Shown here in pieces: positions 1 through 64,000 of a stretch of DNA of 64,000 bases. Made by a program: the position numbers and the translations under genes. Numbering within the stretch: position 1 is the first letter of the stretch; every line of letters starts with the position of its first letter. Location of the stretch: NCBI RefSeq assembly GCF_000231405.2, contig NZ_CP007032.1:372001-436000 (forward strand), given 5' to 3'. Below the pieces are notes generated by a model. It was not told where the DNA came from. It made no database searches and was given only the letters and a program-made list of their open reading frames with translations. Source of the stretch: Desulfitobacterium metallireducens DSM 15288. GTDB taxonomy: Bacteria; Bacillota; Desulfitobacteriia; Desulfitobacteriales; Desulfitobacteriaceae.

Positions 1-111
1 ATATGCATGTGGAGAAATTGATGAACAGAAAATTTTAGGAGTGTAAAGCCATTCTCGAAAAACGCTAGTCATTAAATGTAAATAGTCTTATTAAGAAAGG
101 AGTATAAACTT

Positions 112-927
112 ATGAAAAGAATAAAATGGGTTCTCGGACTCTCACTGGTTGGTGTATTAGCTGTCTCAGGTACTGCATATGCATTGGGTTCTGGGGCATC
201 GGGTATGATGGGGCAAACTCCACAATTTATTAGAACTCAGAATCAAGTTGGTATTTCCAAAATGGGCTACGGCTACGGTATGATGGGTAATTACGCTAGC
301 TCGAATGGAGCAGCAGGTTATGGCGGTAACGGTGGGGGTTGCGGTGGAGTCAATAATGGTGAAAGTTATAGCATGATGGGAGGGCCATATAATGCAGCAA
401 GTCTGGGGATAAACCTAACCGATGGACAGGTGACCACTGATGATCAAGCATTGTCTCTCGCCAAAGCGTATGTTCAAGTGCTTAATCAAGATTTAAGCAT
501 CGACGAAATTCATGAATTTAATGATTCCTATGAAGTTGAGCTTAATGAGTCTAAAACAAGCAATAAAGCTTTTGAGTTCTTGATTTATAAAAATGGGGGT
601 TACATCTCCTCGGAGATGGGTCCCAATGCGATGTGGAATACCCAATATGGGCATATGAACGGGAGAAACAGTGGTAATCCCGGTAAACCCACGGTTACAG
701 CTGAACAGGCCAGCAAGACAGCTCAAGATTACGTGAATCAGCAAATGGGGACTGGATATTCTATTGAACAACCTGAAGTGGCACCTGGCTATTACGAATT
801 CATGATTTTAAAAGATGGCAAAGACTTTGCAGAGTTGGATATTAACGGTTACGCAGGTCAAGTATGGTTTGAGAACTGGCATGGCCCGATGATTAAAACA
901 ATAAATAATGGAAGTACAACGAAATGA
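112..927 (+). CDS. Exported Met/Gly-rich protein with PepSY-like repeats
   Basis: Predicted secreted protein of 271 residues. A signal peptide covers residues 1-24 (KR, hydrophobic core, cleavage after AYA). Residues 30-95 are rich in Gly, Tyr and paired Met (GMMGQ, GYGMMGN, SMMGG). Two similar segments follow at about 105-165 and 195-255, each starting with a helix of the type DQALSLAKAYV / EQASKTAQDYV, like tandem PepSY domains. An AAAGGAG ribosome site precedes the ATG and an intrinsic terminator follows. The Met pairs would suit soft-metal (Cu/Ag) binding outside the membrane; this is inference. No enzyme motif is visible. Confidence 0.75.
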   Translation: MKRIKWVLGLSLVGVLAVSGTAYALGSGASGMMGQTPQFIRTQNQVGISKMGYGYGMMGNYASSNGAAGYGGNGGGCGGVNNGESYSMMGGPYNAASLGINLTDGQVTTDDQALSLAKAYVQVLNQDLSIDEIHEFNDSYEVELNESKTSNKAFEFLIYKNGGYISSEMGPNAMWNTQYGHMNGRNSGNPGKPTVTAEQASKTAQDYVNQQMGTGYSIEQPEVAPGYYEFMILKDGKDFAELDINGYAGQVWFENWHGPMIKTINNGSTTK

Positions 928-965
928 TGGGTTGGGGCTTTTCAAAATTAAGATAGCTAGCAGAA

Positions 966-1010
966 AACGAGATCGGAAGAATAATACTTCTGATCTCGTT
1001 CTTGTTTTTC
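966..1010 (+). terminator. Intrinsic terminator
   Basis: Fourteen-base stem AACGAGATCGGAAG paired with CTTCTGATCTCGTT, followed by CTTGTTTTTC. It closes the single-gene unit upstream. Confidence 0.85.
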
Positions 1011-1149
1011 AGAGATTAGTTTTAAAGTATTAGGATTGTTTCCAACTTCATTAGAAATTCATAACATTTTCATAGGAAGATCTAATTAATCACTTAAGAT
1101 TATCAAAGTAAGCTCTAAAAAGAGAAAAACATAAATTGGGGAGGCAAGT

Positions 1150-1428
1150 ATGAACAAGACATTAAAGAAAGGCTTCATGGTTAGTGTGCTGAGTCTAAGC
1201 TTAGTTCTGAGTTTAGCGAGTATCTCTCTAGCTATGGAAGGAATGGCCTCTAATATGCCAGGTATGGAGAGTAATAGTCCAAGTGGAGAGGGGCACAGCG
1301 GCACTGAAGGAGCCACGGGTGTTAATTGGCCAGTCGTCGGAGGCTTCTCAGCCATCAATCTTCTCGTGATTGGAACTGCAGGTGTACTGAAATTTATTAA
1401 ACGATCTAAGCTTGAGATGCTAGATTAA
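1150..1428 (+). CDS. Small exported Met-rich membrane-anchored protein
   Basis: A 92-residue protein. The signal peptide is residues 1-28 (ends SISLA). Residues 29-50 are acidic and Met-rich (MEGMASNMPGMES), followed by a Gly/Ser/His linker and one C-terminal membrane helix at about 62-82 with a KFIKRSK cytoplasmic end. A GGGGAGG site lies 8 bases before ATG. The stop is 14 bases before the next gene, a polyferredoxin membrane protein, so the two are probably co-transcribed. It may deliver or sense copper-like metals for that partner (inference from Met spacing). I recognise no named family. Confidence 0.7.
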   Translation: MNKTLKKGFMVSVLSLSLVLSLASISLAMEGMASNMPGMESNSPSGEGHSGTEGATGVNWPVVGGFSAINLLVIGTAGVLKFIKRSKLEMLD

Positions 1429-1442
1429 AGGGAGGAAAGTAA

Positions 1443-2834
1443 ATGTCTTTAGCTAAAATGCCGGATCAACGTCCGCAAAGTCCGGAACCTCATAAGAAGA
1501 ATCTTCTGAATAACAAAATTCTAAAATCGATTATGAAAAGCCGTTGGTATCCCGGGATTATTCAGGTCCCTGTTCTTTTCGTTTTTTCCCTAATCGTTTT
1601 TGAACTTATAGCGGGACCGAGCGCTGCTCATGATAACTTTGGTACAGCCGGAACTTGGGTTCTGTGGTGGCCAATAATCCCGATTGCTTTCTTATTTTTA
1701 GGGCGTTTCTGGTGCGCTATTTGTCCCTTCGGAACCATAAGTGATTGGGTACAAAGGTTTGTCGGGAATAATCGCACGGTGCCTAAATTCCTCAAGAAAT
1801 ATGGTATCTGGATTATTGATATCACCTTTATTTTAATTACATGGTCAGATCATACCTTTGGTGTCGTTGAAAATCCTCGAGGGTCAGGATTTCTACTCTT
1901 GCTGTTGACTACAGGGGTTATTGCAAGTGGGGCCTTTTTTGAACGGCGGACCTGGTGCCGCTATGTTTGCTTTTTAGGCGGGCTATCCGGTAACTATTCT
2001 CGTTCCGGCTGTCTTGAGCTCCATTCTACGCCTGAAAAGTGTGCTAAATGTACCACTCAATCTTGCTATAAGGGGACTGAAAAAGTCGCGGGTTGCCCGA
2101 TGTTTGAATTTCCTCGGTCAATGGATAGTATGGCTCGTTGTAACCTCTGCGCCAACTGTATCAAGGCCTGCCCTAACGATTCTATTCAATTATCTCCTCG
2201 TATTCCTACGAAAGGATTATGGTTTATTAGAAGACCTAAGTTCGAAGAATCCTTCTTAGCCATTGTCATTATGGGGATCGTTTTTGTCCAAAACATTACT
2301 ATGCTGGAAGTATGGGGAAACATCCTGACAAAGCTGGAGAATTTTGTAGGTACGACGAATTACTTCGTTACGTTTACGATTACGTTTCTGATTGCGATGG
2401 CTATCCCGGTATTCGCTTTATTTGGCAGTAGTTATGCCGCAAAATTAGCTAATAAGAGAAGTATTGTTGAAAATTTCGCTCGCTTTGGTTATGCTCTAAT
2501 TCCCTTAGATTTAGCGGGGCACATTGCACACAATCTCTTTCACTTATTGGCAGAAGGAAAGTCAGTTATCTTCACTTTCATGGGCTTGTTTGGCATGAAT
2601 GTGCATGATCAATCTACTGCTCTTGTCAGTGAATCAACAATTCAAATTTTACAATTTGCTCTTATTGCTCTGGGTACGTTTGGTTCGCTCTATACTGCGC
2701 ATAGAATTGCTAAGGATAACTTCGAAGTTGAAGGCAAGACAAGGGGAAGCTTTCTGCCTTATGCTGTTCTGACTTTGATTTTTGGAGCTCTTAACATTTA
2801 TTTCTTTACACTGCCAATGGCAATGCGAATGTAA
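1443..2834 (+). CDS. NapH/NosR-type polyferredoxin membrane protein
   Basis: A 463-residue integral membrane iron-sulfur protein. Several hydrophobic helices span the N-terminal half with a CAICPFG motif between them. A cytoplasmic segment carries CAKCTTQSC and a ferredoxin-type CNLCANCIKACP motif, and more membrane helices follow to the end. Proteins of this class (NapH, NosR C-terminal half, CcoG/RdxA) pass electrons across or along the membrane to periplasmic or maturation partners. It sits directly after the Met-rich exported protein with a GGGAGG ribosome site. The exact electron acceptor cannot be told from sequence. Confidence 0.85.
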   Translation: MSLAKMPDQRPQSPEPHKKNLLNNKILKSIMKSRWYPGIIQVPVLFVFSLIVFELIAGPSAAHDNFGTAGTWVLWWPIIPIAFLFLGRFWCAICPFGTISDWVQRFVGNNRTVPKFLKKYGIWIIDITFILITWSDHTFGVVENPRGSGFLLLLLTTGVIASGAFFERRTWCRYVCFLGGLSGNYSRSGCLELHSTPEKCAKCTTQSCYKGTEKVAGCPMFEFPRSMDSMARCNLCANCIKACPNDSIQLSPRIPTKGLWFIRRPKFEESFLAIVIMGIVFVQNITMLEVWGNILTKLENFVGTTNYFVTFTITFLIAMAIPVFALFGSSYAAKLANKRSIVENFARFGYALIPLDLAGHIAHNLFHLLAEGKSVIFTFMGLFGMNVHDQSTALVSESTIQILQFALIALGTFGSLYTAHRIAKDNFEVEGKTRGSFLPYAVLTLIFGALNIYFFTLPMAMRM

Positions 2835-2955
2835 TTACAGAAAAAAGAATGAGTTTGAACCGGTGGCTGTTTAGTCACCGGTTCTACTTTCACACGGTTA
2901 ATCGCGGGTGTAGAATTTCACTTGAATTCTACACAAAAAGAGTGTAAAAGCCTCA

Positions 2956-2992
2956 AAGTGGAAACCCTAAAATCAGGGTTTTCACTTTTTTG
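2956..2992 (+). terminator. Intrinsic terminator
   Basis: Imperfect stem AAGTGGAAACCCT with AGGGTTTTCACTT followed by a T-run. A second GAACCGGTG/CACCGGTTC stem at 2857-2884 lies just upstream but lacks a clear T-tract. Confidence 0.7.
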
Positions 2993-3056
2993 TATTAAGA
3001 GCAAAACCTTGTTCTTGTACTCACCGAGCTCCTGATTTTATACCTTTAAATGGTAA

Positions 3057-3109
3057 TTGACAAATTTGAACGGTAAGCATATAATTTCGGTATACCCCAT
3101 AGGGGTATA
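3057..3109 (+). promoter_or_regulatory. Sigma-A promoter with CsoR/CstR-type operator
   Basis: Consensus -35 TTGACA (3057-3062), 17-base spacer, consensus -10 TATAAT (3080-3085). The predicted start point falls at the left edge of the palindrome TATACCCC-ATA-GGGGTATA (3091-3109). Palindromes of the form ATACCCC-n-GGGGTAT are the known operators of CsoR-family repressors (copper CsoR, sulfur-responsive CstR), so repression by blocking initiation is expected. No repressor gene is seen in this window. Confidence 0.75.
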
Positions 3110-3149
3110 GATGCTATTTAATATGTTTACTAAGAAAGGATTTGAAAAT

Positions 3150-3554
3150 ATGTCAGTTGAAAAGGCTAGAAATAATTATATCGGTAAAGGCTGTACACGA
3201 AAGAACTGTGCTCAGTCTGTTTCAGATGCTTTTAAAGAAACATTTGATTTAGAAAATGAAATGATTGATTCAATGGAAAGCTGTGGTACCGGAAGAGCAC
3301 CTGGAGGAGTATGCGGTGCATATTACGCGGGAAAACGTATTGCAGAAAGGCAAGATAAGCAAAATGCACTTGAGTTTGAGAAGTATTTTCGTGAACAGGC
3401 TGGAGCCCTTGAATGTAAGACGATCAGAGGACTAAGAAAGCTACCCTGTGTTGGCTGTGTTGAAAAAAGCTCGGAATTTCTAGAGAAGATTAGCAAGGAC
3501 AGAATGGTGGTAGATAATAATCCAGCGAGAGTATTAGAACTTGCTCGAAAGTAA
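3150..3554 (+). CDS. C_GCAxxG_C_C family protein
   Basis: A 134-residue Cys-rich protein. It matches the C_GCAxxG_C_C pattern: NCAQSV near the N-terminus, then CGTGRAPGGVCGAYYA, then CKTIRGLRKLPCVGCV. The family is widespread in anaerobes and presumed to be redox or metal related; no reaction is established. I chose ATG 3150 because AAAGGA lies nine bases upstream. The in-frame ATG at 3111 is only about 20 bases from the predicted transcription start, overlaps the operator edge and has no ribosome site. The CsoR-type operator suggests induction by copper or reactive sulfur. Confidence 0.8.
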   Translation: MSVEKARNNYIGKGCTRKNCAQSVSDAFKETFDLENEMIDSMESCGTGRAPGGVCGAYYAGKRIAERQDKQNALEFEKYFREQAGALECKTIRGLRKLPCVGCVEKSSEFLEKISKDRMVVDNNPARVLELARK

Positions 3555-3598
3555 AGGGTACATGCGTATAATAAACTATAAAAATAGCTTAACTGATG

Positions 3599-3638
3599 GC
3601 CCTTCCTTTGTTGTTGCAACGAAGGAAGGGCTTATTTT
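3599..3638 (+). terminator. Intrinsic terminator
   Basis: Ten-base stem GCCCTTCCTT / AAGGAAGGGC with a T-rich tail, after the C_GCAxxG_C_C gene. Confidence 0.85.
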
Positions 3639-3722
3639 TATTTACATAAAAACTATGCGCTAAATCACAGTTCTCCTTCAATACTTTTTGTATGATGACA
3701 TTAGTTAGAAGGGATGATTACT

Positions 3723-3950
3723 ATGAGTAAGATCATTGATTTATCTAAAACAGTTTACGAGATTTGTACCGAGGATTCTAAGGTCATAGATATTATGCGG
3801 GAATTAGGTTTTGAAGGAATTACGAATCCTGGAATGTTAAACACAGCAGGGCGTTTTATGACTCTTCCCAAGGGTGCGGCTATGAAAAAGATAAGTTTGG
3901 ATAAACTTAAAGAAGGTTTTGAAAGTAAAGGGTATCAAGTTAAGGAATAG
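3723..3950 (+). CDS. DUF1858 domain protein
   Basis: A 75-residue protein that is a single DUF1858 domain, from IDLSKTVYEICTED through ELGFEGITNPGM to the C-terminal LKEGFESKGYQ. The same domain forms the N-terminus of ScdA/Ric-type di-iron repair proteins and often sits beside DUF438/hemerythrin proteins, as here (36 bases upstream of one). The likely start is ATG 3723, eight bases after AAGGGA; ATG 3714 overlaps that site. Function is unknown; a sensory or scaffold role with the next gene is inferred from adjacency. Confidence 0.8.
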   Translation: MSKIIDLSKTVYEICTEDSKVIDIMRELGFEGITNPGMLNTAGRFMTLPKGAAMKKISLDKLKEGFESKGYQVKE

Positions 3951-3985
3951 GCGAGAACCTATAAATTATAGAGGGAGGGAATATC

Positions 3986-5230
3986 ATGAGTGAATTGATT
4001 AATAATCATGAGTATCGGCAAAAGATCTTAAAGGAACTGATTATGGAACTCCATCAGGGAAAAAGCGTGGAAGAAGTTAAAGCTCGCTTCGAAAAACTCA
4101 TTGAAGGGATTTCAGCGCTTGAAATCACAGAGATGGAACAAGCCTTAATCTTGGAAGGAATGCCCGTGGAAGAAATTCAGAACCTCTGTGACGTGCATGC
4201 TGCAGTGTTTAAAGGGTCGATCGAAGAAATTCATAGCCCTCAAAAAGCAGAAGATACTCCAGGGCACCCCATCCATACGTTCAAACTTGAGAACCGTGAG
4301 CTTGAAAAGCTTATTAAAGACGTAATATTGCCGGTACTAGAAGATCAGAGTTCCTCAAATAACTCGGAAAATATGAATAGACTGATGAAAGAAGCTTTTT
4401 CATCTTTAGGGGAAATCGATAAGCATTATAGTCGTAAAGAGAATTTACTGTTCCCGCTGATGGAGAAACATGGAATTACGGCTCCTCCCAAAGTCATGTG
4501 GGGAGTTGATGATGAAATACGGGATGCCATCAAGGAAATACGAAAATTTTTAGAGAACGATGTAAGCAGTCTAGAATTAGTTGCAGAAAAGGGTAGGGCA
4601 GTGGCTGAGCGAGTTCCAGAAATGATATTTAAGGAGGAGAATATCCTATTTCCGATGATCCTTGAATCTTTCTCCGAGGAAGAATGGGTGGAGATCGCCG
4701 AAGCCAGTGATGAGATCGGTTACTGTTTGATAAAACCCCAAGGAATATGGAAACCCGTTCAGGTGAAATTGGAAAAACAGAAAGCCGAAAAGGAGAAGAA
4801 TAAGGGAGAAGGGTTTATGAAAAGTGGGCAGGTTGAGTTTGATGCGGGTCAACTTTCAACGGAAGAAATCAATGCCTTGTTAAATACCTTGCCAATTGAC
4901 ATAACCTTTGTGGATAAGAATGACACTGTAAAATATTTTACTCAAGGAAAAGAGCGGATCTTCGCACGCGCTAAGACGATCCTCGGGAGGAAAGTCGAGA
5001 ACTGCCATCCCCCCGCAAGTGTTCACATTGTGGAGAAGATCGTTGAAGATTTAAAATCGGGTAAAAAAGATAATGAAGATTTTTGGCTCAAACTCGGCGA
5101 CAAGTTTGTCTATATCCGGTACTTTGCGGTGAGGAACGCGAAGGGTGAATTTTTGGGTGTTATGGAAGTGACCCAAGATATTAAGCCTATCCAAGAGATA
5201 ACGGGTGAGAAGAGACTGATGTCAGACTGA
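3986..5230 (+). CDS. DUF438 / hemerythrin / PAS protein
   Basis: A 414-residue cytoplasmic protein with three parts: DUF438 (about 5-80), a hemerythrin-like HHE region (about 90-245, with HPIHTFKLEN, HYSRKENLLFPLMEKHG and KEENILFPM carrying candidate di-iron ligands), and a C-terminal PAS domain (about 295-400). Proteins of this layout are thought to sense or buffer oxygen or nitric oxide in anaerobes. It has a strong GAGGGAGGG ribosome site and is followed by a terminator, so it and the DUF1858 gene form a short operon. Confidence 0.85.
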   Translation: MSELINNHEYRQKILKELIMELHQGKSVEEVKARFEKLIEGISALEITEMEQALILEGMPVEEIQNLCDVHAAVFKGSIEEIHSPQKAEDTPGHPIHTFKLENRELEKLIKDVILPVLEDQSSSNNSENMNRLMKEAFSSLGEIDKHYSRKENLLFPLMEKHGITAPPKVMWGVDDEIRDAIKEIRKFLENDVSSLELVAEKGRAVAERVPEMIFKEENILFPMILESFSEEEWVEIAEASDEIGYCLIKPQGIWKPVQVKLEKQKAEKEKNKGEGFMKSGQVEFDAGQLSTEEINALLNTLPIDITFVDKNDTVKYFTQGKERIFARAKTILGRKVENCHPPASVHIVEKIVEDLKSGKKDNEDFWLKLGDKFVYIRYFAVRNAKGEFLGVMEVTQDIKPIQEITGEKRLMSD

Positions 5231-5260
5231 ATCCAATCTCTGAAGAGATAGATACAAACA

Positions 5261-5299
5261 AACAACTTAGGTCATATCGGGCCTAAGTTGTTTTGTTTT
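5261..5299 (+). terminator. Intrinsic terminator
   Basis: ACAACTTAGG paired with CCTAAGTTGT, then TTTGTTTT, downstream of the DUF438 gene. Confidence 0.85.
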
Positions 5300-5398
5300 A
5301 ATATTGTAACCCTCGTCGATATAGATTAAAATGGCGAAAGAATAAGCAATTATTTATGAAAAGAAATAAATAAGTAAGAGAGAATTGAGGAGTTCAAT

Positions 5399-6295
5399 TT
5401 GTTTACATCACACCTTGGGGAAATAGCGGCATTGACGACTGCTTTCTGTTGGACTGTTTCTTCAACGTCTTTTGAAGTGGCAGGAAAAAAGGTAGGATCT
5501 TTATCCGTTAATCTCATCCGCTTAGTTTTCGCCTTTGTATTTATTTCAGGCTATAATTTCTTCACGAGGGGCATGATTTTACCCTTTGATGCATCAAGTT
5601 CAACCTGGTTTTGGTTGCTCTTTTCCGGATTGATTGGTTTTGTCCTTGGCGATTTATTCCTATTTCAAGCGTTTGTTGAAGTGGGTTCTCGCATATCCCA
5701 GTTGATTATGTCCATCGTTCCACCGATTACCGCTATTTTGGGCTTTTTCCTCCTAGGAGAAAAAATAACGCTGATGGCTGGGCTTGGGATGGTTGTTACT
5801 TTAGGCGGGATTGCTCTGGTTATTCTGATGAAAGATCCAGGTGAGAAAAAAGTAAAGGTATCTCATTCAATTAAGGGGTTAATTTTCGCTTTTTTAGGGG
5901 CTTGTGGACAAGCCTCTGGCCTAGTTCTGAGCAAGTTTGGCATGGGCACTTTTGACCCCTTTGCCGCGACGCAGATCCGCATTATTGCAGGTATCTTTGG
6001 CTTTATCATCGTGATTACGTTCTTGAAGGGTTGGGGGAATTTACATTTAGCGCTTAAGAATAGGCAGGCCATGAAGTGGATCTCGATCGGTTCCGTGTTT
6101 GGTCCGTTCCTCGGGGTTTCTCTTTCTTTATTTGCAGTTCAACTTGCACCGACTGGAGTTGTTTCAACCCTAACTTCAATTACCCCCATCTTGCTCATTC
6201 CTGTTGCTGTTTTTGGCTTTAAGGAAAAAATACGTCCTCAGGAAATTCTAGGTGCCTTTATCTCTCTGATCGGAGTTTCACTTTTATTTTTGTGA
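5399..6295 (+). CDS. DMT-superfamily (EamA) transporter
   Basis: A 298-residue membrane protein of ten predicted helices in two EamA repeats (about 5-145 and 155-296). It has typical Gly-rich helix starts and the end-of-repeat pattern GEKITLMAGLGMVVTLGGIALV, split here between the two halves. EamA proteins export or import small metabolites; the substrate cannot be predicted. The start is TTG 5399, seven to ten bases after GAGG. It is monocistronic, closed by the hairpin at 6383. Confidence 0.85.
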   Translation: MFTSHLGEIAALTTAFCWTVSSTSFEVAGKKVGSLSVNLIRLVFAFVFISGYNFFTRGMILPFDASSSTWFWLLFSGLIGFVLGDLFLFQAFVEVGSRISQLIMSIVPPITAILGFFLLGEKITLMAGLGMVVTLGGIALVILMKDPGEKKVKVSHSIKGLIFAFLGACGQASGLVLSKFGMGTFDPFAATQIRIIAGIFGFIIVITFLKGWGNLHLALKNRQAMKWISIGSVFGPFLGVSLSLFAVQLAPTGVVSTLTSITPILLIPVAVFGFKEKIRPQEILGAFISLIGVSLLFL

Positions 6296-6382
6296 ACCGG
6301 ATGATGATTATTTAACTTCATAGGAAATTCATATTTTGTTCATCAGATATTCCAATTTAATGGATAAAATAGGATGTAGATA

Positions 6383-6410
6383 AGCACACAAATATATTGT
6401 GTGCTTTTTT
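6383..6410 (+). terminator. Intrinsic terminator
   Basis: AAGCACACAA / TTGTGTGCTT stem with a T6 tail, between the EamA transporter and the DUF2318 operon. Confidence 0.85.
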
Positions 6411-6440
6411 ATAAGCAGAATTAAATTTTGGGAGGCTGCT

Positions 6441-7028
6441 ATGGGAAAAGTGCAAAATCAAAGCAAGCGGGACAAGTTTACACAACCCAGGAAAAAGAAT
6501 AATACCCCTATTTACGTATTCACAGGGATTGCTGTCGTTGTCTTAGCAGTAGGTGGTTTCTATTTCTTCGGTAATAAAAATTCAGAGGTAGATTCTAAGG
6601 CAACGGCTAGCATAGGTCAATCGGTAAACTATAATGCAAATGACAAACTACAACAGACCAAAGTGGCAAACAAAGTTGAAAATGGAAAAGTGACATTGAC
6701 GACACGGACTGATTTAAAAGAGAAAAAGTTTATCTGGACAGAGTATAAAGCCAATGGGAAAAGAGTTCCCTTAACAGCTATCGCCGAGCCAAGTGGCAAG
6801 ATTGTTGTTGCGGTGAGCGTATGTGAGCCCTGTAAGGGTGAAAGTTTCCACATAAGTGGGAATACACTCGTCTGTAATGTCTGCGGGACAACTTGGAATC
6901 TGGAAAGCTTTAAGGGTCTAAGTGGAGGCTGTCAGGATTATCCGCCTGAAGTTCTCCAATATACGCAAAATGGCGATAACATAGAAGTTGATCAAGCCAA
7001 ACTCGATGCCTGGAAACCGAGAGTTTAG
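6441..7028 (+). CDS. DUF2318 Fe-S/metal-binding membrane-anchored protein
   Basis: A 195-residue protein: basic N-terminus, one membrane helix (about residues 25-45), then an extracytoplasmic DUF2318 domain with two Cys pairs, CEPCKG and CNVCGTTW, and a late GGCQDYPP. The start is ATG 6441 after GGGAGG. The stop is two bases from the next ATG, so it heads an operon with an ABC ATPase and two FtsX-type permeases. The same gene set occurs in P19/FTR1-type iron uptake loci of other bacteria, which suggests a role in transition-metal transport. FTR1 and P19 are absent here. Confidence 0.8.
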   Translation: MGKVQNQSKRDKFTQPRKKNNTPIYVFTGIAVVVLAVGGFYFFGNKNSEVDSKATASIGQSVNYNANDKLQQTKVANKVENGKVTLTTRTDLKEKKFIWTEYKANGKRVPLTAIAEPSGKIVVAVSVCEPCKGESFHISGNTLVCNVCGTTWNLESFKGLSGGCQDYPPEVLQYTQNGDNIEVDQAKLDAWKPRV

Positions 7029-7030
7029 CC

Positions 7031-7705
7031 ATGAACTTAATTACGATTGAGAAGGTATCGAAAACGTATGTAAGTGGCGAGGGCCCGGTTGAGGTTTTAA
7101 AGAATATCGATCTGGAAATTGAGGAAGGTCAGTTTTTAGCGCTCTTAGGTCCCTCTGGGTCAGGAAAAAGCACTCTTCTAAGTATCCTTGGAGCGCTTAA
7201 TCCTCCGACTTCAGGTCAGGTCTTGATTGATGGAATTTCGATTTATGATCTCGACAGTGAACGGAGAGCGGACTTTAGACATGAATACATAGGATTTGTA
7301 TTTCAGCAATATCAACTTATCCCTTACTTAACCGCCTTAGAAAATGTGATGTTACCCTTGGCGATTAGTAAACGTTCAGATAAGGAACAACGAGAAATGG
7401 CTCAGAACGTATTGAAAAAAGTAGGGTTAGGTCAAAAATCCTCACGTTTACCGAATCAGTTATCCGGCGGGGAACAAAACCGAGTTGCGATTGCACGGGC
7501 GATTGTGAATGAACCGGCAATTATCTTCGCAGATGAGCCAACAGGTAGCCTGGATAGTAAGACAGCCCAAGAAATGCTGGACCTTTTTCAAGCTCTAAAT
7601 AAAGAGGGCTTAACCATTATTATGGTCACTCATAACGTAGAAAATTTGGCTTGGGTATCTCGTTCCATTTCCATTCGGGACGGGCAACTCCGCGCGACCT
7701 CTTAA
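7031..7705 (+). CDS. LolD/MacB-type ABC transporter ATPase
   Basis: A 224-residue ATPase with all nucleotide-binding motifs: Walker [10 protein letters not shown] (about 40-48), Q-loop [11 protein letters not shown], signature LSGGEQNR, Walker [13 protein letters not shown] and the switch MVTHN. The LolD/MacB/FtsE subfamily is recognised by [15 protein letters not shown] and by the FtsX-like permeases that follow. These systems use ATP to work on extracytoplasmic or membrane substrates rather than simple import. It is coupled to the DUF2318 gene two bases upstream. Confidence 0.9.
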
Positions 7706-7722
7706 AGTCGAGGGAGGGTAAA

Positions 7723-8886
7723 ATGAGGTTAGTACATATTAGCGTTCAGAACCTCCGACGACGTAAGTCACGGGCTCTTTTGATGATGCTCAGTATAGTT
7801 ATTGGTATTGCGTCCAGCACTTTCCTCTTTACAACCACTCAGGCGATGGAAAAGGATGTTGCGGATAAACTCGATCAATATGGGTCGAACCTATTAATCT
7901 TGCCAGATTCAGGAGAAGCGTTGACCTTCGGCGGGATTACTGTTGGGGTTACAAGGAAACCGCAAGACTTGGATATGACCATTATTGAAAAAATGAAAAC
8001 AATTGAAAACAAAGAAAGCTTGGCTACTATTTCCCCTAAGCTTTTAGCGGATGTGGAGATTCAAGATCAGAAGGTTTTACTTGTTGGGGTTGATTTCGCT
8101 CAAGAATTGAGGCTTAAGAAGTGGTGGAAAATTGAGGGCTTAAATTTTGGAGAGTTGCCTGAGAAGAATGAAATCATCGTGGGGAGTGAGGTAGCTCGGA
8201 TTTTAGGGCTGAATTGCGGAGAGAACGTAGACATCAAAGGACAACCTTTTTTAATTAAGGGAGTTATCCAGCCGACAGGTTCAGTCGAGGACGATCAAGC
8301 GATTTTTATCAATCTTCAAACATTACAAGGAATGGTGAATAAGCCGAATTCTTTAAGCATGGTGGAAGCTGCAGCGCTTTGCTATACCTGCCCAATTGAT
8401 CAAATCACGCAACAGCTCAGTGAAAAGCTTCCAGGAACACAGGTGACGGCTTTATGGGCGACGCTAGAATCGAGGGATCAGACCGTCAATAAATTCAGCA
8501 TTTTTTCGATAGCTTCATCCCTCATATTATTGATTACGAGCGCTTTAGTCGTGGCCATCTCGATGATTTCTTCAGTTCGTGAACGGACTCGCGATATTGG
8601 AGTATTAGGGGCCATTGGTTTTAGAAAACGCCATATTCTCCAAATCATTTTTCTTGAAGCTGCTTTAGTCAGCTTAATCGGAGGACTAGCGGGTTATTTC
8701 CTTGGGATGGGTTTAGCAGAAGCCTATGGCCCGACGGTAGCGGAAATGGCCATTCTCATTCCCTGGCAACCTATTCTCGGAGTATATGCAACCTTTGGAG
8801 CAGTAATGATTAGTGTTTTAGCGAGTATATATCCGGCATGGAAGGCCGCAAAACTTGATCCAATTGAGGCTCTTCGGTATTTCTAG
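7723..8886 (+). CDS. FtsX/MacB-type ABC permease (first)
   Basis: A 387-residue permease: N-terminal membrane helix (about 20-40), large outer MacB-PCD-like domain, then three C-terminal helices (about 265-385) with the FtsX motif VRERTRDIGVLGAIGFRK. The start is ATG 7723, seven bases after GGGAGGG; longer in-frame starts lie inside the ATPase gene. It pairs with the ATPase upstream and a paralogous permease downstream (WWKIEG and similar motifs are shared), probably forming a heterodimeric channel partner. Confidence 0.85.
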   Translation: MRLVHISVQNLRRRKSRALLMMLSIVIGIASSTFLFTTTQAMEKDVADKLDQYGSNLLILPDSGEALTFGGITVGVTRKPQDLDMTIIEKMKTIENKESLATISPKLLADVEIQDQKVLLVGVDFAQELRLKKWWKIEGLNFGELPEKNEIIVGSEVARILGLNCGENVDIKGQPFLIKGVIQPTGSVEDDQAIFINLQTLQGMVNKPNSLSMVEAAALCYTCPIDQITQQLSEKLPGTQVTALWATLESRDQTVNKFSIFSIASSLILLITSALVVAISMISSVRERTRDIGVLGAIGFRKRHILQIIFLEAALVSLIGGLAGYFLGMGLAEAYGPTVAEMAILIPWQPILGVYATFGAVMISVLASIYPAWKAAKLDPIEALRYF

Positions 8887-8895
8887 GAGGAAGAT

Positions 8896-10032
8896 ATGAC
8901 GCTCACTCAGATTGCTTTACAAAACTTGCGACGACGTTTTGGGAAAACCATTTTTCTCATCTTAACGTTCCTATTGGTTGTTGGAACGATAACCACGTTA
9001 AACATCGTTTCTTCAAATATGAAGCAGGATTTACAACAAAGTCTAAGTCAATATGGAGCCAATATTATGATCACGCCAAAGTCGGAACATTTGTCCTTAA
9101 GCTATGGAGGACTGGCCGTTTCTGGAGTGGATTATGAAGTCAAAAATCTGGAAGCCGGGATGATCGAGAAGTTAGAACAAGTTGTTGCTCCTGGTGATGT
9201 TCTTGCTCCTAAAATTATTGGCAGTGCTAAGGGAAATGAGAAAACGTTTCTTATTGTAGGAGTTGACTTTGCTAAGGAGCTTCAGATGAAACCTTGGTGG
9301 AAAATCGAAGGTCAAGTTCCGAAGGCTCAAGAAGTTGTTGTGGGGTTCTCACTTGCAACCGAAAATAACTTCAAAATTGGTGATTCCTTAAACATAGGAA
9401 ATCTGAAATTAAAAGTTTCCGGGGTGATGCAAGAGACTGGCGGATCTGAAGATAATGCAGTATTCACAGATTTTCAGTTAGCTAGGGATTTGACTGGAAT
9501 CCAGAGCGAATGGTCCATGATTGAGTTAAATGTTGCAGAACTGCAAAAGATCCTTCCCTTAATTACGGAGAATCTACCTGAGGCTAATATAGCGTCAGTC
9601 TCGCAGCTTGTTCAGAGCGCACAAGAAAATGTGGACCGCTTTGCGGACTTCTCAGTGTCTATCTCCATTGCCTTAGTCGTTATCGGTGTATTTGTTATTG
9701 TTTCTGCGTTAGCAGGAAATGTCAATGACAGAGTACGGGAATTAGGGATACTTCGGGCGATTGGGTTTCGACAGTCCCATGTTTTGAGCTTACTAGGCCG
9801 GGAGGCTTTAATTCTAAGTTTTGTCGGTAGCCTGCTCGGTTATCTTTTAGGTATTTTATTACCTTTTGCCTTGGGACCTCTTCTTTTTCAGAAAACGATA
9901 CCGTTAGAAGCGCATGTGCTACTGGGAGCCCTTTGTATTTTTGGGGCCATGATCAATGGCCTGATTGCTATGATTTATCCAGCCTGGAGAGTAACCAAGC
10001 TTGATCCTCAAGAGGCCTTACGTTTTATGTAA
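8896..10032 (+). CDS. FtsX/MacB-type ABC permease (second)
   Basis: A 378-residue paralogue of the preceding permease with the same layout: one N-terminal helix, an outer domain sharing IVGVDFAKELQMKPWWKIEG-like sequence, and three C-terminal helices with VNDRVRELGILRAIGFRQ. It lies nine bases downstream with AGGAGG, so it is co-translated. Together with the ATPase and the DUF2318 protein it completes a four-gene transporter operon, ended by the hairpin at 10059. Confidence 0.85.
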   Translation: MTLTQIALQNLRRRFGKTIFLILTFLLVVGTITTLNIVSSNMKQDLQQSLSQYGANIMITPKSEHLSLSYGGLAVSGVDYEVKNLEAGMIEKLEQVVAPGDVLAPKIIGSAKGNEKTFLIVGVDFAKELQMKPWWKIEGQVPKAQEVVVGFSLATENNFKIGDSLNIGNLKLKVSGVMQETGGSEDNAVFTDFQLARDLTGIQSEWSMIELNVAELQKILPLITENLPEANIASVSQLVQSAQENVDRFADFSVSISIALVVIGVFVIVSALAGNVNDRVRELGILRAIGFRQSHVLSLLGREALILSFVGSLLGYLLGILLPFALGPLLFQKTIPLEAHVLLGALCIFGAMINGLIAMIYPAWRVTKLDPQEALRFM

Positions 10033-10058
10033 GAGCACCTCTCAAGTGAAATTATTAA

Positions 10059-10082
10059 AGCGGGCATTATTTGCCCGCTATT
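10059..10082. terminator. Shared terminator between convergent operons
   Basis: AGCGGGCA / TGCCCGCT stem between the permease operon (+) and the two-component genes (-). The T-rich flank is on the minus-strand side. Confidence 0.6.
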
Positions 10083-10090
10083 TGCGTTCA

Positions 10091-11473
10091 TTAAAGGGTC
10101 TGGGTTTCCGTTTTTAAGGGAAGCGTGAGCTTAAATGTTGTACCCTTGCCAACACCACTTTGAACATCGATGGTACCTTTATGAAGAAGTAGAATTTGTT
10201 TGACTAAGGCAAGCCCTATGCCTGTGCCACCCGTCTCTCTTGCTCTCGATTTTTCAGCACGATAAAAACGTTCGAAAATGAAGGGCAGCTCGTTCTCAGA
10301 AATTCCAATGCCGGTATCACTGACGTTGATGTCCGCTGAATTCGGGCGGACGAAGAGTTCAATTTTAATCTTCCCCTTTTCGCCAGTGTATTTATAGGCA
10401 TTGTGAATCAGATTATAAAATAAACGGGTAAGGAGCCTCTCATCTGCTATAAGTGTGACAGGCTCTGAGGGTAATTGGGTAGTGAGTTCGATGCCTTTTT
10501 TCTGGATGAGAGGGGAAAGATTGCGAATGACTTTTTCTAATACGGAGGTCAGATCAACCGACTGGGATTGAGCTTGAAGTTTCCCAATCTCCGCAATGTT
10601 TAAGTCTTTAAGATCACTGGATAAGGAGACGAGCCGATCAATCTCTTCACTTAAGGCGGCTAGGTTTTCCTGATCAGGGGGGAGGACTCCATCTTGAAAG
10701 GCTTCAATATAACTGCGTAATGAAGTTAGGGGTGTTCGTAATTCATGGGCAATATCGGCGGTGAATTGTTTACGTAGCATCTCCTGAGATTTGAGGTCGT
10801 TTGCCATGGAGTTAAATGCTTGGGCTAGTTCACCCACCTCATCTTGACTCGAAATCAAGACTTTCTCATCTAAGTGACCTTTTCCAACCCTTTTCACGGC
10901 TTGGGTCAGATTTCGTAGTGGCTTAACGAGCTGGTTACTTGTCCAAAGACTGAGTAAAAGACCAAGGACTAATGCAAGTGCTCCTGCTAAAAGCAAAGAG
11001 CGAAAGACAGCAGTTACGAAGGATAAATCCTTAGGATCAAGAATCTGAGCGTCTGAAGGATAACGAACGTCAGCAGTAGCTAGGATATTATCTTGAGGCC
11101 CCTTTATCGTTAGAGTTTGAGTTTTCCAATTGTTAACTGAATAGCTCATCCCCATGCCCATCATGCTCTTTTTCATCATTTCGTCCATTGGGTTGGTCAA
11201 GGCAGTAATGATTTTTCCTTGAGTGTCTTTAAGAGTAATTTCAGCCCCTACGGGGAGATCGTGACTTATCTCATAGAGGCTCAAGGTATCCCAATTCCCA
11301 TGTTGGGTGTAGACAGAGCTTAAGCGATTGGGTAATTGCGCTAGGGAGTCTTCGGTTGTTTTGGCGACATAATCGGTGAACTGGTGTTTAAAGACAAAAT
11401 TTACGGAGAGCAGGCTAAGAATCAAGGTGACCAATATGATTGCAAAAGTTGATAAAAATAGTTTCCGGCGCAT
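10091..11473 (-). CDS. Sensor histidine kinase with Met-rich outer domain
   Basis: A 460-residue membrane kinase: helix 1 at about 8-28, an outer domain of about 120 residues, helix 2 at about 152-178, HAMP about 180-232, HisKA with phospho-acceptor His243 (ADIAHELRTP), and HATPase_c with NLIHNAYKYTG, DTGIGI and GGTGIGLALVK. The outer domain holds a Met cluster at 96-109 (PMDEMMKKSMMGMGM), which suggests sensing of a soft metal such as Cu(I) or Ag(I); this is inference. It lies one base after its response regulator gene and convergent to the DUF2318/ABC operon, a plausible target. Confidence 0.9.
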   Translation of the reverse strand: MRRKLFLSTFAIILVTLILSLLSVNFVFKHQFTDYVAKTTEDSLAQLPNRLSSVYTQHGNWDTLSLYEISHDLPVGAEITLKDTQGKIITALTNPMDEMMKKSMMGMGMSYSVNNWKTQTLTIKGPQDNILATADVRYPSDAQILDPKDLSFVTAVFRSLLLAGALALVLGLLLSLWTSNQLVKPLRNLTQAVKRVGKGHLDEKVLISSQDEVGELAQAFNSMANDLKSQEMLRKQFTADIAHELRTPLTSLRSYIEAFQDGVLPPDQENLAALSEEIDRLVSLSSDLKDLNIAEIGKLQAQSQSVDLTSVLEKVIRNLSPLIQKKGIELTTQLPSEPVTLIADERLLTRLFYNLIHNAYKYTGEKGKIKIELFVRPNSADINVSDTGIGISENELPFIFERFYRAEKSRARETGGTGIGLALVKQILLLHKGTIDVQSGVGKGTTFKLTLPLKTETQTL

Positions 11474-11474
11474 A

Positions 11475-12167
11475 CTAATCCTCCAAATTAGGATTGAATT
11501 TATACCCTACTCCATAGACAGTAAGTAAGATTTTAGGCTTATCGGGGGCTTTTTCGATCTTTTGACGTAACTTTTTGATATGGGCATCGATCACTCGGTC
11601 ATCACCCATAAAATCGTGTCCTTGGACGATTTCAATAAGCTGGTTACGGCTATACACACGTTCTGGATATTGAGCAAGTGCTCCTAAAAGTTTGAATTCC
11701 GTGGCTGTAAGTGAGATAAGCCGCTCATTAAGATGAACTTCATGTTTCAGATTATCGATCGTCAAACCATTATTATAGGAAATTAGGTCAGCGAAGGGGA
11801 GAGTTTCAGAGCCTGTGCGACGTAATACTGCACGCACACGGGCGATGACCTCTCTCGGGCTAAAGGGCTTTGTGATATAATCATCTGCGCCAAGGGATAA
11901 TCCTTGGATTTTTTGATCTTCCTCATCTCTAGCCGTTAACATGATAATTGGAGTTGGCGCGATTTTGCGAATTTCTTTACATATTTCTTGGCCAGAAAGG
12001 CCGGGTAGCATTAAATCTAAGATAACAAGATCAAATTTATTTTCTTTAAAAATAGTCAATGCTAAAAGTCCATTTGTTGCTGTTGTTACGCTATATCCTT
12101 CTTGCTGAAGATACGCCTTAAGAACTTTGAGAATATTTTTTTCATCATCGACTAAGAGAATGCGCAT
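11475..12167 (-). CDS. OmpR/PhoB-family response regulator
   Basis: A 230-residue regulator: receiver domain 1-120 with acidic pocket DDE (7-9), phospho-acceptor Asp in LVILDLMLPG, TARDE and conserved Lys in ITKPF, then a winged-helix DNA-binding domain ending in RVIDAHIKKLRQKI and VYGVGYKF. It is first in the operon with the Met-rich sensor kinase one base downstream, hence its cognate partner. The target is unknown. Confidence 0.92.
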   Translation of the reverse strand: MRILLVDDEKNILKVLKAYLQQEGYSVTTATNGLLALTIFKENKFDLVILDLMLPGLSGQEICKEIRKIAPTPIIMLTARDEEDQKIQGLSLGADDYITKPFSPREVIARVRAVLRRTGSETLPFADLISYNNGLTIDNLKHEVHLNERLISLTATEFKLLGALAQYPERVYSRNQLIEIVQGHDFMGDDRVIDAHIKKLRQKIEKAPDKPKILLTVYGVGYKFNPNLED

Positions 12168-12366
12168 AGCCTGATACTCCTTTTAACGATTATAATCTAA
12201 CTTAATAATTCTAGGTGTATTATACTTTATTTTTTAGTAACCTACTGTACAATAATTTTCATATATATTTCACATTACCTCAATATTTTCTTAATAATTA
12301 TCGTCTACAATAATAACAGATCTTTTTTTCAAACTTCCCCTTACTATAAGAACACAACTTTGTGTT

Positions 12367-12396
12367 CCCCTGCCAGTGATGACAGGGTTTTTTTAT
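12367..12396 (+). terminator. Terminator-like hairpin
   Basis: CCCTGCCA-GTGA-TGACAGGG hairpin followed by T7. It lies between the divergent regulator and the hydrolase gene, so it may attenuate a leader transcript of the hydrolase or end an unseen short RNA. Confidence 0.6.
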
Positions 12397-12484
12397 TTCA
12401 TTAAAGGTAAACATCGTATATAATATTCATTGAGGTATAGTTTTCGGAATATTTAAACTACTCTTAAAAAGAGGAGGATTGGAA

Positions 12485-13252
12485 ATGGGATACTGTCAAG
12501 TTCATGGGGAGAAGATCTTTTATATTGAAAGCTCCTTGCCAAACTCAAACGATAATGTTGTGCTTTTTATTCATGGTGCTGGGGGTTCAAGCGAGGTTTG
12601 GTCCAATCAACTTTCCCCGATTGAGGGGTATCGACTATTCGCTTTGGACTTACCAGGACATGGTCATTCGGAAGGAAAAGCTGCAAGTGATATACAAGAG
12701 TATAGTCGTTTTATTGCAGATTTCATAGAAACACTCGATTTGCATTTTGTAATTCTTGTTGGGCATTCCATGGGCGGCGGAATTGTTTTAGAATCTGCTC
12801 TAGCTCAACCTCAACTTAGTTGGCTCAAGGGAATAGTTCTAGTAGACACGGGCTCGCGTCTTCGTGTCAATAAGAAAACACTTGAACAACTGGCACAGGG
12901 AAAATTGCCCTTCGATATTATTCCTTATCTTTATAGCCAGAATAGTACTCCTGAGATCCTCACACAGGCTTTAGAGGATATGAAGAAGGTCCAGGCAGAA
13001 GTTTACTTGGCAGATTTTCAAGCATGTGATGCTTTTGATCGAAGTAATGAGATTCAGACGCTTAAGCTGCCCACGTGTATTATTTGCGGCGAGAATGACC
13101 GCATGACTCCGCTGAAATATTCGAATGGACTTCACGAAGCGCTACCCCAGTCTAAACTTGAAATTATCTCTTCAGCAGGGCATATGAGTATGCAAGAAAG
13201 TCCTGAAGAGGTAAATAGAGCACTCAGGCAATTTCTAAAGGGTTTAGCATAA
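12485..13252 (+). CDS. Alpha/beta hydrolase
   Basis: A 255-residue cytoplasmic hydrolase. It has the HGAGGS oxyanion motif near residue 32, nucleophile elbow GHSMGGG (Ser near residue 97), acid in CGENDRMTP and catalytic His in SAGHMSMQE. The start is ATG 12485, seven bases after GAGGAGG; an upstream TTG is too close to that site. This fold covers esterases, lipases and ring-fission hydrolases, and the substrate cannot be assigned. It is transcribed alone, just before a tRNA-Thr gene. Confidence 0.85.
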   Translation: MGYCQVHGEKIFYIESSLPNSNDNVVLFIHGAGGSSEVWSNQLSPIEGYRLFALDLPGHGHSEGKAASDIQEYSRFIADFIETLDLHFVILVGHSMGGGIVLESALAQPQLSWLKGIVLVDTGSRLRVNKKTLEQLAQGKLPFDIIPYLYSQNSTPEILTQALEDMKKVQAEVYLADFQACDAFDRSNEIQTLKLPTCIICGENDRMTPLKYSNGLHEALPQSKLEIISSAGHMSMQESPEEVNRALRQFLKGLA

Positions 13253-13305
13253 AATTTCAGGCAGTTATTGAGCGATTGAGCCCTCCTTTTTGGTTTATTG
13301 AACTA

Positions 13306-13334
13306 TTGACTTTCAGAGCTAAATACAGTAAAAT
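13306..13334 (+). promoter_or_regulatory. Promoter of tRNA-Thr(CGT)
   Basis: -35 TTGACT (13306-13311), 17-base spacer, -10 TAAAAT (13329-13334), placing the start about ten bases before the tRNA. Confidence 0.7.
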
Positions 13335-13350
13335 AAAGCTCGTCTCAAAT

Positions 13351-13425
13351 GCCGATGTGGCTCAGAGGTAGAGCAGCTCACTCGTAATGAGCAGGTCGTC
13401 GGTTCGATTCCGACCATCGGCTCCA
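13351..13425 (+). tRNA. tRNA-Thr (anticodon CGT)
   Basis: Cloverleaf with acceptor stem GCCGATG/CATCGGC, D-arm GCTCAGAGGTAGAGC, anticodon stem GCTCA/TGAGC around loop CTCGTAA (anticodon CGT, reads ACG), T-arm with GGTTCGATTCC, discriminator T and encoded CCA. An intrinsic terminator follows. Such 3' ends are common attachment sites, and the eroded accessory stretch begins directly downstream. Confidence 0.95.
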
Positions 13426-13435
13426 GTAGAACGTA

Positions 13436-13463
13436 AACCCCGCAAGCGATTGCGGGGTTTTTG
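13436..13463 (+). terminator. tRNA terminator
   Basis: AACCCCGCAA-GCGA-TTGCGGGGTT stem with a T-tail. Nearly the same hairpin follows the second tRNA-Thr at 35934. Confidence 0.9.
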
Positions 13464-13596
13464 CTTTTTCTAGGTAAATGCTAAAAAACACGAATCGTCG
13501 CCCAAATTAACCAGACACCACAAAACAGGGCAAAAAAAAGAAACCCTCAAGGGAGGATTCCTTTAGTAAATCATGCCAAATCTCGTTTTGGAAAAG

Positions 13597-13710
13597 CTAT
13601 AACTTTGCGCTAGTTAGAGTAGGTGCACCAGGCCCCTTGGATGGTTCTGCGTGTTTTAGAGCGTTTTCTACGGCCTTAGTGGCTTCATCTTGCATATTGG
13701 CATAACATAG
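13597..13710 (-). pseudogene. C-terminal gene fragment (possibly integrase)
   Basis: On the minus strand an open stretch reads YANMQDEATKAVENALKH, then AEPSKGPGAP and a stop, with no start or upstream coding sequence. A short minus-strand hairpin and T-run follow at about 13520-13560. It looks like the tail of a deleted gene. Its end resembles some phage-integrase tails, and a tRNA end is adjacent, so a lost integrative element is possible; the assignment is weak. Confidence 0.35.
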
Positions 13711-13832
13711 AATGGGCACAAATTATACTAATCTGGCAAATTCTATCCATGAAGAACTATTTTGTTAAGCTAGGACTTCTATGAAAACAAGAGTAAATCA
13801 AAGAAAATCATAAGATATTATAGGGAGGAATA

Positions 13833-14279
13833 TTAATTAATTTCTTCAGTTTTATTAAATGAAGAAATTAATATATATCCGAAAATAGTACCACACAAAG
13901 AAATCATTGATTCATCCGTCATCATCATTTCTATGAATGGATTATAAGTCATAAAGTATTTAATTTTCCCAACTGGTGTATATGCTATCAAAATAAGACT
14001 TAAATTTAATAAAAGTGTTGGAGTACCTATTGCCAAAAGTTTGATCCAATCTAATGACCAATTTCCAGTTTTTTTTAGTCCGTAAAATAGCCTTGGTAAT
14101 GCTAAAGCTATACCAAACAAAATAGAAAAAAGAGATGTGAATATATAATAATACATGGGATTATAAATCTTACTAGCTTGGAACCTTAATGTAACTTCAT
14201 ATCTAATTCCTAAATATAACAATATTAAGATCAAAACTATAAATATAAAGTATGAAAAAAATTGCTTCCATTTACTCAT
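13833..14279 (-). CDS. Four-helix membrane protein, unknown
   Basis: A 148-residue AT-rich membrane protein with four predicted helices (about 8-25, 42-62, 78-100 and 125-142) and short charged loops. A GGAGG site precedes the ATG. I recognise no family. It stands isolated in the eroded accessory stretch after tRNA-Thr. Confidence 0.6.
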   Translation of the reverse strand: MSKWKQFFSYFIFIVLILILLYLGIRYEVTLRFQASKIYNPMYYYIFTSLFSILFGIALALPRLFYGLKKTGNWSLDWIKLLAIGTPTLLLNLSLILIAYTPVGKIKYFMTYNPFIEMMMTDESMISLCGTIFGYILISSFNKTEEIN

Positions 14280-14325
14280 TCATGCCTCCACCTTTCATAC
14301 CCAAATGTAACAGTATTGTATCGAA

Positions 14326-14424
14326 GCAGGGAGTCCTTCTAACAGTCAAATTGCTGTAGCTGATCATGCACTTGGAACTCTCTATGAAGGGAAAATTATT
14401 GGGAAGCTTGAAGATTGGTTATAG
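14326..14424 (+). pseudogene. C-terminal protein fragment
   Basis: Open frame without a start encoding AGSPSNSQIAVADHALGT followed by a Gly/Lys-rich segment ending KLEDWL and a stop. The composition is protein-like, with no upstream remainder. It is probably the tail of a gene deleted by rearrangement; the family is not recognised. Confidence 0.35.
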
Positions 14425-14681
14425 GGGGGTAATCCTCTGAAAAAAGGTATATAAGCTCCTTTTGCTTCTTTGTTTGAGAAAAAATAGTAATACATTTAGC
14501 TAACTCGCTTAATTTCGAGCAGCTTGGATTGAATTAAAGGGGGGGTATTGGTACCTTTAATTATGCTATGCGTTTGTCGATCAGTACGGTGAGAATTTGG
14601 CAGGTTTTCCATTCTCCAATGTCCTAAGTGTAAGAGTTGGTGGATCACGGACTGTTATGCTGCTTATTAAGGAGGGTGCTT

Positions 14682-14858
14682 ATGCCGGTCATTGTTCGAT
14701 GCGAATATCATTGTGAACTGTGTTGCTTTACCGATAAGAATGGGGATAACTGGGGGCTGTGTGATTTTGACGGAAAGTATTGTTGCCAGGATAAGTGTGA
14801 ATCCTCTAAACGGCAAAAAAGCGAAACGTTAAGTAAGTGGAGGGATTGTTCTGTTTAG
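14682..14858 (+). CDS. Small Cys-rich protein
   Basis: A 58-residue protein with eight Cys in closely spaced pairs (RCEYHCELCCF, WGLCDF, KYCCQDKCESS), suggesting a zinc-ribbon-like or disulfide fold. The start is ATG 14682, behind AAGGAGGG; an upstream in-frame GTG lacks a site. It has no signal peptide. The family is not recognised. It lies among gene fragments and may be phage-derived. Confidence 0.55.
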   Translation: MPVIVRCEYHCELCCFTDKNGDNWGLCDFDGKYCCQDKCESSKRQKSETLSKWRDCSV

Positions 14859-15129
14859 ACTTGCTAACGATGGGTTTACTGAGGAATTATATAATTTTGC
14901 TGTTTTCTGTCTCACCGAAACGATAAAATCTCACTTAGAAGAATATTTTCGTGAGGACTATGAAAATGTAAACGAAGAAACGCTTTATACAAAAGTAAAC
15001 TTAATTGAAACATATCCTTTTGGAGTTTTAATGAGGTCATCGCTTTATTTGCAGCTGGCCAGCTTAGTGGGTATGGCATACTCAATCCATCTTTACAGAT
15101 GTGGGTGCAAAATTACCCTATATTCTTAA
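14851..15129 (+). CDS. Possible 92-residue protein with non-ATG start
   Basis: An open frame overlapping the end of the Cys-rich gene reads FRLANDGFTEELYNFAVF and continues as a mixed helical protein to a TAA at 15127. No ATG/GTG/TTG start is available; CTG 14851 lies seven bases after GGAGG, which would make it translationally coupled. It may equally be a gene that lost its start. No family is recognised. Confidence 0.3.
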   Translation: MFRLANDGFTEELYNFAVFCLTETIKSHLEEYFREDYENVNEETLYTKVNLIETYPFGVLMRSSLYLQLASLVGMAYSIHLYRCGCKITLYS

Positions 15130-15290
15130 TCGATAAATTACGGGAGGGGGGAGATGCCGTGCAAAGTATAGGAATTTAACCAAATTGTGGCTGCCAAGGC
15201 TTCCTTCCTGCGTTGAATTATTAGTGTAGTTCAAATAAAAAACCGGAAAAATACCAATGCGATATCAACCGGTTCATTTCAATACTGTAT

Positions 15291-15443
15291 TCATTTATTG
15301 AGCAGCGAGTCTAACTTCTGTATTATCTCTTTATCTATCTCTTTTTTCTTCTTAATATACTTGAGTACAGAAACCATAAAAAAGAGAACAAAAATAAAGG
15401 CTAGTAATACAAAGACCTGAATAAATAATATATTTGTTTTCAA
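15291..15443 (-). CDS. Single-helix membrane microprotein
   Basis: A 50-residue protein on the minus strand: TTG start eight bases after GGAGG, one long hydrophobic helix (about residues 5-28), then a strongly basic/acidic tail (KYIKKKKEIDKEI) ending LDSLLNK. The length and arrangement suit a membrane-anchored small regulator. The family is unknown. Confidence 0.5.
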   Translation of the reverse strand: MKTNILFIQVFVLLAFIFVLFFMVSVLKYIKKKKEIDKEIIQKLDSLLNK

Positions 15444-15553
15444 TTCACTGCCCTCCTTGAAGATCTTTTAATAACTTATTCTATAACTTTTTTAATATAC
15501 CTTCTAAAAGAAAATCCTATTAAAGGGTTCTTTTTTAGAAGGTTTTTTTAGAA

Positions 15554-16429
15554 TTACGAGAGTGTTGAATAATATGTGTTGTTACCAACGAACAAATTTG
15601 TTGAATAAGTTGATCCACCGAGCCCGAGAATACTATATTCCCAACTTAAGTGAGCTCTTGCAGGAGATCCAGAGTAAATTCCTTCGGTGGGTCGGTCAAC
15701 CGCTAACGTACTGATAGTATATGTCCCACCGACCGCCCAACAACGAGGGTTCCATACTTTAGATATAGAATCAGCGCCTCCCCAAACTATTACAAAATCC
15801 GCTGTGAATCCGCCACCAGTAGCATTACCATCTTCTTGAATCCAAATATCGTAATAATAACTTGCCGTATCTGTGTTAATTATCGATTGTGTTTTTAATG
15901 ATTGTGTAGAAAATTTGCCGCTTGTTTGATTCTTAGTTTGTTTTTCTGCAACTTGAGCAAATAGATCATCGACATCATTTTCATTCCCAATTGCTTCAAC
16001 CAACTGGGATCTATTTTCAGGAACTATAGCGATTTTTTTGTTTACAGTAAGAGTCCTTTCAAGATATGAACCATCAGGAAATACATATTTTTTATGGGGC
16101 GTTTGCTCAGAAATACTTAATTCTTTTGCTACCGCTTTTATTTTCTCTGGGTTTGAGGAATCTGGTAGTTCGCCTCTATTGATTTTATCCACCAGTTGGG
16201 GATTGCCATCTAAGAGTCCTTTAGCTTCTAAACTATTCAATAATTGCTTCTTTTGGTCTTGGGTTAAGACGATATTTTTAGTGGTTTTATCCTCTAGGGT
16301 AGAAGAAGCAGATGTGGGTGTTTGCTGGAAAAGAGATGTAGAGCTGATTTTAGAAGTAGCCCCTAACGCAGGGAGAACAGAAGTCATAAGCATCGCAGCT
16401 GTTAAACCTATTACAAGAATTTTCTTCAT
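15554..16429 (-). CDS. Secreted protein, unknown function
   Basis: A 291-residue exported protein: signal peptide 1-24 (KK, hydrophobic core, ALGA cleavage), then a low-complexity Ser/Thr linker, a helical propeptide-like section (about 50-150) and a C-terminal beta-rich, aromatic, Gly-rich part (about 185-291: SYYYDIWIQEDG, VIVWGGAD). The ribosome site is AGGAGAGG. It lies downstream of the HTH-TPR regulator and a tiny exported peptide on the same strand, so it may be an output or co-regulated product. No enzyme motif is recognised. Confidence 0.7.
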   Translation of the reverse strand: MKKILVIGLTAAMLMTSVLPALGATSKISSTSLFQQTPTSASSTLEDKTTKNIVLTQDQKKQLLNSLEAKGLLDGNPQLVDKINRGELPDSSNPEKIKAVAKELSISEQTPHKKYVFPDGSYLERTLTVNKKIAIVPENRSQLVEAIGNENDVDDLFAQVAEKQTKNQTSGKFSTQSLKTQSIINTDTASYYYDIWIQEDGNATGGGFTADFVIVWGGADSISKVWNPRCWAVGGTYTISTLAVDRPTEGIYSGSPARAHLSWEYSILGLGGSTYSTNLFVGNNTYYSTLS

Positions 16430-16474
16430 TAAAACCTCTCCTTTTTGAATTACTCTATTGGCAAAATTATATAT

Positions 16475-16504
16475 TCATGAGGTATTTATGGGGCGATTTC
16501 TCAT
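16475..16504 (-). CDS. Nine-codon ORF with strong ribosome site
   Basis: AAAGGAGGTG precedes ATG by six bases, and the frame ends after MRNRPINTS with TGA. It lies 46 bases before the secreted-protein gene. It could be a leader peptide for that gene or a directly made short peptide; the ribosome site is the only support. Confidence 0.3.
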   Translation of the reverse strand: MRNRPINTS

Positions 16505-16555
16505 TACAACACCTCCTTTCAATGCATATAAAAAAACTTAAAAGGAAATATAATT

Positions 16556-16678
16556 TTACCCACAGTCAATCCCATCCATTAAGGGGGCTGGTGCAGAATT
16601 GTTAATACCCGCCGGTATAGCAGGCCCCGAAAGGAATAGTGAAAGAGCCAAGAAACTTACGATAAACAATCTAGACAT
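16556..16678 (-). CDS. Exported small peptide, candidate signalling propeptide
   Basis: A 40-residue ORF: MSRLF start, hydrophobic signal (residues 4-18), cleavage region SGPAIPAG, then a short tail INNSAPAPLMDGIDCG. A very strong AAAGGAGGAGG site lies seven bases before ATG. It is the first gene downstream of an HTH-TPR regulator on the same strand, separated by a terminator, which is the layout of Phr/NprX/PapR-type pheromone precursors in RRNPP systems. Function is inferred from layout; the mature peptide would come from the last 7-16 residues. Confidence 0.55.
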   Translation of the reverse strand: MSRLFIVSFLALSLFLSGPAIPAGINNSAPAPLMDGIDCG

Positions 16679-16776
16679 ATAAAACCTCCTCCTTTTAACT
16701 AATCATATATTTAACAAGAGCTTGCAAAGGAAGAGGTTTCTTAGCATATTTTGTCTTATTTACTGTAGAAGTTAAA

Positions 16777-16804
16777 AAGTGCAGAGACCACTGGCCCTGC
16801 ACTT
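16777..16804 (-). terminator. Terminator after HTH-TPR regulator
   Basis: AAGTGCAG / CTGCACTT stem with TTTTT on the minus-strand 3' side, between the regulator and the small exported peptide. The peptide may therefore have its own promoter or depend on read-through. Confidence 0.75.
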
Positions 16805-16808
16805 AAAT

Positions 16809-18095
16809 CTATCTTATTTTACTTTTCATATATTTAATCTCATTGTCATAAAATTCCGCAAGGTAAGGTTCTTTAATAATCTGATAATACTTCTTTAGAA
16901 GTGAGCAGCAGGTTATTTGCTCATATGATGGAGGTAATTTACTTAGAATATCGTAGCATCGGGTTAATATTAGAAAACTTTTATTGAGCTCCTTAGTTTT
17001 TAAGTGGCGTTTAGCGATAATACAAAAGCTGCTTGCTAAAGCCAGTGAATCATTGTTCTCCGATAGTTCGTTATGGATACTGGCTAATAAGTTGTCTGCT
17101 TGACTTATATTATCCTCTAATAGATATACATTAACGAGTTCAGCTAAAGCAAATTGTTTTGTTCTTCTATTTTTAGTCTCTAAATTGATCCTCAAAGATT
17201 TCCCTAGCCAATATTTTGATCGTTTTGTTTTACCTAAAAGAGAAAAATAAAGTCCAATGTTACAATATAGAACGTCTTTATCTCGTGGTTTTATTTCTGA
17301 CTTTGCAGTCCAATAACCTCTAAGTACACATTGCCTCGCCTTATGTAGATCATTTTTATCAAGTGCCACTTGTGCAAGGCTGGAGAAGGCGTTTATTTTT
17401 ACGTGATTTGGACCGTATTCTATCGCTTTTTCGTACATTTCGCTTGCCCGTTTATATTGATGAGTTCGTCTGAATAGAGTACCCATATTAAGATATACGA
17501 TAGCAACCTGTTTTCCTGAATCCCAAAGAAATAGGCTGGATCGGAATGATTTCATAGCTTCTTTGTAATTTCCTTTAGCAACTAAGGCTCCGCCAATACT
17601 CCCCATAACTTTTGCTTTAAAGCGTTTTTCAACAGACAGACTAGGCTGTAACTGCTTTGCCTGTTCGAAGAGTTTAAGGGCATCTTCAAATTGGTTCTCT
17701 AGGGCTAATTGCCATCCTTCATACCATTCCACATACCTCTTCGCAAGGAGAACTGAGCTACTTATTGTGTATAGTAGGTCCGTATAATAGCGAATCTCTC
17801 TCTTATTATCTACGTCCAGAGCATCCAAGAGGTTATTTAACCAAAGCAGTCCTTGTTTCTGAGCCTCCTGGCTTTCCGTTCTTTTAAGTCCGTGCGGAAT
17901 TAGGAAAGTTTTAAAGTCATTGGGCTGGATATTTAAGTTTTCTGAGAGCAATCTTATTATTTCTTCATCAATATTGGTTCTGTGCCCATTAACTATAAGT
18001 GAAAGATAGCTGCTACTTATATTACAACTTTTGGCTAAGCTGCTTATTGTTAATGAATTATCTATAAGCTTTTGTTTTAACGGAGTAATTCTCAC
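16809..18095 (-). CDS. HTH-TPR (RRNPP-like) transcription regulator
   Basis: A 428-residue cytoplasmic regulator. An N-terminal XRE-type helix-turn-helix occupies about residues 5-60 (LTISSLAKSCNISSSYLSL). The rest is a chain of TPR-like helices (for example AKGNYKEAMKSFRSSLFLW and YKRASEMYEKAIEYGPNH). This is the domain order of PlcR, NprR and related peptide receptors. GTG 18095 is the best start: AGGAGG lies nine bases upstream, whereas ATG 18122 would overlap that site. The exported 40-residue peptide gene just downstream is the candidate ligand. Confidence 0.75.
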   Translation of the reverse strand: MRITPLKQKLIDNSLTISSLAKSCNISSSYLSLIVNGHRTNIDEEIIRLLSENLNIQPNDFKTFLIPHGLKRTESQEAQKQGLLWLNNLLDALDVDNKREIRYYTDLLYTISSSVLLAKRYVEWYEGWQLALENQFEDALKLFEQAKQLQPSLSVEKRFKAKVMGSIGGALVAKGNYKEAMKSFRSSLFLWDSGKQVAIVYLNMGTLFRRTHQYKRASEMYEKAIEYGPNHVKINAFSSLAQVALDKNDLHKARQCVLRGYWTAKSEIKPRDKDVLYCNIGLYFSLLGKTKRSKYWLGKSLRINLETKNRRTKQFALAELVNVYLLEDNISQADNLLASIHNELSENNDSLALASSFCIIAKRHLKTKELNKSFLILTRCYDILSKLPPSYEQITCCSLLKKYYQIIKEPYLAEFYDNEIKYMKSKIR

Positions 18096-18191
18096 TAAAA
18101 AGCACCTCCTATTGTTTATCATTACTTTTTACACGAACATTCTCAACTCCTTCTATTTGGTATTTTAATCCTTTATTAATCCGGAAATTAA

Positions 18192-18371
18192 TAATGAGCT
18201 ACTAGAGGCTATCGGGGCGGCGGATCTGGATGTAGATCAAAAAGCCAAGGTTGAGCTTGAACTTCGCAACGATATCCATATTCTGACCAGCAACGAACGG
18301 CTCGAGATTATTGCGCAGGACTTCGTGGAACATTACTCCGAACTCTGGACAACAGGAAAAGCCATGTTTTC
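18192..18371 (+). pseudogene. Fragment of type I restriction HsdR
   Basis: Open frame without start or end encoding EAIGAADLDVDQKAKVELEL, then a stretch with RNDIHILTSNERLEIIA and HYSELWTTGKAMF. This matches the helicase-domain region of HsdR, where the sequence normally continues into CIDK and the next motif; here it breaks off at SLSFVSPK. It is higher in GC than its flanks. It is the remnant of a lost restriction-modification locus. Confidence 0.6.
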
Positions 18372-18583
18372 CCTCTCTTTTGTGTCCCCAAAATGTCCCC
18401 GAAAATTACTCTATAAACCTAAAACTCAATACTCAAAACCCGCTTAAAATAAGGAAATTATCAACATCGCCGAAGCTTATATTAAATCATTTTCCTCACA
18501 CATAGATTGATTTAGTCCGACCTAATTTCGAAGAAATATATAATGATGATTGACAAGTACCCGTCCCTTTCCGAAAGTCCACT

Positions 18584-19333
18584 TTATACGTCTTTCAAAA
18601 ATTGATTTGTCCTCCCCATTTTATAGGCAAGTTTAATCATCTCTTGTTCTTCTGCAGTTATTTTTCGGGCATATATTTTTTCGAATTGCTGAAGTAGCTT
18701 ATCGATATCTATTATTCTTTTTTGATGTTTCTGTCTAATTGCTCTGTGGGATGGGTCATAGGGTTTTGGTTGAATCGAAGAATTATATACTTTTTTAAAT
18801 ATTTCAGCCGTATAAAAAGCATCATGAAGTGCATTGTGAAATGCATATGTTATTGGGATATGGAGTAACTCAACAGCATGTTGAAGACGTAATAAGTTTT
18901 TTTGAGAAAAATTGAAATGCGTGGAAACATAGGGTTGTAGGTTGATAACCCTTTTCGGTAAAAACCTGTGGCTTAATTGATGGTGTTCGGCATTTTTGAA
19001 TAGTTCTGTTATATCAGACATGCCCCAAGCACAAAATATAGAATCGCTCTCATTGATAAACGTTGTATACGCCTCATAAATCTTAGGAAAGGGCTCTTCT
19101 GTTAGAAGCTGCTCTGTGGTTATACCGGTCAATTCTGTGACAAATGGATTAATTCTTGTGTAGAAGGTTGGCTTTACGTAACGGTTAAAAGTGTCTACGG
19201 TGTTAAATTCCAAATTTAATTTGATGGCACCCATTTGGATAATTTCGAAGGGATAGGGAGATCGTTTTCTATCAAAATTCTGCAAAGAAGAAACGTCTTG
19301 ATTAAATTCTAAATCAAATATAATGAAAGGCAT
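18584..19333 (-). CDS. DEDDh-type 3'-5' exonuclease (KapD-like)
   Basis: A 249-residue RNase T/DnaQ-fold exonuclease: ExoI motif FDLEFNQ (Asp6, Glu8), ExoII region around FCAWGMSDI, and ExoIII HNALHDAFYTAEIF (His and Asp). The family includes the sporulation-inhibitor KapD and ERI-type exonucleases acting on RNA or DNA ends. The C-terminal 60 residues are basic and helical. The start is supported by AAGGAG seven bases upstream. It is probably monocistronic. Confidence 0.8.
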   Translation of the reverse strand: MPFIIFDLEFNQDVSSLQNFDRKRSPYPFEIIQMGAIKLNLEFNTVDTFNRYVKPTFYTRINPFVTELTGITTEQLLTEEPFPKIYEAYTTFINESDSIFCAWGMSDITELFKNAEHHQLSHRFLPKRVINLQPYVSTHFNFSQKNLLRLQHAVELLHIPITYAFHNALHDAFYTAEIFKKVYNSSIQPKPYDPSHRAIRQKHQKRIIDIDKLLQQFEKIYARKITAEEQEMIKLAYKMGRTNQFLKDV

Positions 19334-19369
19334 ATTAGAACTCCTTAAACCACCTGATTTCTTTTATTT

Positions 19370-19495
19370 TTGGCTGGATATAAGGATGCTATCCGCACCC
19401 GATTAAAAGGTCTTGGTTTTTCACCAAAAGGACGAGTTCAGAATAGTATACATAAGGTTCGTCATTATATGAAAGGAGATTACAAATGGGATTGA
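19370..19495 (+). pseudogene. Short C-terminal fragment before beta-helix gene
   Basis: An open frame ends with LKGLGFSPKGRVQNSIHKVR and HYMKGDYKWD, overlapping the ATG of the next gene by four codons. A TTG at 19370 has no ribosome site. It may be the tail of a truncated gene; the family is not recognised. Confidence 0.3.
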
Positions 19496-20628
19496 ACGTT
19501 ATCAATAGAGAAAGTTCATCAACTGTTATTGAAGATGTTTTAGGTCCAATTCAAGCTGCAACAATCACGGTTACTAATACCAATGATAGCGGCCCAGGTT
19601 CACTTCGTGAAGCTATTGCAACAGCTGCGGCAGGTTCCGCCATTGTCTTTAGTAATGCAATCCTACCAGCTACTATTACTTTAACCAGTGGCCCAATTAC
19701 GATTAATAAAACCTTAAACATCAACGGTCCTGGTTCGAATCAGTTAATAATCAGTGGTTCTAATAACCGTATTTTTGTTATTAGCGGTGCAACAACTGTA
19801 GTAACAATCACGGGTATAACGTTCGAAAATGGTTTTAATTCAGGTTCAGGCGGAGCCATCTTGAATCAAGGTGCAACATTAAATGTGATACGCTGTACGT
19901 TCTCCAACAACAGCTCAGATTCATTTGGGGGGGCTATAGCGAATATTGCATCAGGTAATGTCAATATTTCAAATAGTACGTTCTCCCAAAACAATTCAGG
20001 AAGTTATGGCGGGGCTATTGCAAATGGGGCTGTAGCAGGTGAAACGGGTACAGTCACGATTACAAGAACTACGTTCATAAATAACCACGGAAGTTTTAGC
20101 GGGGCTATAGGGAATGCTTTTGGTACCGTCAATCTTTCAAATAGTATGCTCGAATTAAATAGTGCTGATAATAACGGCGGAGCTTTTGCAAATGATGGTT
20201 TAGCTAACATTACGAATACGTTGTTTTCCAATAACAGTACTGGCAATAATGGCGGGGCCTTTGCAAATGATGGCACAGCTAACATTTCGAATACTACGTT
20301 CTCTAACAACAGTGCTGGTAATAATGGTGGAGCTATAGCAAATATTGATTCTGGTACAATTACTATTGATAGAAGTACGTTCTCTAACAACGATGCTACT
20401 AATAATGGCGGGGCAATAGCGAATATTGATTCTGGTACAGTTACGATTTCAAGAAGTACGTTCTCTAACAACAGTGCTGGTAATAGTGGGGGTGCAATAG
20501 CGAATATTGATGCTGGTACAATCACGATTTCAAGAAGTACGTTCACTGGTAACACCGCTCCGAATGGTGAAACTACTGCGAATCTCGATGGTGGTACAAT
20601 CATTATTACAAGCAGTACCATTGCCTAA
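19486..20628 (+). CDS. Right-handed beta-helix repeat protein
   Basis: A 380-residue, very Asn/Ser/Thr/Gly-rich protein. Residues 27-90 follow the CSLREA-type opening ITVTNTNDSGPGSLREAI. From about 110 on, rungs of roughly 25 residues repeat GGAIANIDSGT-(I/V)TISRSTFSNN with few changes, predicting a parallel beta-helix. The DNA repeats are nearly identical at 20200-20560, so copy number may vary. There is no signal peptide or anchor (start MGLNVINRESSS), which is odd for a family usually found on surfaces; a spore-coat location is possible. A ribosome site AAAGGAG is present. Confidence 0.75.
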   Translation: MGLNVINRESSSTVIEDVLGPIQAATITVTNTNDSGPGSLREAIATAAAGSAIVFSNAILPATITLTSGPITINKTLNINGPGSNQLIISGSNNRIFVISGATTVVTITGITFENGFNSGSGGAILNQGATLNVIRCTFSNNSSDSFGGAIANIASGNVNISNSTFSQNNSGSYGGAIANGAVAGETGTVTITRTTFINNHGSFSGAIGNAFGTVNLSNSMLELNSADNNGGAFANDGLANITNTLFSNNSTGNNGGAFANDGTANISNTTFSNNSAGNNGGAIANIDSGTITIDRSTFSNNDATNNGGAIANIDSGTVTISRSTFSNNSAGNSGGAIANIDAGTITISRSTFTGNTAPNGETTANLDGGTIIITSSTIA

Positions 20629-20676
20629 CAACAACCTGTAGAATGTTAGGGAACAGATTAAAGGGGCCGCGGCTCA

Positions 20677-20699
20677 ACGAACTTTAATTAGTTCGTTTT
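20677..20699 (+). terminator. Terminator after beta-helix gene
   Basis: AACGAACT / AGTTCGTT hairpin with a short T-run. Confidence 0.55.
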
Positions 20700-20889
20700 G
20701 CAACGGTCCTTTTTGCATATCTATTTTGCTGCAGCTTGACGATGAGACAGCTTGTTATCTCGGATACCTTCAATGACTTTTCGTAAAACGTCTGTAATAT
20801 TGTTTGCGAATACCTTAGCCTACATTTTATTTGACTATAAACAATAAAGTTTGCTACTTTAATATAAGGAGCTAAGGAGGAACAATGCG

Positions 20890-22053
20890 ATGAATAAAAA
20901 CGACGTGGCAAGTATTCGTAAAGAATTTAAGTTAGAGAATACGAAATTAAAAATCAGAGATGTTGTAAGTATTTACGTTAAAGGGGAAACAAAACAAATC
21001 ATCGGAACAGAAAAAGAGTATTTCGACATGATGGATACAGAGAAACAAGAACTTTATATTAAGAATTTTAAAAAGCTACTCACGGGACAACTTGATTCCA
21101 AAGTATTCGAACTTGAATTTTCGGATAATAAGCTAGGGCAAAACCCTACCCAAAGAGCATTGATTGATACCCTACAATCCAGTGATTTTATTGAACAAGC
21201 TGAAGAAATTGCTCATAAGATCACCGACAAGTGTGATTATAAAAGCGATTTTATGATTTCCTTTTTACGGGGTGAGGTTTATAAACCCATGAAGAAGGAA
21301 AAAGGGGAAGATGAGTCAGGAATGGATGACGAAGTGTTTTCCTTTGAATTTTTTATGGGAAGTGTTAATCCTGTAACGATCCCCAAAACCGAACTTAAAT
21401 TTGATTTTGAAGGTAAGGCATTTATAGCTGATATTCCAATGGATGTCATTATTAACTTAACTGCTCCGTTAGATGGATTTATGTTTCCTTCATGGGATGA
21501 TAATTCTGCAGATGTGAATAAAGTGGTTTATTATTCCAATAAAGCGAATACCCCAAACATGGAGTTTTTATCGAAAGTCTTAGAATGCGATATTCAAGCT
21601 ACTGCTCAAACAGAAAAGGCTCAATTTCTTGAAATCGTACAAGAAGTTGCGGGTAAAGAGATTGAACCTGAGAAGATAGCCAGTATCTATGAGAGCGTGA
21701 ATTACATTTTAACGAGGAATGAAGAAGAGGAAAGCAGTGAAATTGCCAGTATTGGAATGAAGGATATGGAAAAGATTCTTCAAGCCAGCGGGGTTGAAAA
21801 TACCCAGGGTTTGGAGACAGCTTTCATGAAAATTACAGGGACCGATAAACATGAGTTTAAAGCAGCAAACATCGTCCCCAACTTTGCAGGGAAATCAATT
21901 AAAATCGAAAATAATACAGTGAGCATTTCCGTAAGTCCACAAGATCTGAAAAATATTAAGCAAGTTAAGAAAGATGGACGGCGGTACTTACTTATTGAGA
22001 TTGAGGAAACAGCTAACCTAGAAGGTTTTGAATTAAGCACTGAAGCGATCTAA
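20890..22053 (+). CDS. DUF4317 family protein
   Basis: A 387-residue cytoplasmic acidic protein. The N-terminus NKNDVASIRKEFK, the motif LLTGQLDSKVFELEF and the length match DUF4317, a family confined largely to Firmicutes with no assigned activity. It starts at ATG 20890 with AAGGAGG upstream and has no neighbours in its unit. The beginning of conventional chromosome after the accessory stretch is placed here on composition; this is inference. Confidence 0.75.
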   Translation: MNKNDVASIRKEFKLENTKLKIRDVVSIYVKGETKQIIGTEKEYFDMMDTEKQELYIKNFKKLLTGQLDSKVFELEFSDNKLGQNPTQRALIDTLQSSDFIEQAEEIAHKITDKCDYKSDFMISFLRGEVYKPMKKEKGEDESGMDDEVFSFEFFMGSVNPVTIPKTELKFDFEGKAFIADIPMDVIINLTAPLDGFMFPSWDDNSADVNKVVYYSNKANTPNMEFLSKVLECDIQATAQTEKAQFLEIVQEVAGKEIEPEKIASIYESVNYILTRNEEEESSEIASIGMKDMEKILQASGVENTQGLETAFMKITGTDKHEFKAANIVPNFAGKSIKIENNTVSISVSPQDLKNIKQVKKDGRRYLLIEIEETANLEGFELSTEAI

Positions 22054-22254
22054 TAAAGTCATTTTGACTGTTGTAATCCCCGTTATTTTGTTTCCCATAA
22101 ATGCCCTATTAAGGTATTTGTTATAATTTTTGATGTCTATATTTGTTGAAAACATTGACTTTAGACATGCTACGTGTTACTTTTTTGTAAGAGTCAGGAA
22201 GAAAGCAATCTAGTCCAATACAATCTAGACGCTTGGATCTTTCAGACTTGCGCA

Positions 22255-22280
22255 AAGAATCCCCAGACGTGGGGATTCTT
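22255..22280. terminator. Intrinsic terminator, likely bidirectional
   Basis: AAGAATCCCC-AGACGT-GGGGATTCTT between the convergent DUF4317 and DsrE-family genes. Confidence 0.8.
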
Positions 22281-22294
22281 CTATTATATTCACT

Positions 22295-22771
22295 TCATAT
22301 AAAGAGTTGAATTTGCGAGTCGATCGCGTCTTCCAAATATTGCTGGGCAGTAATGATTTCGACTTCAGGTAAGAGTTCTTCCTCTTTAAAGCCCATGACT
22401 TCGACAGAAAGTTTACATCCGTAGAACTTAACTCCCTTCTTACGTGCTCCGTTCAGGAAATCGGTTAAGGAGGGAGTTTTATCGTCTTCCATCATTTCTA
22501 AGAGCATTTTTTTACCTAATCCAGCGAGATTCATTTTGGATAAGGGTAAATCTTCTACGCCTTGAGGAGTGACAAGACCAAACATTTGCTCAAAAAGGGT
22601 CTTATCCTCTAAGGTAAGTTTATCGGGATCTCGAACAAGCATGAGCCCCCAGAAGGTAAAGAATAGGGTGACATCCATCCCCATTTCCCGCCCCGTATTG
22701 GCAAGAATTAAGGCGGCCAAAGCTTTATCATATTCTCCACTGAAAATCAGTAAATTCATTTTCTTGTTCAT
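22295..22771 (-). CDS. DsrE/DsrF-like family protein
   Basis: A 158-residue protein of the DsrE/DsrF/DrsH superfamily: LLIFSGEYDKALAALILANT at the start, GMDVTLFFTFWG, and a late KGVKFYGCKLSVEVMG that carries the single conserved Cys. Members transfer or bind sulfur in sulfur-metabolising bacteria; this subgroup (with long FFTFWG loop) is common in sulfate reducers and other anaerobes. It is convergent to the DUF4317 gene. Its partner is unknown. Confidence 0.8.
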   Translation of the reverse strand: MNKKMNLLIFSGEYDKALAALILANTGREMGMDVTLFFTFWGLMLVRDPDKLTLEDKTLFEQMFGLVTPQGVEDLPLSKMNLAGLGKKMLLEMMEDDKTPSLTDFLNGARKKGVKFYGCKLSVEVMGFKEEELLPEVEIITAQQYLEDAIDSQIQLFI

Positions 22772-22927
22772 TTATTTCTCCTCATTTAATTCTTATTCTA
22801 TTATTGTCTTCGAAGATTTTGAAAGTATACACAGGACATATTTTTCTTAAAATTAGAAAAACGGTCTTTTAGTCTTTAAAATCTACATAATCGAACACAA
22901 TAGATTATAATTAGCGGAATTCACGAT

Positions 22928-22958
22928 TTGACAAATTTCGATGAATTACAGATATTAT
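22928..22958 (+). promoter_or_regulatory. Possible promoter of citDEF
   Basis: -35 TTGACA (22928-22933) and a -10-like GATATT/TATTAT (22951-22958), about 70 bases before citD. Confidence 0.45.
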
Positions 22959-23019
22959 TAGATTAGGAAAGAAATTTTTAGTTATTCGTAGCAAAGTTGA
23001 GCTTAAGGAGGTCTAAAGC

Positions 23020-23292
23020 ATGAAAATCACAAAAACAGCACAGGCTGGAGCTGTAGAATCAAGTGATGTACTCGTTACTGTTGCACCGAATCCTGAGGGC
23101 GGGATTAAGGTCGAACTTGAGACCAAAAGAGTCATTGAGAAACAATTTGGTCAGCAGATCAAGAAAGTGATTCGAGAAACGGTTGAAGAAATGGATGTTG
23201 AAGATGTAATCGTGAAAGCTCAAGATAAAGGGGCTTTAGATTATACTTATCGGGCAAGAGTTAAAGCCGCTCTTGAGAGAGCGACGTTATAG
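23020..23292 (+). CDS. citD: Citrate lyase acyl carrier protein (gamma subunit)
   Basis: A 90-residue CitD. It begins MKITKTAQAGAVESSDVLV, where the Ser of ESSD is the conserved attachment position for the phosphoribosyl-dephospho-CoA prosthetic group, and ends in the ALDYTYRARVKAALERA segment typical of the family. It carries acyl groups between CitE and CitF in the cleavage of citrate to acetate and oxaloacetate. It is first of three genes in order D-E-F; AAGGAGG lies upstream. Confidence 0.9.
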   Translation: MKITKTAQAGAVESSDVLVTVAPNPEGGIKVELETKRVIEKQFGQQIKKVIRETVEEMDVEDVIVKAQDKGALDYTYRARVKAALERATL

Positions 23293-23323
23293 ACGCAAGA
23301 TGAAGTGAAAGGGAGAATTGAAG

Positions 23324-24028
23324 ATGAGTCATAACAGAAGTATGCTGATTATTTCAGGAAATAGTCCTAAGCGACTTCAAGATGCCTCTGTTTTTAATCC
23401 AGATTTACTTGTACTGGACATAGCAGATCAGGTGTCGAACGAAGAAAAGGATAGTGCACGCTTGCTGGTTAAAGAAGCGATTAGTTTTATGGACTATGAA
23501 AATGTGAAGATCGTTGTGAGGATAAATACGCTTGAATCGGGTTTTGGCGCAAAGGATATTGAAGTTATCGCCAAGGTAAAACCTACGGCCTTAATGGTTC
23601 CTCAGGCAAATGCAGACCTGCTTCAAGATGTCGAAAGACTCCTTGATCGGGTTGAAAAAGAAGCAGGGATTGAACAAGGAAAAATCCAACTCTTCCCTGT
23701 TGTTGAGACAGCCAAAGCACTTGAAGATGTTTCTTCCATTCTCAGTGCTTCAACGAGAGTAGCAGGTGTCTTCTTCAATGCAGATGGACTGGCTAAAGAA
23801 CTAGGAATAACACGGACTAAAGAGGGCGAAGAGATCCTTTATGCACGGAGTAAAGTGGCTTTAGCTTGTCATATAGCGGGTTTAGATAGCTTCGATACCC
23901 CTTATAATGATGGGAATGATCTTGAGGGCTTGGAACAGGACGCGACTAAAGCTCACAACTTAGGCTTTAGCGGAAAAGCAGCCATCAATGGCCGTCAAAT
24001 TGATATCATTCATCGCGTATTTGCTTAA
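23324..24028 (+). CDS. citE: Citrate lyase beta subunit-like protein
   Basis: A 234-residue HpcH/HpaI-CitE aldolase-fold protein with LVLDIADQVSNEEKDSAR, VVRINTLESGFGAKDIE, LFPVVETAKALED and GISRT-like metal-site regions. It is shorter than the usual CitE (about 290 residues), lacking part of the C-terminal lid. It would cleave citryl-ACP to oxaloacetate and acetyl-ACP, in complex with CitD and CitF. ATG 23324 is favoured over the TTG two codons earlier. Confidence 0.8.
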   Translation: MSHNRSMLIISGNSPKRLQDASVFNPDLLVLDIADQVSNEEKDSARLLVKEAISFMDYENVKIVVRINTLESGFGAKDIEVIAKVKPTALMVPQANADLLQDVERLLDRVEKEAGIEQGKIQLFPVVETAKALEDVSSILSASTRVAGVFFNADGLAKELGITRTKEGEEILYARSKVALACHIAGLDSFDTPYNDGNDLEGLEQDATKAHNLGFSGKAAINGRQIDIIHRVFA

Positions 24029-24066
24029 TTTTAGGGCTAATCATAAATTGAAACGAGGGGAATTGC

Positions 24067-25611
24067 ATGAAGAATAGTGTAGGACGTGAAATTCCAGAAT
24101 ATCTTGAAGGCTATGGTCAAGTGAAGCCTTTTGAAGGGGCTTTTGCTAATTATGGAGATCGTTGTAAAACAACTGTGAAACTGCGTTCCAAAAAACCAGG
24201 GGAAAGCAAACTTGTGGATACAATTGATGAGGTTTTAGACAAAGTGGGGATTCGGGATGGCATGACGGTTTCGTTCCATCACCATCTCAGGAACGGTGAC
24301 TTTGTGCTGAATCAGGTTATGGCAGCGATTGCCAAACGCGGAATTAAGGATATTACGGTTGCCGCGACAGGAATCTTCCCGATTCATGAACCGCTTGTGG
24401 CATTGATTAAGGACGGGACGGTTACAGGAATCAATGTCAACTACATTGCTCCAGGTCCGGTCGCTAAAGCGATATCGAAAGGACTATTGAAAAATCCAGC
24501 AGTACTGATGAGTCACGGTGGACGTCCTCGAGCTATTGAAAGCGGAGACATCCATATTGATGTGGCCTTTATTGCTGCTCCCACAGCGGACTCTTATGGA
24601 AACATGAATGGTGTCTATGGAAATGCAGCTTGCGGAACGTTAGCCTATGCAGTTCCAGATGCTCAGTATGCGGATTGTGTTGTTGCGGTTACAGATAATC
24701 TCGTCCCTTATCCGGCTTGCCCGATTGAGATTACTCAAGACTATGTGGATTACGTCGTGAAGGTTGATTCCATCGGTGATCCTAATGGTATCGTCTCAGG
24801 GACATTAACGGTGACCAAAGACCCTGTAGGTTTACGTATTGCAAAGCTCGCAGCAGAAGTGATCGAAGCAACGGACTATATCAAAGATGGGATGTCCTTC
24901 CAAACTGGTGCGGGGGGAACCTCTTTGGCTGTTGCCGCTGAAGTCCGAAAGTTTATGAAAGAAAAGAATGTGGTCGGGAGCTTCGCCGCTGGCGGAATCA
25001 CGGGCTACATGGTGGATATGCTCAAAGAAGGGCTTTTCCGCACCCTCTTTGATGTGCAGTGTTTTGACTTTAAAGCGATTGCGTCCTTACGTGATAATGA
25101 GACACATCAATGGATGAGCGGTTCGCTTTATGGCAATCCACATAATAGAGGCGCAGTGGTTAATAATTTGGATGTTATGATTTTAGGGGCTACGGAAATT
25201 GACACAGACTTCAATGTCAATGTTGTGACGGGGTCTGATGGTGTGATTATTGGGGCTTCGGGCGGTCATAATGATACCGCAGCAGGTTCGAAAATCTCAA
25301 TTGTTGTGACGAACTTGACCAAAGGGCGTTTACCTGTGGTCAAAGATAAGGTGACGACAGTCACTACTCCTGGAGAAACGGTTGACGTTCTAGTCACCGA
25401 ACGAGGAATTGCAGTTAATCCACGGCGAACGGATCTTATCGAAAAACTGAAAGAAACCCATTTACCGGTTATGCTGATTGAGGAACTTAAAGACTTGGCA
25501 GAACGTTTAACGGGTAAACCTGAACCGATTCAAGTGGGAGATCAAGTTGTTGCCATCGTTGAGTATCGGGATGGGACGGTTATTGACGTTGTGAGAAAAG
25601 TGCTGGACTAA
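24067..25611 (+). CDS. citF: Citrate lyase alpha subunit (citrate:ACP transferase)
   Basis: A 514-residue CitF, full length for the family. It carries the N-terminal GREIPEYLEGYG and GAFANYGD, the CoA-transferase fold motifs VSFHHHLRNGD, FQTGAGGTSLAVA, VTGSDGVIIGASGGHNDTA and the C-terminal VTERGIAVNPRR. It exchanges acetyl for citryl on the CitD carrier. The accessory genes citC, citX and citG needed to build and acetylate the prosthetic group are not in this window. A strong terminator follows. Confidence 0.92.
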   Translation: MKNSVGREIPEYLEGYGQVKPFEGAFANYGDRCKTTVKLRSKKPGESKLVDTIDEVLDKVGIRDGMTVSFHHHLRNGDFVLNQVMAAIAKRGIKDITVAATGIFPIHEPLVALIKDGTVTGINVNYIAPGPVAKAISKGLLKNPAVLMSHGGRPRAIESGDIHIDVAFIAAPTADSYGNMNGVYGNAACGTLAYAVPDAQYADCVVAVTDNLVPYPACPIEITQDYVDYVVKVDSIGDPNGIVSGTLTVTKDPVGLRIAKLAAEVIEATDYIKDGMSFQTGAGGTSLAVAAEVRKFMKEKNVVGSFAAGGITGYMVDMLKEGLFRTLFDVQCFDFKAIASLRDNETHQWMSGSLYGNPHNRGAVVNNLDVMILGATEIDTDFNVNVVTGSDGVIIGASGGHNDTAAGSKISIVVTNLTKGRLPVVKDKVTTVTTPGETVDVLVTERGIAVNPRRTDLIEKLKETHLPVMLIEELKDLAERLTGKPEPIQVGDQVVAIVEYRDGTVIDVVRKVLD

Positions 25612-25640
25612 GTTAATAACGTGAAATAGTTATTTATTAA

Positions 25641-25686
25641 GGGGGCATCACTAAAGCAGTAATTTGCTTTGGTGATGCCCCCTTTT
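25641..25686. terminator. Bidirectional terminator
   Basis: GGGGGCATCAC / GTGATGCCCCC with an inner AAAGCA/TGCTTT stem and T-tail, between convergent citF and the hydrogenase-like gene. Confidence 0.9.
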
Positions 25687-25689
25687 CCA

Positions 25690-26961
25690 TTAGAACTGCC
25701 GCTGAAATATTGATGCTGATTCTCCTTCAAGTAAGCTGTCTACATCCTCAATTCCTAGTTGGTCAAGAAGTTCCATAACATAGGGGTTATTAACGGGTGT
25801 AAGGGCATTAGCGGTTAGACCGTAAGTATTAACATGGATTGTCCCAAGTTCAGGCTTTAGAAGGGCTTTAGGACCTCCTACGCATCCTCCTTTGCAGCCC
25901 ATTCCCTCGTAAAAGTTAGCAGTAATCTCTCCGCTGCTAATCGCCTGTAAAAGTTCCTTACATTCCTTGGCCCCATTCGCATGAACTGCTTTGATCTTAA
26001 TCGGCTTGTCGGGTCTTAACTGATCTAAGGTGTCAGAGATTGCTTTGCTTACTCCACCCGTCCGGGCATAAATGCGTCCACCCGTTGAAGAATGTTCACT
26101 CGGGATATCTTCCATTTCTGCAGGGTTGATGTCCGTTGCTTCGAAGATTTGCTGGACTTCTTCAAACGTGAGGACGGCGTCAACAGCATCGCGAATGTCG
26201 GGTTCTTTAGCCTCCGACTTTTTGGCGATACACGGTCCGATGAAAACGACTTTTGCTTCAGGATGAAGCCGTTTGATCCCTCGGCCACAGGCAACCATGG
26301 GGGAGACTGAAGGCAGGATATGAGGGATCAGGGTATGATAAATCCGTTTTACCATAGCCACCCAAACTGGGCAACAGCAACTGGTTAAGACGAAGTCTTC
26401 TTGATTATTGACGGCTCTATCAAATTCTAGCGCTTCTTTCAAACTGAGAATATCTGCAAACATGGCAACCTCGATCATGCCAAAAAAGCCAAGATGTTTA
26501 AAGGCAGAGCGGAGCTGCCCCATGGTCACGTGCTCACCGAATTGTCCAATGATGGCAGGAGCAACGATTGCGTAAACGGGGACCTCCTTTTTCTTGAGAA
26601 TGTCAATGAGTGGAATGAATTCTTTTTTGTCAATTAAGTTACTAAAAGAGCACGTATCAATAAATTGACCACATTCAGAACAGTTTCGATCTTGAATTAC
26701 AACCTTACCTTCCATGTCATACACAATGTCATCAAAGAGGCAAGGTGCTTCCGGATGATGATCTTCCTCTGCGTTAGTATTCTCGTCATCCACTTGAAAG
26801 ACGACTTTATCCGGGTCGCCGTTTCCTAAGGCATAATAAACATATTTTTGGGTTGCAGCATCTCCGTTGGCCTGAATCTCCTCGATTTCTTGTTCGAGAT
26901 TTCCGTTATAGGATGCTTTAACTAATCGATTGAAAATTTGTTCATAGGTTGTCTTTCTCAT
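25690..26961 (-). CDS. Atypical [FeFe]-hydrogenase H-cluster domain protein
   Basis: A 423-residue protein. It has an N-terminal region with one short Cys set (CSECGQFIDTCSF, about 90-103), then the hydrogenase large-subunit C-terminal fold with H-cluster motifs L1 TSCCCPVW, L2 GPCIAKKSE and L3 EGMGCKGGCVGG. It lacks the usual ferredoxin-like N-terminal [4Fe-4S] domains, PAS domain and small subunit. L1 has an extra Cys relative to the common TSCCPxW. It is transcribed divergently from the H-cluster maturases hydE-hydG-hydF, which suggests a true H-cluster. A sensory or CO/H2-responsive role is possible. Confidence 0.8.
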   Translation of the reverse strand: MRKTTYEQIFNRLVKASYNGNLEQEIEEIQANGDAATQKYVYYALGNGDPDKVVFQVDDENTNAEEDHHPEAPCLFDDIVYDMEGKVVIQDRNCSECGQFIDTCSFSNLIDKKEFIPLIDILKKKEVPVYAIVAPAIIGQFGEHVTMGQLRSAFKHLGFFGMIEVAMFADILSLKEALEFDRAVNNQEDFVLTSCCCPVWVAMVKRIYHTLIPHILPSVSPMVACGRGIKRLHPEAKVVFIGPCIAKKSEAKEPDIRDAVDAVLTFEEVQQIFEATDINPAEMEDIPSEHSSTGGRIYARTGGVSKAISDTLDQLRPDKPIKIKAVHANGAKECKELLQAISSGEITANFYEGMGCKGGCVGGPKALLKPELGTIHVNTYGLTANALTPVNNPYVMELLDQLGIEDVDSLLEGESASIFQRQF

Positions 26962-27095
26962 TCATAGTCCCCCTAGTATAATCCTCAATCTTTAGTATGT
27001 TCGTTTTTATATGGAAAAATAAGCGCATGATTTAGCATAAACAAGAATATATAAGGTAAGAAAGAAGCCTTAGTTTGAGGAGAAGGGCTAAGAGA

Positions 27096-28157
27096 ATGAG
27101 TGACCAATTGAAGGTTAAAGAGATTCTTGGAGAAATAGCGGATAAGCATAGGGCAGAATTTGAGGAATTATATTATTTGCTTGAGCATCTCAATCCGCAA
27201 AGTGCAGAAATTTTATTTTTCTATGCTCATAAAATCCAGATTCGAAGTTATGGACGGGAGGTTTACTTAAGAGGACTTATTGAGTTTTCAAACGTTTGCA
27301 ACCGCAATTGCAGCTATTGTGGAATTCGGAGGAGTAATAAAGAAGTTGAACGCTATCGGTTAACTGAAGAGGAAATTTTGGCGTGCTGTGATGAAGGATA
27401 TCAGTTGGGGTACAGAACTTTTGTCTTGCAAAGTGGAGAAGATTCGTATTATGACGATTCTCGTTTAGTTTCACTGATTCATGGGATTAAAGAAAGCTAC
27501 CCCGAGGTCGCTGTGACCTTATCGATTGGGGAGAGAAGTTATGAAAGTTACAAACACCTTTTCCAAGCAGGTGCAGATCGTTATCTTTTGAGGCATGAGA
27601 CAGCCTCTGAGACGTTATATCAGCAGCTCCATCCAGGAATGAGCTTTCAAAAGCGACGCCAATGTTTGCAATATTTAAAAGAGATAGGATATCAGATCGG
27701 AGCCGGATTTATGGTCGGTTTACCCGGTCAGGAAAATGAGGACTTGGTTAAGGACTTGATTTATCTTCAAGAACTTCAGCCTCAGATGGTGGGAATCGGC
27801 CCTTTTTTGCCCCATCCTAAAACGCCTTTGGGCGGATTTTTGAGTGGAACAGTTGAAAAAACCTTAGTTCTTATCGCTTTAACCCGATTGCTGTTACCCG
27901 AATCCTTAATTCCGGCAACAACTGCCCTGGGTACGTTGGACCCTCGGGGCAGGGAAAAGGCACTTAGAGCGGGAGCTAATGTAGTGATGCCCAATCTTTC
28001 ACCTACAGAAATAAGAGGAAAGTATGAGCTTTATCCTAATAAAATTTGCACAGGTGACGAGGCTGCCGAATGTAGATTGTGTATCGAACACCGGATCGAA
28101 GATTCAGGCTTTCAGGTTAACATGGGAAGAGGAGATCATCTTGAATGGAGGAGGTAA
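27096..28157 (+). CDS. hydE: [FeFe]-hydrogenase maturase HydE (radical SAM)
   Basis: A 353-residue radical SAM enzyme. The cluster motif is CNRNCSYCGI (CxxxCxxC), followed by the SAM-binding ESY-like region and GFMVGLPGQ, with a C-terminal CTGDEAAECRLC that may hold a second cluster. HydE helps make the dithiolate/iron synthon of the H-cluster. ATG 27096 is preferred (AGAAGGG upstream) to the TTG at 27075. It is first of the three-gene maturase operon, six bases before hydG. Confidence 0.92.
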   Translation: MSDQLKVKEILGEIADKHRAEFEELYYLLEHLNPQSAEILFFYAHKIQIRSYGREVYLRGLIEFSNVCNRNCSYCGIRRSNKEVERYRLTEEEILACCDEGYQLGYRTFVLQSGEDSYYDDSRLVSLIHGIKESYPEVAVTLSIGERSYESYKHLFQAGADRYLLRHETASETLYQQLHPGMSFQKRRQCLQYLKEIGYQIGAGFMVGLPGQENEDLVKDLIYLQELQPQMVGIGPFLPHPKTPLGGFLSGTVEKTLVLIALTRLLLPESLIPATTALGTLDPRGREKALRAGANVVMPNLSPTEIRGKYELYPNKICTGDEAAECRLCIEHRIEDSGFQVNMGRGDHLEWRR

Positions 28158-28163
28158 AGAAAT

Positions 28164-29543
28164 ATGTTAATTGACCATGAGTATATTTATAAGCTCTTAG
28201 AAGACGCCCAAAAAGCAAGTCCTGAGGAAATTCAAAGGATACTGGATAAGGCCAGAGAAGCAAAAGGATTGACCCACCTTGAGCTGGCTCAGCTGATACA
28301 GCTTGAAGATAAAACAGCTGCTCTTCGAGAAATATTTGAGATTGCAGGGGAGATAAAACGGAAGATATATGGTAATCGGATTGTGATGTTTGCTCCTCTT
28401 TATATTAGTAATTACTGTGTGAATAATTGCACCTATTGTGGCTACCGGCGGGATAATGAATACACTCGGCGGAGGCTTTCACAGGAGGAGATTCAGGAAG
28501 AAGTTAAACTCATAGAGAAGATGGGGCATAAACGGTTGGCTTTAGAAGCAGGTGAAGATCCAGTACATTGTGATATTGATTATGTGCTGGAGGCTATCGA
28601 GACCATTTATCACACGGAAAACGAGCACGGAAATATCCGGAGAGTGAATGTGAATATTGCCGCGACGACGATCGAGAATTACCGCAAGCTAAAAGAGAAG
28701 AATATTGGAACCTATATCCTTTTTCAAGAAACTTATCATGAGCCGACCTATACTCAAGTGCATCAGAAAAGCATCAAAAATGATTATGAATATCATCTGA
28801 CCTCCTTCGATCGTGCAATGGAAGCGGGGATTAACGATGTGGGAGCAGGGATTCTCCTGGGACTCTATGATTACAAGTTCGAACTATTAAGTTTGATCCT
28901 TCATAATGATCATCTTGAAGAGAAATTTGGAGTTGGATTTCATACGGTGTCTGTCCCTCGTATCAGAAAAGCGGAAGGAATGACACTTAAAGATTTCCCA
29001 CACCTAGTTGATGATGAAACGTTTAAAGAGATTGTTGCGTTGATTCGACTCGCAATTCCCTTTACCGGAATTATTCTCTCCACACGGGAGCCTTCAGAAA
29101 TTCGTAATGAAGTTATCCATTATGGGGTATCTCAGATTAGTGCGGGCTCTAGTGTAGGTGTCGGGGGGTATAAGGCTCAAACGGAAGGAATCGCCAAGGA
29201 TCAATTTCAACTGGAGGATCATCGAACGCCTCTGGAAATCCTTAAATCGTTGATGAAGGATGGATTTATTCCTAGTTACTGTACGGCTTGCTATCGGCAA
29301 GGACGAACCGGGGATCGATTCATGCCCTTAGCGAAGTCCGGCCAGATTCAAAATGTATGCGCTCCCAATGCATTGATGACGCTCCTCGAGTTTCTTCTAG
29401 ATTATGGGGACGAAGAAATCCTGAAGCTAGGAGAAGAAGTGATTGCCCGTGAAGTCCACGAGATACCAAGGAAAGAGACAAAGCAACAGTTAATCCACAA
29501 CCTCGAGCGTATCAGAGGTGGGGAAAGAGACTTGTATTTCTAA
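28164..29543 (+). CDS. hydG: [FeFe]-hydrogenase maturase HydG (radical SAM tyrosine lyase)
   Basis: A 459-residue enzyme with radical SAM motif CVNNCTYCGYRRDN and the C-terminal cluster motif CTACYRQGRTGDRFM, where the dangler iron and CO/CN ligands are assembled. It cleaves tyrosine to supply CO and cyanide for the H-cluster. Length and motifs are complete. Position between hydE and hydF with tight spacing indicates co-transcription. Confidence 0.95.
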   Translation: MLIDHEYIYKLLEDAQKASPEEIQRILDKAREAKGLTHLELAQLIQLEDKTAALREIFEIAGEIKRKIYGNRIVMFAPLYISNYCVNNCTYCGYRRDNEYTRRRLSQEEIQEEVKLIEKMGHKRLALEAGEDPVHCDIDYVLEAIETIYHTENEHGNIRRVNVNIAATTIENYRKLKEKNIGTYILFQETYHEPTYTQVHQKSIKNDYEYHLTSFDRAMEAGINDVGAGILLGLYDYKFELLSLILHNDHLEEKFGVGFHTVSVPRIRKAEGMTLKDFPHLVDDETFKEIVALIRLAIPFTGIILSTREPSEIRNEVIHYGVSQISAGSSVGVGGYKAQTEGIAKDQFQLEDHRTPLEILKSLMKDGFIPSYCTACYRQGRTGDRFMPLAKSGQIQNVCAPNALMTLLEFLLDYGDEEILKLGEEVIAREVHEIPRKETKQQLIHNLERIRGGERDLYF

Positions 29544-29560
29544 AGTAAAAGGAGATAGAC

Positions 29561-30811
29561 ATGAGTCAATCCTTAAGCTCTGAATCCAATGCTGAACCGA
29601 TAACCCAGCGAGCTTTGCTGGCAACTCAGATCCCTACAGCGAACCAGCCCCATATTGCGCTGTTCGGAAAAAGAAATGCGGGAAAATCTTCTCTGCTGAA
29701 TGCGATCATTGGACAGGACATTTCTTTGGTTTCCTCAATTCGTGGGACAACAACTGATCCGGTTAGTAAGACCATGGAACTTATTCCCTTAGGCCCCGTC
29801 GTCTTTATTGATACAGCGGGTTTGGATGATGAGGGAGAGCTTGGAGTTTTGCGTGTTCAGAGAACGCATAAGGTCTTGGAAAAGACGGATTTTGCACTTT
29901 ATATTTTTGATATTCATGATTTAGACCCGGTTCCTTATCGCGCGATGGTTGATCAGTTTATGAAATTCAAAATACCCTTTCTTCCGGTGATCAATAAAAT
30001 AGATGATGTACCTGAAGAAAGACTGAAGGAAGCGAGTAAACCTTACCCCGAGGCTTTATTTGTCTCAGCTAGCCAGGGAATAGGAGTCTTTGAGTTAAAG
30101 AACGAACTTGTGGAAAGGATTCAGGATAATCATGAAGAATCCCCAATCGTAGGGGACTTGATTCCTCAGAATGGGACCGTTGTTCTCGTTGTCCCGGTTG
30201 ATTCAGAGGCACCCAAGGGGCGAATCATCCTACCCCAAGTTCAGATCATTCGAGATTGTCTAGATCATGGAATTAAGAGTTGTGTTGTGCGGGACATAGA
30301 ACTGGAATCGGCTTTACAGGATTTAAAACAGGTGGATTTAGTGATCACCGATTCGCAAGCGTTCAAACGCGTCAATGAAAGAGTGCCTTCGGAGATTAAG
30401 ATAACCTCCTTTTCTATCCTTTTTGCTCGTCATAAGGGTGATCTTAAGGAATTAGTACGAGGGGTTCATAGCATTCAGAATTTCCCCGATTCTGCTCGCA
30501 TCCTGATTGCGGAAAGCTGTACCCATAATCATTCGCATGAGGATATTGGACGGTACAAGATTCCGAAGTTAATCGATCAAGTAACCGGTAAAAATTTTAG
30601 TTATGATTTTAAAATGGGACATGATTTTCCAACGAACTTAGAAGACTATGCTTTAGTGATTCATTGTGGGTCTTGCATGCTTAATAAGAAGACGATGGAG
30701 ACTCGAATTCGCTTTTGTCAGGAACGAAACATTCCGATCACTAATTATGGAGTGGTTTTAGCCCATTTTAACGGTATACTGGATCGAACGTTGGAAATAT
30801 TTTCGCCATAA
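29561..30811 (+). CDS. hydF: [FeFe]-hydrogenase maturase GTPase HydF
   Basis: A 416-residue scaffold: GTPase domain (about 30-200) with GKRNAGKSS P-loop, switch GTTTD, DTAGLDD and NKID, dimerisation domain, then the C-terminal cluster ligands in CTHNHSHED and HCGSCM. HydF carries the 2Fe precursor to apo-hydrogenase. It completes the maturase set; the divergent hydrogenase-like gene is the only candidate client in view. Confidence 0.95.
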   Translation: MSQSLSSESNAEPITQRALLATQIPTANQPHIALFGKRNAGKSSLLNAIIGQDISLVSSIRGTTTDPVSKTMELIPLGPVVFIDTAGLDDEGELGVLRVQRTHKVLEKTDFALYIFDIHDLDPVPYRAMVDQFMKFKIPFLPVINKIDDVPEERLKEASKPYPEALFVSASQGIGVFELKNELVERIQDNHEESPIVGDLIPQNGTVVLVVPVDSEAPKGRIILPQVQIIRDCLDHGIKSCVVRDIELESALQDLKQVDLVITDSQAFKRVNERVPSEIKITSFSILFARHKGDLKELVRGVHSIQNFPDSARILIAESCTHNHSHEDIGRYKIPKLIDQVTGKNFSYDFKMGHDFPTNLEDYALVIHCGSCMLNKKTMETRIRFCQERNIPITNYGVVLAHFNGILDRTLEIFSP

Positions 30812-30836
30812 CCGATTTACATTACTTGAATAGAAT

Positions 30837-30881
30837 GAACCCTGATACTGTCAATAAGATGACGATATCAGGGTTCTTGTT
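30837..30881. terminator. Terminator after hydF
   Basis: GAACCCTGATA / TATCAGGGTTC long stem followed by TTGTTTGT, between convergent genes. Confidence 0.8.
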
Positions 30882-30895
30882 TGTGTCAGTAATGT

Positions 30896-31162
30896 TTATT
30901 TTGCTCCAGCGGCCATCCTGCTGTTGCGAAAATAAAGTAAAAGATCAGCACACACCATGACTAGGTTCAGAAGATACAGATAGATCACACCATCATAATG
31001 ATAGAAAACTTTGTTTAGGATTCCTGCGATATAGCCGACCATGATGACAATCAGGAAAAAGGCACTTTTGCCTTTAATCGAACCCGAAGTATAGGATTTA
31101 TAAATGGAAAAAGGCCAAGCTGCGCCGAAACAGATTAACATGATGATTTCAAATATGCTCAT
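30896..31162 (-). CDS. Three-helix membrane protein (SemiSWEET/PQ-loop-like)
   Basis: An 88-residue protein of three hydrophobic helices (about 3-20, 34-52 and 60-80) with the pattern GAAWPFSIYKSYTSGSIKGK between helices 1 and 2. The Pro-containing loop and size resemble SemiSWEET/PQ-loop half-transporters, but the sequence belongs to an uncharacterised clostridial group. It is convergent with hydF. The substrate is unknown. Confidence 0.6.
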   Translation of the reverse strand: MSIFEIIMLICFGAAWPFSIYKSYTSGSIKGKSAFFLIVIMVGYIAGILNKVFYHYDGVIYLYLLNLVMVCADLLLYFRNSRMAAGAK

Positions 31163-31331
31163 TTTAAATTACCTCGCTGACTTAAATTAGATGGAGTATT
31201 AGCGTGTATTGTAGACAATGCTTCTAGTATACAACTTTTAAAAATGAAAAGGAACAGCAAGAATATTAGCTTTGGTTGGAAGAGCGGCACAAATCTTGTT
31301 ATAATAGTTATAGGTTATGGAGGCTAAGAAG

Positions 31332-32120
31332 ATGAAAATAGCAGATTACCATTTACATTCTCAATTTTCTAGGGATGGAATGCAGACCATGGATGATGCC
31401 TGTAATAAAGCAATCCAACTCGGAATCTCGGAGCTTTGTTTCACAGACCATCTTGAATTTGCGGATAATTATTGGGTAGACTATCCTGAATATAGGCGCT
31501 CGATCGAAGTAGCTCAGATGAAATTTCAGAAGGAATTGACAATCAAAGTGGGCTTAGAGATTGGTTTTGATAAAAAAGCTCAACAGCAGATCAAGGAGTA
31601 TCTCGAGGGAAAAGACTTTGACTTTTTAATTGGATCTCTGCATTGGATTGATGAAGTCGATCTATTTAATGGCGAGTTTTTTAGAGGGAAAAGAGTGCAG
31701 GATGCAATCAGAGAATACTTTCAAGCTCTGCAGGAGAGAATTTCACTCTTTGATTTTTCGGTATTAGGTCATATCACGCTGTTCAAACGCTTTTTTGAGC
31801 GATTGAAGGTGAGCCCTTCAGATTTCGACTGGAGCAATTATGATGGTCTTCTTCAAGCGATTCTCCAGGATTTAATCGATCAGGGCAAGGGAATTGAATT
31901 GAATACGCGTGTTCCACTGATTGATTTGGATTTCCGGATTCTCCGCCTTTATAAGAAATTGGGGGGAGAGATTGTTACGCTCGGGTCGGATGCTCATCAT
32001 TTTCGATCCATGCATACCATGAAAGAAGGATTTCAAGCCCTTCAGGATGCCGGTTTTCGGTATTATTGTGTTTTTGAACATCGAAAACCTCAATTTATAG
32101 TTATCGATGATGAGAGTTAA
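31332..32120 (+). CDS. PHP-domain phosphatase (histidinol-phosphatase family)
   Basis: A 262-residue PHP protein: DYHLHSQFSRDG with metal-binding HxH, FTDHLEF, GLEIGFD, LIGSLHWID, LGHITLFKR and the final GSDAHHFRSM motif. The family (HisJ/HisK) removes phosphate from histidinol phosphate or related small phosphoesters with a three-metal centre. ATG 32332-equivalent start at 31332 lies eight bases after GGAGG; an upstream ATG overlaps that site. No histidine genes lie nearby, so the substrate is uncertain. Confidence 0.8.
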   Translation: MKIADYHLHSQFSRDGMQTMDDACNKAIQLGISELCFTDHLEFADNYWVDYPEYRRSIEVAQMKFQKELTIKVGLEIGFDKKAQQQIKEYLEGKDFDFLIGSLHWIDEVDLFNGEFFRGKRVQDAIREYFQALQERISLFDFSVLGHITLFKRFFERLKVSPSDFDWSNYDGLLQAILQDLIDQGKGIELNTRVPLIDLDFRILRLYKKLGGEIVTLGSDAHHFRSMHTMKEGFQALQDAGFRYYCVFEHRKPQFIVIDDES

Positions 32121-32142
32121 TGATTAAATGAGTATCCAAAGC

Positions 32143-32184
32143 AAAGGCTTATCCATACGGTTGAATCCGTTGGATAAGCCTTTT
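32143..32184. terminator. Bidirectional terminator
   Basis: AAAGGCTTATCCA-type stem with its complement around TTGAAT, T/A runs on both sides, between convergent genes. Confidence 0.9.
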
Positions 32185-32225
32185 AAAATGTCTCTTTTCT
32201 CAAAAGCTGCTTTCGTTCAATTCAT

Positions 32226-33980
32226 CTAGCTCCAAGTTAGTTTTTCCAAGGCGATATGGCTACGGTACCAGTCATCCTTTTGCAAAAGGTCCTCAGGAGA
32301 GCCTGTATTTTTAATTCTCCCTTTTTCGAGAATAACGACCGTGTCACAGGCAATCATCGAGGATAAACGATGAGATATCGATAAGATGGTGTGAGCTTCG
32401 CTGGCTTTTTGTAAGACAGATACGATTTTTTCTTCAGTGATAGAATCAAGGTTCGCGGTGATTTCATCAAGCAGGAGAATAGGCGGGTTGGCTACAATCG
32501 CTCTGGCAATGGAGAGCAGCTGCTTTTGCCCTTGGGAAAAAAGATTATCATGACTCACTGGGGTGTCAAGGCCGTTTTCAAGAGAGGCCACATACTCCGT
32601 TAGACCGACAAAGTTGAGTGCCTTTTCAACTTGCTCTCGGGTGATGCTCTCGTCCTGTAAACTGATTTGCTCTGCCACCGTGCCTTTGAACAGATGAAAA
32701 TTTTGGCTTACATAACCGAATAACTTGCGCTTTTCAAGGTTAGGGATAGCATAAACATCAATTCCATTGAGGGTGATACTTCCTGTTGAAGGCTTAATTA
32801 AGCCCATTGTTAAATTGAACAAGGTGGATTTTCCAACACCTGTTCTACCGACAAAGGTGACTTTTTCCTGTGAATTAATACGTAGATTGATGTTTTCTAA
32901 AACTTCAGTTCCTTTTTCATAATGGAAGGTCACATTATTAAAGGATAATTCAACTTCTTCACGTCTGGGAATAATCGTTTGGGCTTTCAATTCCTTGTTC
33001 TTACCGTCATCTTCTGGTTCACGGTAAAATTCATCGACCCGCTGAATACCGGATAAAGATTGCTGAATATTTTGAAGCTCCATTCCAAGATTTTCAATGG
33101 GTCTAAATAAGTCAGAGATTAACTCGATCGAGGCGGCAACCATCCCTAACGATATGCCCAAATAATTCAGTTGTTTAGAGGAGAGGATGACGATTGTCGC
33201 GATGACAAGCGCACGAATAAGCAGGATAATGGGGGAATATACAGAGTCATAAAAATTGACTTTCTCCACTGTTTTATAATTATCCAGCAAAACCGTTGTA
33301 TAATTCTTTTCCATATAGTCTTCTTTATTGAAGGATTTGATCATTTGAATGTTATTTAAGCTTTCGGAAATATGGTTGTTGACTTTGCCAACTAAGATGC
33401 GGTTCCTAATTTGAGCCTTGAGCATTCTTTTTTGAAAAGTTCGAGTAATCGCATAAATAAGGGGGAGTAACAGAAACGTAATTAGGCCAAGCTTAGTGCT
33501 GAACATCCCAATCGAGATGACGATACCCACAATTTTGAAGCAGTCAATGATCAGTCCAACGATACCGTTTGTGAACATGGAGTTAATGGTGTCGACGTCG
33601 TTAGTAAAACGCGAGACAACGATGCCCGATTCATTGGAGGAAAAGAAAAGAGAATTCACTTTTTCAAGCTTTTCCATCATTCCACTTCGGATTTCTTTGG
33701 TGATTTTTTGACCGACGATGGTCAGTCCAGCATCTCTAATCGAACCAAAGACACCCACAAGGAAGAGTACTCCCAGGTAAGCTAGGGCGGAAATAAGGAG
33801 TTTGTCACTGTTTTTCGGGACCAGGTTATAATCGATAATATGCTTTAGAATCTGAGGAGGAATTAAACTTACAATAACTACGCCACAAATTGTAAAAATC
33901 AATAGAATATCAATTTGTGGGCTTTTCTTGAGGACGTTAAGAATTGATTTTTTGACTAAACTAGGGCTCAACGTTCTCAC
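32226..33980 (-). CDS. ABC exporter half-transporter (second subunit)
   Basis: A 584-residue type IV ABC exporter: six-helix membrane domain (about 25-320) and ATPase domain with Walker A GRTGVGKST, signature LFSQGQKQL (altered from LSGGQ), Walker B ILLLDEITANLD and switch His in SISHRL. It overlaps the preceding ABC gene by 20 bases, so the two form a heterodimer. In such pairs one site is often degenerate; the non-canonical signature FSQGQ here fits that. The exported substrate is unknown. Confidence 0.88.
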   Translation of the reverse strand: MRTLSPSLVKKSILNVLKKSPQIDILLIFTICGVVIVSLIPPQILKHIIDYNLVPKNSDKLLISALAYLGVLFLVGVFGSIRDAGLTIVGQKITKEIRSGMMEKLEKVNSLFFSSNESGIVVSRFTNDVDTINSMFTNGIVGLIIDCFKIVGIVISIGMFSTKLGLITFLLLPLIYAITRTFQKRMLKAQIRNRILVGKVNNHISESLNNIQMIKSFNKEDYMEKNYTTVLLDNYKTVEKVNFYDSVYSPIILLIRALVIATIVILSSKQLNYLGISLGMVAASIELISDLFRPIENLGMELQNIQQSLSGIQRVDEFYREPEDDGKNKELKAQTIIPRREEVELSFNNVTFHYEKGTEVLENINLRINSQEKVTFVGRTGVGKSTLFNLTMGLIKPSTGSITLNGIDVYAIPNLEKRKLFGYVSQNFHLFKGTVAEQISLQDESITREQVEKALNFVGLTEYVASLENGLDTPVSHDNLFSQGQKQLLSIARAIVANPPILLLDEITANLDSITEEKIVSVLQKASEAHTILSISHRLSSMIACDTVVILEKGRIKNTGSPEDLLQKDDWYRSHIALEKLTWS

Positions 33981-35706
33981 CTCCTTCAGTACATTGTAAA
34001 TTAAAGATGGTTGCGTAAAGTGAAGAGCATTCCATTAGTTCTTGATGAGTACCATAATCAACAGCTTTATCCTCATGAAGTAGCACAATCTGGTTGATTC
34101 TATTGAAAATAGCTAAGCGGTGTGAGATAAGGATGATTAAACTCTGCTGATAATGGGCTTTTAAATTCTCAATAATTTTTTCTTCGGTCTTCATATCAAC
34201 TGCGGAAAAAGGATCATCTAAAATGATGATTTTGTTTTTATTCAACAGCGTCCGGGCGAGGGCAATTCGGGATTGCTGTCCTCCGCTTAATCGAATTCCA
34301 CCGTTACCAACTAAGGTATTTTCTCCGTCAATCATTGTAGCTAAATCAGTATCAAAACAGACATCCTTTAAAACAGGCATGATGTCCTGGTCTTTGCCTA
34401 GAGTAATATTGTTATATACGGTATCCGAAAGTAATTGCGGCTTATGGCCGAGGTAGGAAATCATCTGACTGCGCTCGTATTCAGAGTAAGCCTTCAGCTC
34501 CTTATCATCAATTTTGATGCTGCCAAGATAGGGATATAAGCCCAGTAAAGAAAGCCCGAGGGTAGATTTGCCTGAAGCGATAGAACCGGTTACACCGATG
34601 ATTTCATCTTGTTTCCCTTCAAAAGAGATGTTTTTAAGGAGGGTCTCTTTACTGCTGGGATAAGAAAAGCTGAGATTCTTGATGGAAAGGAGGGTGCTAT
34701 TGTAATCAATGTTTGATGAGGTATCTTTACGCTTGTATTCTGTGAGATAGGGCGTAATCCGTTGCCAAGATATCTGTGACTTTTGCACAGAATTAAAGAG
34801 TTTAGCAGCTCTGCCTGTCTTTGTGGATAGGGCCGTGAACATCGTGAGGTAGGTCGAAAAAACGCCAACCGTCCAATCTCCATTAATTACTTTTGTTCCA
34901 CCAAGGTAAATGACCATAACGATCCCCAACAGGCCGATTACTTTGTAGAGGGGCATCATCGAACTTTCCAAAAGATTGGCTTTAATGGCCTTGTTTTGTA
35001 GATCTTCTAAATCCGTGATATATTTTGCTCTGTTTTGCGCTTCCATGCCGGTGACGCGATAGACAAGGGCGTTTTCAAGGACATCATAGGTTATATCTGC
35101 AACTTGACTGCTTTTCCTACGAAATTCAATTGAATATTTATAAATCAGAGTTTTTAATTTCTCGGCCAGAAGCATAGCAACAGGAATAAAGAGGCTGGAG
35201 AGCAGCGTAATTTTTACATCGTAAAACATCATCGATATGAGATAGGCGGACATGAGTACACCGGTATCGAAGATCTCGGTGGTCAATTTCCGCATTCCCT
35301 CAACACATAGATCGACATCTGAAATGACTCGGGTCATTAAGTTACCGATGTTTTCATTGTTCAGCTCGGCAGTGCTTTTATTCATTATATTGTTATAGAT
35401 CATGAGTCGCATGGTTGCACTTGTACTGTTAGCGAAGCGCCTTATGTAAAAACGCTTAAAGTAGCGCATAAGTTGAATCATGGCAATGATAGCAACAAAA
35501 GTGACGGCCAGCTTAATGACAGCGGATAAATTATCTCCACGGACCAGAGCATCAATCATCTTACCTTGATAAATAGGGCCTAGGATGGTGGCGCTATTAA
35601 AGGAAAGGCCAAAGATGATGATACAGGCGACAACGAACTTCTCCTTTTTCCAATAATTTATGATTCGATCCGGATGTTCCATGGGGTCAATTTTCAATTT
35701 AGCCAT
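33961..35706 (-). CDS. ABC exporter half-transporter (first subunit)
   Basis: A 581-residue partner of the overlapping downstream gene: membrane domain with six helices, then ATPase with GSIASGKSTL (Walker A), LSGGQQSRIALAR (canonical signature), IIILDDPFSAVD (Walker B with Asp-Asp rather than the usual Asp-Glu) and LISHRL. Asp in place of the catalytic Glu is typical of the degenerate half of heterodimeric exporters such as BmrCD or TM287/288. It is probably a drug or peptide/lipid exporter. Confidence 0.88.
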   Translation of the reverse strand: MAKLKIDPMEHPDRIINYWKKEKFVVACIIIFGLSFNSATILGPIYQGKMIDALVRGDNLSAVIKLAVTFVAIIAMIQLMRYFKRFYIRRFANSTSATMRLMIYNNIMNKSTAELNNENIGNLMTRVISDVDLCVEGMRKLTTEIFDTGVLMSAYLISMMFYDVKITLLSSLFIPVAMLLAEKLKTLIYKYSIEFRRKSSQVADITYDVLENALVYRVTGMEAQNRAKYITDLEDLQNKAIKANLLESSMMPLYKVIGLLGIVMVIYLGGTKVINGDWTVGVFSTYLTMFTALSTKTGRAAKLFNSVQKSQISWQRITPYLTEYKRKDTSSNIDYNSTLLSIKNLSFSYPSSKETLLKNISFEGKQDEIIGVTGSIASGKSTLGLSLLGLYPYLGSIKIDDKELKAYSEYERSQMISYLGHKPQLLSDTVYNNITLGKDQDIMPVLKDVCFDTDLATMIDGENTLVGNGGIRLSGGQQSRIALARTLLNKNKIIILDDPFSAVDMKTEEKIIENLKAHYQQSLIILISHRLAIFNRINQIVLLHEDKAVDYGTHQELMECSSLYATIFNLQCTEGGENVEP

Positions 35707-35787
35707 CAGCGCTCACCTTCTTTCTTCTGATTTCTAGCATAATAGATAAGTGGTGTCAATTTCCAGAGAAAAATTTTTAAATTAATG

Positions 35788-35816
35788 TTGAAAATCAATT
35801 TGTGTTATGATATTAT
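35788..35816 (+). promoter_or_regulatory. Promoter of tRNA-Thr(TGT)
   Basis: -35 TTGAAA (35788-35793), 17-base spacer, -10 TATTAT (35811-35816). Confidence 0.7.
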
Positions 35817-35845
35817 ATGCAAGTGTCACGGGACAACTGAGACAT

Positions 35846-35921
35846 GCCGATGTAGCTCAATTGGTAGAGCAGCTGATTTGTAATCAGCAGGTTACAGGTT
35901 CGAGTCCTGCCATCGGCTCCA
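35846..35921 (+). tRNA. tRNA-Thr (anticodon TGT)
   Basis: Cloverleaf with acceptor stem GCCGATG/CATCGGC, D-arm GCTCAATTGGTAGAGC, anticodon stem GCTGA/TCAGC around TTTGTAA (anticodon TGT, reads ACA), T-arm with GGTTCGAGTCC and encoded CCA. It shares its acceptor stem and terminator design with tRNA-Thr(CGT) at 13351. Confidence 0.96.
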
Positions 35922-35933
35922 TATGAATCTTAC

Positions 35934-35958
35934 GCCCGCAAGCGATTGCGGGTTTTTA
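35934..35958 (+). terminator. tRNA terminator
   Basis: CCCGCAA-GCGA(T)-TTGCGGG stem followed by T5, almost the same as the hairpin after the other tRNA-Thr. Confidence 0.9.
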
Positions 35959-36065
35959 TTTTTACAGGGTTGCATAAAAATGAAACAATTGTTAACCCGA
36001 ACGCAAAGGACTTGAAGGATATGTAATCTTCGATTATTTCAACATTTAATCTGAACAGAGGACTT

Positions 36066-36102
36066 AAAGAGCCCTCTCCGGAAACGGAGAGGGCTCTTTG
36101 CG
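36066..36102. terminator. Strong terminator
   Basis: Fifteen-base perfect stem AAAGAGCCCTCTCCG with GAAA loop and complement, downstream of the minus-strand CWB2 gene. Confidence 0.9.
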
Positions 36103-36133
36103 TTTAAGAAAATATCGCTTGGTACATTTTCGA

Positions 36134-37564
36134 TTAGTAATTATAAGCTTTAAACCAAACTCCGCCAGTTCCGTCGTAGCTGCGTCCATATGCCAGCGTG
36201 GGTGACGTATCACCTACACGCACTTGAAAGGCTACCCACCCTTCACTAGTTGCGCCTTTATAGAGGTTTGCGTCAAGTGCTGGATCAGGGTCAACTACAC
36301 TTGCGTAGTCATATTCTAATCCATCTGAAGATATAAGATTGAAGTTAAATCCACTAACACTAAGTGCTTTGTCGTTTGCAATGTCTACTAAATTGAAATT
36401 TATTTTGGCTAAAATATATTCATAGCCATCCTTGGGGGCATCATTGAACATATTGGCTTCCTTAATCATTGCCCAAGCATCAGCGCCTCTTATAATTTGC
36501 TTAACGGCAATTTGTGCAGTGTAATCATCAAAATAATCCTTTACGATTACCGTTTTAGTTGTATTTAGTGGAGCTGGATTAAGCCTGGAGTTTCCGAGTG
36601 AATTATCTGCAGGGACAGCGTTGTAAGCCACCCTAGCAAGCACATTCTCAGAGACTACTGTGTTACCGCCAAGAGCGGTTACAATAGCATTACTGGCTAG
36701 TTTTGCATAAACATCGGGAGCAGCCGCAGAATCAACAGCATCACACAGAACAATAGGAGCACCTGATTTAGCGGCAAGAGATGATGCAACGAGAGAGTCC
36801 ACCAGGTGAGCATCAGTGCCATTGGCAACGTAGACTTTATCATAGTTATAACCAAAAGCATTAAGAACAGCCTTATTCGTTGCAAAACGATCTGCTCCGT
36901 AATAGCGAGTTGATCCTGCAATGTCGGCCACAAGGGTAGGCCCGCCAATTACGTTAACACTGGCTCCCAAGTAGGCAGCTTCAGAAGCAGGAAGGCTTCC
37001 GTCTGGATTAGCCACTAAAATCGAGTAGTTGTTGGCTGCAGCATAGGAAGCTACCGATAAGGCGTCGGCTAGTGCTCCGTAACCTACTACAAAGGATCCC
37101 GCAGGGTTGACAAGTTTGGACGCAATAACTGCTGCTGTAGCTGTACGATCTTCACCCTTGAGTGCTATAGCGGTTATGCCACTCATTTTCAGTTGATCTA
37201 CGACTGTTTGATTGATTGCACCTACTACAAAAACTTTCGTCACGCCTAATCTTTGGAGCTCGGCTTTAGTAGTCGCATTCAGTGTGTCTTTTTCCGTCAA
37301 TAAAATTGGCGATATCTTTCCAGCCAGTGGCGCTGCTGCCAATGCGTCAACCAAATTAGCGTCTGCCGATGGTGCCAAAATTGCAGTGTCTGTGGTTGTC
37401 CAACCTGTGCTTGAAACAGAAACGGCGGTTCCAACTCTGTCCGTACCGAAAAGTCGTGCAGTAGTTACCCCGTTATCCGCGAAGGCATTTAAGGGAACCA
37501 TAGCCGAGACCATGCCAGCTATCATAAAACTAGCTAAGGCTTTTTTTAATGTGAAGATCTTCAT
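36134..37564 (-). CDS. Cell-wall-binding repeat 2 (CWB2) surface protein
   Basis: A 476-residue exported protein: signal peptide 1-29 (ends NAFA), then three CWB2 repeats (about 33-320) with the diagnostic RLFGTDRVGTAV, LVDALAAAPLAGKISPILL and YYGADRFATN / VANGTDAHLVDSLVAS. These bind anionic wall polymer in Gram-positives. The last 130 residues (YFDDYTAQIAVKQII to the end) form a beta-rich DUF4352-like domain probably displayed outside. It is monocistronic with a strong terminator. Confidence 0.88.
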   Translation of the reverse strand: MKIFTLKKALASFMIAGMVSAMVPLNAFADNGVTTARLFGTDRVGTAVSVSSTGWTTTDTAILAPSADANLVDALAAAPLAGKISPILLTEKDTLNATTKAELQRLGVTKVFVVGAINQTVVDQLKMSGITAIALKGEDRTATAAVIASKLVNPAGSFVVGYGALADALSVASYAAANNYSILVANPDGSLPASEAAYLGASVNVIGGPTLVADIAGSTRYYGADRFATNKAVLNAFGYNYDKVYVANGTDAHLVDSLVASSLAAKSGAPIVLCDAVDSAAAPDVYAKLASNAIVTALGGNTVVSENVLARVAYNAVPADNSLGNSRLNPAPLNTTKTVIVKDYFDDYTAQIAVKQIIRGADAWAMIKEANMFNDAPKDGYEYILAKINFNLVDIANDKALSVSGFNFNLISSDGLEYDYASVVDPDPALDANLYKGATSEGWVAFQVRVGDTSPTLAYGRSYDGTGGVWFKAYNY

Positions 37565-37773
37565 AATTCGGCGCCTCTCTTTCTCAAATTAGTTAAATTG
37601 CTCCAGGGTAGTCCACCTTCTTTTTACTGTTGTTAATATACCTGATAAATTCAATCAATCCAATCTGAATTATATGGATGCTTATCCAACTCTTTTCTTA
37701 GTTACCGATGATTTACACTCTTTACGTATTTTCAGGTGTAGATTAGTTTACAGACTTTTTAAACGACTGCGAG

Positions 37774-38883
37774 TTACATCATTAACCCTGCCAATAACCC
37801 ACTTATTATTCCGACGACCATGACAGAGCCGGTTACTAAGGTCAAGACTTTTAACGGGAAAACTCTTTTAACTATAACCAACGAAGGAATACTTACTGCG
37901 GGTAAAGTCATCATTAAGGCAACGCCCGGACCTACTCCGAGACCAAAGGACATCAGAGTTTGGACAATGGGAATTTCTGCGGCCGTTGGAATAATAAAAA
38001 GAGTTCCTGTTATCGCCAATCCGATAATTACCAAAAGACTATTTCCCCATTCAGGGCTAATGACCGGAAAGAGCCAAGCTCTAACAGCTCCCAGAACAAA
38101 GACAGCGACTAAATAAGCTGGAATAGTATCCAGAACTAGGGGCCATAAAGACTTGATCCAACGCACAAAGAAGTTTTCTGCATCGATTTCCTCTGATCCT
38201 CCTAGATCCAATGGACTGATATTTGAAAGTTCTTTTTCGTTTACCATTTTATTGGTCCAATAACTTACCCCTAATACGAGGATGAGCCCCGCAATAATCC
38301 GTATGAGGGCAAATTTCCAAGATAAGACAAAGCCCATGAAAATAATTGTGGCAGGATTTAATACTGGGTTACCAAGCCAATAGGCCATTGTGGACCCGGC
38401 TGAAGCAGAGCGTTTACGGAGCCCAACGGCAACTGGCGCAGCACAACACGTGCACATCATGGACGGAATAGCTGCCATGCCGGCTAAAGCTGTACTTTTG
38501 AAATTCTCTTGACCAAAGAAGCGATTGACCCAAGTGCGTGGGATAAGGACTTGAACTAAAGAACCCAGAAGGAGGCCTAAGATAACAGCTTTCCAAACTG
38601 ATCTAAAATAGCTAGTCGTATACTCGACCGCTGCTCCCCAGGATGGGCTTGGTGCGACGGCCGCTTTTCCAGTAATAATTGATTCCCCAATCGAGTGTTT
38701 GTTAGCAGCTAAAAAAGCTTTAGCGTAATAGGGATTCCATTTAATGTAGAACAGTCCAATGATTGCGACTAATAAAAAAAACAATGCTCCAAAAATTACT
38801 TTGCGACGATTTAGATCTTTGCGTGCTCTTGAACTGTTTACTAAGTTTTCTTTTATGGATTGAATTGAATTTTCGTGTGACAT
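37774..38883 (-). CDS. Permease (YraQ/ArsP-like) with CTCC motif
   Basis: A 369-residue membrane permease of eight to ten helices. A long cytoplasmic N-terminus precedes helix 1 (about 29-46). The hallmark is AAIPSMMCTCCAAPVAVGLR, a Met/Cys cluster inside the membrane, then YWLGNPVLNPATIIF, as in the SO_0444/YraQ/ArsP permease superfamily implicated in efflux of metals, organoarsenicals or sulfur compounds. Substrate is inferred only at class level. It is monocistronic. Confidence 0.8.
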   Translation of the reverse strand: MSHENSIQSIKENLVNSSRARKDLNRRKVIFGALFFLLVAIIGLFYIKWNPYYAKAFLAANKHSIGESIITGKAAVAPSPSWGAAVEYTTSYFRSVWKAVILGLLLGSLVQVLIPRTWVNRFFGQENFKSTALAGMAAIPSMMCTCCAAPVAVGLRKRSASAGSTMAYWLGNPVLNPATIIFMGFVLSWKFALIRIIAGLILVLGVSYWTNKMVNEKELSNISPLDLGGSEEIDAENFFVRWIKSLWPLVLDTIPAYLVAVFVLGAVRAWLFPVISPEWGNSLLVIIGLAITGTLFIIPTAAEIPIVQTLMSFGLGVGPGVALMMTLPAVSIPSLVIVKRVFPLKVLTLVTGSVMVVGIISGLLAGLMM

Positions 38884-39063
38884 AAATAAAATTTCACTCC
38901 TTCTATAAATAAATAGTAATATATTGTATAAGAATTTTATTATATATGTTGATATAAGTATATAGCAACAAAATATTTGAAGCCTATCTGTTTTTTAGGG
39001 AGTACAAAAGAAAATTAAAGGATTTATTATTAAATTGGAGAATTATACCTTAACAGAGTAATT

Positions 39064-39468
39064 ATGGAGTGGGATGTTCTCGACTTTGAACGTCTGATCC
39101 ACAAAAGTATAGAGGGACAGTTAATCATAGCTCTAAAACTCTCAAGACTTATTTAGGGCATATTCGTCGTTTCCTTATATACAACCAGAAAGAGATAAAC
39201 GACCCAAGAAGGAACATAAGCTGCCAGAGGTACTCAGTCAGAAGGAAGCTAACTTAATACTTAATACTTAATACTTAATACTGTACAAAATACTAAGTAC
39301 AGAACGATCTTGTAATTAACTTATTCATCGGGTCTAAGGGTAAGTGAGGTTGTTAATCTCAGGCATTTTTTTGCCACACATTTACTGGAGGCAGGAACAG
39401 ATTTAAGATATATCCAAGAACTTTTAGGACATAGGAGTTCAAAAACAACGGAAATCTATAAGGTTTAG
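39064..39468 (+). pseudogene. Decayed tyrosine recombinase upstream of the cassette array
   Basis: Pieces in shifting frames read, in order: NHSSKTLKTYLGHIRRFLIY (N-terminal SAM-like domain), [42 protein letters not shown] (box with catalytic Arg) and then directly [20 protein letters not shown] and [13 protein letters not shown] (box II). It is damaged by a frameshift near 39120, a 7-base repeat expansion at 39253, a TAA before LTYSSG and an internal deletion of about 60-70 codons between VNL and RHF. The Xer/IntI superfamily is certain. Whether it had the IntI-specific insert cannot be told because that part is deleted. It points towards the array. Confidence 0.75.
39253..39280 (+). repeat. 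CTTAATA x4 microsatellite
   Basis: Four perfect tandem copies of the 7-mer CTTAATA inside the recombinase pseudogene; each extra copy shifts the reading frame. Confidence 0.9.
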
Positions 39469-39519
39469 TGGTAACTTCAATGCAATTTTGCAAACCGAGG
39501 AAATCTATTATCGAGGCAC

Positions 39520-39528
39520 GTTAGTTGG
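39520..39528 (+). other. Candidate array start (attI-like or residual crossover)
   Basis: GTTAGTTGG follows GAGGCAC, the sequence context of a GTTR crossover, 58 bases before the first full attC. There is no matching left arm. It may be the attI-type insertion point or a half attC. Confidence 0.3.
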
Positions 39529-39577
39529 AACACAAGTATCTGCTGGCTATTTGAGAGTATAAGAACGTGCGAACGAC

Positions 39578-39657
39578 ATATAACAGAGGGTTCACGACAT
39601 CGGGTAAGCGCTTCTCATGGGAAAGCCCGACGTCGTGAACCCTCAAAACGTTATATG
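39578..39657 (+). repeat. attC-like site 1
   Basis: R'' ATATAAC and R' GTTATATG bound an imperfect palindrome (AGAGGGTTCACGACATCGGG / CCCGACGTCGTGAACCCTC) with extra AAAAC on the R' side. Crossover is predicted at G39650/TT. Confidence 0.85.
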
Positions 39658-39673
39658 CAATGCCACAAAATGG

Positions 39674-39691
39674 CCGCGCGTCCATGCGCGG
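39674..39691 (+). repeat. GTCCAT-loop hairpin (B type)
   Basis: CCGCGC-GTCCAT-GCGCGG, 17 bases after site 1, at the 5' end of a cassette. Confidence 0.85.
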
Positions 39692-39771
39692 ATTATGGAG
39701 AAAAGATTGGTGGTATTTCGTATTCATAGGAAAACGTTCAGGAAAATTCTTCAAGATTTAGGAGGAATGGA

Positions 39772-40257
39772 ATGAGAACCATAGTAATAAAAGAATGTGA
39801 AAAAATTATTACAAATTCAAATGTTTATACATTTGATTTAACGCAAACAGTTGTTAATAATTGCACGGGCTGCTGGTCTTGTTGGTGGAAAACACCGGGT
39901 AGATGCATCCAAAAAGATTTAGATGAATTTTATCATCAGTATATAACAGCAGATAAAGCTATCTACTTTTCAAAGGTTACAAAGGGATTTGTCAGTGGTA
40001 ATTTAAAAACTCTTTTTGATAGAATGTTACCTCTCTATCTGCCATATACCACATATAAGACAGGTGAATCCATGCACGTCCCGAGATATGAAAAATATCC
40101 TGATATAGAATTTTACTATGATGGCGAATTTAAAACTGCTGTCGGTCGTCAGATTTTTGTAGATTATATTAACCGTGTATTTTATCAGTTTTATTCGAAG
40201 AACATCACCGTAAAGCCAATTGAGGAATTTTATGCTGACAGAGGTGACAACGCATGA
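39772..40257 (+). CDS. Flavodoxin-family protein (cassette 1, first gene)
   Basis: A 161-residue flavodoxin-fold protein of the group that starts with a short strand and carries CTGCWSCWWKTPGRCIQKDL (about 32-50), then FSKVTKGFVSGNLKTLFDR. Members often occur as adjacent pairs of NAD(P)H/FMN-type oxidoreductases. RBS AGGAGGAATGG. Its stop overlaps the next start (ATGA), so the two are translationally coupled. First cassette after the decayed recombinase. Confidence 0.75.
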   Translation: MRTIVIKECEKIITNSNVYTFDLTQTVVNNCTGCWSCWWKTPGRCIQKDLDEFYHQYITADKAIYFSKVTKGFVSGNLKTLFDRMLPLYLPYTTYKTGESMHVPRYEKYPDIEFYYDGEFKTAVGRQIFVDYINRVFYQFYSKNITVKPIEEFYADRGDNA

Positions 40258-40898
40258 ACACAATAATTCTAATCGGCTCACCTAAAGGGAACTTTAAAAA
40301 TAGTAATTCCCGAATTTTTGCGGATGAGTTTGTAAGAAACATGAAAAACCCCTGCGAGATAAAATGTATCGCCAGGGAAGATCATAAAGAGCTTGCGCGG
40401 TATGTTACAGGTTTTGATACGATAATTATGATATTACCACTTTATATTCATGCTATGCCGGGAATTGTCATGAAGTTCATTGAATGCTTGGAGCCAGCCG
40501 TTTCTGAAGGTAAATACATAGGTTTTATTGTTCAAGCAGGATTTATAGAAACTGCACAGCACAAGTTTGTTGAGCCGTATTTTGCAGATTTGGCAAAGCA
40601 ACTGAATTATAGCTATTTGGGCACGGTTTCCAAAGGTGAGGCTGCAGGTATCTATATGTATCCAAGAATGTTTAAAAAAGTACTCCGATTGCTAAATGAT
40701 TTAGGTTCAGCATATGAAAAGACTCATGCTTTTGATTCGGACATCGTCAAGAAGCTAGGCAAGCCATATGAACTATCAAATTTTCAGTTGAGTATCTTGA
40801 AATTAGTTAAAAAGGTAGGATTAGATAATTTGGGTTGGCATAAAGTATTGAGGTCAAATAACGCTTTTGAAAATAGATTAGACAAACCATTTTTATAA
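40254..40898 (+). CDS. NAD(P)H-dependent flavodoxin-like oxidoreductase (cassette 1, second gene)
   Basis: A 214-residue flavodoxin-fold protein: IGSPKGNFKNSNSRIF (FMN phosphate loop, about 6-21), PLYIHAMPGIVMKFIE (about 61-76), then VQAGFIETAQ. It is coupled by ATGA overlap to the preceding flavodoxin-like gene, suggesting a heteromeric or sequential quinone/nitro-reductase pair. The substrate is unknown. Confidence 0.75.
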   Translation: MNTIILIGSPKGNFKNSNSRIFADEFVRNMKNPCEIKCIAREDHKELARYVTGFDTIIMILPLYIHAMPGIVMKFIECLEPAVSEGKYIGFIVQAGFIETAQHKFVEPYFADLAKQLNYSYLGTVSKGEAAGIYMYPRMFKKVLRLLNDLGSAYEKTHAFDSDIVKKLGKPYELSNFQLSILKLVKKVGLDNLGWHKVLRSNNAFENRLDKPFL

Positions 40899-41001
40899 TA
40901 TTGAATGATACGATATTGTTAAAAAAACGAGCATACTATTTATTTTTTCGTTTCGTATCATTCTTATGATGCCTAATTTAACAAGCGGAGGGCTTAAGGG
41001 G

Positions 41002-41019
41002 CCGCGTGTTCATGCGCGG
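41002..41019 (+). repeat. GTTCAT-loop hairpin (A/B hybrid)
   Basis: CCGCGT-GTTCAT-GCGCGG. Left context GGAGGGCTTAAGGGG is that of cassette-end (A) hairpins; right context ATTACGTTTATAGCGC is that of cassette-start (B) hairpins. No attC lies beside it. Confidence 0.75.
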
Positions 41020-41049
41020 ATTACGTTTATAGCGCACTCGTAGGATAAT

Positions 41050-41235
41050 GTGCAATTAATAAAATGCGTAGGACAAAAGAGAGACAAAGAGGAGACTAAA
41101 ATAGAAAGTATTATTTACTGGTTCCCTTTTTGGGTTGTATTTATTATCTACTATAAGGTTTTTAGAATAGCTGATGATGTTAGGGAGATTAAGAAGATAT
41201 TAAAAGAACAGAATATAAACGAACGGAATGAATAG
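41050..41235 (+). CDS. Small membrane protein (cassette gene)
   Basis: A 61-residue ORF with one hydrophobic helix (IIYWFPFWVVFIIYYKVFRI, about 21-40) and a charged C-terminal helix (DDVREIKKILKEQN). GTG start without a clear ribosome site; a later start at about residue 18 is possible. It follows the hybrid hairpin with no attC, so it may share a fused cassette with the flavodoxin pair. Function unknown. Confidence 0.5.
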   Translation: MQLIKCVGQKRDKEETKIESIIYWFPFWVVFIIYYKVFRIADDVREIKKILKEQNINERNE

Positions 41236-41392
41236 TTAACCGAGAATTCTTGCTAATTAATTAAAGGATTATTCTTGGATTCCACTATCAACACCCTAAA
41301 CGTATTGCACATTCTACTTATACAATAATGAAAGATTAAAATTTTTTGTATAATGTTCAGATAAACAGAAGTTGATAAGTGAGGGATAAAAG

Positions 41393-41497
41393 ATGAATTT
41401 TGGTGGATGGTCAACTGGAAGTGTTATAACTTTGGTTATTTGCATTACGATAGCCATTGGTTGCAGTGCTGTAAGCATTAAAAAGAAAAAGAGATAA
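41393..41497 (+). CDS. 34-residue membrane microprotein (cassette gene)
   Basis: MNFGGWSTGSVITLVICITI begins a single-helix protein ending in SIKKKKR. GAGGG lies about nine bases upstream of ATG. It is the last gene before attC site 2. Hydrophobic core plus basic tail suggests inner-membrane insertion. Confidence 0.5.
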   Translation: MNFGGWSTGSVITLVICITIAIGCSAVSIKKKKR

Positions 41498-41551
41498 ATT
41501 TATTATACAATCTTCTTGTAATGTGAAACAAATCACAAGAATGGCTCAAGG

Positions 41552-41571
41552 GGCCGCCGTCCATGGCGGCC
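41552..41571 (+). repeat. GTCCAT-loop hairpin (A type)
   Basis: GGCCGCC-GTCCAT-GGCGGCC, followed by TCTGGATCTGGGGGCGTACGGCAT leading into site 2 (split here: arm GCGTACGG at 41585). Confidence 0.9.
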
Positions 41572-41597
41572 TCTGGATCTGGGGGCGTACGGCATCG

Positions 41598-41726
41598 GAT
41601 AAACAGCGTATTACCGACATTGCCTTTGTCATGGCATTTGCAGTTTGGGGTAACAATTTAGAGTAGCAAATGCCGCGCTAATCCCTATCGGACCGGAAAC
41701 ATCGGTAATACACGGGACGTTATATG
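41598..41726 (+). repeat. attC-like site 2 (long form)
   Basis: R'' GGATAAAC and R' GTTATATG; inner arms GCGTATTACCGA / TCGGTAATAC with an internal secondary hairpin (GGCATTTG...CAAATGCC). About 129 bases. Nearly the same interior as site 19. Confidence 0.85.
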
Positions 41727-41800
41727 ACATGTCCATATTGAGTAGTTCTTTTGAGAATTTGGATTATTGCATGCGATGATGCAAGCAGGGGGTATCGCCA

Positions 41801-42337
41801 ATGAAAACAATCTATCTAAAAAACGGAGACACGGTGCAATTAAGAGAGGCTGTAAAAGAGGACGCTACCGAGCTAGTTGCCTACTTACAAAAGATTGGTG
41901 GAGAATCGGATTTCCTAACTTTCGGATCTGGTGAATTTTCAGTATCGGTAAGTGATGAGGAAGCTATACTCGTAGAAAGCAGCACTACCGGAAACAAGAT
42001 TATGTTACTTTCCCTAGTTGAGAACAAGGTAATCGGTTGTTTACATTTCGAAGGTGGAGCTAGGCCTCGGGTACAGCATACGGGCGAGTTCGGAGTTTCA
42101 GTCCTCAAAGATTACTGGGATAAGGGAATTGGAACAGAAATGGTGCAGGAATTAATTCAATGGGCTAAAGCATCTAAAATTATTCGCAAACTTAACCTTC
42201 GAGTTAGAAGTGATAATGCTCGAGCTATTCGTATATACGAGAGACTTGGATTCATTCGAGAGGGGTTAATTACAAGAGAGTTCTTCATCTCAGGAGAGTT
42301 CTATGATTTTATCTACATGGGTCAAAACGTAGACTAA
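41801..42337 (+). CDS. GNAT acetyltransferase (cassette gene)
   Basis: A 178-residue RimJ/RimL-type GNAT: NGDTVQLREAVKEDA opening, acetyl-CoA loop VLKDYWDKGIGTEMVQ (motif A, about 105-120), LNLRVRSDNARAIRIYERLG (motif B) and a closing EFYDFIYMG. It acetylates an amine on a protein, antibiotic or small molecule. It lies alone between attC sites 2 and 3, the classical cassette format. Confidence 0.85.
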   Translation: MKTIYLKNGDTVQLREAVKEDATELVAYLQKIGGESDFLTFGSGEFSVSVSDEEAILVESSTTGNKIMLLSLVENKVIGCLHFEGGARPRVQHTGEFGVSVLKDYWDKGIGTEMVQELIQWAKASKIIRKLNLRVRSDNARAIRIYERLGFIREGLITREFFISGEFYDFIYMGQNVD

Positions 42338-42399
42338 AGAATCATTGAAGAAGTAGGGGCGTAATGGGTTAGGGTGGTCCTTTGAGGTAATGGACACAT

Positions 42400-42475
42400 C
42401 ATATAACACAGAATTTCCATAACTTTGCCAAGATGAAGAGAACAGGACGCTACGGAAATTCCTAAACGTTATATG
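42400..42475 (+). repeat. attC-like site 3
   Basis: R'' CATATAAC, R' GTTATATG; arms AGAATTTCC / GGAAATTCCT and core AGATGAAGAGAACAGGACGC. Confidence 0.85.
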
Positions 42476-42491
42476 ACATATGGTGCAAAGG

Positions 42492-42511
42492 CCGCGCCGT
42501 CCTTGGCGCGG
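42492..42511 (+). repeat. GTCCTT-loop hairpin (B type)
   Basis: CCGCGCC-GTCCTT-GGCGCGG at the start of the cassette after site 3. Confidence 0.85.
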
Positions 42512-42601
42512 GTGAAAATTCTAGGGTATTACTTCGTATAAGTTTCTCATGGTGAAGCAATCCTTTTGTATTCAATTCAATCTAAAGGGAGGATAATAAG
42601 A

Positions 42602-43234
42602 ATGAATCAAAAAATCGTTCAATTGCAATCTCATTGGAGGGTAACTTTAGATAATAAATGGATTGAGCAAAATAGTAATATTTTATCTGTTATTCTTCCA
42701 GGAGAAAATTATACAAATGAAAAACCGCTAATGTATTACTCGCGCAAAATAGCATTAGAGCTTGGATTAGACGTACTTAGTGTTGATTATGGTTTTCAAA
42801 TTTCACATGAAGATTTTGAAGCTAATACAGGAATTGACATTATAGTTAAGGAATCAGAACAAATACTAAAAGAATGTTTGAATAAAAACTATAAAAAGAT
42901 AATTTTTATTGGTAAAAGTTTGGGAACTATTATTCAAAGTAAGTTATCCAAAGAATTCGTTGACTATAAACAAGTTCATGCTTATTTAACACCAGTAGAT
43001 GAAACATTTAGAACTATGATGAATTATCCATGTTTGATAATAACAGGTACTGAAGACTCAAAAATGAATAATTTAACTATGAGTGCGTTAAAGAACAGCA
43101 AGAATATTGAATTAGTTAAAGTAGATGGCGGAAATCATCGCCTTGAATGTTCAGATTCATTGAAAAGTATTGAAATGCTGAGTACGGCAATGGGAATATT
43201 GAAGAAATTTATGATTAAACATTCAACGATTTAA
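42602..43234 (+). CDS. Alpha/beta-hydrolase-like protein (cassette gene)
   Basis: A 210-residue protein with the hydrolase fold: LSVILPGENYTN strand-loop, nucleophile elbow IGKSLGT (Ser near residue 107), acid-region ITGTEDSK and terminal GGNHRLE with candidate catalytic His. ATG 42602 has AGGGAGGA upstream; an earlier in-frame TTG does not. Esterase or lipase-like activity is likely but the substrate is unknown. Confidence 0.7.
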   Translation: MNQKIVQLQSHWRVTLDNKWIEQNSNILSVILPGENYTNEKPLMYYSRKIALELGLDVLSVDYGFQISHEDFEANTGIDIIVKESEQILKECLNKNYKKIIFIGKSLGTIIQSKLSKEFVDYKQVHAYLTPVDETFRTMMNYPCLIITGTEDSKMNNLTMSALKNSKNIELVKVDGGNHRLECSDSLKSIEMLSTAMGILKKFMIKHSTI

Positions 43235-43295
43235 AATTAAATATCTACCAAATGCTTGTATTTTATGGCTTAGTGGTTTGATGGGAGATTTAAGG

Positions 43296-43315
43296 CAGCG
43301 CCGTCCATGGCGCTG
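43296..43315 (+). repeat. GTCCAT-loop hairpin (A type)
   Basis: CAGCGCC-GTCCAT-GGCGCTG; stem differs from the GGCCGCC form at several paired positions while loop is kept. Confidence 0.9.
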
Positions 43316-43337
43316 TCTGAGTCACGGGGCACGATAC

Positions 43338-43420
43338 GTCGTATAACAACACGTTCCCGCCACTTAGAAGAGATGAATACGGTTAGGGCGCAGCGGGAAC
43401 CTGCGGGACGTTGGACGACA
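43338..43420 (+). repeat. attC-like site 4
   Basis: R'' CGTATAAC, R' GTTGGACG; outer arms GTCGTATAAC / GTTGGACGAC; inner arms GTTCCCGC / GCGGGAAC with core GATGAATACGGTTAGGGCGC. Confidence 0.8.
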
Positions 43421-43473
43421 TCGTGTTATCAGAGAATGAACTTCGTAATGGTATAGGAAGGAGCGAGAATCAT

Positions 43474-44277
43474 ATGCAAATTCCAGTTGAGAGATGGTAT
43501 GACGCTATTTTTCAGCGTCGATCTAGGCGTCAGTTTAACAATAAACCTGTAGCTCCTGAGGTCTTAACCCAGCTCATTGATATTTCAAAACTACTAAATA
43601 AGAAGATTTCCGGTGCTAAGGTGGAAATAGTTAATCACAGTCCAGACGACGTGTTTAAAGGTGCTATCGGTTCTTACGGAAAAATAAAAGATGCACCGGC
43701 ATATGTTGCTTTCATTGGCAACATCCAAGATTCATATGTTCAAGAAAAGGTTGGCTACATTGGAGAGTGCTTCATTTTAGAGGCTACTTCAATGGGTTTA
43801 GCAACCTGTTGGGTTGGGGGCCTTTTTAGGCCTGATGAAGTAAAGCGGCAGATTACCATTACCCAGAATGAGCGAGTATTGGCTGTTTCTCCACTAGGTT
43901 ATGCTCCAGAACAATACAGTTTACAAGAAAAGCTTATGTCCAGTTTTGCATCTGGACATAAGCGAAAAGATATGGAAGTAATATGTCCCCAAGGGTTCAA
44001 AACAGATTGGCCTGCCTGGGTAAAATCGGCTTTAGTGGTAGGTCGATTGGCACCTTCAGCAGTAAATAGACAACCATGGCGATTTTCGGTTGATACCGAT
44101 GCTATTAAGATTTCTGTCGACAATCTTAAAGATTCGCACCACATTTCAAAACGCTTAGATTGTGGAATAGCGATGATACACATTGAGATAGGGGCTAGTC
44201 ATGAAGGGATTAGAGGACAATGGGAATATCTCGATCAATCGGATGTTGCTATCTTCAAGGTCCAAAAGAAAATTTAG
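43474..44277 (+). CDS. Nitroreductase-family protein (cassette gene)
   Basis: A 267-residue FMN-dependent nitroreductase-like protein of the TM1586 type: ERWYDAIFQRRSRRQFNNKP (FMN phosphate-binding Arg run), GECFILEATSMGLATCWVGG, and a second half with RLAPSAVNRQPWRF. It reduces nitro groups, quinones or flavins with NAD(P)H. ATG 43474 follows AAGGAG. A 5'-truncated copy of this cassette sits at 56660. Confidence 0.8.
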   Translation: MQIPVERWYDAIFQRRSRRQFNNKPVAPEVLTQLIDISKLLNKKISGAKVEIVNHSPDDVFKGAIGSYGKIKDAPAYVAFIGNIQDSYVQEKVGYIGECFILEATSMGLATCWVGGLFRPDEVKRQITITQNERVLAVSPLGYAPEQYSLQEKLMSSFASGHKRKDMEVICPQGFKTDWPAWVKSALVVGRLAPSAVNRQPWRFSVDTDAIKISVDNLKDSHHISKRLDCGIAMIHIEIGASHEGIRGQWEYLDQSDVAIFKVQKKI

Positions 44278-44300
44278 CAAGTCTCTGGGGAACACGACAT

Positions 44301-44377
44301 CGTCTAACATGGTATTTGCAACACTAGCAGAGACGCAAGCGGTTGGGACGCGTCGCAAACACTCGAAACGTTAGGTG
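44301..44377 (+). repeat. attC-like site 5
   Basis: R'' GTCTAAC is an exact RYYYAAC; R' GTTAGGTG; core GACGCAAGCGGTTGGGACGC. Sequence left of the crossover is shared with site 18; sequence right of it is not. Confidence 0.85.
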
Positions 44378-44402
44378 AAATCCGGCTGGGGGAGGATTTT
44401 AG

Positions 44403-45341
44403 GTGTTTGAGATATTACGAGAGGATATTAAGGATTTTCTAAGGCTACAGCTAATTATTGGAACAGTTCCTTTTCGTACCCATCAGGTGAGTTATGAGGA
44501 CGGGTATACCAGGTATTTGATTTCTTACGAAGGATTAGAATCGGACGATATTTGGGCTTATCTTTTAGTCCCAAAAGGACAAGGGCCTTTTCCGGCAGTC
44601 TTGGTTCACCATCAGCATAACGGTGAAAGAAACATCGGTAAGAGCGAAGTTTGTGGTATTGTTGGAGATCCATTTCAAGCCTTTGGTCCAACTTTGGCTA
44701 GGGAAGGGATTATTGTTCTAGCTCCAGATTCTATATGCTTCGAGGACCGTCGAAAAAATAAAAATGGGATTCAGACTGATGAGGGAGATTGGTTACAGCA
44801 TTATAATGAAATGAGCTATCGATTGGTACAAGGGGATACCTTAATGAGAAAGGTAATATCCGATGCAAGTTTAGCAGTATCTATCCTTTGTAATCACCCA
44901 CTCGTAGAGGATAAGAAAATAGGGGTGCTTGGTCACTCTTATGGCGGTAACACAGTTCTTTTCCAAGCAGCTATGGACCCACGGATTCAGTTTGCTTGTT
45001 CAAATGGTGCAGCATGTACTTATAAGAATAAAATTAGGCATCAGACGGGGTTTGAAATGGCTCAAATAATACCTGGTTTTGCTGAACGGTTTGATATTGA
45101 GGATTTAGTGAAGTGTATTTTCCCAAGAAAGATTTTGTTGGTGTCTGCCACAGAAGACAAGTATTCAAAGAACGCAGATGCAATAGAAAAAACTATAATA
45201 GAAACATGCAATAAATTTAAAATTGGCAATTGGGTTGAACATTTTAGATATGTAGGTGGACATCCACTTACTCAAGAGAGATTTACAGACGTTGTTTCTT
45301 GGATTAAATCGTATGCAAAGGGGAACGCGGACTTCACCTAA
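44403..45341 (+). CDS. Dienelactone-hydrolase-like alpha/beta hydrolase (cassette gene)
   Basis: A 312-residue hydrolase: VLVHHQHNGE oxyanion region, long lid, nucleophile elbow GVLGHSYGGNTV (Ser near 180), SATEDKYS acid region and RYVGGHPLTQ with catalytic His. It resembles the acetyl-xylan-esterase/dienelactone hydrolase group. GTG start seven bases after GGAGG. Its TAA stop lies inside the R'' box of attC site 6, so coding and recombination sequence overlap. Confidence 0.75.
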   Translation: MFEILREDIKDFLRLQLIIGTVPFRTHQVSYEDGYTRYLISYEGLESDDIWAYLLVPKGQGPFPAVLVHHQHNGERNIGKSEVCGIVGDPFQAFGPTLAREGIIVLAPDSICFEDRRKNKNGIQTDEGDWLQHYNEMSYRLVQGDTLMRKVISDASLAVSILCNHPLVEDKKIGVLGHSYGGNTVLFQAAMDPRIQFACSNGAACTYKNKIRHQTGFEMAQIIPGFAERFDIEDLVKCIFPRKILLVSATEDKYSKNADAIEKTIIETCNKFKIGNWVEHFRYVGGHPLTQERFTDVVSWIKSYAKGNADFT

Positions 45342-45413
45342 CACAGAATTCCCGCAACTTAGTGGATGATGCATGTGGTTGAGACGCTGTGGGAATTCTC
45401 TGAACGTTATGTG
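45335..45413 (+). repeat. attC-like site 6
   Basis: R'' ACCTAAC (exact RYYYAAC, includes the stop of the upstream gene), R' GTTATGTG; arms AGAATTCCCGC / GTGGGAATTCT; core GATGCATGTGGTTGAGACGC. Confidence 0.88.
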
Positions 45414-45447
45414 ACATTGCTAGGTCTTATATTAAGGAGGATGATTT

Positions 45448-45690
45448 ATGGTGGCATTAGGTGCTTTCCTGGGAATTATTCAGATGATTTGGGCCTTGTT
45501 ATTAATTCCAACCCATCTTGCACTAACGGTAATTGTATATAGAGATGCAAAGAGATTATCACAAACAGCGTTAGGATTGTCACCTTTTCTATGGCTTGGA
45601 ATTACATTTTCTTTACCTATAATTGGGATGCTTATTTACTGGATTATGAATTATTCATCACTGTCAAGGGACTCCCTTTATAAATTGTAG
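45448..45690 (+). CDS. Two-helix membrane protein (cassette gene)
   Basis: An 80-residue protein with two long hydrophobic helices (about 3-28 and 43-68) joined by YRDAKRLSQTALGLSP. Strong AAGGAGG site. It resembles phospholipase-D-nuclease-like or small transporter-associated N-terminal hairpins, but no family can be named. Alone between sites 6 and 7. Confidence 0.6.
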   Translation: MVALGAFLGIIQMIWALLLIPTHLALTVIVYRDAKRLSQTALGLSPFLWLGITFSLPIIGMLIYWIMNYSSLSRDSLYKL

Positions 45691-45812
45691 TAACTTAGCT
45701 TGGGGAAACTATTCTATCAAATTATTATTTGGACAATTTGTTACTTTACATTTTGAGAGCTGTCTACAAAACTATTCATTAGCGGTTGTCAAAGCTTTGT
45801 AATTCGCGACAT

Positions 45813-45887
45813 CACATAACAAAACATTCCCGCAATTTAGCCATGAAGAATGTGGGAAGGCGCTGCGGGAATCCGAAACGTTAGATG
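45813..45887 (+). repeat. attC-like site 7
   Basis: R'' CACATAAC, R' GTTAGATG; arms ACATTCCCGCA / TGCGGGAAT; core ATGAAGAATGTGGGAAGGCGC. Confidence 0.85.
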
Positions 45888-45903
45888 ACAGACCATGCGA
45901 AAA

Positions 45904-45921
45904 GCGCCATCCATGGCGTTG
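45904..45921 (+). repeat. ATCCAT-loop hairpin (cassette start)
   Basis: AGCGCC-ATCCAT-GGCGTT, 16 bases after site 7; one wobble pair in the stem. Confidence 0.75.
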
Positions 45922-45958
45922 AAAAAGAGAAGAAAATGCATTCACGAGGAGAATGTGT

Positions 45959-46423
45959 ATGTTGACTATTCGTGTTTCACAATTAAGTGATATTAAAGGG
46001 TGTTTAGAGTGTCTTAAGGATTCATTATTGGCAGATAATTATTTCCAAGATACAGGCAAAGTTGCAAATGGAATTATGAATGCAATAGAAAAAGGTGAGG
46101 TCTATGTTGCATCAAATGGAGAAGAAATCATTGGAGTAATGAGTATTGATTATAATGGCATGTTTGGAGAATTTCCGATTTTAAGATTGATTTCAGTTAA
46201 AAGGACACATAGGAGTAAAGGAATTGGAAGTTTAATGCTTGAGTATTTTGAAAAAGCAGGTTTTAGTAAGAGTATGAAAATATTTTTGTGTGTAAGTGAT
46301 TTTAATACAAGAGCAAAATTATTTTATTTGAAAAAAGACTTTATGGAAATTGGTAAGATCCAGAATTTATATAAAGAAGGAATAACTGAATTTATAATGA
46401 TGAAGGAGAAAAATCAAGAGTAA
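45959..46423 (+). CDS. GNAT acetyltransferase (cassette gene)
   Basis: A 154-residue GNAT: LTIRVSQLSDIKGCLECLKD opening, LISVKRTHRSKGIGSLMLEY (motif A with the R-x-x-G-I-G acetyl-CoA loop) and FYLKKDFMEIGKI (motif B). ATG 45959 lies eight bases after GAGGA; an ATG two codons earlier is too close. Acceptor unknown. Confidence 0.8.
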   Translation: MLTIRVSQLSDIKGCLECLKDSLLADNYFQDTGKVANGIMNAIEKGEVYVASNGEEIIGVMSIDYNGMFGEFPILRLISVKRTHRSKGIGSLMLEYFEKAGFSKSMKIFLCVSDFNTRAKLFYLKKDFMEIGKIQNLYKEGITEFIMMKEKNQE

Positions 46424-46486
46424 TTTGACTACCATAATATTAAAAAGATAGGAATAGTTTTAGTGAATTTGAAGATGTTTGTTATA

Positions 46487-46511
46487 GGGCCTCCCATCCA
46501 TGGTCGGCTCT
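46487..46511 (+). repeat. Degenerate hairpin (A type)
   Basis: GGCCTCC-CATCCATG-GTCGGC keeps the loop but has lost perfect pairing; upstream of site 8. Confidence 0.5.
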
Positions 46512-46532
46512 GAGTTGCGGGGCATGGTCCGT

Positions 46533-46611
46533 CGTCTAACAGTGAATTCCCAAAATTTGAGAGGATATAAATGTAGTAACCAGACTTCGGGAATTCACGG
46601 GACGTTATACG
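46533..46611 (+). repeat. attC-like site 8
   Basis: R'' GTCTAAC, R' GTTATACG; arms AGTGAATTCCC / GGGAATTCACGG with extra GGAC at the R' side. Confidence 0.85.
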
Positions 46612-46654
46612 AAACTACTAGGTCAATATTTTATAGGAGAGAGGGTGTATTTGG

Positions 46655-47347
46655 ATGAAAAAGATTGGGATGATCGGTGGATTCGGTCCAGAGTCTACAA
46701 TTGATTATTATCGCATTATGATTGAGCAGTATCGCTTATTGCAAGGTGATGAAAGTCTTCCCGAGATTTTCATTTATAGCATGGATATTTATAACCTACT
46801 TAATATGGTTGGAGAAGAACGATGGGATGACTTAATAGAGTACCTTTTAAAGGGCATTGATACTCTTTATAGAGCTGGTGCTGATTTCGGAATCATTTCA
46901 GCAAATACACCACATATTGTGTTTAATAAATTAAAATGCCTGTCACCTATACCTCTTGTAAGCATAATTGAAGAAACAAGTAAGAAAGCCAAAGAAATTG
47001 GATTACATAAGGTTGGGTTGCTGGGAACAAGTTTTACGATGAGATCAAGCTTCTATCAAGACGTATTTTCTAACGATAATATCTCCGTCGTTGTGCCTCG
47101 AGAGAAGGAACAAGACTATATCCAACATAAATTAATGACAGAGATAGAATTAGGAGAGTTTCATGAAGCAACACGTAAAGGGTTGCTTACGATTGTAAAG
47201 AGAATGATCGATGAGGAATCAATCCAGGGATTGGTTCTTGGATGTACAGAATTACCATTGATTTTAACTAAAGACGCGTTTGGCATTCCGTTTCTTAATA
47301 CCACGAAGATACATGTAGATAGTGCCATTAGGTATTGTTTGTCGTAA
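46655..47347 (+). CDS. Aspartate/glutamate racemase family protein (cassette gene)
   Basis: A 230-residue protein of the Asp/Glu racemase superfamily (YgeA-like): IGMIGGFGPESTIDYYR, FGIISANTPHIVF (first catalytic region, here Asn-Thr where active racemases have a catalytic Cys next to Asn-Thr), and GLVLGCTELPLIL with the second Cys. Loss of one Cys is common in isomerase-like or decarboxylase-like members, so racemase activity is uncertain. Alone between sites 8 and 9. Confidence 0.78.
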   Translation: MKKIGMIGGFGPESTIDYYRIMIEQYRLLQGDESLPEIFIYSMDIYNLLNMVGEERWDDLIEYLLKGIDTLYRAGADFGIISANTPHIVFNKLKCLSPIPLVSIIEETSKKAKEIGLHKVGLLGTSFTMRSSFYQDVFSNDNISVVVPREKEQDYIQHKLMTEIELGEFHEATRKGLLTIVKRMIDEESIQGLVLGCTELPLILTKDAFGIPFLNTTKIHVDSAIRYCLS

Positions 47348-47380
47348 TCAAATGTAAAAATAATGTTTTGCCGTAGCTTC

Positions 47381-47456
47381 GTATTACAACACATTCCCGA
47401 TACTTTGACAATATGCAAGTGGGTTGAGGCGCGTCGGGAATCCAAAACGTTATCCG
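47381..47456 (+). repeat. attC-like site 9
   Basis: R'' is imperfect (GTATTACAAC), R' GTTATCCG; arms ACATTCCCGA / TCGGGAAT; core ATGCAAGTGGGTTGAGGCGC. Right outer arm GAAACCGTACGC follows. Confidence 0.8.
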
Positions 47457-47472
47457 AAACCGTACGCAAAGG

Positions 47473-47490
47473 CCGCGCGTCCATGCGCGG
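47473..47490 (+). repeat. GTCCAT-loop hairpin (B type)
   Basis: CCGCGC-GTCCAT-GCGCGG after GAAACCGTACGCAAAGG. Confidence 0.88.
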
Positions 47491-47691
47491 ATTACGGAAT
47501 TGGTTTAGTCTAGTGCGCGCTCGAAAGATAATGTGAAATAACCAAGATGTTTCGGTATAGAATTACATTTGCGAACCTATTTCGTAAATAATACCTATAT
47601 CGGAATTATTATGCAGTCCGGTAATCCTGAGACTTTAGACGACATAGTTTTTTTCAGATAGGCGAGAGATCAAGGTGGAGGTGATAATCGG

Positions 47692-48255
47692 ATGAGGCGT
47701 GTGCGATACCAGGTCGCATGTAGCCTGGATGGCTACATCGCGGGACCAAACGATGATTTTGATTGGATTATGCCAGAGCCCTCGTTCAACTTTGAGGCGC
47801 TGTATGCGCAATTCGACACGTTGCTGATGGGGCGACGCACGTACGAAATCGTACGCGCAATGGGCGAGAGCCTTCGCGGAAAGCAAGTGATTGTCGCCTC
47901 GCGGTCGCTTCGGCCAGTGGATTATCCTGATGTCGAGATCGTGAGCGAGGGCCTTGAAGCACGAGTTCGAGAGCTTCGTGCGCAATCTGGTCGAGATATA
48001 TGGCTCTACGGCGGAGGGAATCTCTTCTCCCAGCTTCTCGCCTGGAATTTGGTTGATACGGTCGAACCGGCGATCATACCGATCCTTCTGGGAGGTGGGG
48101 TGCAGTTGCTCTCCCCGCACGGGGTACGTCGGCGTTTGGCGCTCGTCGGGCACCGCGCCTATCCCAGTGGGATGCTTCTCCTCGAATACGAGGTGCAACA
48201 GGCTGCGGAAGGCACGAATGAATTTCTTGGAGGTAAATCCAATGGAGCTGAGTAA
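47692..48255 (+). CDS. DHFR/RibD-C family reductase (cassette gene)
   Basis: A 187-residue protein of the dihydrofolate-reductase-like RibD C-terminal family: VRYQVACSLDGYIAGPNDDF, LLMGRRTYEIV, DIWLYGGGNLFSQLL and PILLGGG. These bind NADPH; trimethoprim-type resistance or flavin-precursor reduction are possible but not shown. Base composition is clearly richer in GC (Arg codons CGN, many C/G third positions) than all its neighbours, a mark of recent transfer from a high-GC donor. GGTGGAGG ribosome site. Confidence 0.82.
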   Translation: MRRVRYQVACSLDGYIAGPNDDFDWIMPEPSFNFEALYAQFDTLLMGRRTYEIVRAMGESLRGKQVIVASRSLRPVDYPDVEIVSEGLEARVRELRAQSGRDIWLYGGGNLFSQLLAWNLVDTVEPAIIPILLGGGVQLLSPHGVRRRLALVGHRAYPSGMLLLEYEVQQAAEGTNEFLGGKSNGAE

Positions 48256-48307
48256 GTCTACACTTCATGGAGACATATATGATGATACTTGGGAACTTAA
48301 ATCATAG
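48242..48307 (+). CDS. Possible 21-residue peptide overlapping the DHFR-like gene
   Basis: ATG 48242 is seven bases after TTGGAGG and runs MELSKSTLHGDIYDDTWELK-S before TAG, overlapping the end of the reductase gene. It may be the truncated front of a lost second gene in the cassette. Confidence 0.3.
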   Translation: MELSKSTLHGDIYDDTWELKS

Positions 48308-48325
48308 TAATGTTGTGACGGGTCA

Positions 48326-48360
48326 AAAGGACTTAATAGGAGAACAAATTAAGTCCTTTA
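48326..48360 (+). terminator. Hairpin inside the DHFR cassette
   Basis: AAAGGACTTAAT / ATTAAGTCCTTT perfect 12-base stem, short T-tail; possible terminator. Confidence 0.55.
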
Positions 48361-48464
48361 TGGATACAATAAATCCCAGATGGAATTGGGGCTGATTTTC
48401 AAAAGTAATTGCTACTACGCATTTTTCTTATGTAGCTTACTTAAATGATACGGAGGTCTCAAGG

Positions 48465-48484
48465 GGCCGCCGTCCATGGCGGCC
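48465..48484 (+). repeat. GTCCAT-loop hairpin (A type) without attC
   Basis: GGCCGCC-GTCCAT-GGCGGCC followed by GGGGGCGTACGACAT, then unrelated sequence; the attC that normally follows is missing. Confidence 0.85.
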
Positions 48485-48573
48485 TCTGAATTTGGGGGCG
48501 TACGACATATTTTCATACTTGTGGATATAACGAACAACAGATTAATTATGATCCACATTGGAGGATAGTTAGA

Positions 48574-49041
48574 ATGAAATATACTTGCACGTTAATTGCA
48601 GTAAGAAATATAGAGAAAGCAATGCAGTTTTATCACGACGTTTTAGGGTTAGAGGTTGTAGCTGATTTTGGCGCAAATGTTACTTTAACAGGCGGTATCG
48701 CATTGCAGACTATTGATACTTGGAAAGATTTTATTCATAAACAGGATGAAGAAATTGTTTTCAAGAACAATGTATGTGAGTTGTATTTTGAAGAAGATGA
48801 CATAGAGAGCTTTGCCGAAAAATTAAAAAATATAAAAAGTATCGAATATGTTCATCCACTCTTTGAACATTCGTGGGGCCAGCGGGTAGTTCGTTTCTAT
48901 GATTTGGATAAGCACGTTATTGAAGTTGGTGAAAACACGATTATGGTTGTTAAGAGATTCATAAATACCGGACTTTCGATAGAAGAAACGGCCATCCGTA
49001 TGGATGTATCAGTCGATTATGTGAGGTCGTGCTTAGCATAA
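48574..49041 (+). CDS. Glyoxalase/bleomycin-resistance (VOC) protein with extra C-terminal helix (cassette gene)
   Basis: A 155-residue VOC-fold protein: CTLIAVRNIEKAMQFYHDVL, LYFEEDDIESFAEKL and VRFYDLDKHVIEVGE with metal-ligand Glu. The final 30 residues (FINTGLSIEETAIRMDVS) look like a small helix-turn-helix unit not usual in VOC proteins. Possible antibiotic binding or glyoxalase-like lyase; not determinable. TTGGAGG ribosome site. Confidence 0.78.
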   Translation: MKYTCTLIAVRNIEKAMQFYHDVLGLEVVADFGANVTLTGGIALQTIDTWKDFIHKQDEEIVFKNNVCELYFEEDDIESFAEKLKNIKSIEYVHPLFEHSWGQRVVRFYDLDKHVIEVGENTIMVVKRFINTGLSIEETAIRMDVSVDYVRSCLA

Positions 49042-49075
49042 AAAAGCATAATGCCTAGATGTGGAGGTCTCAAGG

Positions 49076-49095
49076 GGCCGCCGTCCTTGGCGGCC
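49076..49095 (+). repeat. GTCCTT-loop hairpin (A type)
   Basis: GGCCGCC-GTCCTT-GGCGGCC, 22 bases before site 10. Confidence 0.88.
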
Positions 49096-49117
49096 TCTGA
49101 ACAAGAAGTGCGGCACT

Positions 49118-49286
49118 GCATATAACACGAGGATTCCCGCGACGGTGCGGTTAAGTAAACTTTTGGGGTATGCCGCACCACATGTCCTTTGTCACAAGAC
49201 TTGCAATTGAGAGTTGAATAGAGAGTAGCAAGTCTTACGCCAGCCCTGGTGGGACGGACACGTCGGGAATCCCGGGGACGTTATGC
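49118..49286 (+). repeat. attC-like site 10 (longest)
   Basis: R'' GCATATAAC, R' GTTATGCAAC; arms ACGAGGATTCCCGCG / CGTCGGGAATCCC; large inner structure with GGTGCGG / CCGCACC and a nested AGACTTGC / GCAAGTCT stem. 169 bases. Confidence 0.85.
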
Positions 49287-49329
49287 AACATGCTTAACTT
49301 AGGGATTTGTTAGAAACGGAGGGACTGCC

Positions 49330-49857
49330 ATGAAGGAATTATTCTTAGTTGAGCCGCAAGAACGGTATAGAGAAGGATTCGAGAAGATGGTTAATGAGTA
49401 TAGAGTACATGGTGAAAAAGAATATTTTGAGATGTATGAGGAAGCTTTAAGCGATTTTAAAAGATATGTATTGAAATTGCATGATAATGCTAAGGAGATT
49501 GGCTTGATTGATGGGTGGGTACCCTCATACACATACTGGTTAAAAAATATAGAAGATAAAATATTAGGAGTTGTAAGAATACGTACATCATTAAATAACG
49601 AATTTGTTAGAAAATTTGCTGGACATATAGGCTATGATATTGCCCCCTTATCAAGGAGAAAAGGTTATGGAAATGCGCTATTAAAGCTTGCACTTCAAAA
49701 GGCGGCAATGCTTGATTTAGATAGAGTCTTAATAACGTGTGATGCTGACAATATAGGGTCCAAAAGAATTATCGAAAGTAGTGGAGGAATATTTGAATCG
49801 GAAGTATTTAAAGAAGAAAAAGACAAGCAACTAAGAAGGTATTGGATAACCTTATGA
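49330..49857 (+). CDS. GNAT acetyltransferase (cassette gene)
   Basis: A 175-residue GNAT of the YjgM/YkkB-like group: LVEPQERYREGFEKMV opening, WVPSYTYWL, ILGVVRIRTSLN strand, IGYDIAPLSRRKGYGNALLKL (acetyl-CoA loop) and VLITCDADNIGSKRIIESSGG. Related proteins are often annotated as putative antibiotic acetyltransferases; the acceptor is unknown. ACGGAGGG ribosome site. Alone between sites 10 and 11. Confidence 0.85.
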   Translation: MKELFLVEPQERYREGFEKMVNEYRVHGEKEYFEMYEEALSDFKRYVLKLHDNAKEIGLIDGWVPSYTYWLKNIEDKILGVVRIRTSLNNEFVRKFAGHIGYDIAPLSRRKGYGNALLKLALQKAAMLDLDRVLITCDADNIGSKRIIESSGGIFESEVFKEEKDKQLRRYWITL

Positions 49858-49932
49858 TTTTAGCTTTTCGCGCAATATTAATGAATAAATTGCAGAAGTA
49901 GAAGTAGAAGTACATATTGGATGTTAGTACGT

Positions 49933-50010
49933 CGCATAACAGCGTTTTCCTGTAACTTTGTCAATATGCAAGTTGTAGGGACGCTACAGGAAAACGCAGG
50001 ACGTTATCTG
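49933..50010 (+). repeat. attC-like site 11
   Basis: R'' GCATAAC, R' GTTATCTG; perfect inner arms GCGTTTTCCTGTA / TACAGGAAAACGC with AGGAC bulge on the R' side; core ATGCAAGTTGTAGGGACGC. The clearest example of the asymmetry needed for strand choice. Confidence 0.92.
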
Positions 50011-50231
50011 AAATGACTGGGTCGAAAAATTTTCAAAGGTTAGGTGGAGAGTGAATTACGATCCAGTTTTCTAAAAAGGTAGGTCTCTCAAATGAAAAAG
50101 TAAGATAAATGATCAGATGTAAGATGAATTCTTTTATTAAGATACCAGCATAAAGCTTAGGTGAGACTGCTGAAAGGAAAGCTAATAGAATAATATTTAA
50201 TATAGTCGGAGTACATGGGAGGAGAAGAACG

Positions 50232-51585
50232 ATGAAAGTGACATTGATTCACCCGCCTAGCGGTTCCAAACATATGGATACGATATATATGCATGAGCCT
50301 TTAGCGTTAGAGTATTTAGGAGCTGGACTAAAATTGGACAACCATAAGGTTTCAATTATAGATGCTCGTTTAGAACAAGATTATGAGGCAGTATTGAGGT
50401 CTGACAAGCCTCAAATTGTTGGCCTAACTGGGTTTACAAATCAACTTTCAATTGTTAAGGAAATGGCTACTAGGATTAAAGGCATTGATCCTAGTATATT
50501 TATCATAGTCGGGGGACATCACGCTACAGTAAAACCAGAAGATTTTAATGTTAAGGATATTGATTTAGTTGTTCGTGGAGAAGGGGTTACGGCTTTAAGT
50601 GAAATATTACAATGCATTGAGTCTAATAAACCGTTTGATAGTATATTGGGGTTGGGTATTCCTGGTTCCGACATGTATCTAACACCTTCGAGGCCACATC
50701 CAAATTTAGATAATTTACCTATACCCGACCGCTCATTGACAATTAAATACAGAAAGAATTATTTTGAGGAATGGATGAAGCCTCTAGCATCCATTCGAAC
50801 TTCTCTAGGCTGTACTAATCGTTGTACCTACTGTGCCTTGTGGGCACTAACCGGTGGAAAATACTTGGTCCGTAAACCAGAATCAATAATAGAGGAACTA
50901 CAATCTATCGAAGAGCCTAACGTTTTCTTCTGTGATGATGAATCAATGTGTGATTGGCAACGGATGGATAAACTGGCCGATCTAATTATCGAGAGTGGTA
51001 TAAAAAAAATATTATCTTTATGCAAGAGTTGATACGATCTTAAAACATCCGAACCTTTTAGCTAAATGGAAAGATATCGGCCTCACGCAGGTATTTATTG
51101 GATTCGAAAGTTTTACCAATAAGCATTTAAACGAATTGAAGAAAAACATAACAATAGAGCAACAATATAAGGCAGCAAAAATCCTCCATGATCTTAAAAT
51201 TGGCATTACGGGGTCTTTCATGGTTGATCCGTCATATACCAGAGAGGACTTCGATGGGCTTATATCTCATATTCGCAGTTTGAAAGTGGATGTAGTTATA
51301 TGTTCGATCTTGACACCGTTACCAGGAACGCAATTATACGAGAGTAAAAAGGCTCAGCTAATAACCGATAAGCCGGAAACATATGATTTTCTTCACACAG
51401 TTTTGCCCACAACATTACCCCTTAAACAATTTTATTCAGAATTTGCCCGACTGTATATAAAAGCGACGCCGCTATTATCTTCCTTAAAGTATATACAAAA
51501 ATACGAAAAAGGGAGCAAATTGCGGATAGGGTTAGATTCTATGAAAACTATTAAGATTATTAAAGATAATTATCGTTCATATTAA
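50232..51585 (+). pseudogene. B12-binding radical SAM protein interrupted at an A8 run
   Basis: The N-terminal part (to 51032) has a cobalamin-binding-like domain (VTLIHPPSGSK, VGLTGFTNQ, IIVGGHHATVKPED) and the radical SAM motif CTNRCTYCALW. At 51002-51009 a run of eight A shifts the frame; without one A the sequence continues KKYYLYARVDTILKHPNLL to SILTPLPGTQLYE and stops at 51585. The whole matches the B12-binding radical SAM family (about 450 residues). Cassette gene between sites 11 and 12. The shift may be inactivating, phase-variable or an assembly error. Confidence 0.8.
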
Positions 51586-51683
51586 ATTTTTATATTCTGA
51601 TTTAATTTGGCAAAGCTTAATAATTTTCAGATAAAATTCATAAAGACTTTTGGGGTTGTGAATGCTTATATTTGCCGCCGCTT

Positions 51684-51761
51684 CAGATAACAAGGCATTC
51701 CCGACACTTAGAGGATGATGCATGCGGTTAAGACGCGTCGGGAATCCCAGAACGTTATATG
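51684..51761 (+). repeat. attC-like site 12
   Basis: R'' CAGATAAC, R' GTTATATG; arms GGCATTCCCGAC / GTCGGGAATCCC; core GATGCATGCGGTTAAGACGC. Right outer arm GAAACCGTACGC is present but no hairpin follows. Confidence 0.88.
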
Positions 51762-51873
51762 AAACCGTACGCAATTTGAAGCTTTCTCACGGGGGAACTT
51801 CTGAGGAACAACTTCGTAGTATTAGTGGTGAAAGCTTTATGTAAGAATGCCTAGAATCTGGAGGAGGGAATAA

Positions 51874-52410
51874 ATGATGAAAACCTTGGTAATCTACAAG
51901 TCGAAAACAGGTTTTACTAAGAAATACGCGGAATGGATTTCAGAGGAGTTGTCAGCCGATATTTTTCCTGCTTCGAAAGTTTCTGCTAATATGCTATCAG
52001 CCTATGACTGTGTGATTTATGGTGGCGGTTTGTATGTAGTGGGTATCAATGGAGTAAAGTTGGTAACGCAAAACATAGACAAACTAAAAGGGAAAAAAGT
52101 TATCGTTTTTGCAACGGGGATGTCACCCTCTAGAGAAGGGGGGTCAAGAGAAGTAATCAGCAAGAACTTTACTTTGGAACAGCAAGAAATTATACATTTT
52201 TATTATTTGCGGGGTGGGTTTGATTACCGTAAACTTAATCCTTTTGACAAGATGCTTATGACATTGTTAAGACTCTCCATCCAATGGAAGAAAGTAAGGA
52301 ATAAGAAGCTTAACTCTGACGAAATAGGTATTCTCGAAATCTTTTATAAGCCAACAGATTATACAAAAAGGGCAAAAATAGATAAGTTGGTTGCGTATGC
52401 TACTTCATAA
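51874..52410 (+). CDS. Flavodoxin-domain protein (cassette gene)
   Basis: A 178-residue flavodoxin/HemG-like protein: LVIYKSKTGFTKKYAEWI (FMN phosphate loop, about 5-22), CVIYGGGLYVVGINGVK and VIVFATGMSPSREGG. This group includes menaquinone-dependent protoporphyrinogen oxidase-like flavodoxins. GGAGGAGGG ribosome site. Alone between sites 12 and 13. Confidence 0.8.
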   Translation: MMKTLVIYKSKTGFTKKYAEWISEELSADIFPASKVSANMLSAYDCVIYGGGLYVVGINGVKLVTQNIDKLKGKKVIVFATGMSPSREGGSREVISKNFTLEQQEIIHFYYLRGGFDYRKLNPFDKMLMTLLRLSIQWKKVRNKKLNSDEIGILEIFYKPTDYTKRAKIDKLVAYATS

Positions 52411-52465
52411 AATACCGAAATCAAAGATCGGGAGTCCAAGCGTGGCTTCGGGGGGCGTACGGCTT

Positions 52466-52542
52466 CATATAACATGGCATTCGCGAAACTGGCAAAGATG
52501 AATGTGGTTCGGACGCTTCGTGAATCCCGGGGACGTTATACG
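52466..52542 (+). repeat. attC-like site 13
   Basis: R'' TCATATAAC, R' GTTATACG; arms GCATTCGCGAA / TTCGTGAATC; core GATGAATGTGGTTCGGACGC. Preceded by GGGGGCGTACGGCTT; the A hairpin upstream is reduced to CCAAGCGTGGC. Confidence 0.88.
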
Positions 52543-52893
52543 CCATGTTCGGTTATTTATTATTAGCAAGATACTATTTGAGGTCAAAGATGCTAGTAGC
52601 CATTTTCCATAAAATATGAGGGGTTACGTTGGAAGAAGTTGTCTCATATTTAATCTTACTGCTCATTTGAATGCTAAAACAACTTTGCCCTTATTATTGG
52701 ACAAATTCGGCTGAAGGGGAAAGTATTTCACGTTGCTCTAGTTGGGATGGTAATGAAAGAATTAGTTTAGTTATTACAGCGTAGGATTACTAGCAGAACA
52801 ATTTAGAATGTAGCTGCTTAGATTATCTCTGGAAAGCGAGTAATGAAAGATACGGTTGCGATGGTATTTCATTGACCAATAGGGGTGAGAAAT
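52543..52893 (+). other. Non-coding 5' part of a cassette
   Basis: About 350 bases between site 13 and a 54-codon gene. One short ATG frame (MRGYVGRSCLIFNLTAHLNA, from about 52616) has no ribosome site. I see no RNA structure or gene here. Confidence 0.5.
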
Positions 52894-53058
52894 ATGTTAT
52901 TTATATTGGCTGTAGTATCATCCATGCTTTTATTTATCAATTGTGTTTTCCTTATGAAAAGGATTAAGGACGATAGAGATATTGCTTTTTATACGGTTGG
53001 GGGAGCTGTTTTGTTAGGGATCTTTGTATATGCGGCATTGGGTGTTATTGTGGGATGA
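52894..53058 (+). CDS. 54-residue two-helix membrane protein (cassette gene)
   Basis: Two hydrophobic helices (about 2-20 and 33-53) joined by LMKRIKDDRDIAFY. GGGGTGAG lies about nine bases before ATG. The only plausible gene of this cassette (sites 13-14). Function unknown; the size and shape resemble toxin-like or transporter-regulating small membrane proteins. Confidence 0.55.
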   Translation: MLFILAVVSSMLLFINCVFLMKRIKDDRDIAFYTVGGAVLLGIFVYAALGVIVG

Positions 53059-53086
53059 TTTGTGCATGAGTTCATTTGCCATACGG

Positions 53087-60305: not shown

Positions 60306-61136
60306 ATGGAAATTAAGTCCGCGTTAGTCATCTTTTTTTCGCCGACTGGCGCAACGAGAAAGGTAGTGTCCTCTTTTGTTCAAGGAATGAATATTGATAA
60401 CATACAAATCGTAAATTTAAACTTAAGCAAAGAGAGGGCAAAACTAAAACTGACTATCAGCTCGGATATTCTTATCATTGGCTTACCTGTTTATGGAAAA
60501 CGAATACCTAAATTCTTATATCCGTTCCTTACAAATATTGAAGGAAATAATAAGCCGGTGGTCTTAATTACTGTCTATGGCAATATCAGTCCAGGGTGGG
60601 CAATGGAAGAACTATATGTCATAACCAGAAGAAGAAATTTAAGGGCTATTGCTTTGGGGAAATTTATAGGTGAACATTCTTTCAGTGTTTCCGCGCTTCC
60701 AATAGCCAAAGGAAGGCCGGATCAGGCCGATTTAAGTGAGGCTAAGATGTTTGGAAAATTAACGGGCGAGAAGTTAATGGCAGCCCAAGGAATCGAAGAT
60801 GCTGAACTAAAATTAGCCAAACCATTAATTGTTGGAAATATGATCACTTTTCTTCATGCGATTTTCCCTCAGAAAAGCGGAAATATTTTCACGAAGCTCC
60901 CGAGCATCAATGTGAATCTATGCCAAATGTGCGGTATTTGCGTTCAAAGCTGCCCGAAGCAAGCGATTGATCGGAATGATCTTAGTATCCGAAGAGATCT
61001 TTGTATTCGCTGTTTTAGCTGCGTAAAAAACTGTCCCAGTGGAGCAAGAGAAATAAAATTTAAAAAAAAGATTGTTGTAACCTGGTTTCTTAATAAGCAG
61101 GGTAGGTTTTCGAAAAAGCCAGAATATATTTTATGA
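60306..61136 (+). CDS. EFR1-type flavodoxin-ferredoxin protein (cassette gene)
   Basis: A 276-residue fusion: N-terminal flavodoxin-like domain (FFSPTGATRKVVSSFVQG, IGLPVYGKRIPKFL, VLITVYGN) and a C-terminal two-cluster ferredoxin (CQMCGICVQSCPKQAI, CIRCFSCVKNCPSGA). This is the EFR1 family layout, linking flavin and [4Fe-4S] electron transfer. ATG 60306 is nine bases after AAGGAG; ATG 60300 is too close. Common in anaerobes. Confidence 0.85.
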   Translation: MEIKSALVIFFSPTGATRKVVSSFVQGMNIDNIQIVNLNLSKERAKLKLTISSDILIIGLPVYGKRIPKFLYPFLTNIEGNNKPVVLITVYGNISPGWAMEELYVITRRRNLRAIALGKFIGEHSFSVSALPIAKGRPDQADLSEAKMFGKLTGEKLMAAQGIEDAELKLAKPLIVGNMITFLHAIFPQKSGNIFTKLPSINVNLCQMCGICVQSCPKQAIDRNDLSIRRDLCIRCFSCVKNCPSGAREIKFKKKIVVTWFLNKQGRFSKKPEYIL

Positions 61137-61171
61137 TTGCTTTAATGCTCTTGGTCACAAGCGCCATCCAT

Positions 61172-61247
61172 CGTATAACAAGGCATTCACGAAACTAGCC
61201 AAGATGTAGGTGGTATGATGCTTCCTGAAAACGCGGGACGTTATGTG
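61172..61247 (+). repeat. attC-like site 23
   Basis: R'' CGTATAAC, R' GTTATGTG; core AGATGTAGGTGGTATGATGC. A half hairpin GCGCC-ATCCAT abuts R'' directly, showing a deletion between hairpin loop and attC. Confidence 0.82.
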
Positions 61248-61364
61248 CAATGGCAATATTAGGGCTGTTTATTGGAGGTGAGCTTTTTCTTCGTTCAACT
61301 CTATAAGATTTAGAAGGAATAAGGACTTCAATGGCCGGAATAGATTCAATTGGGAGGTGTCTAA

Positions 61365-61991
61365 ATGGAAACTATAATATTTCAAGTAATCGGGGTGTTC
61401 GTGTTTGTTATTACTACTTTTATGTCCGGAAAGCTAATTAGAAGGAACACGAATATGGATTTCGTTCAAAAACCTATTAGAGTGGTCCATTTCTGTTACT
61501 GGTTTTTCCTAGTTTTACCGGCATGGATAGAGTTCGTATATCCTGGATATACACGTTTGGACGAAGTATTAAATTTAGAAACCTTACCAGGTAAAATTCC
61601 TGTATTGGTCTTGGGAATCATACTTTTCTTAATTGGAATGTACTATGGTTTAGCTTCTAGCCAACTGTTGGCTAAAATAGGTCGGGGTGCAATGGCATTT
61701 AAGTTTTCTAAGAATGTAGTGGTTAGTGGAGTGTATGATCAGTTAAGAAATCCGATGGCATTGGGGTATTACCTAATGATACTTGGTGTTGGCTTAATGG
61801 CGCATTCTACTTATTTTTTCTTCCTTAATTTGTTTATTATAATTCCCTCACATATATTTTATATAAAATATTTCGAGGAGTTTGAAGTAGAGTTAAGGCT
61901 TGGAAAGTCGTATATAGAATATAAACAACAAACACCGTTCCTTATTCCAAAGGTATTTGTAAAGCTTACAAATCGGAATAAAACATTGTAG
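61365..61991 (+). CDS. Isoprenylcysteine-methyltransferase-like membrane protein (cassette gene)
   Basis: A 208-residue membrane protein of about five helices with the C-terminal ICMT/PEMT-type motif VVSGVYDQLRNPMALGYYLM and a closing EEFEVELRLGKSYIEYKQQT. Members methylate a carboxyl, phospholipid or thiol substrate using SAM bound at that motif; the substrate here is unknown. GGGAGG ribosome site. Alone between sites 23 and 24. Confidence 0.78.
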   Translation: METIIFQVIGVFVFVITTFMSGKLIRRNTNMDFVQKPIRVVHFCYWFFLVLPAWIEFVYPGYTRLDEVLNLETLPGKIPVLVLGIILFLIGMYYGLASSQLLAKIGRGAMAFKFSKNVVVSGVYDQLRNPMALGYYLMILGVGLMAHSTYFFFLNLFIIIPSHIFYIKYFEEFEVELRLGKSYIEYKQQTPFLIPKVFVKLTNRNKTL

Positions 61992-62011
61992 TGATAGGAA
62001 AGTTGCCACTG

Positions 62012-62087
62012 CACATAACATGGCATTCACGAAACTTGCTAAGATGGATGTGGTTAGGACGCTTCATGAACCTGCGAAACGTTATAC
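62012..62087 (+). repeat. attC-like site 24
   Basis: R'' CACATAAC, R' GTTATACG; arms GGCATTCACGAA / TTCATGAACC; core GATGGATGTGGTTAGGACGC. Right outer arm GAAACCGTACGC. Confidence 0.88.
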
Positions 62088-62104
62088 GAAACCGTACGCA
62101 AAGA

Positions 62105-62122
62105 CTGCGCGTCCATGCGCGG
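62105..62122 (+). repeat. GTCCAT-loop hairpin (B type)
   Basis: CTGCGC-GTCCAT-GCGCGG after GAAACCGTACGCAAAGA. Confidence 0.82.
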
Positions 62123-62176
62123 ATTTTCTACAGAAAAGCATAGAGACTAGTTTGTAAATTAGAAGGGGGAATCTTG

Positions 62177-62569
62177 ATGAAAGCAGAAATCAATCTAATT
62201 ACAATTTGGACAAACAATATAGAGAAGATGAAGAATTTTTATAATCAAGTTCTTGGATTTAAGATTGAAAGTGACCTTGGAAGTTATGTTGAATTTGAAA
62301 ATGATGGAGTCCGATTTGCTATTTGTATGAGAGAGGTTATGTATGATTATAGCAACGAATACGATAAAAAGGTAATTGGTCAGGCTTTTGAACTAGCGTT
62401 TCCATGTGAAAATCCGAATGATGTTGATGAATCATTTACACAGTTAGTTACAAAGGGAGCAACTCCTATCCACGAACCACAGAATATGCCTTGGAATCAA
62501 AGAACAGCATTATTTGCAGACCCAGACGGGAATATACATGAGATTTTTGCGAGATTAAGCAAATCATAA
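62177..62569 (+). CDS. Glyoxalase/VOC-family protein (cassette gene)
   Basis: A 130-residue VOC protein: EINLITIWTNNIEKMKNFYN, GVRFAICMRE, AFELAFPCENPNDVDESF and LFADPDGNIHEIFAR with metal Glu. Typical of small-molecule lyases and antibiotic-binding proteins such as bleomycin resistance. ATG 62177 lies eight bases after GGGGG. Alone between sites 24 and 25. Confidence 0.82.
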   Translation: MKAEINLITIWTNNIEKMKNFYNQVLGFKIESDLGSYVEFENDGVRFAICMREVMYDYSNEYDKKVIGQAFELAFPCENPNDVDESFTQLVTKGATPIHEPQNMPWNQRTALFADPDGNIHEIFARLSKS

Positions 62570-62606
62570 TATTCTAATTTAGGTAAAGTATACAGAGGGC
62601 TCAAGG

Positions 62607-62626
62607 GACCGCCGTCCATGGCGGCC
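62607..62626 (+). repeat. GTCCAT-loop hairpin (A type)
   Basis: GACCGCC-GTCCAT-GGCGGCC with one A/C mismatch, followed by GGGGGCATACGGCTT and site 25. Confidence 0.85.
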
Positions 62627-62650
62627 TCTGAATTTGGGGGCATACGGCTT

Positions 62651-62729
62651 AGTATAACAGCGAATTCCCAACACTTAGAGGATGATGAATGTGGTTGGGT
62701 CGCGTCGGGAATTCATACAACGTTATGCG
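62651..62729 (+). repeat. attC-like site 25
   Basis: R'' AGTATAAC, R' GTTATGCG; arms GCGAATTCCCAACAC / GTCGGGAATTC; core GATGAATGTGGTTGGGTCGC. Confidence 0.88.
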
Positions 62730-62749
62730 ATATATCTGATTTTGAGAAG

Positions 62750-63631
62750 GTGATACTGCTGAATTCTTCTGAATTGAAGGATAGGATTAATAGCCTAAGC
62801 ATATGGAAAAGAGGAGAAGAAAGAGCTCCTCATAAACCCCTACTTATCTTATTGGCTCTTGGACAGCTACAAAGTAGGAATAAACAATCTTTATACTATG
62901 AAGAAGTTAGAGAATTGCTTAAAGAATTGCTAGTTGAATTTGGCCCTAGTAGAAAATCCTATCACCCTGAACAACCCTTTGTTAGATTAGCAAACGATGG
63001 AATATGGGAACTCAATACATCTGTTAAGAGAGATGATATTAAGGACAGCTGGTTAATGAAGCATCAAGTTGTCGGCGGCTTTAATGATGAGGTTTATTCT
63101 ATTCTAAATGGTAACGATGGTTTAATTCGAGAAATAGCAGAAATTGTTTTGAACAATCATTTCCCTGATACAATTCACGAGGATATTTTAACATCAGTAG
63201 GTCTTGATTTCGATAAGAAAGTGAGCAAGTTTAGAGATCCGAAGTTCCGAGAAAGAATCCTTAATGCTTATGAATATAGCTGTGCGGTATGTGGTTTTAA
63301 TGTTAGATTGGGAAATAACCTAATCGCTGTAGAAGCTGCTCATATTAAGTGGCATCAAGCAGGGGGGCCGGATTCGGAGGAAAATGGAATTGCATTATGT
63401 GCTATGCATCATAAACTTTTTGACAGGGGTGTCTTTACTATAACTCCATCAAGAATACTTTTAGTTGCGGAAAGGGCGCATGGAACAAGTGGTTTTAATG
63501 ATTGGTTAATGCAGTTTCACGGAAAAGAATTACGCACACCAATTCGTCCTGAATATTATCCTAGGGATACATTTGTTGAATGGCATGTTCATGAAGTCTT
63601 TCATGGACCCGCAAGATATTGCTCGGGTTGA
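62750..63631 (+). CDS. HNH endonuclease of the phosphorothioate-DNA restriction type (cassette gene)
   Basis: About 293 residues. N-terminal SBD-like domain opens LKDRINSLSIWKRGEERAPH and continues KPLLILLALGQL; the C-terminal HNH nuclease has CAVCGFNVRLGN, EAAHIKWHQAGGPDSEENGI and ALCAMHHKLFDRG. This order matches stand-alone type IV restriction enzymes that recognise phosphorothioated (Dnd-modified) DNA. The true start is unclear: GTG 62750 or CTG 62756/62759 after GAGAAGG. Any earlier start would cross attC site 25. Confidence 0.78.
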   Translation: MILLNSSELKDRINSLSIWKRGEERAPHKPLLILLALGQLQSRNKQSLYYEEVRELLKELLVEFGPSRKSYHPEQPFVRLANDGIWELNTSVKRDDIKDSWLMKHQVVGGFNDEVYSILNGNDGLIREIAEIVLNNHFPDTIHEDILTSVGLDFDKKVSKFRDPKFRERILNAYEYSCAVCGFNVRLGNNLIAVEAAHIKWHQAGGPDSEENGIALCAMHHKLFDRGVFTITPSRILLVAERAHGTSGFNDWLMQFHGKELRTPIRPEYYPRDTFVEWHVHEVFHGPARYCSG

Positions 63632-63636
63632 TACAT

Positions 63637-63713
63637 CGCATAACAGCACCTTCCCGAAACTTAGTAAAAGATGGATGCAGAATGACGCTTTGGAAGCTGC
63701 AAAACGTTATACG
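63637..63713 (+). repeat. attC-like site 26
   Basis: R'' CGCATAAC, R' GTTATACG; core AAGATGGATGCAGAATGACGC; imperfect arms CAGCACCTTCC / GGAAGCTGC. Confidence 0.85.
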
Positions 63714-63767
63714 ATATGCTCGTCCTAATATTCATTTTATGCAATTTACTTAGTGGGAGAGGTTAAT

Positions 63768-64000
63768 TTGGAAAAGAATATTCAATTTAGAGAGGCTCGA
63801 CCTGAAGAAATCCAAGCTATCACTGATTTGGTTCTTGGAGTGTTTAATAAGTATGTTGGACATGGTTACTCTGAAGAAGGCCAATCCGCTTTTTGTCTGT
63901 ATTGCAATACAAATGCCATGTTAAAGAGACTAACGGAAGGAATTTCATTTTTCTTAGTAGCGATTTTTGAGCAAAAAATTATCGGAATGATTGAAGTTCG
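63768..64000 (+). CDS. GNAT acetyltransferase, cut by window end (cassette gene)
   Basis: The first 77 residues of a GNAT-like protein: IQFREARPEEIQAITDLVLG opening typical of N-terminal strand and helix, then FFLVAIFEQKIIGMIEV, the strand before the acetyl-CoA loop. TTG start with GGGAGAGG about six bases upstream. The array evidently continues beyond the window. Confidence 0.7.
   Translation, partial: MEKNIQFREARPEEIQAITDLVLGVFNKYVGHGYSEEGQSAFCLYCNTNAMLKRLTEGISFFLVAIFEQKIIGMIEV

Follow-up and report, generated by a model that had tools for sequence, protein, structure and literature searches.

Gene organisation of the locus

The locus lies in a 64,000-nucleotide stretch of DNA (the window) of a 3.18 Mb, single-contig genome, and all of its features are on the minus strand (Table 1). 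An earlier reading made from the letters alone (the sequence-only reading) had described a 428-residue regulator, a terminator and a 40-codon ORF in series; this arrangement is real, as ORF coordinates, Pfam and hairpin energy agree, and the ORF coordinates likewise bear out the 9-codon ORF and the gene for a secreted 291-residue protein. The very strong ribosome site ascribed to the 40-codon ORF was also found (AAAAGGAGGAGG), together with a hydrophobic leader. Regulator and pro-peptide are separated by 130 nt. Upstream of the regulator, an open stretch at 18201-18375 (ELLEAIGAADLDVDQKAKVELELRNDIHILTSNERLEIIAQDFVEHYSELWTTGKAMFS) resembles by eye a fragment of a type I restriction HsdR protein, and 19486-20628 encodes a 380-aa protein with Chlamydia-PMP-like beta-helix repeats and no obvious signal sequence.

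Table 1. Features of the locus, in window coordinates.
Feature	Position	Strand	Remarks
HTH-TPR regulator, candidate intracellular peptide receptor	16809..18095	-	428 aa, GTG start; Pfam
Intrinsic terminator between regulator and peptide gene	16777..16804	-	dG -17.1 kcal/mol, z -4.3, 0/200 shuffles as good
Operator-like site TAAGACAAAATATGCTA	16742..16758	-	51 nt upstream of -10; gap-free alignment, at equal spacing, with TTCGACAAAATACGACA of relatives
Putative -10 hexamer TATGAT of peptide gene	16702..16707	-	picked by eye
Candidate pro-peptide MSRLFIVSFLALSLFLSGPAIPAGINNSAPAPLMDGIDCG	16556..16678	-	40 aa; ribosome site AAAAGGAGGAGG; profile E 8.8e-11 in own genome
Predicted pheromone region PLMDGIDCG	16559..16585	-	family core P-x-[IM]-D-[PG]-I; ends approximate
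9-codon ORF MRNRPINTS	16475..16504	-	strong Shine-Dalgarno site in front
Secreted protein, likely output	15554..16429	-	291 aa; without a Pfam match above cutoff
Terminator-like hairpin closing the peptide/secreted-protein unit	15499..15543	-	dG -17.8, z -3.9
Single-TM ORF	15291..15443	-	50 aa, TTG start; after secreted gene; positional counterpart in L037, L038
Membrane protein	13833..14279	-	148 aa; 30% identical homologue downstream of secreted gene in L035; association uncertain

The ribosome site of the 9-codon ORF lies ~75 nt before the secreted gene. A homologue of that gene (L037) has a similarly strong Shine-Dalgarno site ~60 nt upstream, without a start codon. Leader or mRNA-stabilising ribosome sites occur in Bacillus, and the 9-codon ORF is probably a site of this kind rather than a second signal. 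The compared loci of relatives carry no equivalent of it, so that we rejected it as a second peptide signal, and a role for it in the module in which the sequence-only reading had placed it is unsupported.

The regulator resembles nine-TPR peptide receptors

The regulator matches the Pfam families HTH_3 (E 1.7e-6) and TPR_12 (E 5.8e-17), the HTH occupying residues 6-60. Its AF2 model (pLDDT 89) aligned with NprR (5dbk) over 340 of 355 residues (Z 24.3), residues 74-425 of the model falling onto 64-418 of NprR, and Rap and AimR were also among the fold matches; as is usual for TPR folds, unrelated TPR proteins gave high fold scores too. The fold match to NprR, Rap and AimR supports, without proving, the assignment as a peptide receptor. 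In profile comparison NprR (4gpk) was recovered at E 7.8e-6 and the SinR HTH at E 6e-10, with many other TPR proteins scoring better. Invariant polar residues lie mostly on the A-helices of the TPRs (e.g., N203, R210, N279, Y283 and R311).

With 428 aa the regulator falls within the size range of RRNPP receptors (~250-500 aa, PMC10075063), and the TPR_12 match and the NprR/Rap/AimR fold agree with the peptide-binding type of TPRs that such systems are expected to carry (PMC10075063). It shows the HTH plus nine-TPR architecture of the NprR subfamily and not the five-TPR receptor of the PlcR subfamily, since the model aligns along the full nine-TPR length of NprR and Rap. By its architecture we count it among the clan B receptors with nine TPRs (PMC12700828; the assignment is ours), nearest to NprR rather than PlcR.

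The regulator was sought in 61 relatives, in 82 genomes from the class and 398 from the phylum, and in collections of genomes and viruses. Besides the window, eight relatives were found, seven full-length or nearly so and one truncated: the own-genome paralogue (31% identical), single copies in Acididesulfobacillus (G003) and in a Desulfosporosinus-like genome (G014), four copies in Peptococcaceae bacterium CEB3 (G011), and the truncated copy in G010. All belong to the same bacterial family, which, judged by its named members, takes in Desulfosporosinus, Acididesulfobacillus and CEB3. No further receptor appeared at E 1e-25 among the 398 genomes across the phylum; the scan of genome contigs yielded nothing new beyond the same species and unrelated TPR proteins, and the viral contigs held no relative.

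The paralogue is part of a second pair (regulator L034 8477-9787, small ORF ~9862-9969; C1:572473-573965), whose peptide ends in PLIDPIQAAVLH. A TPR-GGDEF gene flanks this pair on one side and a gene for an HD-domain (HD-GYP-like) protein on the other, so that a link from peptide signalling to cyclic-di-GMP is possible at this second locus. Two receptors have radical SAM proteins resembling RiPP and P-methyl enzymes nearby (L033 9769-12099 and L026 7106-8710). An AgrB-type system was considered and rejected as a component: AgrB (L035 8-538, PF04647 E 3.6e-19) stands beside the truncated G010 receptor and not at the other loci inspected.

The secreted protein as a putative output

The peptide gene and the gene for the secreted protein are 126 nt apart, with no terminator in the interval. 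As both lie between two terminator hairpins, they probably constitute a single pheromone-controlled operon, and the gene order makes the secreted protein the likely output of the system. A secreted protein also comes directly after the peptide in G014 (172 aa), in G010 and at the CEB3 locus L025 (147 aa). These proteins are unlike in sequence where compared, those of the window and G010 being non-homologous, and at other loci the peptide is followed by unlike genes (HD-GYP, membrane protein, remnants). At L025 (5867-9278) the peptide gene and the secreted protein are accompanied by ABC transporter genes, the ATPase resembling lantibiotic-protection and bacteriocin exporters.

Alternatively, the receptor-peptide pair may be real while the secreted protein is a mere neighbour with its own promoter. 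A TATAAT lies ahead of the secreted gene at ~16470, the interval between the two genes is 126 nt long, and the homologues of the protein (L036-L038, 31-38% identical; found in G030, G032 and G008, at least two of them being followed by a small TM ORF) occur without any regulator. We nevertheless regard this as somewhat unlikely, as the interval is free of terminators, hairpins bracket the two genes, and in other species the peptide is followed, at the corresponding position, by unrelated secreted proteins. Plasmids contained no relatives of the secreted protein.

In the predicted structure of the secreted protein, the beta domain superposes on Lmo2686/Zea of Listeria (4k15; Z 10.4, rmsd 2.1 over 99 residues; next match 5.3), a secreted, oligomeric RNA-binding protein (PMC6907008). 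Both proteins are secreted; nevertheless, identity is 13% over the aligned residues and the N-terminal part of the window protein lacks a counterpart in Zea. With a weak underlying model (pLDDT 70; the other four models 48-60), we take this likeness as a lead only.

A shared site upstream of the peptide genes

When the peptide promoters were aligned gap-free on their -10 boxes, which were picked by eye, one or two CGAC half-sites were recognised, the first spanning -49 to -46 and the second -39 to -36, which spaces them by a single helical turn (one base off in L002). The window has AGACAAAATA at the position of the first half-site, which is the best site of its region, has the shared spacing and gave a shuffle p of ~0.009. 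This operator-like site (GACAAAATA) is the weakest copy in the family, and the agreement is no more than suggestive of a real counterpart of the sites in the relatives.

Because the sites lie just above the -35 region, their position suggests that the receptor acts as an activator. The pair could also be real with the receptor repressing the peptide promoter and the peptide derepressing it, as in control of the Rgg3 or PrgX type; sequence by itself does not reveal promoter logic. The sites stand clear of the core promoter, 36-51 nt before the -10, and their half-sites are one helical turn apart, as expected of an activator; this makes repression improbable, and activation is the reading that we prefer.

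A wider regulon is unsupported, since pattern scans of the own genome and of CEB3 gave no convincing further operator. Matches to the best operator pattern were no more numerous than those to a reversed control in CEB3 and Acididesulfobacillus; the two best CEB3 matches, apart from the sites at the pro-peptide promoters, both fall within coding sequence, and no second close copy of the window site was found in the own genome.

The candidate pro-peptide is conserved together with the receptor

The 40-codon ORF has a hydrophobic core (2.71, Kyte-Doolittle) behind a basic start. Its 40 aa, like the 32-53 aa of its relatives, lie within the 10-100 aa of RRNPP pro-peptides, and its distance from the regulator lies within the -60 to 400 bp reported for such pairs (both PMC10075063). 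In dinucleotide shuffles of the 400 nt behind the window regulator, an ORF of 22-60 codons that was preceded by a Shine-Dalgarno site and encoded a hydrophobic core turned up in 0.55% of cases (0.1-1% over the regulator loci), and one that also ended in [ILMV]D[PG]I in 0 of 2000 per locus. As a natural control, such a follower was found behind 8 of 130 ORFs of at least 150 aa, and 5 of those 8 are regulators of this receptor family. The same search overlooked the paralogue of the own genome, whose small ORF has the ribosome site AGGCGGTGA and a TTG start.

The absence of the small ORF beside orthologous regulators had been named beforehand as evidence that would speak against a signalling module; in fact 8 of the 9 regulator loci, the window included, have beside the regulator a small ORF for a predicted secreted product whose C-terminal part carries P-x-[IM]-D-[PG]-I, and peptide and receptor are thus conserved together. 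In most relatives it sits just downstream of the regulator on the same strand; in G014 it is divergent and upstream. The P, D and I of the core are invariant in seven aligned relatives and in one found later, while leaders and lengths vary. The C-terminal ends are PLIDPIQAAVLH (own paralogue), PAIDPIKLIHFFG, PAMDPIKLIHFFA, PQIDPIKLMPYM (G010), PNIDPIEA, PNIDPIEGG, PNIDPIQA (G014) and PLMDGIDCG (window). The window peptide strays from the core in having DGI in place of DPI. About five independent lineages, a small number, stand behind this conservation.

When a profile of the seven peptides other than that of G014 was run against the 82 genomes of the class, the matches at E<1e-9 were exactly these seven, each beside a regulator, and no free-standing copy away from a regulator was found. 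The G014 locus was held out in effect, as it was found after the peptide motif and the promoter spacing had been defined. A weak profile match (E 0.02) led to the ORF MKKVLLCILSCSCLILTLQFAPNLNTHKSGYSQTTLTQNTIYRPNIDPIQA, divergent from the regulator and ending in ...YRPNIDPIQA, and the locus fits both motif and spacing: TTCGACAAAATAGG precedes the -10 by exactly 51 nt. Over both strands of the 64-kb window, nothing reached the score of this site. In the receptor tree the DPIKL peptides go with one clade (support 99/98) and the NIDPI[EQ] peptides with another (100/100), L002 being a long branch of unsure placement; as judged from these sequences, the peptide variants track the regulator tree. 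The peptides of L003 and L004 differ by 5 synonymous and 8 non-synonymous codon changes, a comparison that proved uninformative.

A different explanation for the small ORF is that it encodes a secreted effector or leader (a bacteriocin-like peptide or a small membrane protein), the HTH-TPR protein sensing something else. The ORF is short and hydrophobic, and in CEB3 (L025) secreted, partly bacteriocin-like cargo and ABC genes adjoin it. However, it is the C-terminal P-x-[IM]-D-[PG]-I that stays constant and not the leader, the variants follow the receptor tree, no copies away from the receptor were found in the 82 genomes, and the fold agrees with known peptide receptors, all of which leave an effector or leader with little plausibility. 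That the locus is a decaying relic is very unlikely: decay is seen among the relatives (the CEB3 locus L008/L027, with a premature stop in the regulator, the peptide lost and the promoter site intact; the truncated receptor of L035; fragments L043 and L044) and the window operator is degraded, but the window genes are all open with strong ribosome sites and intact terminators, and the paralogous pair of this genome is likewise intact. The L008/L027 copy has behind it the remnant of a bacteriocin-like protein rich in Gly and Ala.

A proposed receptor-pheromone system

We propose, with a probability of roughly 0.8, that the locus encodes a receptor-pheromone pair of the RRNPP (RRNPPA) type. The peptide-signalling interpretation of the sequence-only reading thus largely holds, given the conserved P..D.I core, the receptor fold and the lack of stray peptide copies. 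The computational support covers the genes and their architecture, the conservation of peptide and site, the linkage of peptide and receptor variants, and the fold; of five published characteristics of RRNPP systems (PMC10075063), four were found; for the fifth, the Sec signal, the ORF shows a hydrophobic core after a basic start. The steps by which the pair would work are inferred, as is the choice of activation over repression. The 40-aa pro-peptide would leave the cell via Sec and be cut down to a short peptide from its C-terminal end, around PLMDGIDCG, which would be re-imported by a general oligopeptide permease and bind within the concavity of the NprR-like TPR domain. In this state the receptor would bind the CGAC-type site just upstream of the -35 region of the peptide gene and activate transcription, which would both amplify the signal and bring about expression of the 291-aa secreted protein encoded in the same unit.

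The sequence-only reading had likened the module to NprR/NprX and PlcR/PapR; the first likeness stands on size and fold, whereas the second does not, PlcR being shorter. NprR-NprX of the Bacillus cereus group shares the HTH and about nine TPRs, a length of ~420-430 aa and a peptide gene directly downstream, but identity is ~13%, the peptide core is another one and the hosts belong to another class of Bacillota. PlcR-PapR likewise pairs an HTH regulator with a small secreted pro-peptide that is encoded behind it and acts back on the promoter of its own gene; nevertheless, PlcR is a five-TPR receptor (PMC12700828) and the window receptor is of the nine-TPR type. Qsr/QssR of Clostridium are clostridial RRNPP regulators with adjacent small peptides (PMC7376267, PMC10075063), from which the present pair is set apart by description, its host being an anaerobe of another class and its peptide code P-x-[IM]-D-[PG]-I. 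AimR-AimP and the Paenibacillaceae subfamily 08 also have nine-TPR receptors, and a DPG motif is frequent in their peptides (PMC12700828), bearing a loose likeness to the D-[PG]-I of the present family; in contrast, no viral relative of the window receptor was found, and its TPRs match Pfam well and are not degenerate.

The main texts of three large surveys do not mention this bacterial family, although the pair may be listed in their supplementary tables, and in the open-access literature we found no description of RRNPP-type signalling in sulfate- or metal-reducing Desulfitobacteriaceae. The pair very probably represents an undescribed subfamily of a known kind, confined in the searches made here to the Desulfitobacteriaceae-like family of the host.

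Implications

Most known cases of RRNPP-type peptide quorum sensing come from Bacillus, Streptococcus, Enterococcus and a small number of Clostridium species. For the present family, named peptides, receptors and DNA sites are now at hand for direct testing. It is attractive, if rather far-fetched, to speculate that a system with its own peptide code and a direct-repeat operator drives an operon releasing a Zea-like extracellular RNA-binding protein, with a cargo exchangeable among relatives. If this were the case, cell density would control extracellular RNA, and one control unit would drive unrelated secreted proteins in relatives. Two systems in one genome and up to four in another also provide a small natural series for following how receptor-peptide specificity splits. 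Finally, the secreted cargo after the peptide changes by species; in this light the pair would be a control unit that can be exchanged between secreted proteins.
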